The notes under the pieces: model-generated | The model's input: only the letters and a program-made list of their open reading frames with translations | Told to the model about the DNA's origin: nothing | The model's database searches: none | Assembly: GCA_019312665.1 (NCBI GenBank) | Contig: JAFDCZ010000007.1 | Span: 1 to 53,584, forward strand | Origin: Deltaproteobacteria bacterium | GTDB lineage: Bacteria > Myxococcota_A > UBA9160 > UBA6930 | Length of the DNA stretch: 53,584 nucleotides | Direction of reading: 5' to 3' | Translations under genes and position numbers: made by a program | Part shown: piece by piece, positions 1-53,584 of the stretch | Layout: the number at the start of each line of letters is the position of its first letter | Position numbering within the stretch: the first letter of the stretch is position 1

Positions 1-658
1 ACCTCGGTCATGCCGTTCCCGCGGTAGTAGTCGAGCTTCTTCGGATCGGGGAAGACGCCGAACGGAACGAAGTGGAGCTTCTCGAAGTCGCGACCTCGTG
101 CGTCCATCTCACGGCGTAGATCCTCGAGCGCCTCGCGGATTCCTGCACCACCGATGGGCATCCAACCGTCGCCGTACTCTGCAATATGCTTGAAGAGCGT
201 CGGACCCGGCGAACCGCCTAACAAGACTCTCGGGCGAGGCTGCTGCACAGGTTTGGGCCACATCCAGCTCGGCTCGAAACGCACGAACTCCCCGGCGAAG
301 CTCGCTTCCTCCTTCGACCACAACTCCTGCATCGCGAGCATCACCTCACGCACGTGGGCGCGCCTGCGGCTCACATCGATCCCGTGGTTCTCCATCTCCT
401 CGTGGTTCCAGCCGTAGCCGATACCGAGCACGAAGCGCCCCCCACTGAGCCAATCCGCCGTGGCGATCGCCTTGGCCAGGGCGATCGGATCATGCTGGGC
501 CACCAGACCGATTCCCGTTCCGAGCAGAATGCGCTCGGTGGCGGATGCGTGTGCTCGGGGAGGTAGAGTGAATGGAAGCCCCGTGCCTCGGCCTCTCGCG
601 CCAGTTCCACGGGATCCATGGCAACATCCGTCGCATGAAAGGCGAGTCCGATCTCCAT
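1..658 (-). pseudogene. LLM-class (F420-dependent type) oxidoreductase, frameshifted and partial
   Basis: The luciferase-like monooxygenase fold is recognisable in two frames. From the ATG at 658 the product runs MEIGLAFHATDVAMDP and reaches LYLPEHTH, the usual N-terminus of the TIGR03619-type LLM oxidoreductases. At about 540-550 the homologous sequence jumps to another frame, which reads TERILLGTGIGLVAQHDP, then LSGGRFVLGIGYGWNHEEM and WMWPKPVQQPRPRVLLGG, and stays open to the window edge. Relatives have about 35-40 residues between EHTH and TERI (a DPFVALAAAA-type stretch), so roughly 100 nt are missing and the frame is changed. The C-terminus lies beyond base 1. The gene diverges from the indolepyruvate oxidoreductase. 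It is either a true pseudogene or an assembly/sequencing loss; the family assignment is firm. Confidence 0.8.
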
Positions 659-726
659 GGGGCCTCCGGAACGAAGGCCGCCGACCTTGGCGATGGCCGG
701 AACCTGCGTGGGGTGGCCCGCGACTC

Positions 727-740
727 TAGAACATGTTCTA
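727..740. promoter_or_regulatory. Perfect 14-bp palindrome, KstR-like operator in a divergent promoter region
   Basis: TAGAACATGTTCTA is a perfect palindrome between the divergent genes starting at 658 and 782. It fits the TnnAACnnGTTnnA consensus known for the TetR-family repressor KstR of actinobacterial sterol catabolism. The downstream gene at 782 has a good Shine-Dalgarno (GGAGG at 773-777). That a TetR-type lipid regulator binds here is inference; no such regulator is encoded in the window. Confidence 0.55.
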
Positions 741-781
741 ATTTTGGGCTCGGCGGTCCCTCCTGACTGCCCGGAGGCTTC

Positions 782-3700
782 ATGCCCCCCGTCGATCTGA
801 GCTACGAGCTCGAGCACCGCTACACCCGGAGTACGGGCAGGGTCTTCATGTCAGGCGTTCAAGCCCTGGTGCGTCTGCCCATGCTCCAACGCCAGCGCGA
901 CATCGCTGCGGGCCTGGATACTGCGGGCTTCATATCCGGCTACCGCGGGTCGCCACTCGGCACCTACGACATGGCTTTGTGGCAGGCGAAGGATCTGCTC
1001 GAAGAACATCAGGTGCGCTTCGAGCCCGGCATGAACGAAGACCTGGCCGCGACCGCGGTCTGGGGTACTCAGCAAGCCTCGCTCCAAGCCACGGCCCGAC
1101 ACGATGGTGTGTTCTCGATCTGGTACGGCAAAGGCCCGGGCGTCGATCGATCGCTCGACCCGATCAAGCATGGCAACTACATGGGAACGGCCCGACACGG
1201 CGGAGTGTTGGCGCTCTGCGGCGATGACCCGGGCGCAAAATCCTCGTCCATCGCCCACCAGAGCGAGCAGGCGTTGATCCACGCCGGCGTTCCGATCCTC
1301 AACCCGGCGAATGTCCAGGAGTATCTGGATTTCGGGCTCTACGGCTGGGCCCTCTCCCGCTACTCCGGCTGCTGGGTCGGCATGAAATGCCTCACGGATA
1401 CGGTCGATAGCGCTGCGTCCGTCGAGCTCGGACCGGAACGGGTCAGGCTCGTGGACCCGGGCTTCACCTTTCCCGAGCACGACCACCACATCACGATGAC
1501 GAACACCCTGGTCCTGATCGAGCAGCAGCTGTACCAGGTGAAGCTGCCCGCCGCCCAGGCCTTCGTTCGTGCCCACAGGCTCGACCGGGAGATCTGGAGC
1601 AGCGAGAAGCGGCGGCTCGGAATCGTCACGACAGGCAAGGCGTATCTCGATGTACGCCAGGCGCTGGATGAATTGGGAATCGACGAAACACGGGCAGCCG
1701 ACCTGGGCCTCTCGATCTACAAGGTCGCCATGCCCTGGCCTCTCGAGCCCGACGGCGCCAAGGCCTTCTCCGATGGCCTCGAAGACATTCTCGTTGTCGA
1801 AGAGAAGCGGCCCATCATCGAGGAGCAGCTCGCTCACCTGCTCATCAATTTGAGATCTCATCCGCGGCTGGTCGGAAAGCGCGATCAAGAAGGCGCCAGC
1901 CTGCTTCCCCAGACCGGTGAGCTTGCGCCGACCACGGTAGGCCTTGCCATCCGCCGCTGGATCGAGAGCCGTCTCCCGGAAGAGGCCCATTTGCTTCGCG
2001 CGGCACCGTCAGCGCCCGTCGTAGCGCCACCCGGACAGCTGAATCGGATGCCGAGCTTCTGCTCGGGTTGCCCGCATAACACCTCGACCCAGCTCCCCGA
2101 TGGATCCATTGCTTTGGGTGGAATCGGCTGCCATGGCATGGCGGCCTTCTTCCCGGAGCGTCGCACCTACGGCGCCACCCATATGGGCGGAGAAGGCTCG
2201 AACTGGATCGGCCAGGCGCCGTTCATCGAGATGCCCCACGTCTTCCAGAACATGGGCGACGGCACCTACTTCCACTCCGGGTTGCTTTCGATCCGCGCCT
2301 GCGTCGCCGCCAACGTGAACATCACCTTCAAGATCCTCGTGAACGGCGCAGTCGCGATGACAGGCGGGCAGCCCATCGAGGGCGAGTCGATGGAAGGCGA
2401 GATCACTTGCCCGGAGATCGCCCGCCAGCTCAGCGCCGAAGGGGTCAAACGAATTGCCGTGCTCTCCAACGAGCCCGAGCGCTACGACCGCGGGATCTTC
2501 CCGAAGAGCGTCAGCATCGACGATCGGTCAAAGCTGAACCGGGTCCAGAAGGAGCTGCGCGAGACGAAGGGCGTATCGGTTCTCATCTACGATCAGACCT
2601 GCGCCGCGGAGGCTCGCCGGCTGCGCAAACGTGGCGAGTTCCCGGATCCCGATCGGCGCATCGTGATCAACGAGCGAGTCTGCGAGGGTTGCGGCGATTG
2701 CAGCGTGCAATCCAACTGCATCTCGATCGAACCGGTCGAGACCGAGTTCGGCCGCAAGCGCCGCATCAACCAGAACTCCTGCAACAAGGACTACTCGTGT
2801 GTCCGCGGCTACTGCCCGAGCTTCGTCTCGGTCAGCGGCGGAACGCTTCGCAAGGTGGAGACGAAAACCACCCTGAGCGGAGACAAGGAGCGCTTTTCGA
2901 GCCTTCCCGAGCCGACCCTGCCCTCGTTGGAGAAACCCTTCAACGTGCTTCTGGCGGGTATCGGCGGAACAGGCGTCGTTACCGTGGGGGCCATCTTGAG
3001 CATGGCCGCTCACCTGGAAGGCAAGGGCACCTCGGAGCTCGACGTGACCGGCCTGGCACAGAAGAACGGGCCGGTCTCGAGCCACGTACGCTGGAGAACC
3101 TCCCGAAGCTCTCGCCCAACACGACCGCGATCGTCAACCACCACGTGGCCCCGACCTTCGAGTTCGCACTCGATTCCGATCTCGATCTCACCCCCGATAG
3201 GATGGAGGACGCGATTCGCGCCGCTGTCGGCCATCAAAATGCCCACTTCCTTCCAGCCACGCCATGGGCGGGCGCGTTGCTCGGCGACACGATCGCGTCC
3301 AACATGTTCTTGTTGGGCGCTGCGTGGCAACTGGGAAAAATCCCTGTCAGCCGCGAAGCTCTCGACCGCGCCATCCGGCTGAACGGCCGCAGCGTCTCCC
3401 TGAACCAGCGCGCGTTCGCCTGGGGCCGCCTTGCAGCGCACGATGTGGCCCAGGTCGAGAAGATCGTGAAACCGCTGCTGCGTGGTACCAACACGAAGCC
3501 TGCGGAGATGCCCCTCGAGGAGTTCGTATCCCACAGGGTTTCATTCCTGACGGCCTATCAGAACAAAGCCTACGCCCGCCGCTATCAGAACCTCGTCCGA
3601 AAGGTGGCCGAGCGAGAGGAAAGCCTGGTCGGCGGAAGCAAGCTGGCCTTTGCCGTTGCCCGGTACTATTTCAAGCTGCTTGCCTACAAGGACGAGTACG

Positions 3701-4173
3701 AGGTTTCCCGCCTCTACACGGATGGTGAGTTCGTGGACCAGATCCGCCAGCAGTTCGCAGGCGAGCCGCGCCTGGCCTTCCATGTGACCATGCAGTTCCT
3801 GCCCGCTTTCCTGGTACCGCGTGATCCAGATACGGGCCGCGCACCGAAGTGGACTTTTCCGGCCTGGTTCATGTTCGCAATCTGGAAGACGATCCGGCGC
3901 TTCACGTTCTTGCGCGGCACGCCGTTCGATCCGTTCGGCTGGACATCGGATCGGCGCCTCGAACGCCACCTGCCGAAGGACTACGAGCACACGCTCCAGG
4001 AACTCGTCGACGGCTTGAACGCCGAGAGCCACGAACTCGCCGTGGCGATCGCGGAAATTCCGGAACTGATCCGCGGGTATGGAACGGTGAAGGATCGGCA
4101 CCTCGAAGAGGCCCGAGCCAAGGAAGAGGAACTGCTGGACGCTTTCCGGCGCCGAAGCCTGGCCTCCAACTAG
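782..4173 (+). pseudogene. Indolepyruvate ferredoxin oxidoreductase (IorA-IorB fusion), frameshifted by an internal deletion
   Basis: This is a single-chain 2-oxoacid:ferredoxin oxidoreductase, which in this family oxidatively decarboxylates aryl or branched 2-oxoacids to acyl-CoA using ThDP and Fe-S clusters. The first frame (782 to about 3093) carries the pyrimidine/core domains, the ThDP motif GDGTYFHSG near residue 492 and the ferredoxin-like cysteines CEGCGDCSVQSNC near residue 634. It then enters the gamma domain at GLAQKNGPVSSHVR. Homology resumes one frame over with LENLPKLSPNTTAIVNHH and continues to the stop at 4173. Homologues place about 35 residues between these blocks, so about 100 nt are missing and the frame is lost. 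A free ATG-led C-terminal product is unlikely to work. Total length, about 1130 codons, is near the usual 1150-1190. Start chosen by GGAGG 4 nt upstream of the ATG. Confidence 0.85.
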
Positions 4174-4222
4174 GGCTTCCACCCCGTTCAAGGCCCTCCG
4201 CCGAATCGCCGATTCCAAGGCC

Positions 4223-6190
4223 ATGCTGCTCCCGATCGGCCATGACGAATCGGAGGTTCGACGCCTGCCTTGGGTCACCTTCACCCTGATGGCGTTATGC
4301 CTCCTCACCCTTTTCGGAACGGGAACGAGCAGCTGCGACGGCTCTCTCCCGGAGTGGGAAGCCCAGGTCGAGGCCTTGATCGAGGCCCAGAGCGACGCGG
4401 ACGAAGAGCTGGCGATCGTTCTGCCGCCAACGCCCTACGATGAATGGGGCCTGGTTCCCGCAAACGTCCGGCTCTCCCGGATGTTCACACACCAGTTCAT
4501 GCATGCCGGCTGGCTCCACCTGGCCGGCAACATGCTGCTGCTCTTCCTGCTTGGCCCGCCGCTGGAAGATCGCTGGGGAAGGCCCGTCTTCCTCGGCTTG
4601 TACCTGACGGCAGGAATCTTTGCGGGCCTGTTCTTCACATCGATGTCGTCCCCGGAATCGACGATGCCGCTGGTCGGCGCGTCCGGTGCGATCGCCGGAG
4701 TGATGGGTGCCTACCTCGTCCGGTTGTTCAAGAGTCGCCTGCGATATTTCTACTTCCTCTTCTATCGCATGGGTACGTTCGAAGCCCCTGCCTACCTGAT
4801 GCTCCCGCTCTGGTTCGGTACGGAGCTCTTCAACGCGAACATTGCCGGCTCGATGGGCCAGGAGGGCGGCGTCGCGTATTGGGCGCACGTCGGCGGCTTT
4901 CTCTGGGGCATGGCCTTCGCAGGGATCCTTCGCTTCGGCAAGATCGAGGCGCAATTCTTGAGCTCACGCCTCGAAGCGAAGCTCACCCTGGCCGAAGGCA
5001 ACCCGATCATCGAAGAGGTGCAGGCCCTCCGCGAGGACGGCCGCTTCGAAGAGGCCTACGAAAAACTGCGCCGCGCCCTGCGACAGAATCCCGGCGACCC
5101 GGATGTCGTGATCGCCACCTGGGATGCGGCAGCGGCGCTGCAGCGGCCGGAGGAAGCCGCTACCGCGCTCACGAAACAGATCGAACGGTGGACGAGCTTG
5201 GGCGAGCTGCAGGCCGCCACCGACTACTGGTGCGAACTCACCTTGTTGGTTCCCGATGCAGAGGTCGATCCCCGCATCCTGCTGAAGGTCGCGCAGCGGC
5301 TCGACGAGCAGGATCGTCCCCTCGAATCCAGACGTGCGCTCGAACACGCCGTGGGACGGGGCGCAGAGGATCTACCGCCGGGCCTCGCACTGCGCTTCTA
5401 CGAAGTCGCGAGGCATCGGGCACCGGAGCTGGCAGCGGATGTAGCTCGACGCGCACTCGCCTGGCACGAACTTCCGGACGGCCGTCGAAAGGATATCGAA
5501 ACCGATCTACGAGAACTCGATCGTGTCCGGGAGAGGGCCGACGCCCCGGACCCGGAAGCGCGCAGTGAAGGCTGGCAAGGTGAGGACGACCGCGCGATGG
5601 ATCTCCACGAGCCAACCGAGCCGGACGAACCGATCGAGCTGGAGCTCGGCTCCGTCTCCGAGCCTCTGCGCAGCGAACCTGCCCCTCTACCCGGCCTGGA
5701 CGAAATGGAATCCGGGGCCGTTCCAACTCCGCCGTCAGCGTCTGATCTCGGCAGCGGCCCGCGCTGGCGCGATGCCAAGATCGTCGAGGGAAAGCCCAGC
5801 CTGCTCGATGGGGAAGGACTGAGCCTCCGAAGGGGCAACCGAGAGCACCGCATCCTCTTCTCGCGCATCCAGGCGATCGCAGCTGGCGCAGTACACGGGT
5901 TGGGCGAGCGGCCCGTCCTGTTGATCGATCTGGCCATGAACTGGAACGACCCCGATGCAGAGACCCTCCAGGTGGTGCGGTTGCGAAGCGATCAATTCGA
6001 TCCCTGCAGCCTTGTCCACGGGGAAAGCGAGGCCCTCCCTTCTTTTCGCCTGTTGGTGACCACCTTGCTGGAAGCGTCAGGCGCTACGCCGCTGCCTGAC
6101 CTCGAAGCCGCCCGTGGCATTCCGAGCTTCTCGACGTTCCCGGATACGGCCCTCTACGCTTCCGTCGTGCTCGATATCGAGGACGCCTAG
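4223..6190 (+). CDS. Rhomboid-family intramembrane serine protease with TPR-like and uncharacterised C-terminal domains
   Basis: Rhomboids cleave transmembrane segments inside the membrane. The N-terminal 240 residues show the rhomboid core: HAGWLHLAGN (H94-N103), the catalytic serine in GASGAIAG (S154) and the catalytic histidine in AHVGG (H222), with about six hydrophobic segments. A long loop (residues 35-80) follows TM1. Residues about 255-450 are helical and TPR-like, with repeats such as GRFEEAYEKLRRALRQNPGD. An acidic proline-rich linker (about 450-530) leads to a C-terminal domain of about 125 residues that I do not recognise (it begins DAKIVEGKPSLLDGEGL). At 655 residues it is far longer than a minimal rhomboid. 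It lies 49 nt after the gene ending at 4173 and converges with the NUDIX gene, 6 nt away. Confidence 0.9.
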   Translation: MLLPIGHDESEVRRLPWVTFTLMALCLLTLFGTGTSSCDGSLPEWEAQVEALIEAQSDADEELAIVLPPTPYDEWGLVPANVRLSRMFTHQFMHAGWLHLAGNMLLLFLLGPPLEDRWGRPVFLGLYLTAGIFAGLFFTSMSSPESTMPLVGASGAIAGVMGAYLVRLFKSRLRYFYFLFYRMGTFEAPAYLMLPLWFGTELFNANIAGSMGQEGGVAYWAHVGGFLWGMAFAGILRFGKIEAQFLSSRLEAKLTLAEGNPIIEEVQALREDGRFEEAYEKLRRALRQNPGDPDVVIATWDAAAALQRPEEAATALTKQIERWTSLGELQAATDYWCELTLLVPDAEVDPRILLKVAQRLDEQDRPLESRRALEHAVGRGAEDLPPGLALRFYEVARHRAPELAADVARRALAWHELPDGRRKDIETDLRELDRVRERADAPDPEARSEGWQGEDDRAMDLHEPTEPDEPIELELGSVSEPLRSEPAPLPGLDEMESGAVPTPPSASDLGSGPRWRDAKIVEGKPSLLDGEGLSLRRGNREHRILFSRIQAIAAGAVHGLGERPVLLIDLAMNWNDPDAETLQVVRLRSDQFDPCSLVHGESEALPSFRLLVTTLLEASGATPLPDLEAARGIPSFSTFPDTALYASVVLDIEDA

Positions 6191-6196
6191 CAGCCT

Positions 6197-6871
6197 TCAG
6201 GATCGTTCGTAGGAAAAGCCGTGCTCGAGGGCATGGCAGCGGTGACGCGCGCCTTGCGCCTGCGGATCGGCCGCTTCGTAACCCGCGTCACCCGGGTAGA
6301 GCATCACCATCGAGCCTTCGTTCGTTCGAAGGATCAGCGGGCGAAACGTGACGAGCTCGCGAGCGGCGAGCTGGGCCACAGCCTCATCGGCCCGAGCGAA
6401 CTCCTCGAGCCAGGTGACCGTGACAAAGGTTGGCGGTGCCAGGCTCAACTCTTTGCGGCCGAAGGCCATGAGGATTTCCGTGGGTGAGAGCCAGCGGTGG
6501 TCCGACATCTCATCGCCGTCGACCTGCACCGGCTCGTCAGCAGGCCTCGTCCCGATGAAGAACCAGGTATCGAAACGTCGGGGGGCAACCGGCGGAGTGA
6601 TCCACCTGGAGATCGTCTCGAGCGGGGCCGACTCGATGCGTAGCCCGGCTTCTTCGTGGGTTTCCCGAATCGCCGCGGCACGGGCGCTTCGTTCGGAGTA
6701 GGGATCGCTGTCCGTGATGTCATGGGGCTCGACCCGACCACCGGGAAACACCCAAGGCCCCGGCTTGCCTTTTCTGGGAGACCGTTGGAGGAGCAGGACT
6801 TCGATGTCTCGAGCACCGTCTCGAAGAAGGACGACGGTTGCGGAGGGGATGGGTTCGGGGACGTCACTCAT
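6197..6871 (-). CDS. NUDIX hydrolase
   Basis: NUDIX enzymes hydrolyse nucleoside-diphosphate-linked compounds, including CoA derivatives. The NUDIX box is present with an insertion: GGRVEPHD, then AAIRETHEEAGL, which supplies the RExxEE metal ligands. The ATG at 6871 is preferred because GGAG lies 7 nt upstream and it sits 1 nt past the stop of the isochorismatase-like gene; an in-frame start at 6889 would overlap that gene. This length (224 aa) with a PPVAPRRFDTWFF stretch resembles the NUDT7/NUDT19-like CoA-type subgroup. Third gene of the CaiB operon, so a CoA-thioester or CoA-derived substrate is a reasonable inference, not shown. Confidence 0.88.
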   Translation of the reverse strand: MSDVPEPIPSATVVLLRDGARDIEVLLLQRSPRKGKPGPWVFPGGRVEPHDITDSDPYSERSARAAAIRETHEEAGLRIESAPLETISRWITPPVAPRRFDTWFFIGTRPADEPVQVDGDEMSDHRWLSPTEILMAFGRKELSLAPPTFVTVTWLEEFARADEAVAQLAARELVTFRPLILRTNEGSMVMLYPGDAGYEAADPQAQGARHRCHALEHGFSYERS

Positions 6872-6872
6872 A

Positions 6873-7487
6873 TCAGCTCCATGCAGCAATCACGTCATCG
6901 GACGTTACCACCGTCGCTATGTTGCGCAGCGTGTATTGGAGAACCTGCTCCGCGTACTCGGGTGGGGTTCCCGCCACCGCGTCGCGAGGGATCACCATCT
7001 GGTAGGACGCGTTCACTGCGTCGAAGGCGAAGTTCGTGATCGCCACGTTCACGGAGACGCCCACACCCACGAGGGTCGTGACGCCCAGGTTGCGCAGGAT
7101 GAAATCGAGTTCGGTTCCTTGGAACGGCGAGATGCCGTGTAGACGCGGCAACACGAGATCCGAATCCGCCACCTCGATCTCGGGCACGATGGCAGCGGCG
7201 TCCGAACCCGGAATCAACTTCGGCTCGGCCTTGGCCATGTACTGGAAGAGGCGGGCGTTGGTGTTCGCGCCGAACCCGTCTGCGCGTCGTTCGGCGGTGG
7301 CGTGAATGACGGGCACACCCGCGGCCCGCGCCGCATCCACCAGCTTCGCGATGAATGGAATCGCTTTCCCCGCTTCCTTCGCCAGCTCCGGCAGCGCCGA
7401 GAGATCGCCGATCACGCCGCGCTGAATCTCCTGGGTCACGAGCGCCGTATGACCAGGAGCGAGAAGCTGCTTGAGATCGATGGGCAT
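6873..7487 (-). CDS. Isochorismatase-fold cysteine-hydrolase-like protein with a degenerate catalytic triad
   Basis: The 204-residue protein has the isochorismatase-like layout (ALVTQEIQRG at the N-terminus, SPFQGTELDFILRNLGV, then GVGVSVNVAITNFAFDA). In active amidohydrolases of the family the triad is Asp-Lys-Cys. Here the Asp position is Glu20, the Lys region reads LPRLHGIS with no lysine, and the nucleophile position in NVAI is Ala149 (usual form NVCV). A normal cysteine-hydrolase mechanism is therefore not expected. It could be a divergent hydrolase, like true isochorismatases that also lack Cys, or a binding/scaffold protein. The ATG overlaps the stop of the CaiB-like gene by one base (TGATG), which implies translational coupling. 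Confidence 0.85.
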   Translation of the reverse strand: MPIDLKQLLAPGHTALVTQEIQRGVIGDLSALPELAKEAGKAIPFIAKLVDAARAAGVPVIHATAERRADGFGANTNARLFQYMAKAEPKLIPGSDAAAIVPEIEVADSDLVLPRLHGISPFQGTELDFILRNLGVTTLVGVGVSVNVAITNFAFDAVNASYQMVIPRDAVAGTPPEYAEQVLQYTLRNIATVVTSDDVIAAWS

Positions 7488-8755
7488 CAGCCGGCCTCTT
7501 GCAATGGAGGGATGGCTCCGGCCGTACGCAGCTCGTTCAACTCGTCATCACTCATGCTGAGTTCCCGGCGCAGGACTTCTTCGGTGTGCTCACCCAGACG
7601 CGGGAACGTGCCGACAGGCCCTTCGGCCAGGCGAGACATCTTGACCGGATTGCCCACCACGAGGTATGGCCTCTCGGCATCCGGGCGGGGGACCTCGATC
7701 AGCATGTCCCGGGCAACGACATGCGGATCGGCGTGGATATCCTCAGCGGTATTGGACGGCCCAGCGACGATGCCCTGTTCGCAGAGCAGCTGGCAGGCCT
7801 CGAGCTTGGTCTTGTCCCGGGCCCACGCTTCGACCGCGGGGCGGATCACACTCTCGGTATGCGCGGCCCAGCCTGTGCGCTCGGCGAAGCGCGGATCGCC
7901 GAGCCATTCCGGATGACCGATCGTCTTGCAGAACTTCTCGAACATATGCTCACGGAACACGGCGACCACGAAATGGCCATTCGTCGCGGCAAAGGCTGCG
8001 ACGAGTGCGGTCGTTCCGGCGGCAGCCATCTGCGCCGGTGCACCCATCGACCACAGGAACGGAACCATGTCGGTCATTGCGATCATCGAATCGTACATGG
8101 CGACATCGACATGCTGGCCTTCGCCCGTTCGATCCCTGTGGCGGAGGGCACTCAACGTGCCGATCACGGAAAAAAGTGCAGCCGCGTTGTCGCCGAGGGC
8201 ACCCGCAACGACGACCGGCGGAGGCTGCCCTTCTTTCCGATTCGGCTCGTAGAGGCCTCCCATGGCCTCTGCGACGGGGGCGTAGGCGGGCCAACTGGCA
8301 TAGGGCGAGCGCTCGAGGTTCCCGAAGCCCGAAAGCGAGACATAGACCAGTGATGGATGCAGGCGAGAAAGCGCTTCGTAGCCGAGCCCGAGTGCCTCCA
8401 TCGAGCCCGCCCGGAAATTCTCTGCCACCACATCGAAGCGCGGCACCAGGCGCCGGAAGAGTTCCCGTCCGGCATCGCTCTTGAGATCGATTTCGACGCT
8501 CTTCTTGGAGAGGTTGTTGCGCAGGAACGTTGCGCCCACGGCGCGGCCTCGTTCGTCCTCGAGGGCTGGATTCGAGAATCGCCCTGTATCGCCTCGACCG
8601 GGCGTCTCGATCTTCACGACCTCCGCGCCCAGGTGAGCCAGGAGCTGGGTGGCGTACGGCAACGCCTGCATCTGCTCGGCGGCAAGGATCCGCACGCCCT
8701 CCAGGGGTTTGCCCGAAGTGCCTCGCTCCGGATGTCGAACCTCACCTACGCGCAT
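7487..8755 (-). CDS. CaiB/BaiF (class III) CoA-transferase family protein
   Basis: Class III CoA-transferases move CoA between carboxylic acids through an aspartyl-CoA anhydride. The protein begins GKPLEGVRILAAEQM, matching the family's nucleotide-fold start, with HLGAEVVKIETPGRGD following. The catalytic aspartate is likely D189 in GALGD. HRDRTGEGQHVDVAMYDS near residues 200-220 and the long C-terminal helical domain complete the family pattern. The start is set at the ATG at 8755; the longer open frame upstream overlaps the divergent gene and has no homology. It leads a three-gene operon with the isochorismatase-like and NUDIX genes. The substrate acid cannot be read from sequence. Confidence 0.92.
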   Translation of the reverse strand: MRVGEVRHPERGTSGKPLEGVRILAAEQMQALPYATQLLAHLGAEVVKIETPGRGDTGRFSNPALEDERGRAVGATFLRNNLSKKSVEIDLKSDAGRELFRRLVPRFDVVAENFRAGSMEALGLGYEALSRLHPSLVYVSLSGFGNLERSPYASWPAYAPVAEAMGGLYEPNRKEGQPPPVVVAGALGDNAAALFSVIGTLSALRHRDRTGEGQHVDVAMYDSMIAMTDMVPFLWSMGAPAQMAAAGTTALVAAFAATNGHFVVAVFREHMFEKFCKTIGHPEWLGDPRFAERTGWAAHTESVIRPAVEAWARDKTKLEACQLLCEQGIVAGPSNTAEDIHADPHVVARDMLIEVPRPDAERPYLVVGNPVKMSRLAEGPVGTFPRLGEHTEEVLRRELSMSDDELNELRTAGAIPPLQEAG

Positions 8756-8804
8756 GGCGCCCAATCCTAGGACTCCTCTCCCCCGAGTGATACCCTGCCA
8801 CGCC

Positions 8805-11414
8805 GTGCGCATACTCCTACTCCTCCTGGCCCTTCTCCTCCCGATCGAGGGACATGCCCAACTCGTCGCCGAGCAGATCACCGCGAGCCGCTACGACGCC
8901 CTGCAGGTCGGGGGGCCCGACGCCGTGGCGGGCATCGGCGACTGGGTGCTTGGCAATGGCAGCCTGTGTGCGGCCATATCCGATCCAGCCCACGAATCAT
9001 CGCTCAGCAATGAGGGCGGTGTGCTCATCGATCTGGGCCACTGCGGCCGAAACGACGACCAATGGACCACCCTTCAACCGCTGGTGAACCTCTCCCAGTC
9101 GGAGATCGTCACGATTTCCGAAGTGCGCGCAGAGCTGAGCGACACAGACGCGAAGATCATTACCGTCGGAAACCGGGATGGCATCGAGATCGAGAGCACC
9201 TACACCCTCGACGCCAACGAGCGCCACGCTCTCTCCATCACGACGCGCATCACGCGGCGAGAAGAGGGCGAACGTTTCTTCGCCTACGGTACGGCGGTCC
9301 TCCATCCGAGCGGTGCCTTGCGTGCATTCACGTCGAACCGCCACACGCCATCGCACTCGGTTGGCTTCGACCACCCGGGCGGGGACCCGGCGAGCGTTCT
9401 CTCCATGGTCTCCGCACTCGTTCCGTCGGACCTGATCGTGTGGGTCGGAAGCGGAAAGATGGGCCCGCCGATCAGCTACGGGCTCGATCTGATCGGTGCC
9501 GTTCGTCGCGACGCCGACGGCCGAGAGCGGCTGGCACCCGGCTTCTCCGTCACGGGCGAGAGCTTCACACTCAGCGGGGCCTTCTCCCAGCCCTTCTGGC
9601 TGGGTAGCGACGAAGACCCGGGCCTCCTCGAACTGGCGCAGACGTTGTTCATGAATCTCGAGATCGGCGATTCCCTGATCCTGAAGCGGAAGATCTGGGT
9701 AGGAAAACAGGCAGACGTCGCCTCGATCACCGATCAGCTCTGGGCGAACGAGCCGATATTGAGCGGCCGAGTCGGCCAACGCGAGGCGGTGATCCATGTC
9801 TCCTCGGAACAGGGCGCCCCGATCACCACGGTTCGCACGAACGAAACGGGCGAGTTCCAACTGCGCCTTCCCCAGGGCCGATACGCGTTGCAGGCCCGGG
9901 GCTTCGACGGCGCAGAAACGCGCCGCGTCGTAGAGCATCGCGGTCCAGAAGAGGTCGTGGATCTCGCGCTCGAACCCGCGACCCGGCTGCACCTTCCTCG
10001 AGGCCAGCCGATGCGGCTCGTCTTCCTGGGGGAGAACGGTACGCCAACTCCCCGCTTCGGTGCGGATCAGTTCGGCCTGAAAGTGGGTGGCACCCCGATC
10101 CCGGCAAGCCTCGAGACGAATGACGTCTCGCTTGCGGGTGTTCCCGGCGATCCGGCCCATGTGGTGTTGCGACCGGGGAACTACCGGGTGTTTGCCGTCC
10201 TGGGGCCCGAGCACGGCCTCACGGAAACCCGCATCGAACTCCGGGCCGGTGAAGACATGGATCTGGTCCTCGCTCCCCCTCCGCACTTGTTCGAAACCCC
10301 CGGTTGGGTTTCCGCCGATCTTCACGTGCATTCCGGCTGGAGCTTTGATTCCGCGTTGCCCCAGGAGGGGCAGCTGCGTGCCTTTGCGGCCGCAGCCGGT
10401 GAAATCCTGGTCGCTACCGAGCATGACAGGACCGTCGATCCACGTCCTGCCATCCAGGCCTTGGGACTCGCCGACCGTCTGCACGGGGTGACGGGTGTCG
10501 AAATAACGACGACCTTCCGAGGCGCCGACACACCCGCGACCAGCGGCCACGCCAACGCCTTCCCCGTGCGCGTGGAGCCGACCGCCTACCGGGGCGGCGC
10601 CCCCCTCGCCGAGGGGCGACGCTGGCGGGATGTGTGGGCAGAGCTGCGAGAAGAGGGAACGCCGCTGCTTCAGCTCAACCACCCGCGTTCGAACACCAAC
10701 CCAGATGACGACGAATCCTTCCTGAACCACCTCGGGGTCGGGGTCGGCTATGACCCTGGGCAGCCCCTCGGCACCGGCAATAATCGCGTGCTCAGCGAGC
10801 GCGGGGCTCACGGCCTGCGAGATCTGGATTTCGACGCCATCGAGCTCATGAACGGCAACAACCATCCCGGCTATCTGCGCGGGCGGGCCGACTGGTTCTC
10901 CTTCCTGCTCCAGGGCGAAAAGCGAACCGCGACGGCCAACAGCGATTCCCATCGGCTCGGCGTTCCGGTCGCTGTCCCGCGCAACTACGTCCGCCTGCCG
11001 GACGGGCCGATCGAGGACGACGTGTTCGCCGATGCCGTGCGAGCCGGAGCGTCATGGGGCACGACCGGTCCACTTCTCGACATTCATCTCGGTGCCGCCG
11101 GTCTAGGCGAGGTGCACCGCGGATCGGATGGGGAGCTGCGTGTGCGGATCGACACGGCCCCATGGGTCCCGGTCGCCGAGGCTCGGGTCTACGTAAATGG
11201 CGTGCTCGCCGAGCGTCGGCCCCTGGAGGGCCCGGCAGAGCTGCTCTTCCCGCTCCATTTCCCCTCTGACGCTTTCGTGACGATCGAGGTGGAGGGCAAG
11301 CCCAGCGGCGCCTATGCCGCCGTCCTGCCCGGTTTCATCCCCTTCGCGTTCACCAACCCGATCTACGTGGATGCCGATCGGGATGGGCGTTGGACAGCGC
11401 CGGGGCTGCCCTAG
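8805..11414 (+). CDS. Secreted CehA/McbA-type PHP-domain metallohydrolase
   Basis: The GTG at 8805 gives a clean signal peptide (MRILLLLLALLLP, then EGHAQ), so export is expected; the longer open frame upstream would bury it. Residues about 20-320 form a beta-rich domain. About 320-480 contains a carboxypeptidase-regulatory-like stretch (TVRTNETGEFQLRLPQGRYAL). The C-terminal half is a PHP domain with metal-ligand motifs DLHVHSGWSFDS, TEHDRT (usual form TDHN), LNHPR and ANSDSHRLG. CehA/McbA relatives include the enzyme linked to carbaryl hydrolysis, but most have unknown substrates. The total of 869 aa is long for the family. The 49-bp gap to the divergent CaiB-like gene must hold both start regions. 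Confidence 0.87.
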   Translation: MRILLLLLALLLPIEGHAQLVAEQITASRYDALQVGGPDAVAGIGDWVLGNGSLCAAISDPAHESSLSNEGGVLIDLGHCGRNDDQWTTLQPLVNLSQSEIVTISEVRAELSDTDAKIITVGNRDGIEIESTYTLDANERHALSITTRITRREEGERFFAYGTAVLHPSGALRAFTSNRHTPSHSVGFDHPGGDPASVLSMVSALVPSDLIVWVGSGKMGPPISYGLDLIGAVRRDADGRERLAPGFSVTGESFTLSGAFSQPFWLGSDEDPGLLELAQTLFMNLEIGDSLILKRKIWVGKQADVASITDQLWANEPILSGRVGQREAVIHVSSEQGAPITTVRTNETGEFQLRLPQGRYALQARGFDGAETRRVVEHRGPEEVVDLALEPATRLHLPRGQPMRLVFLGENGTPTPRFGADQFGLKVGGTPIPASLETNDVSLAGVPGDPAHVVLRPGNYRVFAVLGPEHGLTETRIELRAGEDMDLVLAPPPHLFETPGWVSADLHVHSGWSFDSALPQEGQLRAFAAAAGEILVATEHDRTVDPRPAIQALGLADRLHGVTGVEITTTFRGADTPATSGHANAFPVRVEPTAYRGGAPLAEGRRWRDVWAELREEGTPLLQLNHPRSNTNPDDDESFLNHLGVGVGYDPGQPLGTGNNRVLSERGAHGLRDLDFDAIELMNGNNHPGYLRGRADWFSFLLQGEKRTATANSDSHRLGVPVAVPRNYVRLPDGPIEDDVFADAVRAGASWGTTGPLLDIHLGAAGLGEVHRGSDGELRVRIDTAPWVPVAEARVYVNGVLAERRPLEGPAELLFPLHFPSDAFVTIEVEGKPSGAYAAVLPGFIPFAFTNPIYVDADRDGRWTAPGLP

Positions 11415-11443
11415 CGGCGGGGAGTGGGTAGGCTCCCCTTCCT

Positions 11444-12022
11444 ATGAGCGAAAAACAGGACGAATCGTCTTTCTCCAACCCGTTCTTCCGGATGGCGGAC
11501 CGCCTCTTCAAGGCCCGCACCCTGCTGCTTCACGGTGAGATCACCTCCCTGGTGGCACAGCAGGTGACCGCCCAACTGTTGGCACTGGCCGCGGAAAACG
11601 ACGACCCGATCACCATCTTCCTCCATTCCGAGGGTGGACACGTCGAGGCCGGCGATTCCATTCACGACATGATCCGCTTCGTGAAGCCACGCATCATCAT
11701 GTTGGGCACGGGCTGGGTCGCCAGCGCCGGCGCCCACATCTTTCTCTCGGTACCGAAAGAGGATCGGCTCTGTCTGCCGAACACCCGCTTCATGATCCAC
11801 CAGCCCTTGGGCGGTGTCGGCGGGCGAGCGAGCGACATCGGAATCGAGGCAGAGGAGATCGTGAAGGCCCGCGACCGACTGAACCAGACGATCGCCGACG
11901 CCACGGGCCAGCCGATCGAAAAAGTCGAGAAAGACACCGACCGCAACTACTGGATGTCCCCGGAAGAGGCCCAGGCCTACGGCATCGTGGGTCGGATCGT
12001 GGAGACCTCCGAGGACCTCTAG
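11444..12022 (+). CDS. clpP: ATP-dependent Clp protease proteolytic subunit (ClpP-type)
   Basis: ClpP forms the tetradecameric peptidase chamber that works with ClpX/ClpA unfoldases. The complete catalytic triad is visible: Ser94 in GWVASAGA, His119 in RFMIHQPLGG and Asp166 in KDTDRNYWMS. At 192 aa the length is normal for the mature protein, with no propeptide. No clpX, clpA or tig lies beside it, so it is probably a second, stand-alone copy in this genome (inference). It follows the PHP gene by 29 nt and precedes the split permease by 21 nt, so the genes may be co-transcribed. Confidence 0.93.
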   Translation: MSEKQDESSFSNPFFRMADRLFKARTLLLHGEITSLVAQQVTAQLLALAAENDDPITIFLHSEGGHVEAGDSIHDMIRFVKPRIIMLGTGWVASAGAHIFLSVPKEDRLCLPNTRFMIHQPLGGVGGRASDIGIEAEEIVKARDRLNQTIADATGQPIEKVEKDTDRNYWMSPEEAQAYGIVGRIVETSEDL

Positions 12023-12043
12023 CCGGTCCCCCGCTCCCTCTCG

Positions 12044-12706
12044 ATGCGTCCGGATTTTCCCTTCCGCCCGGCGGCGTTTCCGTTCTTCTACGGCTGGGTG
12101 ATCGTCGCCGCCGCGACGCTCGGAATCGTGGCGAGCATCCCGGGGCAGACGATGGGTGTCTCGGTCTTCACCGATCACCTGATCGAAGCCACCGGACTCT
12201 CGCGGCTCCAGATCAGCAACGCCTACCTGCTGGGCACGCTCATGAGCGGCCTGCTTCTGCCTCTCGGCGGCAGCCTCGTCGATCGCTTCGGCGTCCGCCG
12301 CACGGTGGTGGTGGCCTGCTCCGGGCTGGCGATCACCTTGACGTTTCTCGCCTTCGCGGATCGGCTCGCCGTAGATCTGGCGACAGCCGTGCCTTTCATT
12401 CCTGTCGCGGGTGCCTCCTTCGCACTCCTCGCGTTGGGGTTCACGGGGATTCGATTCAGTGGCCAGGGCATGCTCACCCTGGTGAGCCGAACCATGATGG
12501 CCCGCTGGTTCGAACGACGGCGCGGCCTGGTCTCCGCCATCTCGGGCCCCTTTGTGAATTTCTCCTTCGCGGGAGCACCACTTCTACTCGCGTTGTGGAT
12601 CGGCCGAGCGGGCTGGCGAGGCGCCTGGCTCGAGATGGCGATCACGGTCGGCGTCGGAATGAGTGCGATGGGCTGGCTCCTGTTCCGGGAGAGCCCAGAA
12701 GAATGA
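12044..12706 (+). CDS. MFS permease, N-terminal half (TM1-6)
   Basis: This 220-residue product has six hydrophobic segments and the MFS motif-A loop GGSLVDRFGVRRTVV between TM2 and TM3, so it is the N-terminal half of a 12-TM major facilitator. It ends ESPEE followed by TGA at 12704-12706. The next gene continues in the same frame with the C-terminal half. The stop falls in the central cytoplasmic loop, where an interruption least damages the fold. It may be a pseudogene, a sequencing error, a read-through site or a true two-subunit permease. The start is the ATG at 12044. Confidence 0.8.
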   Translation: MRPDFPFRPAAFPFFYGWVIVAAATLGIVASIPGQTMGVSVFTDHLIEATGLSRLQISNAYLLGTLMSGLLLPLGGSLVDRFGVRRTVVVACSGLAITLTFLAFADRLAVDLATAVPFIPVAGASFALLALGFTGIRFSGQGMLTLVSRTMMARWFERRRGLVSAISGPFVNFSFAGAPLLLALWIGRAGWRGAWLEMAITVGVGMSAMGWLLFRESPEE

Positions 12707-12715
12707 GGCTTGGCC

Positions 12716-13372
12716 ATGGATGGGGACGAGCAGGCGGCGCAGGAGGACTCCGCGGCCACGACCCAGCAGAGCGGGAACCCGGGCTTTACCCGCGCCGAAG
12801 CCCTTCGGACCGGCGCCTTCTGGTTGGTCACGTCCGGCATCGGGATCCAGGCCATGGTTGGGACGGGTATCACATTCCACATCGTCGACCTGGGTTCAGA
12901 AATGGGGCTCAACGCGGCGCAATCCGTGGCGATCTTCCTGCCCATCGCGCTCGTCGCGACGCCGGTCGGCTTTTTCGCGGGCATGGCAGCCGATCGTTTC
13001 CCGATTCGCCACCTGATCATGACGATGATGGTCGGGCAGGTGTTGATGTTCGCCGGAATTGCGAACATGGGAGACCCTTGGCTGCGTTTCGTTGCCATTG
13101 CGGGCTGGGGTCTCGCCAGCGGTTTCTACGGTCCGCTCACGGTCGCCGCCTTGCCGAGTTTCTTTGGGAGAACCCATCTGGGCTCGATCCAGGGCGCCAT
13201 GATGAGTTGCCTGGTCATCTCCAGTGCCCTTGGCCCTTCGGCCCTGGCCCTCCTACACGGTTCGTTCGGATCCTACGTGCCAGGCCTCTACTTGATGATC
13301 GCGTTGCCCATCGGCGTCTTGCTCGTCGCACCGTTCACGAGAGATCCGGTCCACCCGACGGAGGCCCGCTGA
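12716..13372 (+). CDS. MFS permease, C-terminal half (TM7-12)
   Basis: The frame is the same as the preceding half-gene and is separated from it only by one TGA. The ATG at 12716 (in-frame TTG at 12710 also possible) has GAGG at 12705-12708, 7 nt upstream, overlapping the upstream stop, so independent reinitiation is plausible. The product has an acidic N-terminal linker, six hydrophobic segments and the second motif-A-like loop GMAADRFPIRHLIM. Together the halves make about 440 residues, the normal MFS length; the nearest recognisable type is the oxalate/formate-antiporter-like or monocarboxylate-like group. Substrate unknown. It converges with the spermidine-synthase-like gene, 17 nt away. 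Confidence 0.8.
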   Translation: MDGDEQAAQEDSAATTQQSGNPGFTRAEALRTGAFWLVTSGIGIQAMVGTGITFHIVDLGSEMGLNAAQSVAIFLPIALVATPVGFFAGMAADRFPIRHLIMTMMVGQVLMFAGIANMGDPWLRFVAIAGWGLASGFYGPLTVAALPSFFGRTHLGSIQGAMMSCLVISSALGPSALALLHGSFGSYVPGLYLMIALPIGVLLVAPFTRDPVHPTEAR

Positions 13373-13389
13373 ACGAGCGAGCTTCCGGT

Positions 13390-14094
13390 TCACGACGTCG
13401 GCTTCTTCGCGAAGTAGAGCCAATTCGTCTCGTCGTCTTGAATCACTTCGTTGTGGAACGTCAACGGCTCGGCCCACACTTCTGGAAACACGTTGCGTAG
13501 CCCCGCCTCGAAACGTGGGCTCTCCGCATAGGACCAGAAGCCGAAGATGCCACCGGGCGCCAGATGCAATGCCATCTTTCGAAGGCCCGCTTCTTCGTAG
13601 AAGCTTTCACTCGTCTCTCCGAGGCGCTCTTCGGGGGAGTGGTCGACATCGATGAGCAGCAGGTCGAACTCAGCCGAGGCTTCTCCGCTCAGGCGACCGA
13701 ACACATCTCCGTTCACCACCTCGAGCCTGGGATCCCCGCGCAGATCCTTCGCAAGAGGCAACAAGCCTCGCTCGAGCCAACCGATGACGGGCGCGAGAAG
13801 TTCGACGACCTCGAGTCTCCCCACCCGACTCGAGCGCAGTACTTCCCGAGCGGTGTACCCCAGGCCCAACCCGCCGACGAGGACGCGAAGCCCCTCCCCG
13901 GCGCAAAGCTCCAGTCCCCGTTCTGCAAGCTTTCGCTCCGACCAGGTGCTGTGACTGCTCATCAGGAACTGATGGTCGAGCGTGATCTCGGTTACCCGCC
14001 TGGTGGGGTCGCCCTCCATCCCGCGTTGCTGCAGACAGATCCCGCCGATGGGAGTCTGCTCGTAGGCCAATACGTCGAGGTCCTGGATGTCCAT
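13390..14094 (-). CDS. Spermidine-synthase-like SAM-fold protein
   Basis: The Rossmann methyltransferase-like core is shown by LRVLVGGLGLGYTAREVL (glycine loop), VEVVELLAPV (acidic residue after beta 2) and FDLLLIDVDHSPE. The N-terminal beta region (LDVLAYEQTPIGGICL, TEITLDHQFLMSSHST) matches the short bacterial spermidine-synthase-like proteins. True aminopropyltransferases need specific putrescine and dcSAM residues that I cannot confirm, so the activity is left open. The ATG at 14094 matches the family N-terminus; a GTG at 14124 is an alternative. It follows the KARI-like gene closely on the same strand. Confidence 0.8.
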   Translation of the reverse strand: MDIQDLDVLAYEQTPIGGICLQQRGMEGDPTRRVTEITLDHQFLMSSHSTWSERKLAERGLELCAGEGLRVLVGGLGLGYTAREVLRSSRVGRLEVVELLAPVIGWLERGLLPLAKDLRGDPRLEVVNGDVFGRLSGEASAEFDLLLIDVDHSPEERLGETSESFYEEAGLRKMALHLAPGGIFGFWSYAESPRFEAGLRNVFPEVWAEPLTFHNEVIQDDETNWLYFAKKPTS

Positions 14095-14137
14095 GGGACG
14101 AGGAGGATCCCAGGCTGGCGCCACGATCGCAACCAGC

Positions 14138-15109
14138 TCAGTCCTCGATGTCGGGGCCCAGGCGCCGCCGGAGATCGTCCTCCATGGCTCGGATGGCCGG
14201 GCCTGCGTGGGCTTCCTTCAACTGCTCGAGGTGCTGATAATTCGAACGCTGCTCCGCATCCCAGGTATCGGCGAAGCGGCCGGAACGGATCTCCTCGACG
14301 ATCTCCTGCATGCGCGGAATGAAATCCAGCGAATCGAAGCTTCCACGCCGTGCGAGTTGCCCGTACTGACTGGTTGGCGAATGGTGTTCCAGCTGCTTCG
14401 AGAAGCCCTCCTCTCGAAGCAGCCGATAGGTCCTCTCCACCTCGCCCGAGAGGAAGAGTTCCGTCAGCACGGCCTCCAGGGGAATCCCCTGCTCGAGCAT
14501 CACGCGCACGAACGAAGCGTTCACATGAGTCAGCGCCGGAGACAGAACCTGCTCGACGGCCAGGTCGAGTACGGCCTCTTGCATGGGTGAGAGTTCGATG
14601 GCGCCTTGCCGCAGCCCACCGATCGCCTTGGCGATGGCGAGAGTCCGCTGCAGTGCCCTTCCGGTGGCGTCGCGTTCGACACTCAACGCGGTGATGAATC
14701 CTTCCTTCTCGACATAACATCTCCGCACTTCAGGACCGAGCATCCGAGGCGCCACCATGCCCAGATCACCCGGCGGCTTGAAACGATCGAAGGCCAGGCA
14801 ATATCCACTGGCGAAGATCGTGAGCTGACTCTCATTGCGTTCGAGCGGCAGGGACGGAATGACATCGTCCGGAACCAACACGCAGACGACGTCTGCGTCA
14901 CTCGCCACTCGTACTTCGGAGACGCTGAAGCCGTCCTCCTCGGCACGCTCCCTGGATTCGTCCGCGCGCGCACATACCCGGACACCGAGGCCTGAGTCGC
15001 GAAGATTCAGCGCCCAGGAGCGCCCCTGATTGCCATAGCCGACGAGCGCGATGCTCTGACCGGACAGATCCGCGAGGTCTGCATCGCGGTCGTAGTAGAT
15101 CTTCGCCAT
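14138..15109 (-). CDS. Ketol-acid reductoisomerase-like protein lacking key catalytic residues
   Basis: The 323-residue protein has the IlvC layout. It starts MAKIYYDRDADLADL and has an NADPH loop VGYGNQGRSWALNL (G24, G26, G29). The C-terminal helical domain keeps D182 and E186 in LDLAVEQ at the positions of IlvC's Mg ligands. The conserved SHG-type histidine is replaced (ASG, Ser101), the second histidine of that block is absent (CLAF), the APK lysine is Arg (APRM, R122) and the expected ETETDLFGEQ block is degenerate. It is thus unlikely to make branched-chain amino acids and may be a repurposed oxidoreductase. A long upstream open frame has no homology, so the ATG at 15109 is the start. 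No ilv genes are nearby. Confidence 0.85.
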   Translation of the reverse strand: MAKIYYDRDADLADLSGQSIALVGYGNQGRSWALNLRDSGLGVRVCARADESRERAEEDGFSVSEVRVASDADVVCVLVPDDVIPSLPLERNESQLTIFASGYCLAFDRFKPPGDLGMVAPRMLGPEVRRCYVEKEGFITALSVERDATGRALQRTLAIAKAIGGLRQGAIELSPMQEAVLDLAVEQVLSPALTHVNASFVRVMLEQGIPLEAVLTELFLSGEVERTYRLLREEGFSKQLEHHSPTSQYGQLARRGSFDSLDFIPRMQEIVEEIRSGRFADTWDAEQRSNYQHLEQLKEAHAGPAIRAMEDDLRRRLGPDIED

Positions 15110-15195
15110 GTCCGGCTTCGCCCTCCGGGTTGTCGTGAACCGAAGTCTATCCTGCTTGGAAAGGCCAAGGAGGAGAGAAGGCGTCGTGCCGGGCG

Positions 15196-16167
15196 CTAGT
15201 ACGGATGCCGCTCGCCTTCCGGCTGGGTGCGCCAGCGGCGGTGGATCCAGATCCATTGCTCCGGCGCCGTGCGGATGGCGTCTTCGATCGGGCGGGTCAT
15301 GCGGGCTGCGTTCTCGAGCAACGCGGCGGCTTTGTCGTCGCCTTCGGGGACGAGTTCGATGGGCGGGCTGAAACGCGCCACGTGGTGGATGCCATCCGGC
15401 TGGCGATACAGGAAGACCGGAATCACCGGGGACCCCGTGCGCATGGCAATCCTGGGGGGGCCATCGCGGGTGCACGCCAGACGACCGAAAAAGGGAACGA
15501 AGACACCTTCGCGTCGACTGCAGTTCTGGTCGTAGGGCATGGCGATGACGCGACCGTTCTTGAGGCCCGTGAGTGCGGCGCGGGCCGCATTGCCGCGTGC
15601 CAGCAGTTCGGCACCACTGTCGCCACGCATCTGGCCTAACAACGCATTCAAGATCGGATTCTCTCGTGGACGATGGACGAGTGCGGCGGGCACATCGCGG
15701 GCAACCATCGCGGCAGCAAGAATCTCCCAGGCTCCGAAGTGCGCCGTCAGGACGACGACTCCACCGGTTGGAGACGCCTTGCGAGCGGCTTCCAGGTGCT
15801 CGAAGCCTTCGACGCTGACGCGCTCTCGCAACGCCTCCGGGCTCAACGAGCCGACGCGGGCGAACTCGGCCAGGCCGCGACCCAGGTTGGCGAAGGATCG
15901 GACCATCACATCGCGGCGCTTCTCATCGCTCCACTCGGGAAAGGCGATTCGAAGGTTCACCATGGCGCCCGCAGTGCGGGGGCCTCGAAGACGGGCGTAG
16001 GTGGCGCCGAATGCAGCGGCCATCCCCAGCGCAGCCCGATCCGGAACCAGGCGAAGCAGCGCCAGGATGGCATGCACCAGCCCCCCAGCGAGGCGATCAG
16101 TGAGGCTCAGGCGTGCACCTTGGCCATCGGGGCTGGAGGGCGGAGCGGCGGCCTCCGCTGGGCTCAC
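15196..16167 (-). CDS. LpxL/HtrB-family lysophospholipid acyltransferase
   Basis: Family members add secondary acyl chains to Kdo2-lipid A or other lipids at the inner membrane. The motif HFGAWE is the catalytic HX4(D/E), and AMPYDQNCSRREGVFVPFFG followed by the C-terminal EQWIWIHRRW are typical. The GTG at 16167 overlaps the stop of the upstream ferritin-like gene (GTGA) and gives 323 aa, close to the usual 300-320. The longer open frame overlaps that gene and is not homologous. Whether the acceptor is lipid A or another lipid cannot be told; the presence of an outer membrane is supported by Pal elsewhere in the window. Confidence 0.88.
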   Translation of the reverse strand: MSPAEAAAPPSSPDGQGARLSLTDRLAGGLVHAILALLRLVPDRAALGMAAAFGATYARLRGPRTAGAMVNLRIAFPEWSDEKRRDVMVRSFANLGRGLAEFARVGSLSPEALRERVSVEGFEHLEAARKASPTGGVVVLTAHFGAWEILAAAMVARDVPAALVHRPRENPILNALLGQMRGDSGAELLARGNAARAALTGLKNGRVIAMPYDQNCSRREGVFVPFFGRLACTRDGPPRIAMRTGSPVIPVFLYRQPDGIHHVARFSPPIELVPEGDDKAAALLENAARMTRPIEDAIRTAPEQWIWIHRRWRTQPEGERHPY

Positions 16168-16745
16168 AGCGCCTCCAGCCAGCGGCGCTCGATGTCCTTG
16201 ATCTCTGCCCACACCTCCCGATCGATGGCGCGGAAGCGGTCGATGGCCTCGTCGTAGCGCTCCGGAGTGCCCTCGGCCTCGGCGATCTCGCGGGCCTTCT
16301 GCCTCACCCAATCGATATGCCAACCCTCATCCTTGGTCACCGATCGCAGCACCTCGAGCGTACGCTCCGGAACACCTTCGAGCTTCAGATGTTCCTGGTA
16401 GCGTTTGAGTGCTCGCTGCTCGACGACCACCGTGAGTGCCAGGAGATCGATGGGCTTCCGGGGAAGACCCGCACGTTTGCCGATCCGCACCTGGTAGCCG
16501 TCGGTGATCGGCACCGGCGCCTTGCCGAGTTCCTTGATCCGTTCGGTCCACAACCAGGCGTGGCGGGTCTCATCGGAGAGATGCTCCGACAGGAACATCT
16601 GGGATTCGTCATCCTTCAGGATGCGTAGAAGCCGGTAGACCAGATTGGAGCCGCGGAGCTCCGCATCCCGGTAGTAGGAATAGACCCGGACTTCCATCTC
16701 GAGGCTGCTTGTAGGGGCCAACGGAGTTTCACTTGCAGCGGCCAT
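16164..16745 (-). CDS. Diiron ferritin-like domain protein
   Basis: The 193-residue helical protein carries paired diiron ligand motifs: DDESQMFLSEH, SDETRHAW (ExxH), VVVEQRALKRYQEH and KDEGWHIDW (second ExxH). This is the four-helix-bundle pattern of ferritin-like oxidases and hydroxylases such as MiaE or AurF-like enzymes. The sequence does not show the substrate; a tRNA-modifying role is only one possibility. The downstream acyltransferase overlaps by 4 nt, so the two are co-translated, which may hint at lipid modification (inference). About 120 nt separate it from the GNAT gene and hold no recognisable gene. Confidence 0.75.
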   Translation of the reverse strand: MAAASETPLAPTSSLEMEVRVYSYYRDAELRGSNLVYRLLRILKDDESQMFLSEHLSDETRHAWLWTERIKELGKAPVPITDGYQVRIGKRAGLPRKPIDLLALTVVVEQRALKRYQEHLKLEGVPERTLEVLRSVTKDEGWHIDWVRQKAREIAEAEGTPERYDEAIDRFRAIDREVWAEIKDIERRWLEAL

Positions 16746-16868
16746 GGCTCGTTACCTGCCTCATGGGGTTGGGCCGGAGGCTCCTCGATCGTGGAAGGAA
16801 AGCCGGCTGAGGGGACGATAGCCCGCTCGCTGGAGGCAGTCGAAGCGGGGCGAGAGAGTTTCCCCTCG

Positions 16869-17309
16869 CTAGAACTCGCGCTCCATCACGACGTGGGGGC
16901 CGATCCCGGGTAGATCGAATTCGGAGCCGATTCGGTGGAAGCCGTGTCGATCGTAGAATCCGGCCGCGGAGAGCCGGGCGTTGCACCAGACCTGCTCCCC
17001 GTCGGCTGCCGACATCTTCTCGATCGCTTCTGCCAGGAGCCGAGCCCCGATTCCGTTCCCCTGGGCGTCCAATGCGATGGCCATTCCGCGCAATCGGTAC
17101 GAGCCCCGGGCCGAGCCTCCCTCCTCTCGCTCCTCCAGGGAGAGCGTGATCGTGCCGACCAGACGATCGCCTCGGTAGGCCGCCAGATGAAAGCTGCCTG
17201 GCGCGTCGTCGCCCGGGTAGATCAGCTCCTCCGCTGGCTGATTCGGCCGCAGTACTTGTTGGCGCAGGGGACGAATCCGCTCGGCCGCGACCGACCGGAT
17301 CTCGATCAT
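16869..17309 (-). CDS. GNAT-family N-acetyltransferase
   Basis: A GNAT acetyltransferase of 146 aa moves the acetyl group of acetyl-CoA to an amine. The CoA-binding motif A is clear as ALDAQGNGIGARLLAEA (Q/RxxGxG/A type) near residues 80-96, after the strand LRGMAIAL. A FYDRHGFHRIG segment is the usual motif B. The ATG at 17309 overlaps the stop of folB (ATGA), so it is translationally coupled to it. The substrate cannot be inferred from sequence. Confidence 0.85.
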   Translation of the reverse strand: MIEIRSVAAERIRPLRQQVLRPNQPAEELIYPGDDAPGSFHLAAYRGDRLVGTITLSLEEREEGGSARGSYRLRGMAIALDAQGNGIGARLLAEAIEKMSAADGEQVWCNARLSAAGFYDRHGFHRIGSEFDLPGIGPHVVMEREF

Positions 17310-17674
17310 TCCCGTTCGCGGCGAATGCGGATGCCCGCGTGCTCGAGCACAGCAGCGATCGGCGAGGGTTTGCGCACGGTGACGGTCACGGCGTCCACGC
17401 CGAATTTGTCGAGCACGGCGTCGGCAATCCGTTGCCCCAGCGCCTCGACCAGCTTGTGCTCCTGGTTCGAGGCCACATCCGCAGCGATCTCGAAGATGCG
17501 CTTGTAATGGATCGTCTGTTGAATCCGATCGCTGCGGCCAGCGGCGCGGAGATCCGTCTCGATCTCGAGATCCAGGCGAACCGGCCGGCGCATCTTGCGC
17601 TCGGCGGCGGTCACGCCCAGGGCAGCGGGCACCTGGATGCCCTCCAGCAGAATCGTATCGGGGTGATCACTCAT
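17306..17674 (-). CDS. folB: Dihydroneopterin aldolase
   Basis: FolB converts 7,8-dihydroneopterin to 6-hydroxymethyl-dihydropterin in folate synthesis. The 122-residue product has the usual small T-fold features: ILLEGIQVPAALGVTAAER (typical start), TIHYKRIFEIAADV (substrate-binding Tyr region), HKLVEALGQRIADAVL with the pterin-binding glutamate, and VTVRKPSPIAAVLEHAGI with the conserved lysine near the C-terminus. The ATG at 17674 has GGAGG 6 nt upstream; the longer open frame crosses into the divergent gene. It precedes a GNAT gene with a 4-nt overlap. No other fol genes are in view. Confidence 0.9.
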   Translation of the reverse strand: MSDHPDTILLEGIQVPAALGVTAAERKMRRPVRLDLEIETDLRAAGRSDRIQQTIHYKRIFEIAADVASNQEHKLVEALGQRIADAVLDKFGVDAVTVTVRKPSPIAAVLEHAGIRIRRERE

Positions 17675-17699
17675 GGGACCTCCGGCGGGAGCTGACGAG

Positions 17700-17720
17700 A
17701 AGGGGTACAAAGTATCCCTT
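17700..17720. promoter_or_regulatory. Imperfect palindrome in the folB / aminotransferase divergent region
   Basis: AAGGGGTAC-AAA-GTATCCCTT has 9-nt arms with one G-T mismatch around a 3-nt centre. It sits in the 68-bp gap between the divergent starts at 17674 and 17743. Its position suits an operator shared by the two promoters, but no regulator is identified. Confidence 0.3.
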
Positions 17721-17742
17721 TCCAGGCCCCAAGGAGCACCCC

Positions 17743-18916
<1,174 letters not shown>

Positions 18917-18927
<11 letters not shown>

Positions 18928-19001
18928 CGGGGACGGGGTTTACAATTGACTTGTTGCTCCGCAACAAGTCAATTGTAAACCCCGTCCCCGTTATTGAGTT
19001 A
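18917..19001. repeat. Perfect 41-bp inverted repeat with 3-nt loop between convergent genes
   Basis: Left arm 18917-18957 and right arm 18961-19001 are exact reverse complements around TCC. The arm has a core ACGGGGACGGGG, an A/T-rich section TTTACAATTGAC and the loop-proximal TTGTTGC. The element contains the stop codons of both flanking genes (TAA at 18925-18927 and TAA on the minus strand at 18999-19001). It can act as a two-way terminator, but the perfect arms and the composition, unlike the flanks, fit a REP/RAYT-mobilised palindrome better than an ordinary terminator. Confidence 0.9.
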
Positions 19002-19844
19002 CTCGTCTTGGGATCGGGTGAGTACTTCGACGCCGTCTTCTGTGACGAGGATGGTGTGCTCCCATTGGGCGGAGAGCTTCCCGTCGACGGTGACGGCGGT
19101 CCAGCCGTCATCGAGGATGTCGGTCTTCCAGTGGCCGAGGTTGATCATGGGCTCGATCGTGAAGGTCATGCCGGCGCGCAGATGCATGCCGGTACCCGGG
19201 GTGCCGTAGTGAAGAATGGACGGCGGCGTGTGGAAGACGCGGCCGGTGCCGTGGCCGGTGAACTCGCGGACGACTTCGTAGCCCTGAGCTTCGGCAAAGG
19301 TCTGGATGGCGTGCCCGATATCGCCGACCCGGCTGCCATCCTTCACCGTTCGGATGCCGAGCCACATCGCGTGCCACGTGTCCTTGACCAGCCGCCGCGC
19401 CACGGGTGAGACGTCGCCGATCATGAACGTGCGAGATGAATCACCGTGCCAGCCATTCAGGAGCGGAGTGACGTCGACGTTCACGATGTCACCTTCGCGA
19501 AGCGCGCGGCCCTCGTCCGGAATGCCATGGCAAACCACATCGTTCACTGACGTACAGCAATGACCCGGGAAGGGAGGCGTACCGTGGTTCACATAGCCGT
19601 AGGGCGCGCTGGTCGCCCCGGCGGAGCGGGTCATTTCGTCGACGGCCTGATCCACCGCTGCGGTCGTGACACCTGGCCCGATCATCTCGGCCACCACGTC
19701 GAGGATCTCGCAGGCCAGACGCCCGGCGGCGCGCATGCCGTCCGCTTCCTCAGGCGAGAGAATGGGGCAGGGCGATTTGGAGCGACCGCCCCGACTCGCC
19801 CGCCCGCCCGAGCGGGCCTTTTTCTTGTTCTTCTTCATGCGCAT
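18999..19844 (-). CDS. map: Methionine aminopeptidase, type I
   Basis: Map removes the initiator Met from nascent proteins and uses a dinuclear metal site. All ligands are present: YVNHGTPPFPGH (substrate His), VNVDVTP and HGDSSRTF (two Asp), EFTGHGTGRVFHTPP (His), FTIEPM (Glu) and QWEHTILVTEDG (Glu). The first 30 residues form a lysine/arginine-rich extension (KKNKKKAR), with the paired starts at 19844 and 19838 equally possible. The catalytic region is about 250 aa as usual. It lies 44 nt downstream of the acetyl-CoA carboxylase, so it may be the last gene of the lipid operon. Its stop lies in the palindrome. Confidence 0.92.
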   Translation of the reverse strand: MRMKKNKKKARSGGRASRGGRSKSPCPILSPEEADGMRAAGRLACEILDVVAEMIGPGVTTAAVDQAVDEMTRSAGATSAPYGYVNHGTPPFPGHCCTSVNDVVCHGIPDEGRALREGDIVNVDVTPLLNGWHGDSSRTFMIGDVSPVARRLVKDTWHAMWLGIRTVKDGSRVGDIGHAIQTFAEAQGYEVVREFTGHGTGRVFHTPPSILHYGTPGTGMHLRAGMTFTIEPMINLGHWKTDILDDGWTAVTVDGKLSAQWEHTILVTEDGVEVLTRSQDE

Positions 19845-19888
19845 CAGGGCAGGGAGGATAGGGGGGACTCCCCCCTCTCGCCTACTAC

Positions 19889-22800
19889 CTACCGCTCGCC
19901 TTCCAGCTCTTCTCTCAATAGCCCGATCAGGTAGGGACGCATGGCGCCGGGCGCGACGATCGCCTCCAGGGAGCCCACCTCGAGAGCGCGCTCGACGGAA
20001 TGGACTGCGTCGAACTCCTCGGCCAGTTCGGCTTGCTTCTCCAGGGTGACATCGGCCAGGGTCTGCTCGTAACTGGCACGGCCGTTTTCGCTGCCCCGGC
20101 CTGATCGCAACGCTCGCACCCGTTGGTCGGCGAGAGCACGAGCCCGCACCTCCCGTGCGAAGACCACCTTTGCCGCCGGTCCTCCCCCGATCACCGAGGC
20201 GAAGGAGCCCGAGAGAGCCGCCGCGCGGAGGCGTGGGTTCAGCTCCCGGGAGAACACGACGTAGGCGCCCCCGTGGTATCGCGAAACCACGAGGAAGAGA
20301 ATCGGTCCGTTGAAGTTCACGACCGCCCGCGCGATTTCCGCTCCGTACTCGAGTTGCAGCTTGCGCATCGATTCCGGGGAGCCATCGAAGCCGGACAGAT
20401 TGGCGAGAATCACCACCGGCCGGTTGCCGCTCGCCGCGTTGAGCGCTCGCGCCATCTTCTTGGATGAAAGCGGAAACAGCGTGCCGCCCGTCCAGGTATT
20501 CGGGCCATCCGCGGGCAGGTAGCCCTCGCGTGAGATCCCCTGACTCTCGATGCCCACCAGGCAGACCGGCGTTCCTCCCAGTTGCGCATCCCAGACGACC
20601 GCCATCTCTGCGCCCACCCATCCGCGCCAGCGCTCGAGGTGCCCGCCGTCGCGATCGACGACCGCCTCCATCAGGGGACGCATCGGGAAGGGGCGCTTGC
20701 GGCCGGGGTTGGTCGCGTCGTCGAAGATCTCTCCAACGGTTTCGAAATCGCCGCTTGCCGCCTCCAGCGTGACGTCCCGATCATCCGGATCCGCACTCTC
20801 GACCGAGCGGGGCCGCTTCTCTCCGGGCACCACGTAGCTGTAGCGGTAGTGGTCGTAGAGTATGCGATACGCATCGCCAAGGTCGTTTGCGAAGTACTGG
20901 GCCTCGCCGTTCGGGCCCATGATCCGCTCGAAGCCCCCGATCGCAGCCTCGTCCTCGGCCGATACCGCACCCGACGCCTCGAGGGCCGCACGCCCGGTCA
21001 GCACCATCGATGCGCCCTGGGTCATGATCAGTACGCCCTTGGTATGCATCAGCATCGTGGAGAGCGAATCCCAATAGCTCTGGGCACCCACGTTCACACC
21101 CGCGACGATCATATGCACCGTGCCACCCGCCTGGGTGAACTCGACGATGCGGCGCACGACGCGAGCCGTTGCGTCCAGGTTCTCCGTGCCACTATCCATC
21201 GCAATCCGCGCCCCGCTCGAGACGGGGATCCACTCGACCGGCACACGTAGCTCACCGGCCAGATCGATCGCGGAAACGATGCGATCGCATTCAGCGGAAG
21301 CCAAGGATCCCATGCCCTGAGTTGGATCCGAGAGCACGACCACGCGTTTCATGCCCTCCGGAACCTTCTCGGTAGGCGTCGTCATCACACCGAACACGAC
21401 GGAGCAGACGTTTCGGCCGTAAGGCCGGCCGGAGCAGGGCAATGCGCGCGGCGTTTCCGATTGCGGGTCGAGATCGTATTCGACGAAGCTCCCGGCAGGC
21501 AGGCGATCCTCCTGCCGGCTGCCGGTGAGCATGCGAATGATCTCGTAGGGATAGACGAGGCGCCGCCGCCGGGCCTCGACCACCCGACGTTCGTAGTCGT
21601 TGCGTGTCGAGAGGGCACCGTCGCGCGGCTCGCGCCACTGGATGGTCATGTTCGCGCCGGTGATGTCGGAGATCACGATCTCCGTGACACGGCTCTGTAG
21701 CTCGGGGGCACCGCGATCGAGCAGCCGCAGCCGCACCACCACCTTCTCGAGCCCCAGGTTTCGTGTAGCCGGTGCCAACCGACGCGAGAGCCGCTCGGCG
21801 ATCTCCGTATCCAGGAAGACTTCCGGTGCCACGTAGACCTGCAAGCGATTCCATTGAAGGCGGCGCTTGGGATCGCGGTCGGTCAGCATGGTGCGAAGTG
21901 AGCGGGTCGCCTCGAAGAAAGCATGCTCGAATGCGGCCATATGTAGCACCGCCTCGCGCCCATCGTCTGGAGAGCGGCTGCGCATGTCGGCCAGCACGAT
22001 CAGACGTTCGTCCCCTTCGGCCTCTCGGCTGCGACCGTGGAAGCAGTAGATGTCCTCCGGCCCTTCGACACGCTCCAGCTCGAAATTGGCCAACCGATCA
22101 AGATCGATGCGCGTCGCAGCCTCGGGATGGATCCCGTGGTACGAATCGTCGATACGGAATCCAGTCGGAGTCGGCACCCAGGTGCGATGCAGAGGCGCAG
22201 CCTCACTGCGCACTCCCGTCAGGGTGAAGCGGCCCGCCGGAAGCCCAGCACCCAACACAGCCTCCGCGGCCCGACCCAATGCTTCGAGCTCGTCCCCCTC
22301 GTCGGACACGGGAACGAAGAGTTCGATGGCGTGCACCGCAGGCCATTCGTGACTTTCGCGCAGGGATGCTGCCACCTTGACCAGCTCGCCGACGAGCTCG
22401 GAGATGCGATCCGGATCGACGGTGCCTGCCAGCACGATGCGCCCACCGGCGAACTCGACTCGCTCCACCCAATGATCGCCGGCCCGTTGAGAGGCCTGGG
22501 CAAGTGGCGTGGCCGGGGAATAGATACGGCGGACATGGCTGGCCAACGCGATCGAGCGACGCCGTGAATCCGGATCCCCCAGCCAGCGACCGACCCGATC
22601 GAATACGGCCCGCGGCGCATCGGCAAGGTGGAAGAGCACTTCCTCCGGCGGCGCCGTGGGTGCCGATTCGGCGGCTTCCAGCCAGGCTTTCACCTCTTTG
22701 GTCGTACTCTCGGCAAGCCGCTCGATATCAGGGCGCTCGAAGAGTTGATACCGGGCCAACGTCGCCGCATCAGCGACCGCGTGGGAAACGAAACCACGCA

Positions 22801-25456
22801 TGCCCGCGATGGCGTCGAGCGCCTCGGCAAGCGACGTATCGTCTCCGAGATGCACGCCGGCCTCGGCGAGTTGACCGACACGACGTAGCATCGCCAGCAC
22901 CAGGCGATCGCGGCGCTCGGGCGCCAACTGGCTCGCCAGCAAACGCAAGACTGCCCGTTCCAGAGCATCGGACGGGTCCAGGCTGTTGACGCCATAGTGG
23001 CTCAACGCCTGCCGTACGCGGTCGAGGTAGGCCTCGGTCAGCCCTGCACCGGAGGCTCGCATGCGCCGCACGAACATTCGCAAGCGAGCGGCGTTCGACG
23101 GACCTTCGGTACCGGACAGCGACGCTGCGGGAGAACGGATGAAGAGCGTTGCGACATCAGCGAAGGAAACCAGTTCGTGTCGAAGCTCGGCGAGCTCCCA
23201 GCAAAAACCCTCGGAGAGTTCATCGGGAATAGGCTCCTCGAGGAACGCGGCCAGCCGATCTGCGCGTTGCGGATTCGCGTCGTAGCCGAGCAAGACCCGC
23301 CGGACCTCATCGCGCACGGCTTCGATGGCATCGCGACGAATCGCACGGGGCATCTCGTCCGCAGCGACGAGATCGGGGCGGCCGAGCCGCTCGTCCTCCT
23401 CGGCTGCAAAGAGCGGCTCCAACGGATCCGATAGCTCCTCGAAAACGATGCGCCGGGCGGCGTGCTCCTCATTGCCGTTCTCGGCCGATGCGTCGATCAC
23501 GAGGATCACGTCACCTGCCGCAACCTGCTCGCCCTTGCGAACGCGCACCTCACTGACAACGCCGGAGACGGGCGCCTCGAAGGCCACCTCCATCTTCATC
23601 GCTTCGAGCAAACCCAACGCCTGGCCCGAGCGCACGCTTTCGCCGGGCTCGACGTGAACCGCGACGACCATGGCCGGCGCCGCCGCGCGAACCTGGCCTG
23701 CCGTCTGGGAGCCAAAGCGATGACTGCGGCCTTCGACCTCGACGCGCAGGCCGGTCTCGGTCAGATCGTAGAGCAAGCGATAGGTGCGGCTTCCGATCTC
23801 CAACCGCGCGGCGTGTTCGCCTTCTTCCCGAAGCGTCGCGGTGAGCACTCGACCATCAAGATGCACCCTGTATCGCCATCCACCCGTCGCGTAGACCGCC
23901 AAGCGGTACTGGTCGCCCTGGTGGGTGAGATCGATCTCCTGACCCTGAGGCGGCGCCAACCTGCTCGGGGCCACATTGCCGGGGTCGGAAAAGAAGTTGA
24001 GCCGCACCAGGGCGCGATGACGCTGATAGGAAAGGATCGATGCGGCCAGTAGCGCAACATCGGCGTGATCGCGCCCTTCCTGCGCGGCACCGAGCCGATC
24101 CAGCCAGGTGGTATCGACCCCGCCGGCCCGGAAGTCCGCGTGCTCGAGAATCTCGAGCAGGTAGCCCTTGTTCGTCGTCCCACCCTCGATCACCAGATCG
24201 AAATCGAGCAATGCGGAGACCAATCTGGCCCGTGCCTCTTCGCGTGTATTGCCGGTCGCGATCACCTTGGCGACGAGAGAATCGAAGGAGGAGGGAACCT
24301 CGCTCCCCGCAGCCACACCGGAATCGAGACGGACACGCGGCCCGAGCGCAGGATCGAAACGTGCAATTCGCCCCGGTGCCGGCAAGAAGCCCGCATCCGG
24401 ATCCTCGGCGCAAACCCGTGCTTCGATCGCGGCGCCGCGCTTCTGGATATCGAGCTCCGCGATGGTTTCTCCGCGAGCAATTCGGATCTGTGTTTGCACG
24501 AGATCGACACCAGCGATCTCTTCGGTGATGCCGTGCTCCACCTGCAAACGCGGATTCATCTCGAGAAAGAAGAACTCGCTGGAAGAAACCAGGAACTCGA
24601 CCGTTCCAACACCGACATAGCCAGCGACCTGCGCCATCTTCACGGCACAGGCTTCGAGTTTCTGGATCTCGGCATCCTCGAGATGCGGCGGCGGCCCTTC
24701 CTCGATCACCTTCTGATGACGTCGCTGGACGGAACAATCTCGACACCCGATGGCGCGCACCACGCCATCCTGGTCGGCGGCGATCTGCACCTCGATATGG
24801 CGCCCACCTACGACCTTCTTCTCGAGGAAGAGGCGACCATCACCGAACGCGCTCTCGGCCTCCGCCCCCGCAGATCGGTAGGCCTCGGCCAGGACGTCCG
24901 GGGTGTCGACGACGCGAATCCCGCGGCCACCTCCGCCTGCGGAGGCCTTGATCACCAGGGGATAGCCAACACGTTCCGCGTGCTTCTCGGCATCTTCCAC
25001 CGATTCGAGCTCACGACCGCTCCAACTCGTCACGGGGACGCCTGCCTCTTCGGCCAGGCGCTTCGAGCCGATCTTGTCGCCGAGTGCGCGCATCGCAGCC
25101 GCATCGGGGCCGAGGAATTTGATGTTCTCCGCCGCCAGGCGCTCGACGAAGCGCGCGTCCTCGGCAACGAAACCCCAGCCCGGCCAAACGGCATCCGCAT
25201 TCACCTGGCGCAGCGCGGCGATCAGCCCGTCGTGATCCAGATACGCGGCCACCTCGCCGTTCGGTGAGGGCAGAAGCACCGCGTCGTCTGCGTGCCGAAC
25301 GAAGGGAGCATCCCGGTCGATCTCCGTGTAGAGGGCGATCGCGCGGAGAGCCGAGCCCTCTTCGGCGCGCAGAGCCTTGATGGCGCGAATACAGCGCATC
25401 GCGGCTTCGCCCCGGTTCACGATGGCGATCCGGGTGACGGGATCGAAGCGGTTCAC
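19889..25456 (-). CDS. Single-chain, eukaryote-type acetyl-CoA carboxylase (BC-BCCP-central-CT)
   Basis: One polypeptide of about 1855 aa would carboxylate acetyl-CoA to malonyl-CoA. Residues about 5-450 are biotin carboxylase (RIAIVNRGEAAMRCIRA, ASAGGGGRGIRVV, EMNPRLQVEHGITEE). The BCCP domain is near 580-650 with the biotinyl lysine at about 621 in LLEAMKMEV. A helical central region (about 660-1080) resembles that of eukaryotic ACC. The carboxyltransferase part runs to the end, with SSGARIAMDSG, GASMVLTGRAALEASG and GPILFLVVSRYHGGAYVV. Typical bacterial ACC is four separate subunits, so this is unusual. The GTG at 25456 overlaps the PPTase stop (GTGA) and has GAGG upstream; a TTG at 25477 is an alternative. 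Substrate breadth (acetyl- versus propionyl-CoA) is not settled. Confidence 0.88.
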   Translation of the reverse strand: MNRFDPVTRIAIVNRGEAAMRCIRAIKALRAEEGSALRAIALYTEIDRDAPFVRHADDAVLLPSPNGEVAAYLDHDGLIAALRQVNADAVWPGWGFVAEDARFVERLAAENIKFLGPDAAAMRALGDKIGSKRLAEEAGVPVTSWSGRELESVEDAEKHAERVGYPLVIKASAGGGGRGIRVVDTPDVLAEAYRSAGAEAESAFGDGRLFLEKKVVGGRHIEVQIAADQDGVVRAIGCRDCSVQRRHQKVIEEGPPPHLEDAEIQKLEACAVKMAQVAGYVGVGTVEFLVSSSEFFFLEMNPRLQVEHGITEEIAGVDLVQTQIRIARGETIAELDIQKRGAAIEARVCAEDPDAGFLPAPGRIARFDPALGPRVRLDSGVAAGSEVPSSFDSLVAKVIATGNTREEARARLVSALLDFDLVIEGGTTNKGYLLEILEHADFRAGGVDTTWLDRLGAAQEGRDHADVALLAASILSYQRHRALVRLNFFSDPGNVAPSRLAPPQGQEIDLTHQGDQYRLAVYATGGWRYRVHLDGRVLTATLREEGEHAARLEIGSRTYRLLYDLTETGLRVEVEGRSHRFGSQTAGQVRAAAPAMVVAVHVEPGESVRSGQALGLLEAMKMEVAFEAPVSGVVSEVRVRKGEQVAAGDVILVIDASAENGNEEHAARRIVFEELSDPLEPLFAAEEDERLGRPDLVAADEMPRAIRRDAIEAVRDEVRRVLLGYDANPQRADRLAAFLEEPIPDELSEGFCWELAELRHELVSFADVATLFIRSPAASLSGTEGPSNAARLRMFVRRMRASGAGLTEAYLDRVRQALSHYGVNSLDPSDALERAVLRLLASQLAPERRDRLVLAMLRRVGQLAEAGVHLGDDTSLAEALDAIAGMRGFVSHAVADAATLARYQLFERPDIERLAESTTKEVKAWLEAAESAPTAPPEEVLFHLADAPRAVFDRVGRWLGDPDSRRRSIALASHVRRIYSPATPLAQASQRAGDHWVERVEFAGGRIVLAGTVDPDRISELVGELVKVAASLRESHEWPAVHAIELFVPVSDEGDELEALGRAAEAVLGAGLPAGRFTLTGVRSEAAPLHRTWVPTPTGFRIDDSYHGIHPEAATRIDLDRLANFELERVEGPEDIYCFHGRSREAEGDERLIVLADMRSRSPDDGREAVLHMAAFEHAFFEATRSLRTMLTDRDPKRRLQWNRLQVYVAPEVFLDTEIAERLSRRLAPATRNLGLEKVVVRLRLLDRGAPELQSRVTEIVISDITGANMTIQWREPRDGALSTRNDYERRVVEARRRRLVYPYEIIRMLTGSRQEDRLPAGSFVEYDLDPQSETPRALPCSGRPYGRNVCSVVFGVMTTPTEKVPEGMKRVVVLSDPTQGMGSLASAECDRIVSAIDLAGELRVPVEWIPVSSGARIAMDSGTENLDATARVVRRIVEFTQAGGTVHMIVAGVNVGAQSYWDSLSTMLMHTKGVLIMTQGASMVLTGRAALEASGAVSAEDEAAIGGFERIMGPNGEAQYFANDLGDAYRILYDHYRYSYVVPGEKRPRSVESADPDDRDVTLEAASGDFETVGEIFDDATNPGRKRPFPMRPLMEAVVDRDGGHLERWRGWVGAEMAVVWDAQLGGTPVCLVGIESQGISREGYLPADGPNTWTGGTLFPLSSKKMARALNAASGNRPVVILANLSGFDGSPESMRKLQLEYGAEIARAVVNFNGPILFLVVSRYHGGAYVVFSRELNPRLRAAALSGSFASVIGGGPAAKVVFAREVRARALADQRVRALRSGRGSENGRASYEQTLADVTLEKQAELAEEFDAVHSVERALEVGSLEAIVAPGAMRPYLIGLLREELEGER

Positions 25457-26070
25457 GAGCGCGCCTCGCTCCACCAATCGCCTGCACCCTCGCTCAAATC
25501 ACAAGCGAAGGCGACGAAGCCTCCGTGATGCGAGAGGGAGAGATCGACATCAACAGGGCGGCCTGCCGCCAACACGACCGGGATCCTGCCGATGCGGTCG
25601 ATCTCGAGATCCTCCGCCTGGAGTTCGAGGCGCGTCGCCAGTTCGCGACGCACCCGGGCGCGCAAGGCCTTACCAGCCAACGCCACATCCCCGTCCCAGG
25701 CAACGACCTGCTCGAGCAAATCGCTGTCACCGGGTTCCTCATCGCTCGCGATGGCGTGGAGTCGATCCTTCGCCTCATCGACTCTCACGGGGAAGATTCC
25801 CTCTGGATGATGCACATGTCCGCGCAGCGTCGCATCCAGTCGAACCTCGAAGCGAGGTGGCGAGAACACGATTCGACGATCGAGCTTTCGGGCCACTTTG
25901 TAGGCCGCTTCCTTGGCCGTCCAGAAGATCCATCGCAGGCGATCCGGCGCGCCACTTGCGTGAAGCGTCTCCAACTCCAGCGACGAAAACACCCGTGCAT
26001 CCCAGCGCGGGTGCCGACCCGAGGCCTGGACTTCCGGATCTCCGAGGTCGACGACGTCATTGCCGATCAT
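25453..26070 (-). CDS. 4'-phosphopantetheinyl transferase superfamily protein
   Basis: PPTases attach the phosphopantetheine arm to carrier-protein serines. The 205-aa protein begins MIGNDVVDLGDPE (the (V/I)GxD-type motif) and has the second motif FWTAKEAAYKVARK at residues 49-62, the WxxKExxxK magnesium/CoA signature. The C-terminal part includes LSLSHHGGFVAFA, typical of Sfp-type enzymes. The ATG at 26070 overlaps the end of the acyltransferase gene by 14 nt; the longer frame is not homologous. With an ACP three genes upstream, its likely job is to activate that ACP (inference). Confidence 0.9.
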   Translation of the reverse strand: MIGNDVVDLGDPEVQASGRHPRWDARVFSSLELETLHASGAPDRLRWIFWTAKEAAYKVARKLDRRIVFSPPRFEVRLDATLRGHVHHPEGIFPVRVDEAKDRLHAIASDEEPGDSDLLEQVVAWDGDVALAGKALRARVRRELATRLELQAEDLEIDRIGRIPVVLAAGRPVDVDLSLSHHGGFVAFACDLSEGAGDWWSEARS

Positions 26071-26809
26071 CGAAATGCCTCGATTCCATCTCCGCCAGTT
26101 GCCCGACGATCTGCTTGGCGATTTCGACGGAACCGCGAAGACCTTCGTGATCCGTCTTCGGTTCGAGCACATGGCTGTACACGTCGAAAACATCTCCCGG
26201 ACTGGGCGAATATCCCCAGCTCTCCTGGTTGCGACCACGCAGGTAGACGCAAAAGACCCGGCAGCCCGGGATCGAACTCACCAACCGGCCCACGCCATAG
26301 GCCGCTGACTCCTGATCGACGCGTCCCGTCCTGCTGCGCCCGCCCTCGGGAAAGATCAGCACGGATTCTCCTCGGGCCAACAGGAAACCGACCTTGTCGA
26401 GCGTCTTCGCGATCTCGGCGCGATCCGAGCCGCGCTTCACGGGCACGCACTTCAAGAGGTAGACGAGCACCCGCTTCCACCAGGTGGAGGCGAAGTTCGT
26501 TTCCTCAGGCGTGTTCCAGGGCAGCCAGTTGAAATGGCGAAGGAATGCTCCCGTGCCGCCCAGGGCCCAGGTGATCGCAAACGAATCGAGCATCGTCAGG
26601 TGGTTCGCGCACACGAGCACGGGCGCGTCCGACTCACTGCGGAGCCGGGCGTACTCTCGTCGCACGCGATCCGCCCCAACCAGCCGCCACCGCATCACGA
26701 AGACCATGATGCCTGTGAACATCGGGATCCAGAGGAGCGAAAGCCCCCGACTGATCCCCAGTTGGGTCAGTAGCGCGCGGCGATCACTCGCCTCGAGCAC
26801 GTTCGCCAC
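26057..26809 (-). CDS. PlsC-type 1-acyl-glycerol-3-phosphate acyltransferase-like protein
   Basis: The acyltransferase signature HX4D is NHLTMLD (H70-D75), and the second block is IFPEGGRSRTG. One or two hydrophobic segments (residues about 23-42) suggest membrane anchoring, as for PlsC enzymes that acylate lysophosphatidate with acyl-ACP or acyl-CoA. At 250 aa it has normal family length. The start is uncertain: a GTG at 26809 lies 11 nt after the ACP stop, while a TTG at 26851 lies inside the ACP gene. It follows the ACP gene directly, so it may transfer the chain built on this ACP to a glycerol or amino-alcohol acceptor (inference). Confidence 0.85.
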   Translation of the reverse strand: MANVLEASDRRALLTQLGISRGLSLLWIPMFTGIMVFVMRWRLVGADRVRREYARLRSESDAPVLVCANHLTMLDSFAITWALGGTGAFLRHFNWLPWNTPEETNFASTWWKRVLVYLLKCVPVKRGSDRAEIAKTLDKVGFLLARGESVLIFPEGGRSRTGRVDQESAAYGVGRLVSSIPGCRVFCVYLRGRNQESWGYSPSPGDVFDVYSHVLEPKTDHEGLRGSVEIAKQIVGQLAEMESRHFDDRQ

Positions 26810-26820
26810 CGGCGGCTCGT

Positions 26821-27066
26821 CTAGAGCTTGTCGGCGATCAGTCCGACGCAATCGCCGACGGTGTTCACGACGTCGACATCCTCGTCCGCGATCTCGATAT
26901 CGAACTCGTCCTCGAAGGCGAGTACCACGTCGACCAGGCGGGCCGAGTTGACTTTGAGATCCTCCAGAATGTTGGTGGCTGCGGACACGTTTGCCAGAGC
27001 ACCCTGATCCTTCACGTAGGGCGTCAGGATCTTCACCACACGCTCCTGAATTTCGGTCTTCTCCAT
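26821..27066 (-). CDS. Acyl carrier protein
   Basis: The 81-residue, strongly acidic protein has the ACP four-helix pattern. The modified serine should be S41 in DLKVNSARLVDVV, where the usual DSL is NSA, a variant seen in specialised carrier proteins. Downstream acidic stretch FEDEFDIEIADEDVD is typical of helix II/III. AAGGAG lies 7 nt upstream of the ATG at 27066. It sits 30 nt after the KAS II gene and before an acyltransferase and a PPTase, so it is likely the dedicated carrier of this operon. Confidence 0.93.
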   Translation of the reverse strand: MEKTEIQERVVKILTPYVKDQGALANVSAATNILEDLKVNSARLVDVVLAFEDEFDIEIADEDVDVVNTVGDCVGLIADKL

Positions 27067-27096
27067 CGTCTTCTCCTTCTCTTCTCTCGTTCTTGT

Positions 27097-28380
27097 TCAG
27101 ATTTCGTAGCGACGCAGCACGAGTGCTGCGTTCACGTCACCGAAGCCGAAGCCCGCCTTGACCATCGTCCGCAGGTTCGGAGTGTCGAGGGTCTCGTGGG
27201 GGATCGAAGCGGCGTAGGGCTCGATCTCCGGATGGACATCCTCGCAGTTGATCGAGGCATGCACGAAGCCGTCACGCACCATCTGGATGGCCGCCACGGC
27301 CTCGATCGCACCGGCCGCGCCGAGCGCGTGGCCGATCATCGACTTCGTCGAGGTGATGGTCGGCAAGTCACCAGGTTCCCGCTCGAGCGCGGCGGCCCAG
27401 CAGCCGATCTCCCGCGGGTCGGCCCCGGTTGCCGTAAGGTGGCCGCTGATCGCGTCGATCTCAGCCGGTTCGACACCACCATCCTCGAGCGCCGCGCGGA
27501 TGCAGCGACGTACACTCTCCGGGTTGGGCGATGTCATGCTGCCGCCCATCCGATGTCCACCGCAATTCGTAGCGCCGCCCAGGAGTTCCGCGTGGATCGT
27601 CGCTCCGCGCTGCTGCGCACTTTCGAGGCTCTCGAGCACGACGATGCCCGCGCCAGAACCGGGGATGAAACCGGCGGCGGAAGCGCTCATCGGCCGCGAT
27701 GCTTTTTCCGGCTCCTCATTGAAGCCACGAGCCAAGACACGCATCGCATCGAAGCCAGCCCAGATGTAGACACTCGCCCCTTCGACGCCTCCACAAACCA
27801 TGCGCGTCGCCAGGCCGCGGCGGATGCGATCGGCACCCATCACGATCGCTTCCACGCCGGTCGCGCAGGCGGCCGAATTCGTCGTCACCGCATTGCCAAG
27901 GGCCAGGATGCCCGAAACCCGCGCCGAAACACCGCTTCCCATCACCTGCTCGACCCCGGTCGAGCCGATGCGCCGCACCTTGCCAGCGTTGACCAGCGGA
28001 ACCACGCGCTCGGCCATCGTATCAATACCGCCCACACCGGTTCCGATCACTGCGCCGGTATCCCAGTGGACGGTGTCGTCCGTGGCTTCGGGTACCTCCA
28101 GGCCGGCATCTTGCCAGGCCTCGACCGATGCCAACGCCGCGAAGCGGTGGGAGCTGTTCATGGAAAGCTGGAGCTCCTCGTCGAAGCTCGCCTCGACCAG
28201 CTCATCGATTCCCTGCGGAACGCCGGAGACGTGACAGGCCAGCTTGGCTTCTGCCATCGTCTCGTCGACGCGAAGGCCGCTCTTGCCCTTGCGCAGGGCC
28301 AACTCGAACTCCTGGGCTCCGTTGGCGTTGGGCGCGATCACGCCCAGGCCCGTCACGACGACGCGATGCGGGTCGCTCAT
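27097..28380 (-). CDS. Beta-ketoacyl-ACP synthase (KAS I/II, FabF-like)
   Basis: This 427-aa enzyme extends acyl chains by decarboxylative condensation with malonyl-ACP. The thiolase-fold triad is complete: C172 in NSAACATGVEA, H314 in SGHLTATGADPREIG and H351 in SMIGHALGAAGAIEA. The start MSDPHRVVVTGLGVIAPN is the typical KAS N-terminus, and its ATG (28380) overlaps the upstream FabZ stop (ATGA). The open frame reaches further upstream without homology. Sequence alone does not decide normal membrane fatty acid versus special chain. Confidence 0.92.
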   Translation of the reverse strand: MSDPHRVVVTGLGVIAPNANGAQEFELALRKGKSGLRVDETMAEAKLACHVSGVPQGIDELVEASFDEELQLSMNSSHRFAALASVEAWQDAGLEVPEATDDTVHWDTGAVIGTGVGGIDTMAERVVPLVNAGKVRRIGSTGVEQVMGSGVSARVSGILALGNAVTTNSAACATGVEAIVMGADRIRRGLATRMVCGGVEGASVYIWAGFDAMRVLARGFNEEPEKASRPMSASAAGFIPGSGAGIVVLESLESAQQRGATIHAELLGGATNCGGHRMGGSMTSPNPESVRRCIRAALEDGGVEPAEIDAISGHLTATGADPREIGCWAAALEREPGDLPTITSTKSMIGHALGAAGAIEAVAAIQMVRDGFVHASINCEDVHPEIEPYAASIPHETLDTPNLRTMVKAGFGFGDVNAALVLRRYEI

Positions 28381-28841
28381 TTCATCACTCCAATGCCGGC
28401 TAGCTGGCCTGCGCAGATCACCGTGCCGTCCTCGAGCTTCATCTCGACATCGGCCTTCAGCTTCTTGCGACGCCAGTAGACTCGCTTGGTCAGGGTGAGC
28501 ACGCGATCCCCAGGACGTGCCATTCCTGTAAATTCTACGTCGCACTCCGTGAAGATCGTCTGAAACTTCTGCGCCTCGGACTCGCCGAACTCCTTGTACG
28601 TGAGGTAGAGCGCAAGCGGAACCATGCCGCATTGCGCCATCGATTCGATCATGATCACGCCGGGCGTCACCGGGTTGTCCGGAAAGTGTCCCCGATAGAA
28701 ATCCGAGGCGGGGTCCCAGCGATAGGACGCAAGGATGTGCTCGTCGTCCATCTCGAGGATCTCGTCGATGAAACGAAAGGGCGGCTGCTGGGGAACCAGT
28801 TGCAGCACCTCATCGGGAGTGAGGATCCGTTTATCCGCCAT
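28377..28841 (-). CDS. Beta-hydroxyacyl-ACP dehydratase (FabZ/FabA hotdog type)
   Basis: The 154-aa hotdog-fold dehydratase removes water from 3-hydroxyacyl-ACP. The catalytic His is H52 in RGHFPDNPVTPGV and the partner acid is E66 in IMIESMAQ, with PPFRFIDEI as the typical FabZ N-terminal motif. The ATG at 28841 overlaps the end of fabG by 11 nt, and its own stop overlaps the KAS II start. An in-frame earlier start at 28874 would only add residues inside fabG. It is a FabZ-like rather than FabA-like sequence because the acid is Glu. Confidence 0.88.
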   Translation of the reverse strand: MADKRILTPDEVLQLVPQQPPFRFIDEILEMDDEHILASYRWDPASDFYRGHFPDNPVTPGVIMIESMAQCGMVPLALYLTYKEFGESEAQKFQTIFTECDVEFTGMARPGDRVLTLTKRVYWRRKKLKADVEMKLEDGTVICAGQLAGIGVMK

Positions 28842-29562
28842 ACATGCCACCGTTGACATGGAGCACGCTGCCATTCACGTAGCTGGCCCGGGTGGCGAGC
28901 CAGGCAACCGCGTCGGCGACTTCTTCGGGCTCACCCATCCTGCCCTGAGGAATCTTGTCGAGGATGCCCTGGCGAATCTCGTCCGGCAGTTCCTCCGTCA
29001 TCTCGGTGGCGATGAAGCCCGGAGCCACGGAGTTCACCAGAATCGGGCGACCCGCGAGCTCCTGGGCGAGCGATTTCGTCATCGCATCGAGACCGGCTTT
29101 CATCATCGTGTAGACCGACTGGCCCCGGTTGCCCGTATGCCCGACCACACTCGTGATGCTGATGATGCGGCCCGACTTCTGACGCAGCATGAAGCGACGA
29201 ATCACACGCTTGGTCAGATACCAGGTGCCTCGTGTAACCGCGGCAACGGCGTCGTAGTCGTCGATCTTCATCGAGGCCATGGGCCCATTGCGGTTGGTGC
29301 CGGCGTTGTTCACCAGGACGTCCAGACGCCCGGCCTTTTCCTTCAGCTCGACGAGAAGCGCGTCTACCTCTTCCGGTTCGGTGATGTCCGCCTGCAGGGT
29401 GAAAGCACCCGGCAGCTTCTCGGCGAGCTCCTTGGCTTTGACGTCGCTGGAGCGATAGTGCACGGCGACTCGAAAGCCTTCGTCAGCCAAGGCTCGGGCA
29501 CACGCGGCCCCAATTCCGGTGCCCGCTCCAGTCACGAGCGCGACTTTGGCTTCATCGTTCAC
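28831..29562 (-). CDS. 3-oxoacyl-ACP reductase (FabG-like SDR)
   Basis: This 243-aa short-chain dehydrogenase has TGAGTGIG at residues 11-18, LVNNAGTNRNG, the catalytic S138 and the pair Y151/K155 in SVYTMMKAG, and ends HVNGGMYGG. The pattern and length are those of FabG, which reduces 3-oxoacyl-ACP with NADPH. The start overlaps the KAS III stop (ATGA), and the dehydratase start lies within its last codons. It would supply the first reduction in the elongation cycle of this operon. Confidence 0.9.
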   Translation of the reverse strand: MNDEAKVALVTGAGTGIGAACARALADEGFRVAVHYRSSDVKAKELAEKLPGAFTLQADITEPEEVDALLVELKEKAGRLDVLVNNAGTNRNGPMASMKIDDYDAVAAVTRGTWYLTKRVIRRFMLRQKSGRIISITSVVGHTGNRGQSVYTMMKAGLDAMTKSLAQELAGRPILVNSVAPGFIATEMTEELPDEIRQGILDKIPQGRMGEPEEVADAVAWLATRASYVNGSVLHVNGGMYGG

Positions 29563-30563
29563 GATGCGTCTCCTGAACCGCTGAAACGCAGAAGCGCGCG
29601 ACTCCAGCTGAGGCCGCCGCCAACCGCCACCATGGCGACGTCGTCCCGCGGCCCGAACTTCTCCCAGCTCATCGAAACGGCCGAAGGGCAGCTCGCCGAG
29701 CCCGTGTTGCCATGCAACTCGACGTTATGGTGATGGAACTCCGGCTGGATGTCGCAGCGCTGACAGACCTGTTGAAGGACCCGCATGTTGGCCTGGTGCC
29801 CCGCGAAGTGGAAGCTGCGATCGTCGCCCGCGAAATCGGCGCGCAGCTGATCGACCCCTGCGATGGTCTTCTTGATCGCGAACATCTGGACAGCGCGCCC
29901 GTCCTGGGAGAAGTAGCCAGCGCGGGGAATCAAGACCTTCTCGGCCTGGGCCGGATTCGAATCCAACGTTGCACCGAGCAAGACCGCGGGCCCCGCGATC
30001 CGCGGTGACACCACAGCGGCAGCGGCACCATCTCCGAAGAGAACTGCGCTCGAACGATCCGTGAAATCGACAGTCTTGGTGAGGGACTCGCTGGCGACGA
30101 CGAGAATGTAATCGGGCAGGGCTTCGGGGCGCATCGAAGCAATGACGAAGAGCTGGGCCATGAAGCTGGTGCAGGCGGAGTTGATGTCGAAGATCGGCAC
30201 TTCGATGCCGAGCCCCTTGGCGACCAGGCCAGCCTCGGCCGGCGTCACATGATCCGGGCAAGAGCTCCCGGAAAGCACCATGCCGATCTGCCCAGCCTCG
30301 ATGCCGGCGCGCTGGAGCGCCAGCCGAGCGGCGCGTACCCCCAACTCATGGTTGGCCAGATCCGCCGCTTCGAAGGATTGGCGAACATCCTTGTTGCGGG
30401 TCTCGCGGATGTAGTCGAGCGGCAACACCGTACGCCGCGATCGAATACCCACCCTCTCGAGGATCCACTCGTCGTTGGTCCCGATATCGAGTTCCTCGAG
30501 AAAGGCATTCGAGATTTCATTCTCGGGATGGAAGTGGCCGAAGCCATGAACGTGAAGGGTCAC
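29559..30563 (-). CDS. Beta-ketoacyl-ACP synthase III-like (FabH-like)
   Basis: KAS III enzymes start chains by condensing an acyl-CoA with malonyl-ACP. The 334-aa protein has the complete triad: C131 in INSACTSFMAQL, H256 in FHFAGHQANMRVL and N286 in ELHGNTGSAS. DEWILERVGIRSRR is the typical FabH N-terminal block. The GTG at 30563 overlaps the stop of the enoyl reductase (GTGA) and gives a normal FabH length; the longer open frame overlaps that gene. Starter specificity cannot be read. Confidence 0.9.
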   Translation of the reverse strand: MTLHVHGFGHFHPENEISNAFLEELDIGTNDEWILERVGIRSRRTVLPLDYIRETRNKDVRQSFEAADLANHELGVRAARLALQRAGIEAGQIGMVLSGSSCPDHVTPAEAGLVAKGLGIEVPIFDINSACTSFMAQLFVIASMRPEALPDYILVVASESLTKTVDFTDRSSAVLFGDGAAAAVVSPRIAGPAVLLGATLDSNPAQAEKVLIPRAGYFSQDGRAVQMFAIKKTIAGVDQLRADFAGDDRSFHFAGHQANMRVLQQVCQRCDIQPEFHHHNVELHGNTGSASCPSAVSMSWEKFGPRDDVAMVAVGGGLSWSRALLRFSGSGDAS

Positions 30564-31516
30564 GCCGTGCCTCCGGAGATATGCTCTCCACCATCGATGC
30601 GAATCACTTCCCCGTTGATCCAAGCGGCTTCGGGTTGGCACATCAGGTAGACGACGTTGGCGACGTCTTGAGGCGTGGTCAGCCGGCGGTAGGGGTTGCG
30701 CAAGCGGGCATGGGCGCGCATGTGCACGTCACCGGGAATGGCGGCCTGGGCAGGTGTGTGGGTCACGCCGGGCTGCAACACATTGCAGCGCACTCCGTAG
30801 GCCGCGTACTCGACGGCGATGGAGCGTGCGACGGATTCGAGCGCCACCTTGGCCGCCGCGACGGCCGCATAGCCTTTCCAGGCCGTAGCGTTTCCTTCGC
30901 TCGTCAGACCAAAAATGCGGGCGTCTTCGGCGAAGAGCGAACGCTCGTGGAGCACCTGCACCCAGTCGATCATGCTCGTTCCCATGCTGTAGATCGTCCG
31001 AGCGAAATCTTCGGCATCCAGGTACCAGCGATCCGAGTAGACGGGCGGCGAGGCGATCTCCACCATCTCGTCCACGCCTTCCTCGAAGAGCTGGTCGGCG
31101 GCTTCTCGCAACTTTGCCTCGTCTACGCCGAGAGCTGCTGCCAGGCGCGCCGCGCCTGACTGCTCGGGCTTCTTCTCGGGTACGAGGAGCTTCAGGTTCC
31201 CGAACGCGATGGAGTGGAGCAGCATGCGCACCCGCCCGGTCTCGCCCATGGCCTGCGCGAGAGATTGGGTGAGCTCGTCGCGCTTCTCGGCGGAAAGCGC
31301 ATCCGCGTTATGGGTGATGACCTGCACGCCCGTGCCGCGAATCTTTTCGAACTCGGGCTCGATGCGCTTCATCGCACCGCGCCGATCGCGATGGATCACG
31401 CACAGGTTCATGCCGTGGGCCGCGAGTTTGTGGGCCGTCGCAAGGCCAAAGCCGCTGGAGCCGCCGAGAATGACGCCCCAATCGTCCGAGCCGAACTGGT
31501 TTCCGAGATTGCTCAC
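30560..31516 (-). CDS. Enoyl-ACP reductase-like SDR (FabI/FabL type)
   Basis: The SDR has the loose nucleotide motif GGSSGFGLATAHKLA (residues 18-32) and the Y-x6-K pair of enoyl reductases, Y216 and K223 in WKGYAAVAAAKVAL. The C-terminus GEVIRIDGGEHI is typical SDR. At 318 aa it is about 50-60 longer than FabI, with an insert around residues 115-165 (helical, DEAKLREAADQLFEEG). It probably performs the last reduction of each cycle, trans-2-enoyl-ACP to acyl-ACP. The GTG at 31516 is chosen because AAGGGAGG lies 6 nt upstream. It is the first gene of the lipid operon. Confidence 0.85.
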   Translation of the reverse strand: MSNLGNQFGSDDWGVILGGSSGFGLATAHKLAAHGMNLCVIHRDRRGAMKRIEPEFEKIRGTGVQVITHNADALSAEKRDELTQSLAQAMGETGRVRMLLHSIAFGNLKLLVPEKKPEQSGAARLAAALGVDEAKLREAADQLFEEGVDEMVEIASPPVYSDRWYLDAEDFARTIYSMGTSMIDWVQVLHERSLFAEDARIFGLTSEGNATAWKGYAAVAAAKVALESVARSIAVEYAAYGVRCNVLQPGVTHTPAQAAIPGDVHMRAHARLRNPYRRLTTPQDVANVVYLMCQPEAAWINGEVIRIDGGEHISGGTA

Positions 31517-31555
31517 CCAAAACCTCCCTTGGGTCACCCGAATGAAAAACGACGC

Positions 31556-31572
31556 TAACGCATTGCGTTATA
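31556..31572 (-). promoter_or_regulatory. Putative -10 and overlapping 15-bp palindromic operator of the lipid operon
   Basis: TAACGCATTGCGTTA (31556-31570) is a perfect palindrome with a one-base centre. On the minus strand a TATAAC (31572-31567) overlaps it and lies about 50 nt upstream of the GTG at 31516, suiting a -10 box covered by a repressor. No good -35 is seen at the right distance. The palindrome resembles TetR-family sites; the binding protein is not in the window. Confidence 0.45.
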
Positions 31573-31588
31573 TGTGTCATGACTTTCG

Positions 31589-31612
31589 GTCATCTTTGGA
31601 TCAAAAGATGAC
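31589..31612. repeat. 9-bp inverted repeat upstream of the lipid operon
   Basis: GTCATCTTT (31589-31597) and AAAGATGAC (31604-31612) are perfect inverted repeats with a 6-nt spacer. An adjacent GTCATGAC (31576-31583) is an 8-bp palindrome, and more GTCA/TGAC half-sites continue to about 31631. It could be a second operator or a hairpin ending the SDR-DinG transcript; there is no T-run, so the terminator reading is weak. The gene-free gap 31517-31781 holds nothing else I can support. Confidence 0.45.
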
Positions 31613-31781
31613 TGAGGGTCAGTCACTGTCAACCTGCTCCAGGGCGCCGAGAATGGAATAGCAAGCCTCATGCCGTCCCCAACCGTCGCGAAGACACGGT
31701 ATCCAAGTAGCGGATTCCATGCACTTTTCTGTGATTCGAACTCGTCCCCGATCCCCACGGGGAATGACATCCGATGCACAG

Positions 31782-32552
31782 CTAGCCCATCCAGGCGCCA
31801 TTGTTCGGGTCCAGAGCCTGCCCCGTAAACCCCACACCTGCGGGTGAAATCAGGAACTCGACGAGCCCGGCAATCTCTTCCGGCTCACTGATGCGCTGAA
31901 GTGGAACTTCCCCGAGGAGCTGCTGGCGCATCTCGGCGTAGCTCCGAGCCGCGGTGCTGCCTAGCTCGGTCATCCGCTCCTCGGCCATCGACGTCTCGAC
32001 CCAACCGGGACAGATCGCATTGACGCGCACCTCCTTCGGCGCCAGCTCGGCGGCCAACGAGCGAACCAGCCCGAGCTGGCCTGCTTTTGCAGCGCTATAG
32101 GCCGAAATGCCTGGAACACCGAAGCGGGCCACACAGGAGGAGATGACGATCGCGTGCTTCGGCTCATCGCCTGCCGCCAGATGTCGTTCGAAGGCACGGA
32201 GGGTGAAATAGGCACCGTCCAGGTTGGTGCGAACGATCTCGTGCCAGCGGTCCTCGCCCGCGTCCGGAAGGTTGGGGCCTCCGATCCCTGCATTCGCGAC
32301 GACCGCGTGCATCGGCCCGAGCTGGGCCCGGAGTGTCGTAAATGCAGCGTCGAGCGCTGAACGATCCGCGACGTCCGCCGGGGCCACGCACGTCTTGCCC
32401 TTGGCTTCCCCCGCGACGCTGAGGAGGGTCTCGGTGGTGCGCCCGATCAACCCAACTCTGGCCCCGCATTCGGAGAGCCGAAGAGCAATGGCGCGGCCGA
32501 TCCCGCTACCCGCGCCAGTTACGACCGCGACTCGCCCGCTCAGATCCTGCAT
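31782..32552 (-). CDS. Short-chain dehydrogenase/reductase
   Basis: A classical SDR of 256 aa: TGAGSGIGRAIAL near residue 12, VVANAGIGGPN, catalytic serine in VISSCVARFG and the Y-x3-K pair in ISAYSAAKAGQLG, with PGWVETSM after it. Cofactor and substrate are unknown. The start ATG at 32552 lies 9 nt after the stop of the DinG gene, so it is the last gene of the ThDP-enzyme / DinG / SDR transcript. Confidence 0.88.
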   Translation of the reverse strand: MQDLSGRVAVVTGAGSGIGRAIALRLSECGARVGLIGRTTETLLSVAGEAKGKTCVAPADVADRSALDAAFTTLRAQLGPMHAVVANAGIGGPNLPDAGEDRWHEIVRTNLDGAYFTLRAFERHLAAGDEPKHAIVISSCVARFGVPGISAYSAAKAGQLGLVRSLAAELAPKEVRVNAICPGWVETSMAEERMTELGSTAARSYAEMRQQLLGEVPLQRISEPEEIAGLVEFLISPAGVGFTGQALDPNNGAWMG

Positions 32553-32561
32553 GAGAATCCC

Positions 32562-35363
32562 CTAATCCTCCGCGGGAAGCCCGACCTCGGCCAGCACGGA
32601 AATGAGCTCACTCGATTGCACCACGCGAACTTCGCAACCAGGCGGTAGCGCGTCATTCAAACGGTTGAAGTAGCGCTTCTCGGAACGCCCCTCGACGATC
32701 ACCACGATGCCACGATCCTCTTCGCTGCGGATCAGGCGGCCCGACATCTGCTTGAGGTTCAACAACATCTTGCCTAACGAGGATTTCTGGAAGGGAGAAA
32801 TGCCGCGTTCCTTGAGCCGCTGCTCCCGGCGCCGGCGCAGCTCGGTCGGAACTTCGAAGGGCAGCTTCTCGATGACCACGGCCTGAAGTGCGTCACCGGG
32901 GATGTCGATTCCCTGCCAGAAGCGGCGCGCACCCAGCAGCACGGCTGATCCATTCACGAACCGGCTGACCAGTGCGGAAGGATCGTCGGATCCGCGCCGC
33001 GGCGTGATGACCTCGATTCCCTCCGGGCGCAGCCGTGCCACCAACTCGTCACCCACCTCGTTCATGCGGCGCAGGCTGGTGAACAGTCCGAGACAACGCC
33101 CACCCAGCTGCTTGGCCAGAAGCTCGAGAACGAGGGCTGTCTCGGACACGAGATCCTGGCCCCCTCGCATCGCAACGACCCGCATATGCTTCTCGTAGGG
33201 GAAGGGGCTCGGCACCGAGACCGTTTGAAGGCGCTCCCCGGCGCGCTCTTCCAACCCAAGCTCGCCCAGGGCCGCAAAGGCGTTGCCGTCCATGAAGAGG
33301 CTCGCCGAGACTCCGGCGAAGGAATGCAGCGACTCCATCAAGCCGACATGGAAGGGGCCTGCAGGGGAAACCTGGCGCACGACCAGGCGCCAGCGGTCGA
33401 AAGGCGGCAGCACGGCCTCGAAGGCCGAGACGGAATCGGGCTCGCTCTCATCAAAGGCCAGTCGCAGGCCGTGTGCGGATTGGCGCAAGTCTTCGACGGC
33501 ACGTTCGAGTGCGGGGTCGGGCTCTTCCTCCATCGGCACCCGGTCTGCGATGGCATCGAGTCGATCGGCGGCCGCCGCCGCGATCTTGCTCGCGGCTGCG
33601 AACTCGGCGCCGGGCTGTTCGGGAATCTGCACCTCGCCCCACTCGCCCGCCAGCTCCGCAACGGCCCGACCGAGAGCCTTCAACTCCTGATCGAGTTCGC
33701 GACGCCAGGCCCGTGAATCTCGATCCAGCCGCGAACGCGCGGCACGGGCCAGCAGCGAATCGCCTTTTCGTTGCCGCGGCCCGATGGGTCGACCGAAGAT
33801 CTCGTCCAGGCGCTCGAGCAAGCTTTCGGGCCGCACCTCCAACGCGTAAGCCTCGTCCGCAACGTCGGCCAGTTCGTGGGCTTCGTCCGCGATGACATGC
33901 TGGAAGGCCGGGTAGTCCGGCGGCCAGCGCAGCAACAGGTCATGGTTGGCGATCACCAGATGGGCCTTCGAGAGCGCTTTGCGGCGGCGGCCGAACGGGC
34001 AATCCCGCTCCTTCGCGCATTGCTCGCGGCTGCATTGGTCCGCCCGCGCCGCCACCGAACGGCGCAACAGATCTCGCAGCGGCCCATAGCGGCGCAACAA
34101 CGCAGCGGGAACCGCCCCGATCTCGCCGTGACGTCGGGTGCGCGCACAGGTTTCGAGCACCGCATAGGCCAACCGATCTTCGGGAAAGATGCTCTGCTCC
34201 CGCCCCTCCGCGAGCGCCACCGTGAGCCGGCGTGCGCAGGCGTAGTTGGCGCGGCCCTTGATCGAAAGAGCCTCTAGATCCGGATAGCCGAGGAAGCGCG
34301 CCGTGGCGGCGATATCGCGATCCAGCAACTGGTCCTGCAGCAGCTTGGTTCGAGTCGATACGACGACGGGCATGCCGTCGCCCTTTTCGAGTGCGAAGGG
34401 GATCGCTGCGGCCAGATAGGCAAGGGATTTGCCCACGCCGGTTCCGCCTTCGATCAGCAATACCTCGTCATCCGCCAGGTTGCGGGCAAAGCGGCGGGCG
34501 AGTTCGATCTGCTCGGGACGAACCCGATAGCCGGGAAAATTCCGCTTGCCGCGAGCCTCGTCCGCCAGTGCCTCCGCAATCGCATCTTCGTCGAACGGAA
34601 CCCGCTTTTCGTCGGTCTCCCCGATGGAGACGAAAGCGAGGCTTTCCTCCCGGGTGTCCAAGTCCACTGACTGCGGTTTCTGGAGAAGTCCCAGCCAAGG
34701 GGATTCTGGGGCGTAGGCCTCCAGCGCTCTTCTGGCCGTGGCATAACGAAGCTCGCCGCGCAGTGCGCCGCGGCCAGCCAGGGACATGACGCGCGCGGTG
34801 TCCAGCGCGTCGTCCAGGGCGCGATGCTTCTCCTCGGTCCCCATCAACATGCGGGTAAAGGATTCGAGGCGGAGATCAGGGGCGTCGGGGTGCGTGAGGG
34901 CCAACAGATCGAGCGTGTCGAGGTAATGCGCATCGGCCAGGCCGGAGTGCAGCTGCCGCGAGAGGAACGAGCGCTCGAACTCTGCGTTGTGAGCGATGAT
35001 GGTGCGCCCATCGAGAGCTTTCGCGAATGCTGGCGCAACGGAGGCCACCGGCGGAGCGTCTTCGACATCGGCGTCGGTCAGGCCCGTCAGGCGCTTGACG
35101 ACCCGCGGCAGGGCCACCGTGGGTTTGACCAATGCGGAAAGCGTCCTCACCGTGCTCGGATCGCTATCGATCAACAAGACGCCGAGTTCGAGGATTCCCG
35201 CTTCGGGATCCTCCATCAGCCCGGTGGTCTCGAGATCGACGACCGCGAGCGGACCGACCCGCGCAGCGAAATGCGCCAGCACCTCCCCGTCGAGCCCGAG
35301 CTCGGCGGGCGTCACTTCTCGCTCTTCGATGTCAGACAAGGGGCCAGACCCTTCGCCCTGCAT
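32562..35363 (-). CDS. dinG: Exonuclease-helicase DinG (DEDDh exonuclease fused to an XPD-like helicase)
   Basis: The 933-aa protein joins an N-terminal DEDDh 3'-5' exonuclease (VVDLETTGL, HNAEFERSFL, HRALDDALDTA, residues about 35-200) to a superfamily 2 helicase. The Walker A is EGGTGVGKSLAYL near residue 305, and the DEAH box is VIADEAHELADVA near 490. The Fe-S domain cysteines are spread from YACARRL (about 377) to DQCSREQC and ERDCPFG. The C-terminal motif VI region reads QMSGRLIRSEEDRG. DinG-type helicases unwind forked DNA and R-loops. The architecture with exonuclease is like that of Firmicutes DinG rather than the E. coli form. The ATG lies 5 nt past the stop of the ThDP gene. Confidence 0.92.
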   Translation of the reverse strand: MQGEGSGPLSDIEEREVTPAELGLDGEVLAHFAARVGPLAVVDLETTGLMEDPEAGILELGVLLIDSDPSTVRTLSALVKPTVALPRVVKRLTGLTDADVEDAPPVASVAPAFAKALDGRTIIAHNAEFERSFLSRQLHSGLADAHYLDTLDLLALTHPDAPDLRLESFTRMLMGTEEKHRALDDALDTARVMSLAGRGALRGELRYATARRALEAYAPESPWLGLLQKPQSVDLDTREESLAFVSIGETDEKRVPFDEDAIAEALADEARGKRNFPGYRVRPEQIELARRFARNLADDEVLLIEGGTGVGKSLAYLAAAIPFALEKGDGMPVVVSTRTKLLQDQLLDRDIAATARFLGYPDLEALSIKGRANYACARRLTVALAEGREQSIFPEDRLAYAVLETCARTRRHGEIGAVPAALLRRYGPLRDLLRRSVAARADQCSREQCAKERDCPFGRRRKALSKAHLVIANHDLLLRWPPDYPAFQHVIADEAHELADVADEAYALEVRPESLLERLDEIFGRPIGPRQRKGDSLLARAARSRLDRDSRAWRRELDQELKALGRAVAELAGEWGEVQIPEQPGAEFAAASKIAAAAADRLDAIADRVPMEEEPDPALERAVEDLRQSAHGLRLAFDESEPDSVSAFEAVLPPFDRWRLVVRQVSPAGPFHVGLMESLHSFAGVSASLFMDGNAFAALGELGLEERAGERLQTVSVPSPFPYEKHMRVVAMRGGQDLVSETALVLELLAKQLGGRCLGLFTSLRRMNEVGDELVARLRPEGIEVITPRRGSDDPSALVSRFVNGSAVLLGARRFWQGIDIPGDALQAVVIEKLPFEVPTELRRRREQRLKERGISPFQKSSLGKMLLNLKQMSGRLIRSEEDRGIVVIVEGRSEKRYFNRLNDALPPGCEVRVVQSSELISVLAEVGLPAED

Positions 35364-35368
35364 TCCGA

Positions 35369-37015
35369 TCAGACGTAGATTCCGCCCTTGTACTCGCGAT
35401 CCTGTCGGATCTCGACGTTGATGAGCGCCGGCTTTCCAGCAGCGACGCTGCGATCGAGCGCGGCGCGGATTTCGCCGGGCTCGGTCACATGCTCACCGTG
35501 GCCACCAAGAGCCTCGACGACCTTGTCGTAGCGTGTGCGATTGAGCAGCACACCCTGCAGGCGGTCCCATCCATAGAGGGCGCCCTGGGGGCGCATCATC
35601 TGCCCCCAGGCCGCGTCGTTGCCGACGATGCCAATGATGTTCAGCCCGAAGCGCGCCGCCGTGTCGTACTCCATGCCGTTGAAGCCGAAGGAGCCATCCC
35701 CGTAGATGATCACCACAGGACGATCCGGGTTGGCGAGCTTCGCAGCGATCGCAAAGGGCATTCCCACGCCTAGCGTGCCGAGCGGGCCCGGATCCATCCA
35801 GGCGCCGCGGCTCTTGACCGGCAGGATCTTTGCGGCCGTGGCGACGATATCGCCGCCATCGCCGATGACGATCGGATTGTCGAGCGTATCGAGCCAGTCG
35901 CGTACTTCGCGGCACATCCGCTGCGGATCGATCGGTACTTCGTCGCTATCCAGCGCCGCCTGCACCTTCGCCTCGGCCTCGTTCTCGATCACGCGCAGCT
36001 CATCGCGCCAACTGGAGTAGTCGAGTTGCACGCCGCCGTTCTTCATCTCCTCGAGGAGAAGTTCGAACGAGCAGGCCAGGTTGCCGACGAGGGGTACGTC
36101 GGTCTGGCGGTTCTGCCCGATCAACGTGTTGTCCATCTCCAGCTGGATGATCTTCGCATCGGCCGGAATGCTCTGACCGAAGCGCATGCGGAAATCGAGG
36201 AGCGTTCCCGCCAGAACGATGCAATCGATCTTCTGGAGTGCGTCGCGCCGCGAGCGGACCAGGAATTCCGGCGAATCCGGCGGCACGCTGCCGCGACCCA
36301 TCCCGTTGGTGTAGGTGGGGATGTGCGTCTCGGAGATGAAGCGGTTCATCTCGTCGTACGCTTCCGACCACTTGACGCTCGTGCCCGCCATCAGCATCGG
36401 GCGCTCGACCGTCTTCAGGATCTCGATCGCAGCCCGCACCTCGACGCGATCGGGCGAGATGCGCGGCGCCCGGGTGCGGATCTTCGGCACCGGGGCCTTC
36501 TCCCACTCGGTCTGGCCCATGAAGACATCCATGGGAATCTCCAGATAGGCGGGGCCGGGCGTACCGGAAATCGCGTGGCGGATCGCCAGCTCGATGTACT
36601 CGGGGATGCGGTGGGTCTGGTAGATGGCATCGCAGTACTTCGTGATGGGACGGACGACGCCGAGGTGGTCCATCTCCTGGAGCGAACCGCGGCGCAGGTT
36701 CTCGAAGGGTCCCTGGCCGCCGAAGATGAGGATGGGCGAATTGGCACGCCAGGCGTTGGCGATGCCGGTGACGCCGTCGGTCACGCCGGGGCCAGCAGTG
36801 ATGGCGGCAACGCCGATCTTGCCCGGGTTGCAGCGGGCCCAGGAATCGGCCGCGTGGACTGCGGCCTGCTCGTGGCGGACATCGACGACCTTGATGCCTT
36901 CATCTACGCAGCCATCGTAGATCGGCATGATATGGCCGCCAGAGAGCGTGAAGATGACTTCGACGCCCGCCTCCTTGAGTGCGCGGGCTGCGAGCTGGCC
37001 ACCGTGGACGGGCAT
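35369..37015 (-). CDS. ThDP-dependent enzyme, acetolactate synthase / 2-hydroxyacyl-CoA lyase family
   Basis: The 548-aa protein has the three ThDP-enzyme domains. The catalytic Glu is in VRHEQAAVHAADSWAR near residue 50, and the ThDP/Mg motif GDGSFGFNGMEYD begins about residue 445, followed by the conserved Asn of IVGNDAAWG. The overall pattern fits acetolactate-synthase-like, oxalyl-CoA decarboxylase and hydroxyacyl-CoA lyase groups; no regulatory small subunit is nearby, so a biosynthetic AHAS is unlikely. The ATG at 37015 has GGAGG 7 nt upstream. It leads the DinG/SDR group. Confidence 0.88.
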   Translation of the reverse strand: MPVHGGQLAARALKEAGVEVIFTLSGGHIMPIYDGCVDEGIKVVDVRHEQAAVHAADSWARCNPGKIGVAAITAGPGVTDGVTGIANAWRANSPILIFGGQGPFENLRRGSLQEMDHLGVVRPITKYCDAIYQTHRIPEYIELAIRHAISGTPGPAYLEIPMDVFMGQTEWEKAPVPKIRTRAPRISPDRVEVRAAIEILKTVERPMLMAGTSVKWSEAYDEMNRFISETHIPTYTNGMGRGSVPPDSPEFLVRSRRDALQKIDCIVLAGTLLDFRMRFGQSIPADAKIIQLEMDNTLIGQNRQTDVPLVGNLACSFELLLEEMKNGGVQLDYSSWRDELRVIENEAEAKVQAALDSDEVPIDPQRMCREVRDWLDTLDNPIVIGDGGDIVATAAKILPVKSRGAWMDPGPLGTLGVGMPFAIAAKLANPDRPVVIIYGDGSFGFNGMEYDTAARFGLNIIGIVGNDAAWGQMMRPQGALYGWDRLQGVLLNRTRYDKVVEALGGHGEHVTEPGEIRAALDRSVAAGKPALINVEIRQDREYKGGIYV

Positions 37016-37077
37016 GGGGGGTCCTCCTGCCGGGATTGCGATCTGACTTGAACCGGACACACGGTATCAGAAACGCG

Positions 37078-37107
37078 GACGGGCGGGGGACAGGGCCCCC
37101 GCCCGTC
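37078..37107 (-). terminator. GC-rich hairpin downstream of pal
   Basis: GACGGGCGGGGG (37078-37089) and CCCCCGCCCGTC (37096-37107) pair over 12 bp with a 6-nt loop, about 50 nt past the pal stop on the minus strand. No long T-run follows, so it may be a factor-independent terminator of weak form or a processing hairpin. Confidence 0.6.
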
Positions 37108-37157
37108 ATCAATCACGTCACAGGACCGAAAACGGGCCTGTTGCGAAGTGTCCGCTG

Positions 37158-37706
37158 CTACTGGATGACGCGGAACTCGGCGCGGCGGTTCCAGCGGTAG
37201 GTCGACTCATCGTGTCCCTGGACCGCCGGCTTGCTCTCACCGAAGCTCACCGTATCCACGCGGGTCGAGTCCACGCCGGAATCGACCAGGTAGCGCTGCA
37301 CCGCGTTCGCCCGGCGCTCACCCAGCGCAAGGTTGTACTCCTCGCTGCCGCGCTCGTCGCAGAAGCCCTCGACCACGATGGTCCGCCACTCGGAGTGGCG
37401 AGCCGCCGCATCCGCGTTGGCACGCAGGGTCGGACGCTGATCGCCACGGATCGAGGACTGGTCGTAATCGAAGTAGATCGTCTCGAGGTCGGCAACCCGG
37501 ACGCCCTCCCCTCCGCCGTCCATGCCTCGGCCACCCATGTCGCCGCCGCCTATGCCGGAGCTTCCGTCGTCGAAGCCGCTGTCCGAGCCGGCGCCGTCCA
37601 TGGCTTCATCATCGCCACCGAACAATGCGCAGCCGGTGCTCAGTGCACCCGCCAGAAGAACGGTCAACAAGATCGTCGTCACCTGTCCAAAGAATCGTCG
37701 CTGCAT
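37158..37706 (-). CDS. pal: Peptidoglycan-associated lipoprotein (Pal)
   Basis: Pal anchors the outer membrane to peptidoglycan as part of Tol-Pal. The 182-aa product has a signal peptide and lipobox ALSTGC with the lipidated C26, a Gly/Asp-rich linker (residues 30-70) and an OmpA-like C-terminal domain (TIYFDYDQSSIRGD, VVEGFCDERGSEEYNLALGE with the diaminopimelate-binding Asp/Arg). The ATG at 37706 starts the signal peptide; the longer open frame adds nothing. No tol genes lie next to it. The 250 nt upstream (37707-37956) show no gene or convincing site. Confidence 0.92.
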   Translation of the reverse strand: MQRRFFGQVTTILLTVLLAGALSTGCALFGGDDEAMDGAGSDSGFDDGSSGIGGGDMGGRGMDGGGEGVRVADLETIYFDYDQSSIRGDQRPTLRANADAAARHSEWRTIVVEGFCDERGSEEYNLALGERRANAVQRYLVDSGVDSTRVDTVSFGESKPAVQGHDESTYRWNRRAEFRVIQ

Positions 37707-37956
37707 AGAGACTCCACCCCCAAAGGATTCGCCAAGGAATCGAAAAGACTCCGGGCCGCCCACCCTACATACAAACAAACGGCGCCGGACAAACCTTCGA
37801 CGCGAAGTGTCGGAACTCGGGCGGTGCCACGCAAGGGAGCGACCCGGAATTCCGGCTCGTCTTTCGGTAGGTTAGACGGAAACGTAGTGGTTTCGACTCA
37901 CCCTGGAACGATGTCTCGGAACAGGCTGTGGGCCGCGTCACGTTTCGGACAGAGCG

Positions 37957-38742
37957 TCAGCGCCCGTGAAACTTCGGCTTGCGCTTTTCCATGAAGGCCC
38001 GAACTCCTTCCTGGTAGTCCTCACTCTCGAAGCAGCGCGTGATGGACCTGGCGATGGCCTCACGATCCCGGTTGTTCTCATCGCGCCCGAGCTCTCGAAC
38101 GATTCGCTTCACACTGCGCAGGGTGAGTGGGGCGTTCTCGGCGATGGCCAGGGCGCGTTCGCGCACCCGCTCCTCGAGCTGCGCCTTCGGGAAGACCTCG
38201 GTCAGGATGCCGAGCCGTAACGCTTCGTCGGACGAGAAGCGACGCGCGGTGAAGAAGATCTCCTTCGCCGTCGCCGGCCCCACCAGATCGACCAACGCCT
38301 GGAGACCGGACTCGTGGTAGCCGAGGCCCAACCGGCCGGCCGGGATGGCGAACACGCCATCGTCGGCGCTGTAGCGCAGGTCGGCAGCGAGAGCCGTCGC
38401 CATGCCCCCGCCCACGCAGAACCCATGGATCATCGCCAGCACCGGCTTGCCAATCTGCATCAACGCGCCGAAAGCACGACCCGTCTCACCCTCGTAGGAG
38501 ATCGCGTTCGCTGCGCCGGTGCGCTTCTCTGCGAATTCCGAAATATCCGCCCCGGACACGAACGCCACATCCCCGGCACCCCGCAGGATGATCACGCGCA
38601 CGTCCTCGTCGCCATCCAACTCCGCTGCCGCGTCCGGGATCGCCGCCCACATCTCCGACGAGATCGCATTCCGCCGTTCTGCATGGTCGAAGATCAACCA
38701 CCCCAGAGGCCCGTCCTTCTCGACCCGGATTCTTCCACCCAT
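37957..38742 (-). CDS. Enoyl-CoA hydratase/isomerase family protein
   Basis: A crotonase-fold enzyme of 261 aa. The oxyanion-hole segments are FVSGADISEF and HGFCVGGGMATALAADLRYS. The pair of catalytic acids is not fully clear; GLGYHESGLQAL replaces the usual GLxPxxGGT block, so a hydratase, isomerase or other crotonase reaction is possible. The C-terminus (EDYQEGVRAFMEKRKPKFHGR) is typical of enoyl-CoA hydratases. It diverges from the gamma-glutamyltransferase with a 78-nt gap. Confidence 0.88.
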   Translation of the reverse strand: MGGRIRVEKDGPLGWLIFDHAERRNAISSEMWAAIPDAAAELDGDEDVRVIILRGAGDVAFVSGADISEFAEKRTGAANAISYEGETGRAFGALMQIGKPVLAMIHGFCVGGGMATALAADLRYSADDGVFAIPAGRLGLGYHESGLQALVDLVGPATAKEIFFTARRFSSDEALRLGILTEVFPKAQLEERVRERALAIAENAPLTLRSVKRIVRELGRDENNRDREAIARSITRCFESEDYQEGVRAFMEKRKPKFHGR

Positions 38743-38820
38743 CTCCCCACGTTAACGCAACACAGTGGACACTCCTCGACGCAAACCAAACACGACATCC
38801 CGTTGCGGTATCGTGGAGAG

Positions 38821-40482
38821 ATGGAACTTCCTGCACTTTCGACTCGGCGGGGACGGGCTGGCGATCTGCAACGCTCCGAGCGGTCTTGTGTGCTGTCGCG
38901 GAGCGGGATGGTTTGCACCAGCGTGCCGGCCGCTACGACGGCAGGGGCGACAACACTCCGACGCGGGGGAAATGCGATCGATGCGGCCATCGCGGCAGCT
39001 GCCGCGCTCTGCGTCGTGGAGCCTCAATCGACGGGAATCGGCGGGGATGCGTTCGCGCTGCTCTGGTCGGCTGAAGAACGGCGCCTGCTTGGGCTGAATG
39101 GCAGTGGGCGGGCACCCCGTGCGGCCACCCTCGAGTTGTATCGAAGCCTGGGGCACCACGAGGTGCCTGGCCTCGGCATCCTGGCGGCCACGGTCCCCGG
39201 CGCGGTGCATGCCTGGGAAACCCTGCACACCCGTCTCGGGCGGCTTCCGTTTGCCGACGTTCTCGAGCCCGCCATCCGGCTCGCTCGTGACGGGTTTCCT
39301 GTCAGCGAACTCGTCGGCCACTACTGGTTTGCGCTGACACGCATGGGCGTCTTCCAAAACGATGCAGCCCGTGCGTGTTGGGCGCCAGGGGGCGAGGCCC
39401 CTCGACCCGGTAGCTGGTTCCGTGTTCCGGCGTTGGCCGCGAGCCTCGAACGTGTCGCGGCCCATGGCGCCAAGGGTTTCTATTCCGGCCCGATCGCGGA
39501 CGCCATCGTCGCCACCTCCGACGAGATGGGTGGCTGCTTCGCGCATACCGACCTCGAAGAGCATACGAGCACCTGGGTCGATCCCATCGAGACGACCTAC
39601 CGTGGCGTGAGGGTCGCCGAGCTCCCGCCGAACGGACAAGGCCTTGCCGCGTTGATCGGCCTGAACATCCTGGAGGAACTTCCGCCGCCGCCCGACCTCG
39701 AAGCCGATCCGCGGGATTCAGCCGTCGAATGGCACCAGCGCATCGAGGCCATCAAGTTGGCCTTCGCGGATCGCGACGCTTATGTGGCGGATCCAGAGCA
39801 TGCCCATGTACCTGTCGAGGCACTTCTCGATCGCGACTACGCGCGACGGCGTGCAGCGCTCGTCGGCGAACACGCCCTGGAAGCCCCCGCACCTGGCCTC
39901 TCGGGGGATACCGTCTACCTGTGCACGGCGGACGCCGACGGAAACCTCGTCTCCTTCATCCAGAGTCTGTTCACAGGTTTCGGCAGTGGGGTCGGCTGCG
40001 GCGAGACCGGGGTCGTGCTTCAAAGCCGCGGCGCGGGCTTCCGCCTCGACCCGACCCATCCGAATGTGCTCGCCCCTGGCAAGCGCCCCTTCCACACGAT
40101 CATCCCGGGCATGCTGCTCCGGGGCGAAGAGCCCTGGATGGCCTTCGGGGTGATGGGTGGGCACGTGCAGCCCCAGGGCCATCTCTGCTTCGTCTCGAAT
40201 GTCGTCGACCATGGGCTCAACCCTCAAGAGGCCCTCGATCGGCCTCGCTTCCGCTTCGAACACGGCCGAAGCGTGAAGATCGAGCAACCGGATCGGCCCG
40301 TCCGGGATGGGAATACGTTAGGCGAGGCACTCGCTGCGCGGGGCCACGACGTGCAGGACCCGGGCGGCTGGATGGCGGATACCTTCGGCGGCGGCCAGGC
40401 CATCCAGCGTCTTCCGGATGGGCTGTGGGCCGGTGGAAGCGACCGTCGAAAGGACGGATGCGCCAGCGGGCCCGACGCCTAG
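38821..40482 (+). CDS. Gamma-glutamyltransferase family protein
   Basis: Ntn-hydrolases of this family transfer or hydrolyse gamma-glutamyl groups and self-cleave at a Thr. Starting at the ATG at 38821 the product has 553 aa, matching the family. NAIDAAIAAAAALCVVEPQS and STGIGGDAFALLW are N-terminal landmarks, and the predicted nucleophile is Thr364 in LSGDTVYLCTADADGNLVS. The C-terminal small-subunit segment contains MGGHVQPQGHLCFVSNVV. No signal peptide is seen, unlike classical periplasmic GGT. A long upstream open frame crosses the divergent gene and is rejected. Confidence 0.9.
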   Translation: MELPALSTRRGRAGDLQRSERSCVLSRSGMVCTSVPAATTAGATTLRRGGNAIDAAIAAAAALCVVEPQSTGIGGDAFALLWSAEERRLLGLNGSGRAPRAATLELYRSLGHHEVPGLGILAATVPGAVHAWETLHTRLGRLPFADVLEPAIRLARDGFPVSELVGHYWFALTRMGVFQNDAARACWAPGGEAPRPGSWFRVPALAASLERVAAHGAKGFYSGPIADAIVATSDEMGGCFAHTDLEEHTSTWVDPIETTYRGVRVAELPPNGQGLAALIGLNILEELPPPPDLEADPRDSAVEWHQRIEAIKLAFADRDAYVADPEHAHVPVEALLDRDYARRRAALVGEHALEAPAPGLSGDTVYLCTADADGNLVSFIQSLFTGFGSGVGCGETGVVLQSRGAGFRLDPTHPNVLAPGKRPFHTIIPGMLLRGEEPWMAFGVMGGHVQPQGHLCFVSNVVDHGLNPQEALDRPRFRFEHGRSVKIEQPDRPVRDGNTLGEALAARGHDVQDPGGWMADTFGGGQAIQRLPDGLWAGGSDRRKDGCASGPDA

Positions 40483-40492
40483 CCACCCGCTC

Positions 40493-40633
40493 TCAAGAGG
40501 CCTGGCGACCGGCTCGTCGGGGAGCGAGAGCCAACGTGACGAGTGCTCCGAGAGCAAGCATCCCCTGCTCGGGCGGGTAGCGCATGGCGATCTCCTCGAA
40601 CGCGATCTTGGCACATCCCATGTCGCTCGACAT
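40493..40633 (-). pseudogene. Short ORF with a PEP-CTERM-like C-terminal tail, probable remnant
   Basis: In the 199-bp gap before thiI the minus strand reads a 46-aa frame ending PEQGMLALGALVTLALAPRR plus AGRQAS. This has the order of a PEP-CTERM sorting signal: PEP-like tripeptide, hydrophobic helix, basic cluster. The N-terminal part has no homology and no signal peptide. It is most simply the tail of an exosortase-processed protein whose body is lost; chance is possible. No exosortase gene is in the window. Confidence 0.35.
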
Positions 40634-40681
40634 TCCGACGCCGATTCGTTCGGGAAGAACCTGGCGGCTACCCTCCGACGG

Positions 40682-42166
40682 ATGCCCGAACCCTCTCTCA
40701 TCTTGCTGCGCCTATCCGGCGAACTCTCGACGAAGGCCAAGGCCACGCGCCGCCAATTCGTCACGCGCCTGCTGCGCAATCTGCGCGACGCCCTCGATGA
40801 GACGGGCCATGGCTACCGCGTCGAGCGTCGCTACGAAAGAATCCTCGTCGAACTCGAAGACGCCACCGATCTGCCGCGTCTGGGGCGGCTCTTCGGCCTG
40901 CAATCCCTGGCTCCTGCGGAACGCCAAGAGGTGCGCACCCTCGACGAGGTAGTCGATCACGGTGAGCGCATCTTCGGTGCTGCGGTGGAAGGACGGCGCT
41001 TTGCCGTGCGTGCACGCACTGTCGGCACGGACGCGGTGCCAGGCGTACGAGGCCACGATGTCGAGATCGCGCTAGGCGCACGCCTCTTGCCGCGCGCCGC
41101 AAGAGTCGACCTGAGCACTCCGGAGGTGACCGCTCGGATCGAACTCTACGGAAACGCCGCCTATTTCTTCCGGGAGAACCTGCCCTGCCCCGGCGGTCTC
41201 CCCCTCGGCACGGGAGATCGCGCGATCTCGTTGGTCTCCGGTGGATTCGATTCCGCCGTCGCTTCCTGGCAGATGCTTCGCCGTGGCGTGAACCTCGACT
41301 ACGTCTTCTGCAACCTCGGCGGCTTCAGCCACCAGCTCGGCACCTTGCGGGTGATGCAGGTGCTGGCCCAGGGCTGGTCCTTCGGCACCCGACCCAGGCT
41401 TCACGCCATCGATTTCAGCGCCGTCACACGAGAGCTGCAGCGCGTGGCCGAGCCGCGCTACTGGCAGGTGATCCTGAAACGATTGATGCTGCGCGCCGCG
41501 GATGCGGTCGCCGAGCAGGCCGGTGCCCACGCCATCATCACCGGGGAAGCCGTCGGACAAGTCTCGTCCCAGACCCTCGTCAACCTGCGTACCATCAGCG
41601 AGGCCACGGACTATCCGATCCTGCGTCCGCTGGTCGGCAGCAACAAGGACGAGATCATCCGGCGGGCAGAGGAGATCGGAACGGCGGAACTTTCGGCGGT
41701 GGTCGGCGAGTACTGCGCGCTCGTCCCAAGACGGCCAGCCACGGCGGCGAAGCTCGACGTCATCCTGGAACAAGAGAAAGGGATGGACATCGCCGTGCTC
41801 GAACGTGCGATCGAGGATCGCGAAATCCTCGCGTTGCGCAGCCTCGACCCAGAAGCCTGCGGAATGCCGGAAATCGAGACCGACCGCGTTCCAGAGGGCG
41901 CCCGCGTGGTGGACTTGCGCACCCGTCACGAGTACGAGAGCTGGCACTTTCCCGGGGCCCTTCGGCTCGGCTTCTCCAGCGCCGTCGAAGCCTACCCCTC
42001 CTTTGCGAAGGACCAGCCCTACGTCCTGTACTGCGAGTACGGTTTGAAGAGCGCGCACCTCGCCGAGATGATGCGCTCCGCCGGCCACCGCGCCCTGCAC
42101 TTCCGCGGCGGCACCCGCGCGCTGCGGCGATGGGCCGAAGAGAAGGGAATCAAGGAAGAGTCGTGA
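40682..42166 (+). CDS. thiI: tRNA 4-thiouridine / thiazole sulfurtransferase ThiI with rhodanese domain
   Basis: ThiI adenylates U8 of tRNA and delivers sulfur for s4U and thiamine thiazole. The 494-aa protein has an N-terminal ferredoxin-like/THUMP region (LLRLSGELSTKAKATRRQF), the PP-loop SGGFDS at residues 186-191, a Cys near 345 in GEYCALVPRRP, and a rhodanese domain with the persulfide Cys near 450 in VLYCEYGLKSAHLAEMM. Both Cys residues match the two used by E. coli ThiI. The ATG at 40682 is preferred from the family N-terminus. The following thioesterase overlaps by 4 nt. Confidence 0.92.
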   Translation: MPEPSLILLRLSGELSTKAKATRRQFVTRLLRNLRDALDETGHGYRVERRYERILVELEDATDLPRLGRLFGLQSLAPAERQEVRTLDEVVDHGERIFGAAVEGRRFAVRARTVGTDAVPGVRGHDVEIALGARLLPRAARVDLSTPEVTARIELYGNAAYFFRENLPCPGGLPLGTGDRAISLVSGGFDSAVASWQMLRRGVNLDYVFCNLGGFSHQLGTLRVMQVLAQGWSFGTRPRLHAIDFSAVTRELQRVAEPRYWQVILKRLMLRAADAVAEQAGAHAIITGEAVGQVSSQTLVNLRTISEATDYPILRPLVGSNKDEIIRRAEEIGTAELSAVVGEYCALVPRRPATAAKLDVILEQEKGMDIAVLERAIEDREILALRSLDPEACGMPEIETDRVPEGARVVDLRTRHEYESWHFPGALRLGFSSAVEAYPSFAKDQPYVLYCEYGLKSAHLAEMMRSAGHRALHFRGGTRALRRWAEEKGIKEES

Positions 42167-42558
42167 ACGATTTCACTCGACGTCTGGGAATGAAGACCGT
42201 GCACGCCGCGGACGGCGAGTGCCACATCGAGATGATCGTCGACGAGTTCCATATGAGTACAGCGGAACGTGTTCACGGCGGCGTCTTCTTCACGATGCTC
42301 GATACGGCGATGGGGCGTGCCGTGATCTCCAATCTTCCCGAAGGACGGGGCTGCGCGACGATCGAAGCGAAGATCAACTACTTCCGTCCCGTACAAAACG
42401 GAAGCCTTCGCGCCGAGGCCCACTGCGTCTACGTCTCCCGCCGAACGGCTTACGCGGAAGCAAGCCTGATCGACGGAGAAGATCGCATCGTCGCAAGATC
42501 CACCGGAACCTTCATGCTCACCGACACCCTGAAGCAATCCGAACGAGAACGGGTCTAG
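42163..42558 (+). CDS. PaaI-type hotdog thioesterase
   Basis: The 131-aa hotdog protein has HGGVFFTMLDTAMGRAV, the PaaI/YbgC-like active-site helix with a conserved Asp, followed by TIEAKINYFRPVQNGSLRAEA. Such enzymes hydrolyse acyl-CoA thioesters, often aryl-CoA. The GTG at 42163 overlaps the thiI stop (GTGA) and has AAGGAAG upstream, so it is translationally coupled. The substrate is unknown. It is the last gene before the structured non-coding element. Confidence 0.88.
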   Translation: MNDFTRRLGMKTVHAADGECHIEMIVDEFHMSTAERVHGGVFFTMLDTAMGRAVISNLPEGRGCATIEAKINYFRPVQNGSLRAEAHCVYVSRRTAYAEASLIDGEDRIVARSTGTFMLTDTLKQSERERV

Positions 42559-42614
42559 CTGCCGCCCTCAGGCCGTTGTTCGGAGCTTTTGGGTTCGCTT
42601 CGCTTCTCGTGATG

Positions 42615-42766
42615 GATCGCGGGCCGGGGGGCGGCCAGCGCTCCATGGCTCACCAGACCGTCGAACGCGCGTGCACCGAGTTTGCCGAGCGCGCAGGGGG
42701 AGGGCGCGTACTCTCCGGCCTGGCTCCGCTTTTACTTCCGCGCTGACCGCCCCCCGGCCCGCGATC
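42615..42766. repeat. Arm B hairpin of the structured element
   Basis: Arms 42615-42641 and 42740-42766 pair over 27 positions with one mismatch, including a perfect 20-bp section GATCGCGGGCCGGGGGGCGG at the outer end. The 98-nt interior holds shorter GC-rich repeats (ACGCGCG, GAGCGCGC). Confidence 0.85.
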
Positions 42767-42791
42767 GGCCGTGCTGGCAACCGGAACCGCT

Positions 42792-42965
42792 TCGCCGGGG
42801 CTGGGCACAGGCCGGGCGGAAATAAAGCGCAGGCATAGGTCCAGCCCAGCGTGCGCGTAGGTTGCCCGCGGCGAAGCCGCAAAGGGCAACACCTGTTCAG
42901 GCCTCTACGCGGCCACCCGACCCTCGGCCGAGCCATTCCGCCCGGCCTGTGCCCAGCCCCGGCGA
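42792..42965. repeat. Arm C hairpin of the structured element
   Basis: Arms 42792-42821 and 42936-42965 are perfect 30-bp inverted repeats (core CCGGGGCTGGGCACAGGCC). Inside, CGCGTAG (42854-42860) pairs with CTACGCG (42905-42911) and encloses a hairpin 42861-42890: GTTGCCC, GCGGC, loop GAA, GCCGC, AAA, GGGCAAC. Confidence 0.85.
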
Positions 42966-43034
42966 CTCCCGTTCACACCAGAGAAGCGAAGCGAACCCAA
43001 AAAAGTCCGATGGAAAGAGGGCGGAGACCCCCCG

Positions 43035-43406
43035 CTATGTCTGGGTGCTCGCTTCTGCGCTGACTTCGCGGCCTGCTATGCGCAAGCGGACGCGGCAGGC
43101 GATTTCCAGGGAGGGGACCTGTTCGCCGCGGTGCCAGAGGCGGCGGGTCTGGAACTCCGCGTCGAGTTCGGCGCCTTCGAGGGCCCCGCTGGTGCTGGTG
43201 GCCTTCTCGATTTCGCGGCGCAGCTCCTGGCCGATGAAGAGTGAAGGCAGGGGATCGCCGTCGCACCACGCCTCGCCGGTTCGAAGGTCGAGGCGCAGGG
43301 AGCCTTCGCCGATCGCGAGCAGCGCTTCGTAGTCGTCGCGCAGCTTCCAGCCGAGGAAGATCCGACACAGGTCTTGCGCCAGGGTCTGGCTCGCTTCGGG
43401 GGTCAC
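43035..43406 (-). CDS. Hypothetical protein
   Basis: I do not recognise this 123-aa protein. It starts MTPEASQTLAQDLCRIF and contains a GEGSLRLDLRTGEAWCDGD segment that looks like a beta-sheet, then IGQELRREIEKATST (helix). No signal peptide or membrane segment is evident. It lies 20 nt after the sigma/DUF3106-like gene on the same strand and next to the structured element. Coding is supported by codon use similar to neighbours and by a normal start. Confidence 0.6.
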   Translation of the reverse strand: MTPEASQTLAQDLCRIFLGWKLRDDYEALLAIGEGSLRLDLRTGEAWCDGDPLPSLFIGQELRREIEKATSTSGALEGAELDAEFQTRRLWHRGEQVPSLEIACRVRLRIAGREVSAEASTQT

Positions 43407-43426
43407 GAAAGGAGCGTAGCCGGCTT

Positions 43427-43870
43427 TCAGTCGAGGGCCGACGACGCGACGCGCAACCCTTCGAGAATACTCGCGCGCTGCGGGGTGGAATGGGAAGAGA
43501 ATTGTTCATCAACCAACGCCTCCTGCTCCTCGGCAGAGAGCTTGCGGAAATGAAGGAGGCTGCGGCGCAACTTGTCCTTCTCTGAGGGCTCGAGCCCTTG
43601 CCACTGCTTCAGCTGACGCTGGAACTGCCGGCGCCGGGGCGGCGACATCTCCGCCATGCGTTCGTGCACTGCACGACGGCGCCGATCCTCCCCCTTGGCT
43701 TCGCTCTGGCGGATCCGGCGCTCCATGCGGTGGGTGAATTTGTTTCGCTCTTCCTCGCTCATCCTCTTCCAACGATCGAACAGGGCATCGAAGGCGGTTT
43801 CACCACCATCCGCGAAAGCCAGCATCAGCTGGACATCCTCGTCCATCGCCTCCGGCAAGCTCGTCTCCAC
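43427..43870 (-). CDS. Chimeric protein: ECF sigma region-2-like N-terminus joined to a DUF3106-like helical domain
   Basis: Residues about 8-35 read MDEDVQLMLAFADGGETAFD, then ALFDRWKR, the start of ECF sigma-factor region 2. It then changes without any stop to MSEEERNKFTHRMERRIRQ and a DUF3106-like helical, charged repeat (SPPRRRQFQRQLKQWQGLEP; LHFRKLSAEEQEALVDEQF). Sigma regions 2.2-4 and the DUF3106 N-terminus are both absent. Genes for these two families are often neighbours in such genomes, so an in-frame deletion joining them is the simplest explanation (inference). Start is uncertain between GTG 43870 and ATG 43846. The protein probably lacks sigma activity. Confidence 0.55.
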   Translation of the reverse strand: METSLPEAMDEDVQLMLAFADGGETAFDALFDRWKRMSEEERNKFTHRMERRIRQSEAKGEDRRRRAVHERMAEMSPPRRRQFQRQLKQWQGLEPSEKDKLRRSLLHFRKLSAEEQEALVDEQFSSHSTPQRASILEGLRVASSALD

Positions 43871-43935
43871 TCCTGGTCTACAACCCCCCGCGGCTTGATT
43901 GGTTGCGCTGTGAAGTGGCCAGCTTGGCTCCGGGC

Positions 43936-44763
43936 TCAACCGTCCTCCCCGGGAGGATCATCGAGAAAGGCGAGGACCGCGGCATTGAAGGCCTCGGTCT
44001 GCTCGATGTTCACGCAGTGGCCTGCCGCCGGGATCACGACGTGCTTCGACCGCGGAAGCTTGGCCGTCATCACCTCGGCCGCGGCCTGATAAGCAGCGTC
44101 GAGGCTCCCGACCAGGATCAACGCGGGAATCTGGATGTCCGCGAGGCGATCCAGGGTGGAGGGCGCAGGCCCGGCCACACGGCGGCCGAAGTGCGCCACT
44201 CCGGACGGATCCTGGGCCTCGATCGCGCGGCCCGCAGCCTGGGCGGCGGGAAGGTCCGGAGACAGGCCGATCGAATTCGGAGCGGCGCGTCCGCTCGTGT
44301 AACCCTCGAAACCCACACGCTCGAGCCGGCCGGCAATCCGGTCGACCTGAGCCTCCCAGCCAGCCTGGGCCTTGGGCTTCTTGAAGCCGGGCCCGCTGGC
44401 GATCAACAGCAGCGCACGCACCCGTTCCGGATGGGCCAGCGCGAAATGCTGCGAGGCGAGGCCGCCGAACGAAAGCCCGCCGACGACCGCCGGCGGGTCG
44501 GGTGCTGCCCAGGCGAGCACCCGACCGAGGTCGTCCACCACCTGCTCCATCGAGTAGGCGTCCTCGCTCTCGGGCACCTCGCTCTTGCCGTGGCCGCGGT
44601 AATCCCACAACACGACGCGGTAACCGGCGGCCACGAAGGGCTCGACCTGGGGACGAAAATTTTCGTGGGTCTGGCAGTAGCCGGGCGAGAACACGATGGG
44701 CGTACCGACGCCTGTCGCCTCCGCGTAGAGGCGCACGCCGTCGCTCGCGATTACTTCCGCCAC
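43936..44763 (-). CDS. Alpha/beta hydrolase
   Basis: The 275-aa fold shows the nucleophile elbow GGLSFGG (Ser98), the oxyanion region SPGYCQTHENF, the DYRGHGKS loop, the acid in LVGSLDAA and the histidine in PAAGHCVNIEQTEAF. Typical of 3-oxoadipate enol-lactonase, haloperoxidase-like or lipase-like hydrolases; substrate is open. The GTG at 44763 starts 17 nt after the SppA stop, so it is likely co-transcribed with sppA. Confidence 0.88.
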   Translation of the reverse strand: MAEVIASDGVRLYAEATGVGTPIVFSPGYCQTHENFRPQVEPFVAAGYRVVLWDYRGHGKSEVPESEDAYSMEQVVDDLGRVLAWAAPDPPAVVGGLSFGGLASQHFALAHPERVRALLLIASGPGFKKPKAQAGWEAQVDRIAGRLERVGFEGYTSGRAAPNSIGLSPDLPAAQAAGRAIEAQDPSGVAHFGRRVAGPAPSTLDRLADIQIPALILVGSLDAAYQAAAEVMTAKLPRSKHVVIPAAGHCVNIEQTEAFNAAVLAFLDDPPGEDG

Positions 44764-44780
44764 GTTGCCCTGCCATCCAT

Positions 44781-46490
44781 CTAGTGAACCTCCATCAGGC
44801 CCGGCGGCACGAGCAGCGGTGCACCCACCGGAAGCACGCGAACCAGCCGGACCAGGGAGGCGAGTGTACCCGGTAGTGGCAGCTCCGGCGTGACCGCGCT
44901 CTGAATCCCACCGAAGAGTTCCATCAGCTCTTCGGCCAGGGGACGCGGGCGTGGGTATTGCACGAGCACCACGGGCGCATCGTCTTCCAGACCGACGAGC
45001 CGCTTGCCTTCGATCACCGCATCACGAAGCCCGCCTAACGAATCGACCAGACCGATCTCCAATGCCTGGGCTCCCGTCCAGACCCGACCCTGGGCGATGG
45101 CATCGACCGCATCGCGCTCCAGGCCGCGGCCCTCCGCAACTCGTTCCAGGAAGAGCTCGTAGACGCCTTCGACATCGTCTCGCAACACGGCGCGAGTCTC
45201 CTCGGAGAGCGGCTTCGAACCGAGCAACAAATCTGCGTGAGGGCCCCGAGTGATCGTCTCGACGCCCACGCCGAGTTTCTCGAGCAGGCCACCGATCACA
45301 GGGCGAAGCACGAATACGCCGATCGAACCGGTGTAGGTCGTGTGGTGGGAGACGATCTTGTCCGCCCCGGCCGCAACGTAGTAGCCACCGGAAGCCGCGA
45401 CGTCGGACATCGACGCGATCACCGGTTTCCCGGTCTTGCGTACATCCTGCACGGCCTGCCAGACGATGTCCGAGGCCAGCGCCGAGCCGCCCGGGCTGTT
45501 GATCCGAAAGATGATCGCCTTGACTTCCGGATCCTCCGCAGCTTCGCGAAGAGCCTCGGCCACCGTATCCGACGCCATGACCGGCGAGCCGCCGGAGGCG
45601 TACTGGCCCTTGCCGATCAGCACCGGGCCCGAACCATGCACCAGGGCAAAGGTGGCCTCGGGCTCGAAATCAAGTGCGTCGAAACCCACCTGGGCGTAGT
45701 CGGAGGCTTTCACGATCGGCTGGTCTTCGAAGCCGTCCATCAACTCTGTCCAGTTCTGGACCTCGTCGATCAAGCCGAGCTGGATCATCGGCTGCCCGCC
45801 CGTAGGCGCCTGATTGATCGCCTCTTCGACTGCGCTGGTCTCGAGCCCGCGGCCTTCGGCGACGATCGCGAGGAAGCGCTCCTGGATCGAATCGACCAGG
45901 GCCTCCTGCATCTCGCGGGCCGGGCCCGACATCTCCTTCGCGGCGTAGCTCTCGACGGCGCTCTTGTAGCGCCCGATGCGCTCGTACTCGATCTCGACGC
46001 CCAGCTTCTCGAACAGACCGCCCAGGAAGAGGTACTCACCGGCAAGCCCGACGAAGGGGTTGCGATGGCCGGGCGCTGCCACGACGCGCTGGGCGCCGGT
46101 GGCCACCACGTAGGATCCGTTGCCGAAACCTTCGACCTCCAGGTATGCGACGGTTTTGCGGCCCGCCTCGGCGAGCCGCCTGATGGCGTCGCGGATCTCT
46201 TCCACGCGCCCCCAGCCGAGCGCCAGGCTGCGAATGCGGAAGACGACCGTATCCACCCGTTCGTCACGTTCCAGCTTGGCCAGCTCGCCGAGCAGCGAAG
46301 TCAGCGAGCCCTCCCCTCCGCCGGTAAGCCGTGCCAGGAGCGGGTTTGCGGGAGCGTCGGCGTAGCTGCCCTGGAGTTGGATCACCACGACGCTGCCGGG
46401 TTCTACCCCCATCGGGCGGGTCTCGAACCAATACACAGCCAATGCCGCCACCAGCAGGACTCCGAGAATCCAACCTCTCGCTCGACTCAT
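44781..46490 (-). CDS. sppA: Signal peptide peptidase SppA, 67-kDa type
   Basis: SppA degrades cleaved signal peptides at the inner membrane. The 569-aa protein has one N-terminal transmembrane segment (residues 7-21) and the tandem ClpP-like halves of the long SppA form. The general-base lysine is K176 in ERIGRYKSAVESYAA and the nucleophile is Ser about 366 in MSDVAASGGYYVA, as in E. coli. The ATG at 46490 is preferred because GAGAGGTG lies at good spacing upstream; a GTG at 46499 is an alternative. It diverges from the thiolase-like gene. Confidence 0.92.
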   Translation of the reverse strand: MSRARGWILGVLLVAALAVYWFETRPMGVEPGSVVVIQLQGSYADAPANPLLARLTGGGEGSLTSLLGELAKLERDERVDTVVFRIRSLALGWGRVEEIRDAIRRLAEAGRKTVAYLEVEGFGNGSYVVATGAQRVVAAPGHRNPFVGLAGEYLFLGGLFEKLGVEIEYERIGRYKSAVESYAAKEMSGPAREMQEALVDSIQERFLAIVAEGRGLETSAVEEAINQAPTGGQPMIQLGLIDEVQNWTELMDGFEDQPIVKASDYAQVGFDALDFEPEATFALVHGSGPVLIGKGQYASGGSPVMASDTVAEALREAAEDPEVKAIIFRINSPGGSALASDIVWQAVQDVRKTGKPVIASMSDVAASGGYYVAAGADKIVSHHTTYTGSIGVFVLRPVIGGLLEKLGVGVETITRGPHADLLLGSKPLSEETRAVLRDDVEGVYELFLERVAEGRGLERDAVDAIAQGRVWTGAQALEIGLVDSLGGLRDAVIEGKRLVGLEDDAPVVLVQYPRPRPLAEELMELFGGIQSAVTPELPLPGTLASLVRLVRVLPVGAPLLVPPGLMEVH

Positions 46491-46561
46491 GCTCTTCACC
46501 TCTCGTGGGTCGTCCCCTACAGCGGGAGACAGCGCGCGACGAAGGTAACGTTCAGCAAGCC

Positions 46562-48139
46562 ATGCCCAAGCCCGTTTACATCGCCGGCGTCGGCCTCACC
46601 AAGGTGGATCTCACCGGTCGGGTGTTCGGCAGCATCTTCGATCTCTTCGCCCAGGCGTTCGCCCGGGCGCTGCAGGATTCGCGGGTCCGAAGCTTCGATG
46701 CGGTGCAGATCGGCATCATGGACAGCGAGGAGTTCGAGAACCGGGCCAACATCGCCGCCAAGGTGGTCGATCGGTTGGGGCTCCGAGGCGTGCCCGCCGT
46801 ACGCAGCGAGACCGCATCCTCCACCGGGGCCGCGGCCTTCCACGAGGCTTGCCACAAGATCGCCGCCGGCCAATGCGAGAGCGTGCTGGTCTTGGCAGGC
46901 GAACGCATGAAGACGGTGACCACCCAGGTGGCGACCCACATCATGTCGAAGACCGTCGATCCGGAAGAGCGACGCTTCGGCTTCACCATGCCCGGGCTGA
47001 TCGCGTTGGTCACCCAGGCCTGGCTCGGCAAGGCGGGCATCTCCCAGGAAGAAGCCCGCGCCATCCTGGCCCGGTTGATGGTGCGTGCTCACGCGCTGGG
47101 CGCCGAGAATCCGCTGGCTGCGTTCTACGGCAAGCCGGAGCTGCTCGAAGCCTACTTCGACGAGGCGAAGAACCTGCCCGTCGCAACACCGCTGATGCGA
47201 AAGGATTGCTCGCCGATCTGCGACGGCGCAGCCGCCATCATCCTGACCTCCCGGCCCGATGCGCTGCGCGTCTCCGGCCTGGGCTCCGCCACCGAGAGCT
47301 CCTCGGTGCTCGACCGCGACGCGCTCGATCACCTGGACGCAACGAGACAGGCGGCACGCGTCGCCTACTACCGCGCAGGCATCCGCGATCCTCGGCGCCT
47401 CGCGGGCCTGATCGTCGAAGCCCACGACGCGTTCAACAGCCTGCTGCCGATCGATCTGGTGGATCTCGGTTTGCTGCGCGACGACGAAGTCATCGAAGCC
47501 CTCGTCGGTGACACGAAAGCAGCCCCGGGAGATCCGCTCGCGAACCCGGTGACCGGGATCGGCGGGCGAGTTCCGACCAATCTATCCGGCGGCCTCAAGG
47601 CGCGAGGCCACCCGGTCGGTGGCACGGGTCTGTTCCAGATCGCAGAATGCGCACTCCAATTGCAGGGCCGATTTCCGAACCCGCGTGCCCAGGTGCACGA
47701 TGCAACGATCGGCATTGCGCATTCGATCGGCGGCCCGGGAAACAACGTGTTCGTGACCATCCTCGAGAGCAGCGACTCGCTGCGCCTTCCGGAGGCGGTG
47801 CCGGAACCGCGGCTTCATTTCGAAGCCTGCGCACCCCGGCCGACGCCCTACCCGGCGCAGCTCGATGGTGCCCGCGCCGTGGTGGAAGCAGCGACGACCA
47901 TTTACGTCACCGCGGGGCCTCAGGAAGGCCCGGTCCACGTTGCGGTCGTCAATCTCGATGGCACGCGGGTCTTCGCTCGGCTCGATCACCCGGCGGGAGA
48001 AGAGCTACCCGAGGGCGCGCTCGCCGGGCAGAGGGTGCGTCTGCTCGTCAAGGATGACGGGGATCAGTATTTCCAGCTGGATCGGGACCGGGGCGGAATC
48101 GGCCAGCTGTTCACGCGGATTCGCGCTGCGCTGAGTTGA
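46562..48139 (+). CDS. Thiolase-fold protein (SCPx-like) fused to a C-terminal OB-like domain, nucleophile Cys replaced
   Basis: The 525-aa protein has the thiolase fold (YIAGVGLTKVDLTG start; EAHDAFNSLLPIDLVDLG; GGLKARGHPVGGTGLFQI with the catalytic His). The usual nucleophile block CxSG is ASSTGAAAF, placing Ser86 where Cys is expected, so a thiolytic reaction is doubtful. Residues about 400-525 look like the OB-fold/DUF35-like partner normally encoded as a separate gene (PVHVAVVNLDGTRVFARL). Similar Cys-less thiolase-DUF35 assemblies occur in steroid side-chain retro-aldolases, so an aldolase role is a plausible inference. The ATG at 46562 lies 71 nt from the divergent sppA. Confidence 0.85.
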   Translation: MPKPVYIAGVGLTKVDLTGRVFGSIFDLFAQAFARALQDSRVRSFDAVQIGIMDSEEFENRANIAAKVVDRLGLRGVPAVRSETASSTGAAAFHEACHKIAAGQCESVLVLAGERMKTVTTQVATHIMSKTVDPEERRFGFTMPGLIALVTQAWLGKAGISQEEARAILARLMVRAHALGAENPLAAFYGKPELLEAYFDEAKNLPVATPLMRKDCSPICDGAAAIILTSRPDALRVSGLGSATESSSVLDRDALDHLDATRQAARVAYYRAGIRDPRRLAGLIVEAHDAFNSLLPIDLVDLGLLRDDEVIEALVGDTKAAPGDPLANPVTGIGGRVPTNLSGGLKARGHPVGGTGLFQIAECALQLQGRFPNPRAQVHDATIGIAHSIGGPGNNVFVTILESSDSLRLPEAVPEPRLHFEACAPRPTPYPAQLDGARAVVEAATTIYVTAGPQEGPVHVAVVNLDGTRVFARLDHPAGEELPEGALAGQRVRLLVKDDGDQYFQLDRDRGGIGQLFTRIRAALS

Positions 48140-48155
48140 ACTCGAGGCGCGGTAC

Positions 48156-49217
48156 CTAACAGCAGGCGCCGTCCGCCACAGTGGATGCATACCGTTCATG
48201 CGCTCCCGTCGCCGCACAGGCGAACCCGCCAAAATGAACGCGACGATCCCCCTGCACCTCGAAGAACCTTGCGAACCGCGTCTGCTCGAGCATGGCCGCC
48301 GTATTCCCGCACACCCGTTCCGGGCACCCAGCCTCGAACAGATGATGATCGTCCAGCCGAAACAGCTGCTCTGCGCCGGGCAGGCCGCCCCGATAGGTCG
48401 CGATCTGGCCGTAGTCCTCGCACCGATCTTCGAGGCCTTCGAGCTTGAGCAAGCGGTAGGTGACCGAGAAGAATCGCGCGGGAGCGACCTTCGCTTCGAT
48501 CTCGGGGCTGTGGATGTCGATGGGTGCACGGCTCACCTCGCGCGGGTCCTCGAAGCCGCTGCGGCGGGCGAGAGAGATGAAGTCGGCGTCGTACATGGCG
48601 CCGCCGAGACATTCCGAATGCAGGACCGGATCGAACGCGATCGCTTCCGGGAGGCGCCGATCGACGACGACATCGCTGAAGTAGAACTCACCGCCAGGCC
48701 GCAGCACGCGCACGATCTCAGCGAGCACCTGATCCTTGCGCGGGCTCAGGTTGACGACGCAATTCGAGATGACGAGATCGACGCTCTCGTCATCGAGCCC
48801 CGCACCTGCCAGATCCTCGATATAGCCCTGACGCAAATCGACGTTCGGCTTCGCGTAGCCGAAGCTCTCCATGTGCCCGTCCAGGGTTTCACGCGCAACG
48901 GCCAGCTGGGCCTCGGTCATGTCGAGACCGATCACATGCCCCTTGGGCCCGACGAGTTGGGAGAGCAGGTACACGTCGCGCCCGGTTCCGCAGCCCAGGT
49001 CGAGAGTGACCTGGCCTTCCAGCGCTTCGGGAATGGGGAAGCCGCAGCCGTAGAAACGGTCGAGAACACGGGGGTCGATCTTGGCAAGCAGGGCCTGGAG
49101 GTAGCGCGGCGGGGCACCGGTCGCGCAGCACGCGTTCGTCGCCAGGTCTGCGCTCTTCTGGAGGACCTTTCCGTAGTACTCGCGAACCCAGCTCCGGGGA
49201 TCTCCATCGACGTTCAC
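48156..49217 (-). CDS. arsM: Arsenite S-adenosylmethionine methyltransferase
   Basis: ArsM methylates trivalent arsenic. The 353-aa protein has a SAM loop LDLGCGTGRDVYLLS and the four cysteine positions of the family: C30/C31 in TNACCATG, C58 in FYGCGF, C153 in SNCVVNLSPRKD and C203 in HSECLGGAMYDADF. The spacing of the last two (50) equals that in characterised algal ArsM. The C-terminal CC also matches many ArsM. The start is a GTG at 49217 with GGAGG 6 nt upstream. No arsR, arsB or arsC lies nearby. It converges with the thiolase gene, 16 nt away. Confidence 0.92.
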   Translation of the reverse strand: MNVDGDPRSWVREYYGKVLQKSADLATNACCATGAPPRYLQALLAKIDPRVLDRFYGCGFPIPEALEGQVTLDLGCGTGRDVYLLSQLVGPKGHVIGLDMTEAQLAVARETLDGHMESFGYAKPNVDLRQGYIEDLAGAGLDDESVDLVISNCVVNLSPRKDQVLAEIVRVLRPGGEFYFSDVVVDRRLPEAIAFDPVLHSECLGGAMYDADFISLARRSGFEDPREVSRAPIDIHSPEIEAKVAPARFFSVTYRLLKLEGLEDRCEDYGQIATYRGGLPGAEQLFRLDDHHLFEAGCPERVCGNTAAMLEQTRFARFFEVQGDRRVHFGGFACAATGAHERYASTVADGACC

Positions 49218-49283
49218 TGCAGCCTCCTTCCTGTGCTCGAAGAGCCTCGCTTCGTATGGAGATGCCGCTGAGCGCAGATGGTT

Positions 49284-50486
49284 TCAGGCGGATGTGAGCT
49301 CGAGCGTCGCGATCTCTCGCGACGCCGCGATTCGGATCGCTGGGCCGGCCACCCCCGCGCCGCGGTTCACGTAGAGGCTGGTCTCGCCCACCCGGAACAG
49401 GCCCCGGGGATAGCGGGAGATCAGGCGAGCCAGGTTCACCCGGGCAGCCATGCCGGGCAACGCGATCTGGCCACCGTGGGTATGGCCCGCGAGAACCGCC
49501 GCGAAGCCGAGCCGCGCGGCCTGGGTGACGGCATCCGGACGATGAGACAGCAGGATCGTGGGTCCATCCTCGGGCAAGCGCATTCCGAGCTCTTCGAGTT
49601 CGTCCAGGATCAGCTCCGGATCGGTCCACAAGCGTCCCGGGTCGTCGATGCCCGCCAGGTAGAGCGGCGCTTCCGTCGGCAGGCGTACGCTCTCCTTGCG
49701 AAGCAGCCGAATGGCGGGTGCGTGGGCCGCCAAGCCCTCGGCGACCAAGGTGGCACCGGTATACATATCGTGGTTGCCCAGCACTGCGAACACTCCGAGA
49801 CGCGCCCGCAATTGCGAGAGCTCTCGCGCTCCTGCCTCGACGAAGGCCGGATCGAAATCGAAGAGGTCGCCGGTCAGCACGAGCAGGTCGGGCTGCATGG
49901 CGTTGACGTCCTCGACGAGCCGCTCCAGACGCTCGCCTTCCATCTTGTTTCCAATATGGAGATCCGAGAGCTGGACGATGCGAAGGCCCGAGAGAGATGG
50001 ATCGAGGCCTGCCAGTGGCAAGCGGGTGTTGGTTCGATCGTAGCGCGACTGGCCCAGGGTGGTGCCCCAGAGGATCACGCCTGCGGCCACCAGAAGCGCA
50101 CTGTTGCCGCCGAGCTGGAGCCATTCCCATTGGGTTTGCGGTGCAATGCCGACGGCCCCGAGCAGCAGCCGCGTCGGCAGCGCGAACGCCCATAGCGCCA
50201 CCACCGCCATGCCGAGCAAGAGCGTCGCCACCCCGACGGTCATGTAGCTCCGTGCAACCGCGCCGATCGCGCCTTCCCGGCGCCGGGCGCGACGCAGAGG
50301 TGCATACGAGGCGACGTTGGCCGCGACCAGGAGTACCAGGATTCCCAACGCGATCGGCCACGGGGGCACCGGGTGGCCGAGAACCACGACCCACAGCCAG
50401 TGGAGGATCAGGGCCTGCATCCCACCGAGCAGGAACGCCAGGGTTCGGAAGACCTCGGCCATGAAGAAGGTGCGCAGAAAACTCAT
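49284..50486 (-). CDS. Membrane-bound metallophosphoesterase
   Basis: The 400-aa protein has about four transmembrane segments in its first 150 residues and then a calcineurin-like phosphoesterase domain. All metal motifs are present: VQLSDLHIG, LTGDLFD, LGNHDMYT, LLSHRP and LAGHTHGGQ. This layout matches YkuE/YaeI-like lipid-associated phosphoesterases; the substrate is unknown. The ATG at 50486 starts the hydrophobic N-terminus. It lies 46 nt after the SDR on the same strand. Confidence 0.9.
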   Translation of the reverse strand: MSFLRTFFMAEVFRTLAFLLGGMQALILHWLWVVVLGHPVPPWPIALGILVLLVAANVASYAPLRRARRREGAIGAVARSYMTVGVATLLLGMAVVALWAFALPTRLLLGAVGIAPQTQWEWLQLGGNSALLVAAGVILWGTTLGQSRYDRTNTRLPLAGLDPSLSGLRIVQLSDLHIGNKMEGERLERLVEDVNAMQPDLLVLTGDLFDFDPAFVEAGARELSQLRARLGVFAVLGNHDMYTGATLVAEGLAAHAPAIRLLRKESVRLPTEAPLYLAGIDDPGRLWTDPELILDELEELGMRLPEDGPTILLSHRPDAVTQAARLGFAAVLAGHTHGGQIALPGMAARVNLARLISRYPRGLFRVGETSLYVNRGAGVAGPAIRIAASREIATLELTSA

Positions 50487-50532
50487 AGGCTTCTCGAAGG
50501 ACCCGGCCGAAGCGTCCCGCCATGGGACACGC

Positions 50533-51279
50533 TCACAGCCCACCTGCAACATCGAGGATGGCTCCGGTCGTGTAGGACGCGGCCGAAGACATCAGCCAGA
50601 GGATCGCCTCTGCCACCTCTCCCGGCTCACCGCCCCGTTGCATCGGCACGAGCGGCGCCATGCGCTCGACCCGAGCCGGCTCACCGCCCGCCGTGTGGAT
50701 CTCGGTCTTCACGAGGCCCGGACGTACCGCGACGACACGTATCCCCTCGGCCGCCACCTCTTTCGCGAGGCCGATCGTCATCGAATCGATCGCGCCCTTC
50801 GACGCCGCGTAGTCGACCCACTCGCCCGGGGAGCCCCGGCGCGACGCACCGGAAGAAACATTCACGATCACGCCGCCAGCGCTGCCATGCTGGGTCGACA
50901 TTCGCCGCACGGCTTCTCGCGCGCAAAGAAAGGCCCCCATCACGTTGACGGCGAACATGCGTTCGAGTCGCTCCGCGCTCATGGCCTCGAGCCGTGCCTG
51001 CGCCATCACGACGCCTGCATTGTTGACGAGCGCCGTCGGCGGCCCGAGTTCCTCCGCCACGCGCTCGAACATGCCAACGACATCGGCCTCCTTCGACACA
51101 TCCCCGCGCAGGGCGATCGCGCGGCCTCCGGCCGTTTCGATTTCTCCGACGACGTTCCGTGCGGCCTCCTCGGCCTGGACATAGTTCACCCCCACAGCGT
51201 ACCCATGCGCTGCGGCCAACCGCGCCGTGGCTGCTCCGATGCCGCGGCTCCCTCCCGTGATCAACACCACCCTGCTCAA
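50533..51279 (-). CDS. Short-chain dehydrogenase/reductase (FabG-like)
   Basis: A 248-aa SDR with TGGSRGIGAATARLAAA at the N-terminus, LVNNAGVVMAQ, VIVNVSSGASRRGS (catalytic Ser) and VDYAASKGAIDSM (Y-x3-K), ending GAILDVAGGL. It resembles glucose dehydrogenase or 3-oxoacyl reductase types; the substrate cannot be told. The start ATG at 51279 has normal family spacing. The 82-bp gap to the divergent TPR gene shows no clear operator. Confidence 0.88.
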   Translation of the reverse strand: MSRVVLITGGSRGIGAATARLAAAHGYAVGVNYVQAEEAARNVVGEIETAGGRAIALRGDVSKEADVVGMFERVAEELGPPTALVNNAGVVMAQARLEAMSAERLERMFAVNVMGAFLCAREAVRRMSTQHGSAGGVIVNVSSGASRRGSPGEWVDYAASKGAIDSMTIGLAKEVAAEGIRVVAVRPGLVKTEIHTAGGEPARVERMAPLVPMQRGGEPGEVAEAILWLMSSAASYTTGAILDVAGGL

Positions 51280-51361
51280 AACGCCTACCTCGATTGCTCC
51301 ACGTCGAGTGCCGAGCCCGATAGACTTGCAGACCTCCGCTCGCTTCGGCCACTCTATCCGG

Positions 51362-51691
51362 ATGAGCGATGCCGTGGCCCACTACAAGGAAGCCTTCGAC
51401 CACTACCTGAATGACCGCCTCGAGCCGGCGATCGAAGCCTACCGCCGCTGCGTAGAGGCCGATCCCGATCATGCCCGGGCTTGGAACGGGCTCGCCATGA
51501 GCCTCGAAAAGCTCGGCCAGCTCGATGCGGCCATCGAAGCGGGCAAGAGGCTCGTCGAACTCGAGCCGGACGAGCCCCTCAGCCACACCAGCCTCTCCAT
51601 CTTCTATCAGCAGAAGGGAATGATCCCCGAGGCGGAAGAGGAGAAGGCGATTGCGATGCGCCTTCAGATGGCAGCACAGAACCAGAAGTAG
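51362..51691 (+). CDS. Small TPR-repeat protein
   Basis: The 109-aa product is made of tetratricopeptide repeats (DRLEPAIEAYRRCVEADPDH, ARAWNGLAMSLEKLGQLDAA, ...PLSHTSLSIFYQQKGMIPEA). It has no signal peptide, so it is probably a cytoplasmic scaffold. The ATG at 51362 is preferred; the longer open frame upstream overlaps the divergent SDR. It sits 12 nt before the O-methyltransferase, so the two are likely co-transcribed. Confidence 0.85.
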   Translation: MSDAVAHYKEAFDHYLNDRLEPAIEAYRRCVEADPDHARAWNGLAMSLEKLGQLDAAIEAGKRLVELEPDEPLSHTSLSIFYQQKGMIPEAEEEKAIAMRLQMAAQNQK

Positions 51692-51703
51692 GGAGACCTT
51701 CCC

Positions 51704-52363
51704 ATGAGCACCAAATCTCTCGACCAGAGCGGGGATCTCTACGACTACATCGTCAGCCACGGAAGTGAGCCGCCGGACGAGGTGCTCCGTGAGCTTCAGA
51801 AAGAAACGGAAAAAGTAGGGCTGCTGGCGAGGATGCAGATCGACGCCGAGCAGGGTGCGCTGCTCACATGGCTCACGCGGGCATTCGGTGTGCGCCGGGC
51901 GATCGAGATCGGGACCTTCACTGGCTATTCGTCCCTCTGCATCGCACGTGGCTTGCCCGAGGATGGTGCGCTCCTCTGCCTCGATGTGAGCGAGGAATGG
52001 ACGAGTATCGCTCAGCGCTACTGGGAGAGGGCGGGGCTCAGCGAGCGGATCGAGCTTCGCCTTGCGCCGGCGAGCGAAACCCTCGAAGCGCTTCCCATGG
52101 AAGAGAGCTTCGATCTCGCCTTCATCGACGCAGACAAGACAGGCTACGCCAGCTATCTGGAGCTTCTCCTTCCGCGGATGCGGACGAGAGGCGTGATCCT
52201 GGTCGACAACGTCCTCTGGAACGGAGCGGTCATCGACCCGGCGAAAGTGGATCCGGATACCGAAGCCATTCGGGCATTCAACGACCAGGTGGCAGAAGAT
52301 CCCAGGCTGGATGCGATGATGCTAGGCCGCTTCGACGGCCTTACACTGATTCGAAAGCGATGA
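51704..52363 (+). CDS. Class I SAM-dependent O-methyltransferase (CCoAOMT-like)
   Basis: The 219-aa protein matches the bacterial caffeoyl-CoA/catechol O-methyltransferase family: IEIGTFTGYSSLCIA (SAM loop), LCLDVSEEW, DLAFIDADKTGYASYLELLLP with the metal-binding Asp, VILVDNVLWNGAVID and a C-terminal GRFDGLTLIRKR. These enzymes methylate catechol-type hydroxyls using a divalent metal; the substrate is not evident here. Its last 23 nt overlap the end of the convergent LuxR gene. Confidence 0.9.
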   Translation: MSTKSLDQSGDLYDYIVSHGSEPPDEVLRELQKETEKVGLLARMQIDAEQGALLTWLTRAFGVRRAIEIGTFTGYSSLCIARGLPEDGALLCLDVSEEWTSIAQRYWERAGLSERIELRLAPASETLEALPMEESFDLAFIDADKTGYASYLELLLPRMRTRGVILVDNVLWNGAVIDPAKVDPDTEAIRAFNDQVAEDPRLDAMMLGRFDGLTLIRKR

Positions 52364-53075
52364 ACGGCGGCACGCTGAGGATCCCCGCCACGAGCTCGGC
52401 CTGACGGTGGGTCCCGGTCTTGGCGAACGCCCCCTTCAGGTGCCCACGGACGGTGTTCAGGCAGACATCCAGGCCCGAGGCGATTTCCTTCAGGCTGCGG
52501 CCTGAAGCCAGCTCCCGTGCCACGGCCGCTTCCGTCGGAGTGAGTCCGTGCAATCGAATGAGCTGCCGGGCGGTCGGCACGCGGGGCGTGGAGGGATCGT
52601 GCACGAAGACGACTGCGCCCATCAAGCCATGTCCCCCGGAGCCAAGCAGGGGCGCGACGGCGACGGTGTAGGGAGCGAGTCCAGAGGGCCTCGAAATCTT
52701 CAGGAACTCGGTACCCGCTTCGCCGTCAGCCTCGACGATTCGCGCGATCGCCGCCAGCAGCATCTCGTTCTCCCGGTGCGTCCGGGCCTCGATTCGGGCG
52801 TTGCTGCAAACCAGACCATCGAGCTCCGAAAACAGCCGGACCGCGGCGGCATTCGCTTCGAGAACGCGGCCCGTTCCGTCCACGGCGAGCAAGGCGTTCG
52901 GCAGCAAGTCGAGCAGCGCCGCACCGAAGGGGGACCCGCCTCGGTTCCCTTCTCGTAGCGTCCGAGCCCGCCGACTCCGAGCCCGTTGCCTCGCCTCCTT
53001 GTGGGCATGGATCGCCCGAGTTCCGCTTTCGCCCCCGGAATCTGTCTGCAGGTCGCCGGTCACATGAAATGCCAT
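52341..53075 (-). CDS. PAS-LuxR family transcriptional regulator
   Basis: The 244-aa regulator has a PAS-like sensor (residues about 48-160: LLPNALLAVDGTGRVLEANA, AVRLFSELDG) and a C-terminal LuxR-type helix-turn-helix (LTPTEAAVARELASGRSLKE, then TVRGHLKGAFAKTG). The PAS fold could sense a ligand or redox state; no kinase or receiver domain is present. The first 45 residues are basic and variable. It converges with, and overlaps by 23 nt, the O-methyltransferase. A palindrome lies about 34 nt upstream of its start. Confidence 0.88.
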   Translation of the reverse strand: MAFHVTGDLQTDSGGESGTRAIHAHKEARQRARSRRARTLREGNRGGSPFGAALLDLLPNALLAVDGTGRVLEANAAAVRLFSELDGLVCSNARIEARTHRENEMLLAAIARIVEADGEAGTEFLKISRPSGLAPYTVAVAPLLGSGGHGLMGAVVFVHDPSTPRVPTARQLIRLHGLTPTEAAVARELASGRSLKEIASGLDVCLNTVRGHLKGAFAKTGTHRQAELVAGILSVPPFIAFESV

Positions 53076-53108
53076 CCCCCACTCTTACCCGGCGGACAGA
53101 CCAACCCC

Positions 53109-53124
53109 TGTGAAGTGCTTCACA
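53109..53124. promoter_or_regulatory. Palindromic operator upstream of the LuxR gene
   Basis: TGTGAAGTGCTTCACA has perfect 7-bp arms around a 2-bp centre and is flanked by CCCC/GGGG, which extends the symmetry. It lies in the 87-bp gap upstream of the regulator start at 53075, a good position for autoregulation. Which protein binds is unknown. Confidence 0.5.
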
Positions 53125-53152
53125 TAGGGGAGGGGTTTCTCTTCCACCTCAA

Positions 53153-53170
53153 TGAAATGGGGTCATTTCA
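53153..53170 (-). terminator. Short hairpin at the end of the flavodoxin-like gene
   Basis: TGAAATG (53153-53159) and CATTTCA (53164-53170) pair over 7 bp with a GGGT loop. It overlaps the stop codon of the gene ending at 53163 and has no T-run, so a terminator role is weak; it could also be an operator for the LuxR gene. Confidence 0.3.
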
Positions 53171-53584
53171 ACTCGTTCAATGGAGTCCACCGGGCTGCAC
53201 ACTCGGCCACCCAACGCCCATGCGCCCGGGCGGAGGCCAGCTGCGTCTCGGTGGGCCCAGGCGCTCCGGTGCCGGGATTCGTCTCGGCCAGGGGGCCCCA
53301 ATGGCAGCCTGCGGTTGCGAAGTGGTCGAGCTCGGCCAGGGTGGCCAGGAGTGAAATCAGGGTGAGCTCGCCGCCGCCTCGGCCTCCCGCCCCTCCACTG
53401 GCAAAGACCGCTCCCAGCTTTCCCGTCAGCTGCCCCTGCATCCAGAGCGGCGCGGTTCGCTCGAGAAACCCGCGCATCGAGGACTCCATGCCCGCCATGT
53501 GCACGCCACTGCCGAGCACGATCGCATCGGCGGCAAGTAGCTGCTCGTTCTGGGCCTCGGCGGCACTCGTCACGGTCACCGTCT
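53163..53584 (-). CDS. Flavodoxin-fold NAD(P)H-oxidoreductase-like protein, 5' end outside the window
   Basis: The visible C-terminal part (138 aa or more) reads ADAIVLGSGVHMAGMESSMR, then LTGKLGAVFASGGAGGRGGGE and CHWGPLAETNPGTGAPGPTE, the pattern of WrbA/NADPH-dependent FMN reductase-type flavodoxin proteins. The frame stays open to base 53584, so the N-terminal phosphate-binding loop is missing from view. FMN-dependent quinone reduction is the family's usual activity; the identity here is not settled. Confidence 0.75.
   Translation of the reverse strand, partial: TVTVTSAAEAQNEQLLAADAIVLGSGVHMAGMESSMRGFLERTAPLWMQGQLTGKLGAVFASGGAGGRGGGELTLISLLATLAELDHFATAGCHWGPLAETNPGTGAPGPTETQLASARAHGRWVAECAARWTPLNELK

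Follow-up and report, generated by a model that had tools for sequence, protein, structure and literature searches.

An in-frame TGA at a nearly invariant cysteine codon of an MFS carrier gene in a genome encoding selenocysteine machinery

Carrier gene and predicted protein

The question raised by this locus is why a gene for a carrier of the major facilitator superfamily (MFS) is interrupted by one in-frame TGA, which might divide the carrier into two separately translated halves, be read as selenocysteine (Sec), or be a nonsense mutation or an error of the consensus sequence. The locus was analyzed within the window, i.e., the whole stretch of 53,584 nt on contig JAFDCZ010000007.1 (assembly GCA_019312665.1) of a Deltaproteobacteria bacterium. 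The features considered are the following:

11444-12022, + strand: upstream gene in the same frame as the carrier, ending 21 nt before it
12044-12706, + strand: N-terminal half (220 aa) of the MFS carrier, comprising the first helix bundle and closed by the in-frame TGA
12704-12706, + strand: in-frame TGA, at the site of a nearly invariant Cys codon in homologues
12705-12708, + strand: GAGG, a Shine-Dalgarno (SD)-like four-base motif overlapping the stop codon, the same base making both
12707-12768, + strand: zone in which a bacterial SECIS would be expected, 62 nt, with a hairpin not above background and without GU
12716-13372, + strand: C-terminal half (218 aa) with the second helix bundle, if read from the ATG at which translation may restart

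Translation of positions 12044-13372 (+) gave one frame with a single interruption, in which 220 codons are followed by the TGA (12704-12706) and then by 221 codons up to the terminal TGA (13370-13372). A TTG at 12710 is an alternative possible start for the C-terminal half. The Pfam profile MFS_1 (PF07690; cut-off 33.4 bits) scored 53.6 bits with the N-terminal half, 62.2 bits with the C-terminal half, and 116.4 bits with the read-through product, which has 442 residues with the TGA at position 221. Translation and profile scores agree with the statement of the earlier note that both halves lie in one frame and form one MFS carrier. The AlphaFold model of the read-through carrier, built from a 28-row alignment, has a pLDDT of 88.4 and shows two helix bundles; both features by which MFS membership was judged, the MFS_1 profile and the two-bundle helical fold, were found. 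Residue 221 was placed in the loop joining helices 160-213 and 257-278, which bears out the central-loop position given earlier for the stop, and a disordered stretch (231-244) comes directly after it in the model.

The best Foldseek matches of the model were 6g9x (TM 0.72/0.79, 22% identity) and the OxlT structure 8hpk; 6g9x and 6hcl are, we take it, structures of SfMCT. By sequence, the best curated family was NCBIfam SfMCT (NF049980), with 90 bits against an equivalog cut-off of 320, a score far too low for the SfMCT L-lactate carrier, and this identity is not supported. A PDB sequence search with the carrier returned nothing at E<=0.001. The carrier shares its fold with the SfMCT and OxlT carriers (6g9x, 6hcl, and 8hpk) but differs from them in falling far under the SfMCT cut-off and in having no PDB sequence match. 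Since the SfMCT score is that low, the only justified label is an MCT/OFA-like MFS carrier with the substrate unassigned. The upstream gene, presumably ClpP/SppA-like as judged by eye, precedes the carrier also in G003 and G004, two genomes of the same genus in which the gene order around the carrier is identical. Given the 21-nt gap and the shared frame, the two genes may be co-transcribed.

Orthologues, the replaced residue, and selection

Orthologues were searched in sets of 60 genomes, 79 genomes of the order, and 377 genomes of the phylum, the studied genome being counted in. Of the 376 other phylum genomes searched, 38 had an orthologue at E<=1e-55, none of them with an internal TGA; at the order level, 26 other genomes matched at E<=1e-60. 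In all three sets, a TGA inside the orthologue was confined to the studied genome. The split is private to this genome in these searches, and a conserved split architecture, for which the earlier note had proposed a check of homologues, is not supported, the relatives being fused. The closest orthologue, L005 of genome G003, is 92% identical and one uninterrupted frame with TGC at the site, one base different from TGA. A TAG flagged by the search as the same split in G003 was rejected, being the terminal codon of the G003 gene itself in the alignment.

The residue at the stop site was read in 33 of the 38 phylum orthologues and in one homologue from outside the phylum (L037). The alignment comprised 30 homologue rows, three of which are repeat contigs (L034, L035, and L036), leaving 27 distinct homologues; 24 of these have Cys (TGC/TGT), two have Ser (L016 and L037), and one has His (L057). 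All three same-genus orthologues (G003, G004, and G001) carry Cys, as do seven of seven further homologues from other classes. The nearly invariant Cys lies in the motif PE-x-C-G-L-x-M-D-G (PEECGLxMDG). The standard sign of a selenoprotein, and the signature of a Cys/Sec pair, is a TGA where homologues conserve Cys; such an alignment of UGA with a conserved Cys, not raised in the earlier note, was observed here. In the L005 gene, 3 of the 82 single-base routes to a stop start from Cys codons and 1 of the 82 from the conserved Cys, which is also the starting point of 1 of the 11 routes in the central loop. These counts strongly favour Sec and give mild support to a split in the loop; they also count against a private nonsense mutation. 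A random nonsense change exactly at the conserved Cys, as TGA, in a Sec-decoding genome would be a notable coincidence.

The dN/dS values between the studied gene and L005 were 0.05 for the N-terminal half and 0.17 for the C-terminal half. With L006 as the outgroup, the synonymous/nonsynonymous counts were 19/4 on the own branch and 28/6 on the L005 branch for the N-terminal half, and 23/11 and 15/8, respectively, for the C-terminal half. The recount with two outgroups gave 9/2 (own) and 17/3 (L005) for the N-terminal half and 7/8 (own) and 6/5 (L005) for the C-terminal half, small numbers in which the lineages are alike. A rough likelihood, with one outgroup and small counts, limited the share of the own branch with an unconstrained C-terminal half to at most 0.30 (95%). 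Neither half shows relaxed selection or decay on the own branch in these comparisons, and one codon sets the gene apart from all relatives examined. A decayed pseudogene was ruled out, as there is no other stop or frame break and the ratios are like those of the intact sister gene. Because the C-terminal half shows no relaxation, the stop is recent or spurious, or ribosomes routinely read through it or restart after it; with at most 30% of the branch free of constraint, this half would have been translated most of the time since the species parted. No other gene-interrupting stop was found in the genes comparable with relatives at 4.2-25.5 kb of the window, frames opposite or shifted to real genes having been discounted on visual inspection, and no other convincing within-gene stop turned up when the entire window was scanned, again with judgement by eye. 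Since no other compared gene at 4.2-25.5 kb is broken and the other three MFS matches of the genome are intact, nonsense interruptions look rare in this genome, which likewise counts against private nonsense.

Selenocysteine machinery and SECIS tests

Profile searches of the studied genome found SelA (510 bits, cut-off 268), SelB (277 bits, cut-off 242), tRNA-Sec (68 bits, cut-off 47), and, over the cut-off, a SelD that carries an in-frame TGA. Among 14 control genomes, SelA exceeded the cut-off in one, SelB in two, tRNA-Sec in five, and SelD in two; the SelB and tRNA-Sec profiles gave sub-cut-off signals in all 14, so the cut-off matters. The sole Rdx/SelW-like protein of the studied genome has an in-frame TGA, as do 7 of its 17 AhpC-TSA matches and none of its six CMD matches. 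Judged by gene content, the genome is Sec-decoding and Sec-rich. Its selenoprotein loci with one TGA each are L060, L074, L078, L079, L081, L082, L086, L088, and L090. A second SelD-type match, L061 (G000:C392:14478-15389; 248.6 bits, over the cut-off), has no TGA; the open frame around it has 841 aa and may encode a fusion protein. Genome G021 has, at L044 (G021:C140), two tRNA-Sec matches of 74.4 bits each, separated by about 1.3 kb of the same contig.

The limits of the SECIS consensus were taken from the legend of Fig. 2 in PMC13188914. The candidate fits them formally (-13.1 kcal/mol, loop GAGGA 36 nt away); the energy limit of -7.5 with the loop rules was also reached by 83% of 315 random window codons, and the published limits are for this reason useless in this GC-rich genome. 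A stricter test required the loop to lie 14-28 nt downstream of the UGA, with G within its first two positions. Here the candidate hairpin had -9.5 kcal/mol, a score at the background median: among the window's Cys codons, 57.6% of 172 scored as well, and among the random codons, 55.2% of 315. All 19 genuine Sec sites scored -10.9 or better; they comprise nine sites of the studied genome (three families) and 10 Rdx sites of relatives, and are called genuine by family and position, experiment not being involved. The Cys form in the sister L005 folds better than the candidate (-17.1 vs. -9.5), and plain folding z-scores were -0.1 to +0.5 for three downstream stretches holding the candidate. GU is absent from the 62 nt after the candidate UGA, whereas GU at 14-32 nt was present in 17 of the 19 genuine sites vs. 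60% of the background. A perfect-stem score, which discriminates less than the hairpin score, gave none for the candidate but also none for 5 of the 19 genuine sites. Since, according to PMC13188914, a SECIS resembling the model is missing from some selenoprotein genes, the weak SECIS result lowers the Sec reading rather than eliminating it.

Restart signal and rival explanations

The spacing from the TGA (12704-12706) to the ATG at 12716 is +9 nt, and the GAGG at 12705-12708 stands exactly 7 nt before this ATG, just as the earlier note had reported. The motif is not independent of the stop: it is made of the GA of the TGA and the GG of the next codon, and because that codon is Gly (GGN), the base that makes the stop also makes the GAGG. 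The GG follows the Cys codon in 26 of the 27 Cys rows among the 30 homologue rows, and an ATG is already at the restart position in 14 of the 30 rows, each also with Cys-GG. Comparison with homologues indicates that ATG 12716 is an older Met codon predating the stop. With one base producing stop and GAGG together and the ATG already in place, the restart signal is a by-product of the mutation. An SD-like four-base motif occurs by chance before 17 of 171 internal in-frame ATGs of long window ORFs (about 10%). In PMC10666635, E. coli gene pairs with gaps of +9 to +12 nt form a described class, which the stop and start of the window, at +9 nt with an SD-like motif, resemble; a restart of the second half is therefore physically plausible. 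This much of the restart interpretation stands, whereas its reading as a built-in signal is weakened by the private split and by the origin of the GAGG in the stop mutation.

A functional two-subunit carrier, in which ribosomes would terminate at TGA 12704 and begin again at ATG 12716 via the GAGG, and the two bundles would assemble, is in our judgement, on which all such gradings here rest, quite improbable. It is consistent with the modelled position of the stop between the bundles, with the constraint on both halves, and with the likeness to the E. coli pairs in spacing and in the GAGG at 7 nt (PMC10666635). Split membrane protein fragments can reassemble, with natural cases known mostly from bacteria and organelles (PMC3464245). 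The likeness to natural or artificial split polytopic membrane proteins is a break in an inter-domain loop and assembly possible in principle; the carrier differs from them in that one private base change made the break and the fission is not conserved. A close stop and start with an SD-like motif, as expected for termination-reinitiation, was found, but retention of the split in relatives was not; no relative is split, the derived GAGG and the older ATG give no sign of selection for restart, and about one in ten internal ATGs carries such a motif by chance. Read-through, raised only briefly in the earlier note, deserves more weight than restart because the TGA stands in for a conserved Cys, and does so in a genome predicted to decode Sec. 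If the TGA is read as Sec, the product would be one full-length carrier of 442 residues whose central loop holds Sec at position 221 through a private Cys-to-Sec exchange, a reading we hold to be doubtful but worth serious attention. Like bacterial selenoproteins with Cys homologues, the carrier has its TGA at a conserved Cys (the 24 of 27 and seven of seven homologues above) in a genome with Sec machinery and many Sec genes (SelA, SelB, tRNA-Sec, and the TGA-containing SelD, Rdx/SelW-like, and AhpC-TSA genes), and both halves are constrained. Published predictions place Sec in certain transporters as well, YeeE/YedE among them (PMC13188914). Unlike those selenoproteins, it has no SECIS above background, the hairpin being weaker than in 19 of 19 genuine sites and no better than over half of the background, and no GU in the zone; it is confined to a single species, no second TGA-bearing homologue having been found in the other 38 genomes of the phylum that carry an orthologue, although a UGA homologue in another organism is expected of a selenoprotein. 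The read-through sequence also lacks a CxxU/UxxC-type redox motif, and a private Sec in a non-redox protein is rare. Single-organism UGA cases rank only as candidates (PMC1088965), and lone TGA cases may be sequencing errors, as PMC1088965 and PMC2398784 warn. A more elaborate form, in which the loop Cys of an MFS carrier has just been replaced by Sec, the SECIS is weak, and one mRNA yields the full-length carrier and the halves in a selenium-dependent balance, appears unlikely.

A private nonsense mutation or consensus error in a normally fused MFS carrier is the preferred explanation, and we give it about an even chance. It is supported by the fused genes in 38 of 38 other phylum genomes, the TGC of L005, the lack of relaxed selection on either half, and the lack of a SECIS above background; against it stand the few Cys routes and the apparent rarity of nonsense noted above. 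A normally fused MCT/OFA-like carrier would have acquired one private base change in its central loop, Cys TGC to TGA, and the TGA would represent a nonsense allele that arose recently in the population sampled, or else an error of the consensus. If the allele is real, translation would stop after residue 220 and some ribosomes would probably re-initiate at ATG 12716. We infer the recency or error of the stop, and the behaviour of ribosomes at the TGA, from these comparisons. If TGA were reassigned throughout the genome (to Cys, Trp, or another residue), a single internal TGA in a gene that is open everywhere else would be explained; the carrier gene itself terminates with TGA (13370-13372), and the other in-gene TGAs seen in this genome were in SelD, Rdx, and AhpC-TSA, as expected for Sec, so reassignment was rejected as scarcely credible. 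Unspecified other explanations are very improbable together.

A mere mutation or error would have little importance beyond annotation. The case also shows that an in-frame TGA at a conserved Cys in Sec-decoding genomes needs a recoding test before a split gene is called. If Sec is inserted, the carrier would be, as far as the literature searched shows, the first MFS selenoprotein candidate: a search for an MFS selenoprotein found no paper, and a term search of the text of the 2026 review PMC13188914 gave neither 'MFS' nor 'major facilitator'. Sec could then be accommodated in a secondary transporter of many helices, away from any thioredoxin-like motif, ribosomes that terminate could likewise restart in the Cys-Gly-x-x-Met codon context, and the role of the almost invariant loop Cys in this carrier family would come into question.

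Elsewhere in the window, positions 18910-19007 hold an interspersed repeat, palindromic and about 60-90 bp long, which we assume to be REP/MITE-like; it occurs at dozens of sites on both strands in G003 and at few in G004, with none listed for G001.

Follow-up and report, generated by a model that had tools for sequence, protein, structure and literature searches.

A gene-free interval in the window, by which we mean the whole stretch of 53,584 nucleotides that was analysed, holds 463 bp of nested inverted repeats and raises the question of what kind of element is built in this way. The first-pass annotation had described a perfect 22-bp outer stem, an additional 8-bp pair and two large inner hairpins, and offered a mobile palindrome (MITE or REP cluster), a structured RNA, and a recombination or replication site as possible identities. 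We recovered each of these structural parts exactly where it had been placed, between two convergent genes that end at 42558 (+ strand) and 43035 (- strand). What had been described is a single member of a dispersed, non-coding repeat family that numbers at least 45 copies in the genome. This repeat most likely propagates in the manner of a miniature transposon, settling behind genes.

In the window copy, the perfect 22-bp outer stem pairs 42587-42608 with 42981-43002, and the extra 8-bp pair joins CCGCCCTC at about 42562-42569 to GAGGGCGG at about 43017-43024. Both strands are predicted to form the structure, as had been supposed. For the 491-nt interval, folding gave -306 (+ strand) and -327 kcal/mol (- strand), 12-14 standard deviations better than dinucleotide-preserving shuffles (z = -12.4 and -13.8, respectively), and none of 100 shuffles folded as well. 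These shuffles on both strands, together with the genome-wide copies, ruled out a single-copy or chance structure. No promoter was found at the window copy, and the element contains no Rho-independent terminator, i.e., a stem followed by a T tract. When the interval was used as the query in a genome search, the homologous core of the family proved to be 42596-42993. Thus, the 463-bp extent first proposed is a real structure, but the family ends inside it, and the pairing of TTTTGGGTT with AACCCAAAA beyond the core is private to the window copy. The orthologous copy in the related genome G003 lacks this extension and has an additional hairpin in the middle. The parts of the window copy and its neighbours are as follows.

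42130-42558, + strand: 4HBT family thioesterase gene, reading towards the element
42587-42595, no strand assigned: outward extension of the outer stem, TTTTGGGTT, pairing with 42994-43002
42596-42608, + strand: left terminal inverted repeat, CGCTTCGCTTCTC (family form GGCCGCTTCGCTYCTC), an end that recurs at 45 or more places in the genome
42615-42641, + strand: 5′ arm of hairpin A (hairpin 1), from the stem search, alignment and arm table
42642-42739, + strand: interior (tip) of hairpin A, type a, CCATGGCTCACCAGACC...GGCCTGGCTCCGCTTTTACTTCC
42740-42766, + strand: 3′ arm of hairpin A, with a compensatory CCGGCCC opposite GGGCCGG (family GGGGCGG/CCGCCCC)
42767-42791, + strand: spacer separating both hairpins, from the alignment
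42792-42821, + strand: 5′ arm of hairpin B (hairpin 2)
42822-42935, + strand: tip module of hairpin B, with conserved edges ATAAAGCGCAGGCAT and GGCCGAGCCA, from the motif search
42936-42965, + strand: 3′ arm of hairpin B
42981-42993, + strand: right terminal inverted repeat, GAGAAGCGAAGCG
42994-43002, no strand assigned: outward extension of the outer stem, AACCCAAAA, pairing with 42587-42595
43035-43406, - strand: ORF of no assigned family, reading towards the element

The thioesterase gene is apparently missing at the syntenic place in genomes G002 and G004, where its neighbours are nearly adjacent.

The search with the interval found about 40 matching places, 79-93% identical and with sharp common ends; for most full-length copies the identity is 89-93%. 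A pattern for the left end occurs at 45 places with 0-2 mismatches, against a single place for the reversed control pattern. Full-length copies measure about 396-428 bp, one-hairpin or internally deleted forms about 220-270 bp (measured, 223-268 bp) and three-hairpin forms about 549-570 bp; the remaining copies are truncated at their right side or run into a contig end. All five genomes of the genus contain the element, and none of the 56 genomes from outside it does. Likewise, the tip motif pair ATGGCTCGGCC-(75..105)-GCCTGCGCTT occurs in four of 91 genomes of the class, all four within the genus. The terminal repeat was counted 87 times in G002, 24 times in G000 and 16 times in G003, with counts elsewhere at background level. 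Most of the listed G002 matches lie at most about 200 bases from a contig end (C15, C23, C25, C40, C45 and others). Given this position, the hairpins break the assemblies, so that copy numbers are underestimated. No record in the plasmid and phage collections matches the element; six viral contigs sharing a 17-mer with it are chance matches within unrelated sequence. Rfam gave no match above the gathering score, only sub-threshold chance hits to MIR1437.

In the usual architecture of the family, the terminal inverted repeats GGCCGCTTCGCTYCTC and its complement enclose hairpin A, a spacer and hairpin B. The stem of hairpin A in the window copy is 27 nt long with one mismatch, and that of hairpin B is 30 nt long and perfect. 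In the window species, the arms of hairpin A have the form GGATCGCGGGGCGGGGGGCGG/...CCGCGATC and those of hairpin B the form TCGCCGGGGCTGGGCRCAGGCCGGGCGGAA/.... The edges of the tips are conserved (GGAAATAAAGCGCAGGC and GGCCGAGCCATTCC), and the tips also contain a nested stem around GCGGCTTCGCCGC; the hairpin B tip of the window copy contains the nested stems CGCGTAG/CTACGCG and GTTGCCC-GCGG/CCGC-GGGCAAC. In many copies the tip of hairpin A is the reverse complement of that of hairpin B, and the two hairpins are therefore inverted paralogues. The window copy carries a diverged tip in hairpin A, where other copies have a type-b tip or a flipped one. The same arms can enclose tips in either orientation (L156, L284), and one form in G003 (L087/L240) is a one-hairpin recombinant that combines the 5′ arm end of hairpin A with the 3′ arm of hairpin B. 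A third hairpin module, GGGTGGAG...GGCTCCACC, lies between the usual two hairpins, or replaces them, at L188, L213 and L238.

Conserved sequence is found in the terminal repeats and in the tips of the hairpins, while some copies have wholly different long arms in their stems. In G002, G001 and G004, the family ends and tips stand on other arms, such as GCGCGGCGGGGCGGGGTTC in G002 and CGCGGGGGTCGGGCGCCGCCTGGCC in G001. Across eight representative hairpins, a hairpin's own arms are complementary at 20-22 of 22 positions. Arms taken from different copies match at 11-18 of 22 positions unless they are related; unrelated pairs match at 11-16, no more than best-offset matching would give in GC-rich sequence. 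We also found the compensatory changes between copies that the annotation had proposed to look for. Among 39 distinct hairpin B sequences from the G000 and G003 copies, 12 of 48 pairs have a double change, against 1.8 in shuffled data, where none of 500 shuffles reached 12, and 1-4 in controls in which the pairing was slid. Arm A has 13 compensated cells against about three expected, the GGGCCGG/CCGGCCC of the window copy among them. With at least 45 left ends and abundant covariation, the locus is neither single-copy nor devoid of covariation, two of the properties that had been named as arguing against a functional or mobile element.

Complementarity is thus maintained across copies. However, template switching between arms yields double changes and can invert the interior of a hairpin (PMC8794818, PMC8604942). 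Since template switching and selection on an RNA give the same signal, covariation does not separate a DNA structure, an RNA structure and a mutational outcome. A structured RNA is accordingly a candidate identity with a putative function: the covariation is strong and also obtainable from DNA-level mechanisms.

Copies are concentrated where two genes end. Convergent-gene junctions hold 21 of the 38 copies with both neighbours called, compared to 21 of 166 background junctions on the same contigs (Fisher p=9e-8; genes were called with a dicodon model, so that the calls are approximate). The left end is mostly 13-97 bp 3′ of a stop codon. REP families are similarly placed (PMC3733652). Presence also varies between relatives. 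The syntenic junctions of L013 and L015 in G004, and of L002 in G003, for example, lack the element, and at the L016 junction in G003 the terminal repeat alone is left. Several insertions are common to G000 and G003, whose DNA identity is about 88%, which indicates that many copies are old. None of the syntenic junctions offered a base-exact empty site, the surrounding intergenic DNA not being alignable between species. In 20 copies, direct repeats of 2-12 bp were no more frequent than with mispaired flanks, i.e., there was no sign of target-site duplication. Complementary flanks at the window copy had suggested that the element inserted into a terminator loop that was already there. We rejected this as a general rule: over 20 copies, flank complementarity was barely above that of mispaired flanks (12 of 200 permutations reached as low a value), and the G003 orthologue of the window copy lacks the extension. 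Among 94 end matches in G000, we found no transposase and no long element with paired ends, in an assembly of 392 contigs that is often broken at the element.

Dispersed copies, restriction to one genus, differences in presence and recombination between copies all support the mobile palindrome among the identities first offered, while a recombination or replication site received no support. We consider it fairly probable that the structure is one unit of a mobile repeat that is genus-specific, non-coding and non-autonomous, is built of hairpins, is moved in trans, and persists behind genes. The unit would consist of two terminal inverted repeats around one to three large hairpins, normally two that are mutually inverted. 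An enzyme supplied in trans would recognise the folded ends and tips, probably on single-stranded DNA during replication, and copy the unit into new sites without target duplication. The arms would only have to remain complementary, and both single-strand recognition and template switching between arms during replication could sustain their pairing; hairpin-dependent mobility, template-switch repair or both may keep them so. Copies would persist chiefly where two genes end, because insertion there spares promoters and coding sequence, and transcripts of both neighbours may read into the hairpins. A more specific version, in which conserved tips and ends define the element, the arms are freely replaceable if complementary, and an enzyme other than a RAYT mobilises it by shape, is a tentative proposal that we think doubtful.

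Selection could instead act on an RNA, with the hairpins forming transcribed 3′ ends of the flanking genes that serve as bidirectional, non-canonical terminators or transcript stabilisers, and any mobility being secondary. The strong enrichment at convergent genes, the short distance of most copies behind a stop codon and the compensatory changes in the stems are in keeping with this idea. So is the excess of G-T over A-C mismatches in hairpin B on the + strand, with 21 against 5 distinct types (15:2 in an earlier count), the lean that a + strand RNA would produce. However, unpaired positions lean likewise (61:33), leaving p=0.06 for hairpin B after correction, and we dropped the attempt to read an RNA strand from these mismatches. 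Arm A has no such lean (3 G-T against 7 A-C). In addition, the window copy has neither a U-tract terminator nor a promoter, many syntenic gene pairs in relatives lack the element, and near-identity across the species suggests amplification, not site-by-site selection. On balance, a selected RNA element is unlikely. The changes in arm A, mostly direct double changes without G-T intermediates, would fit a passive product of replication, in which template switching homogenises and lengthens long inverted repeats and recombination spreads them, without any function or enzyme of their own. Like the flipped interiors and the private palindromic extension of the window copy, such double changes are products of template switching (PMC8794818, PMC8604942). 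This scenario leaves unexplained both the conserved ends and tips and the dispersal of 45 or more units with shared termini to unrelated intergenic sites, and we hold it to be very improbable.

Another candidate is a true REPIN/BIME family moved by one of the genome's own Y1 (IS200-like/RAYT) transposases. REPINs and BIMEs, which are RAYT-associated REP doublets, are also multi-copy, extragenic, inverted doublets with conserved ends. They have a variable yet complementary spacer with compensatory changes, lie behind genes and between convergent genes as REPs do, and show no target duplication (PMC3116915, PMC3733652). Moreover, every genome of the genus has 3-12 Y1_Tnp matches. By contrast, none of the 13 Y1_Tnp loci examined in the genus carries the element, or an end exceeding chance, near the gene; one 14-bp near-match 2.2 kb from such a locus lies within unrelated sequence. 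By definition, a REP is a palindrome of 20-40 bp that has GTAG or CGTC as a tag at its foot (PMC3733652), whereas our family ends in GGCCGCTTCGCTYCTC without either tag. Its units are also far larger (220-570 bp), are confined to one genus, and contain two or three giant hairpins that stand apart from each other and have conserved tips. Since we found no tag and, at the 13 loci examined, no RAYT association, we did not file the family as a REPIN, and its movement by a resident Y1 transposase is quite unlikely.

The non-autonomous mobile repeat that we favour also resembles bacterial MITEs, such as the enterobacterial RU elements and Correia-type elements, in being short, non-coding, intergenic and present in dozens of copies, with terminal inverted repeats and a length under about 600 bp. 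It differs in its interior hairpins with independent complementary arms. No parental insertion sequence with matching ends was found among the 94 end matches in the fragmented G000 assembly. The lack of target-site duplication (20 copies) is the reason why we did not file it as a classical MITE. BOX elements are modular mosaics of ends and variable internal modules. Those of Streptococcus pneumoniae resemble our family, by architecture alone, in their strong secondary structure, their dispersal within one species group and this modularity with conserved secondary structure. By contrast, the modules here are nested hairpins with flips and arm swaps, in a high-GC genome and preferentially between convergent genes. 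The BOX elements of S. pneumoniae are thought to be parasitic (PMC3049150). By analogy, the best-supported comparison is that the family would work like a REPIN or BOX element, as a palindromic mosaic repeat. The impression that the structure resembles no nameable element therefore holds for the family and not for the class: it belongs with the interspersed palindromic repeats (REPIN, BIME, BOX). Our best reading is a new family, absent from the collections searched; its general type is known, its hairpins are unusually large and its arms are interchangeable.

Although palindromic repeats of the interspersed type are common, few known families reach such a size or have arms that are wholly replaced between copies and species with complementarity intact. 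The family, at 45 or more copies per genome in several species, offers a test bed for distinguishing selection on structure from homogenisation by template switching. The cause of compensatory change is an open issue wherever functional RNAs are inferred from covariation. In more practical terms, the element accounts for positions at which metagenome assemblies of the genus break.

Two minor observations concern other sequences. On contig C215 of G000 (L226:2640-3393), an ORF starts directly behind a truncated copy of the element, and 20 bp of element sequence are duplicated where the two meet. We take this ORF, from a motif recognised by eye, to resemble an IS110-type transposase. REP hairpins have been reported as insertion targets, and by analogy the hairpins of our element may be as well. 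Finally, the window contains a separate 41-bp perfect hairpin of another class at 18917-19001 (TAACTCAATAACGGGGACGGGGTTTACAATTGACTTGTTGC). In G001, a similar GGGGACGTTC...GCAAC hairpin occurs at one of the syntenic junctions (L078), and in G003 a matching hairpin is found close to a Y1 transposase gene (L183), which suggests that the 41-bp hairpin is a RAYT-type repeat.
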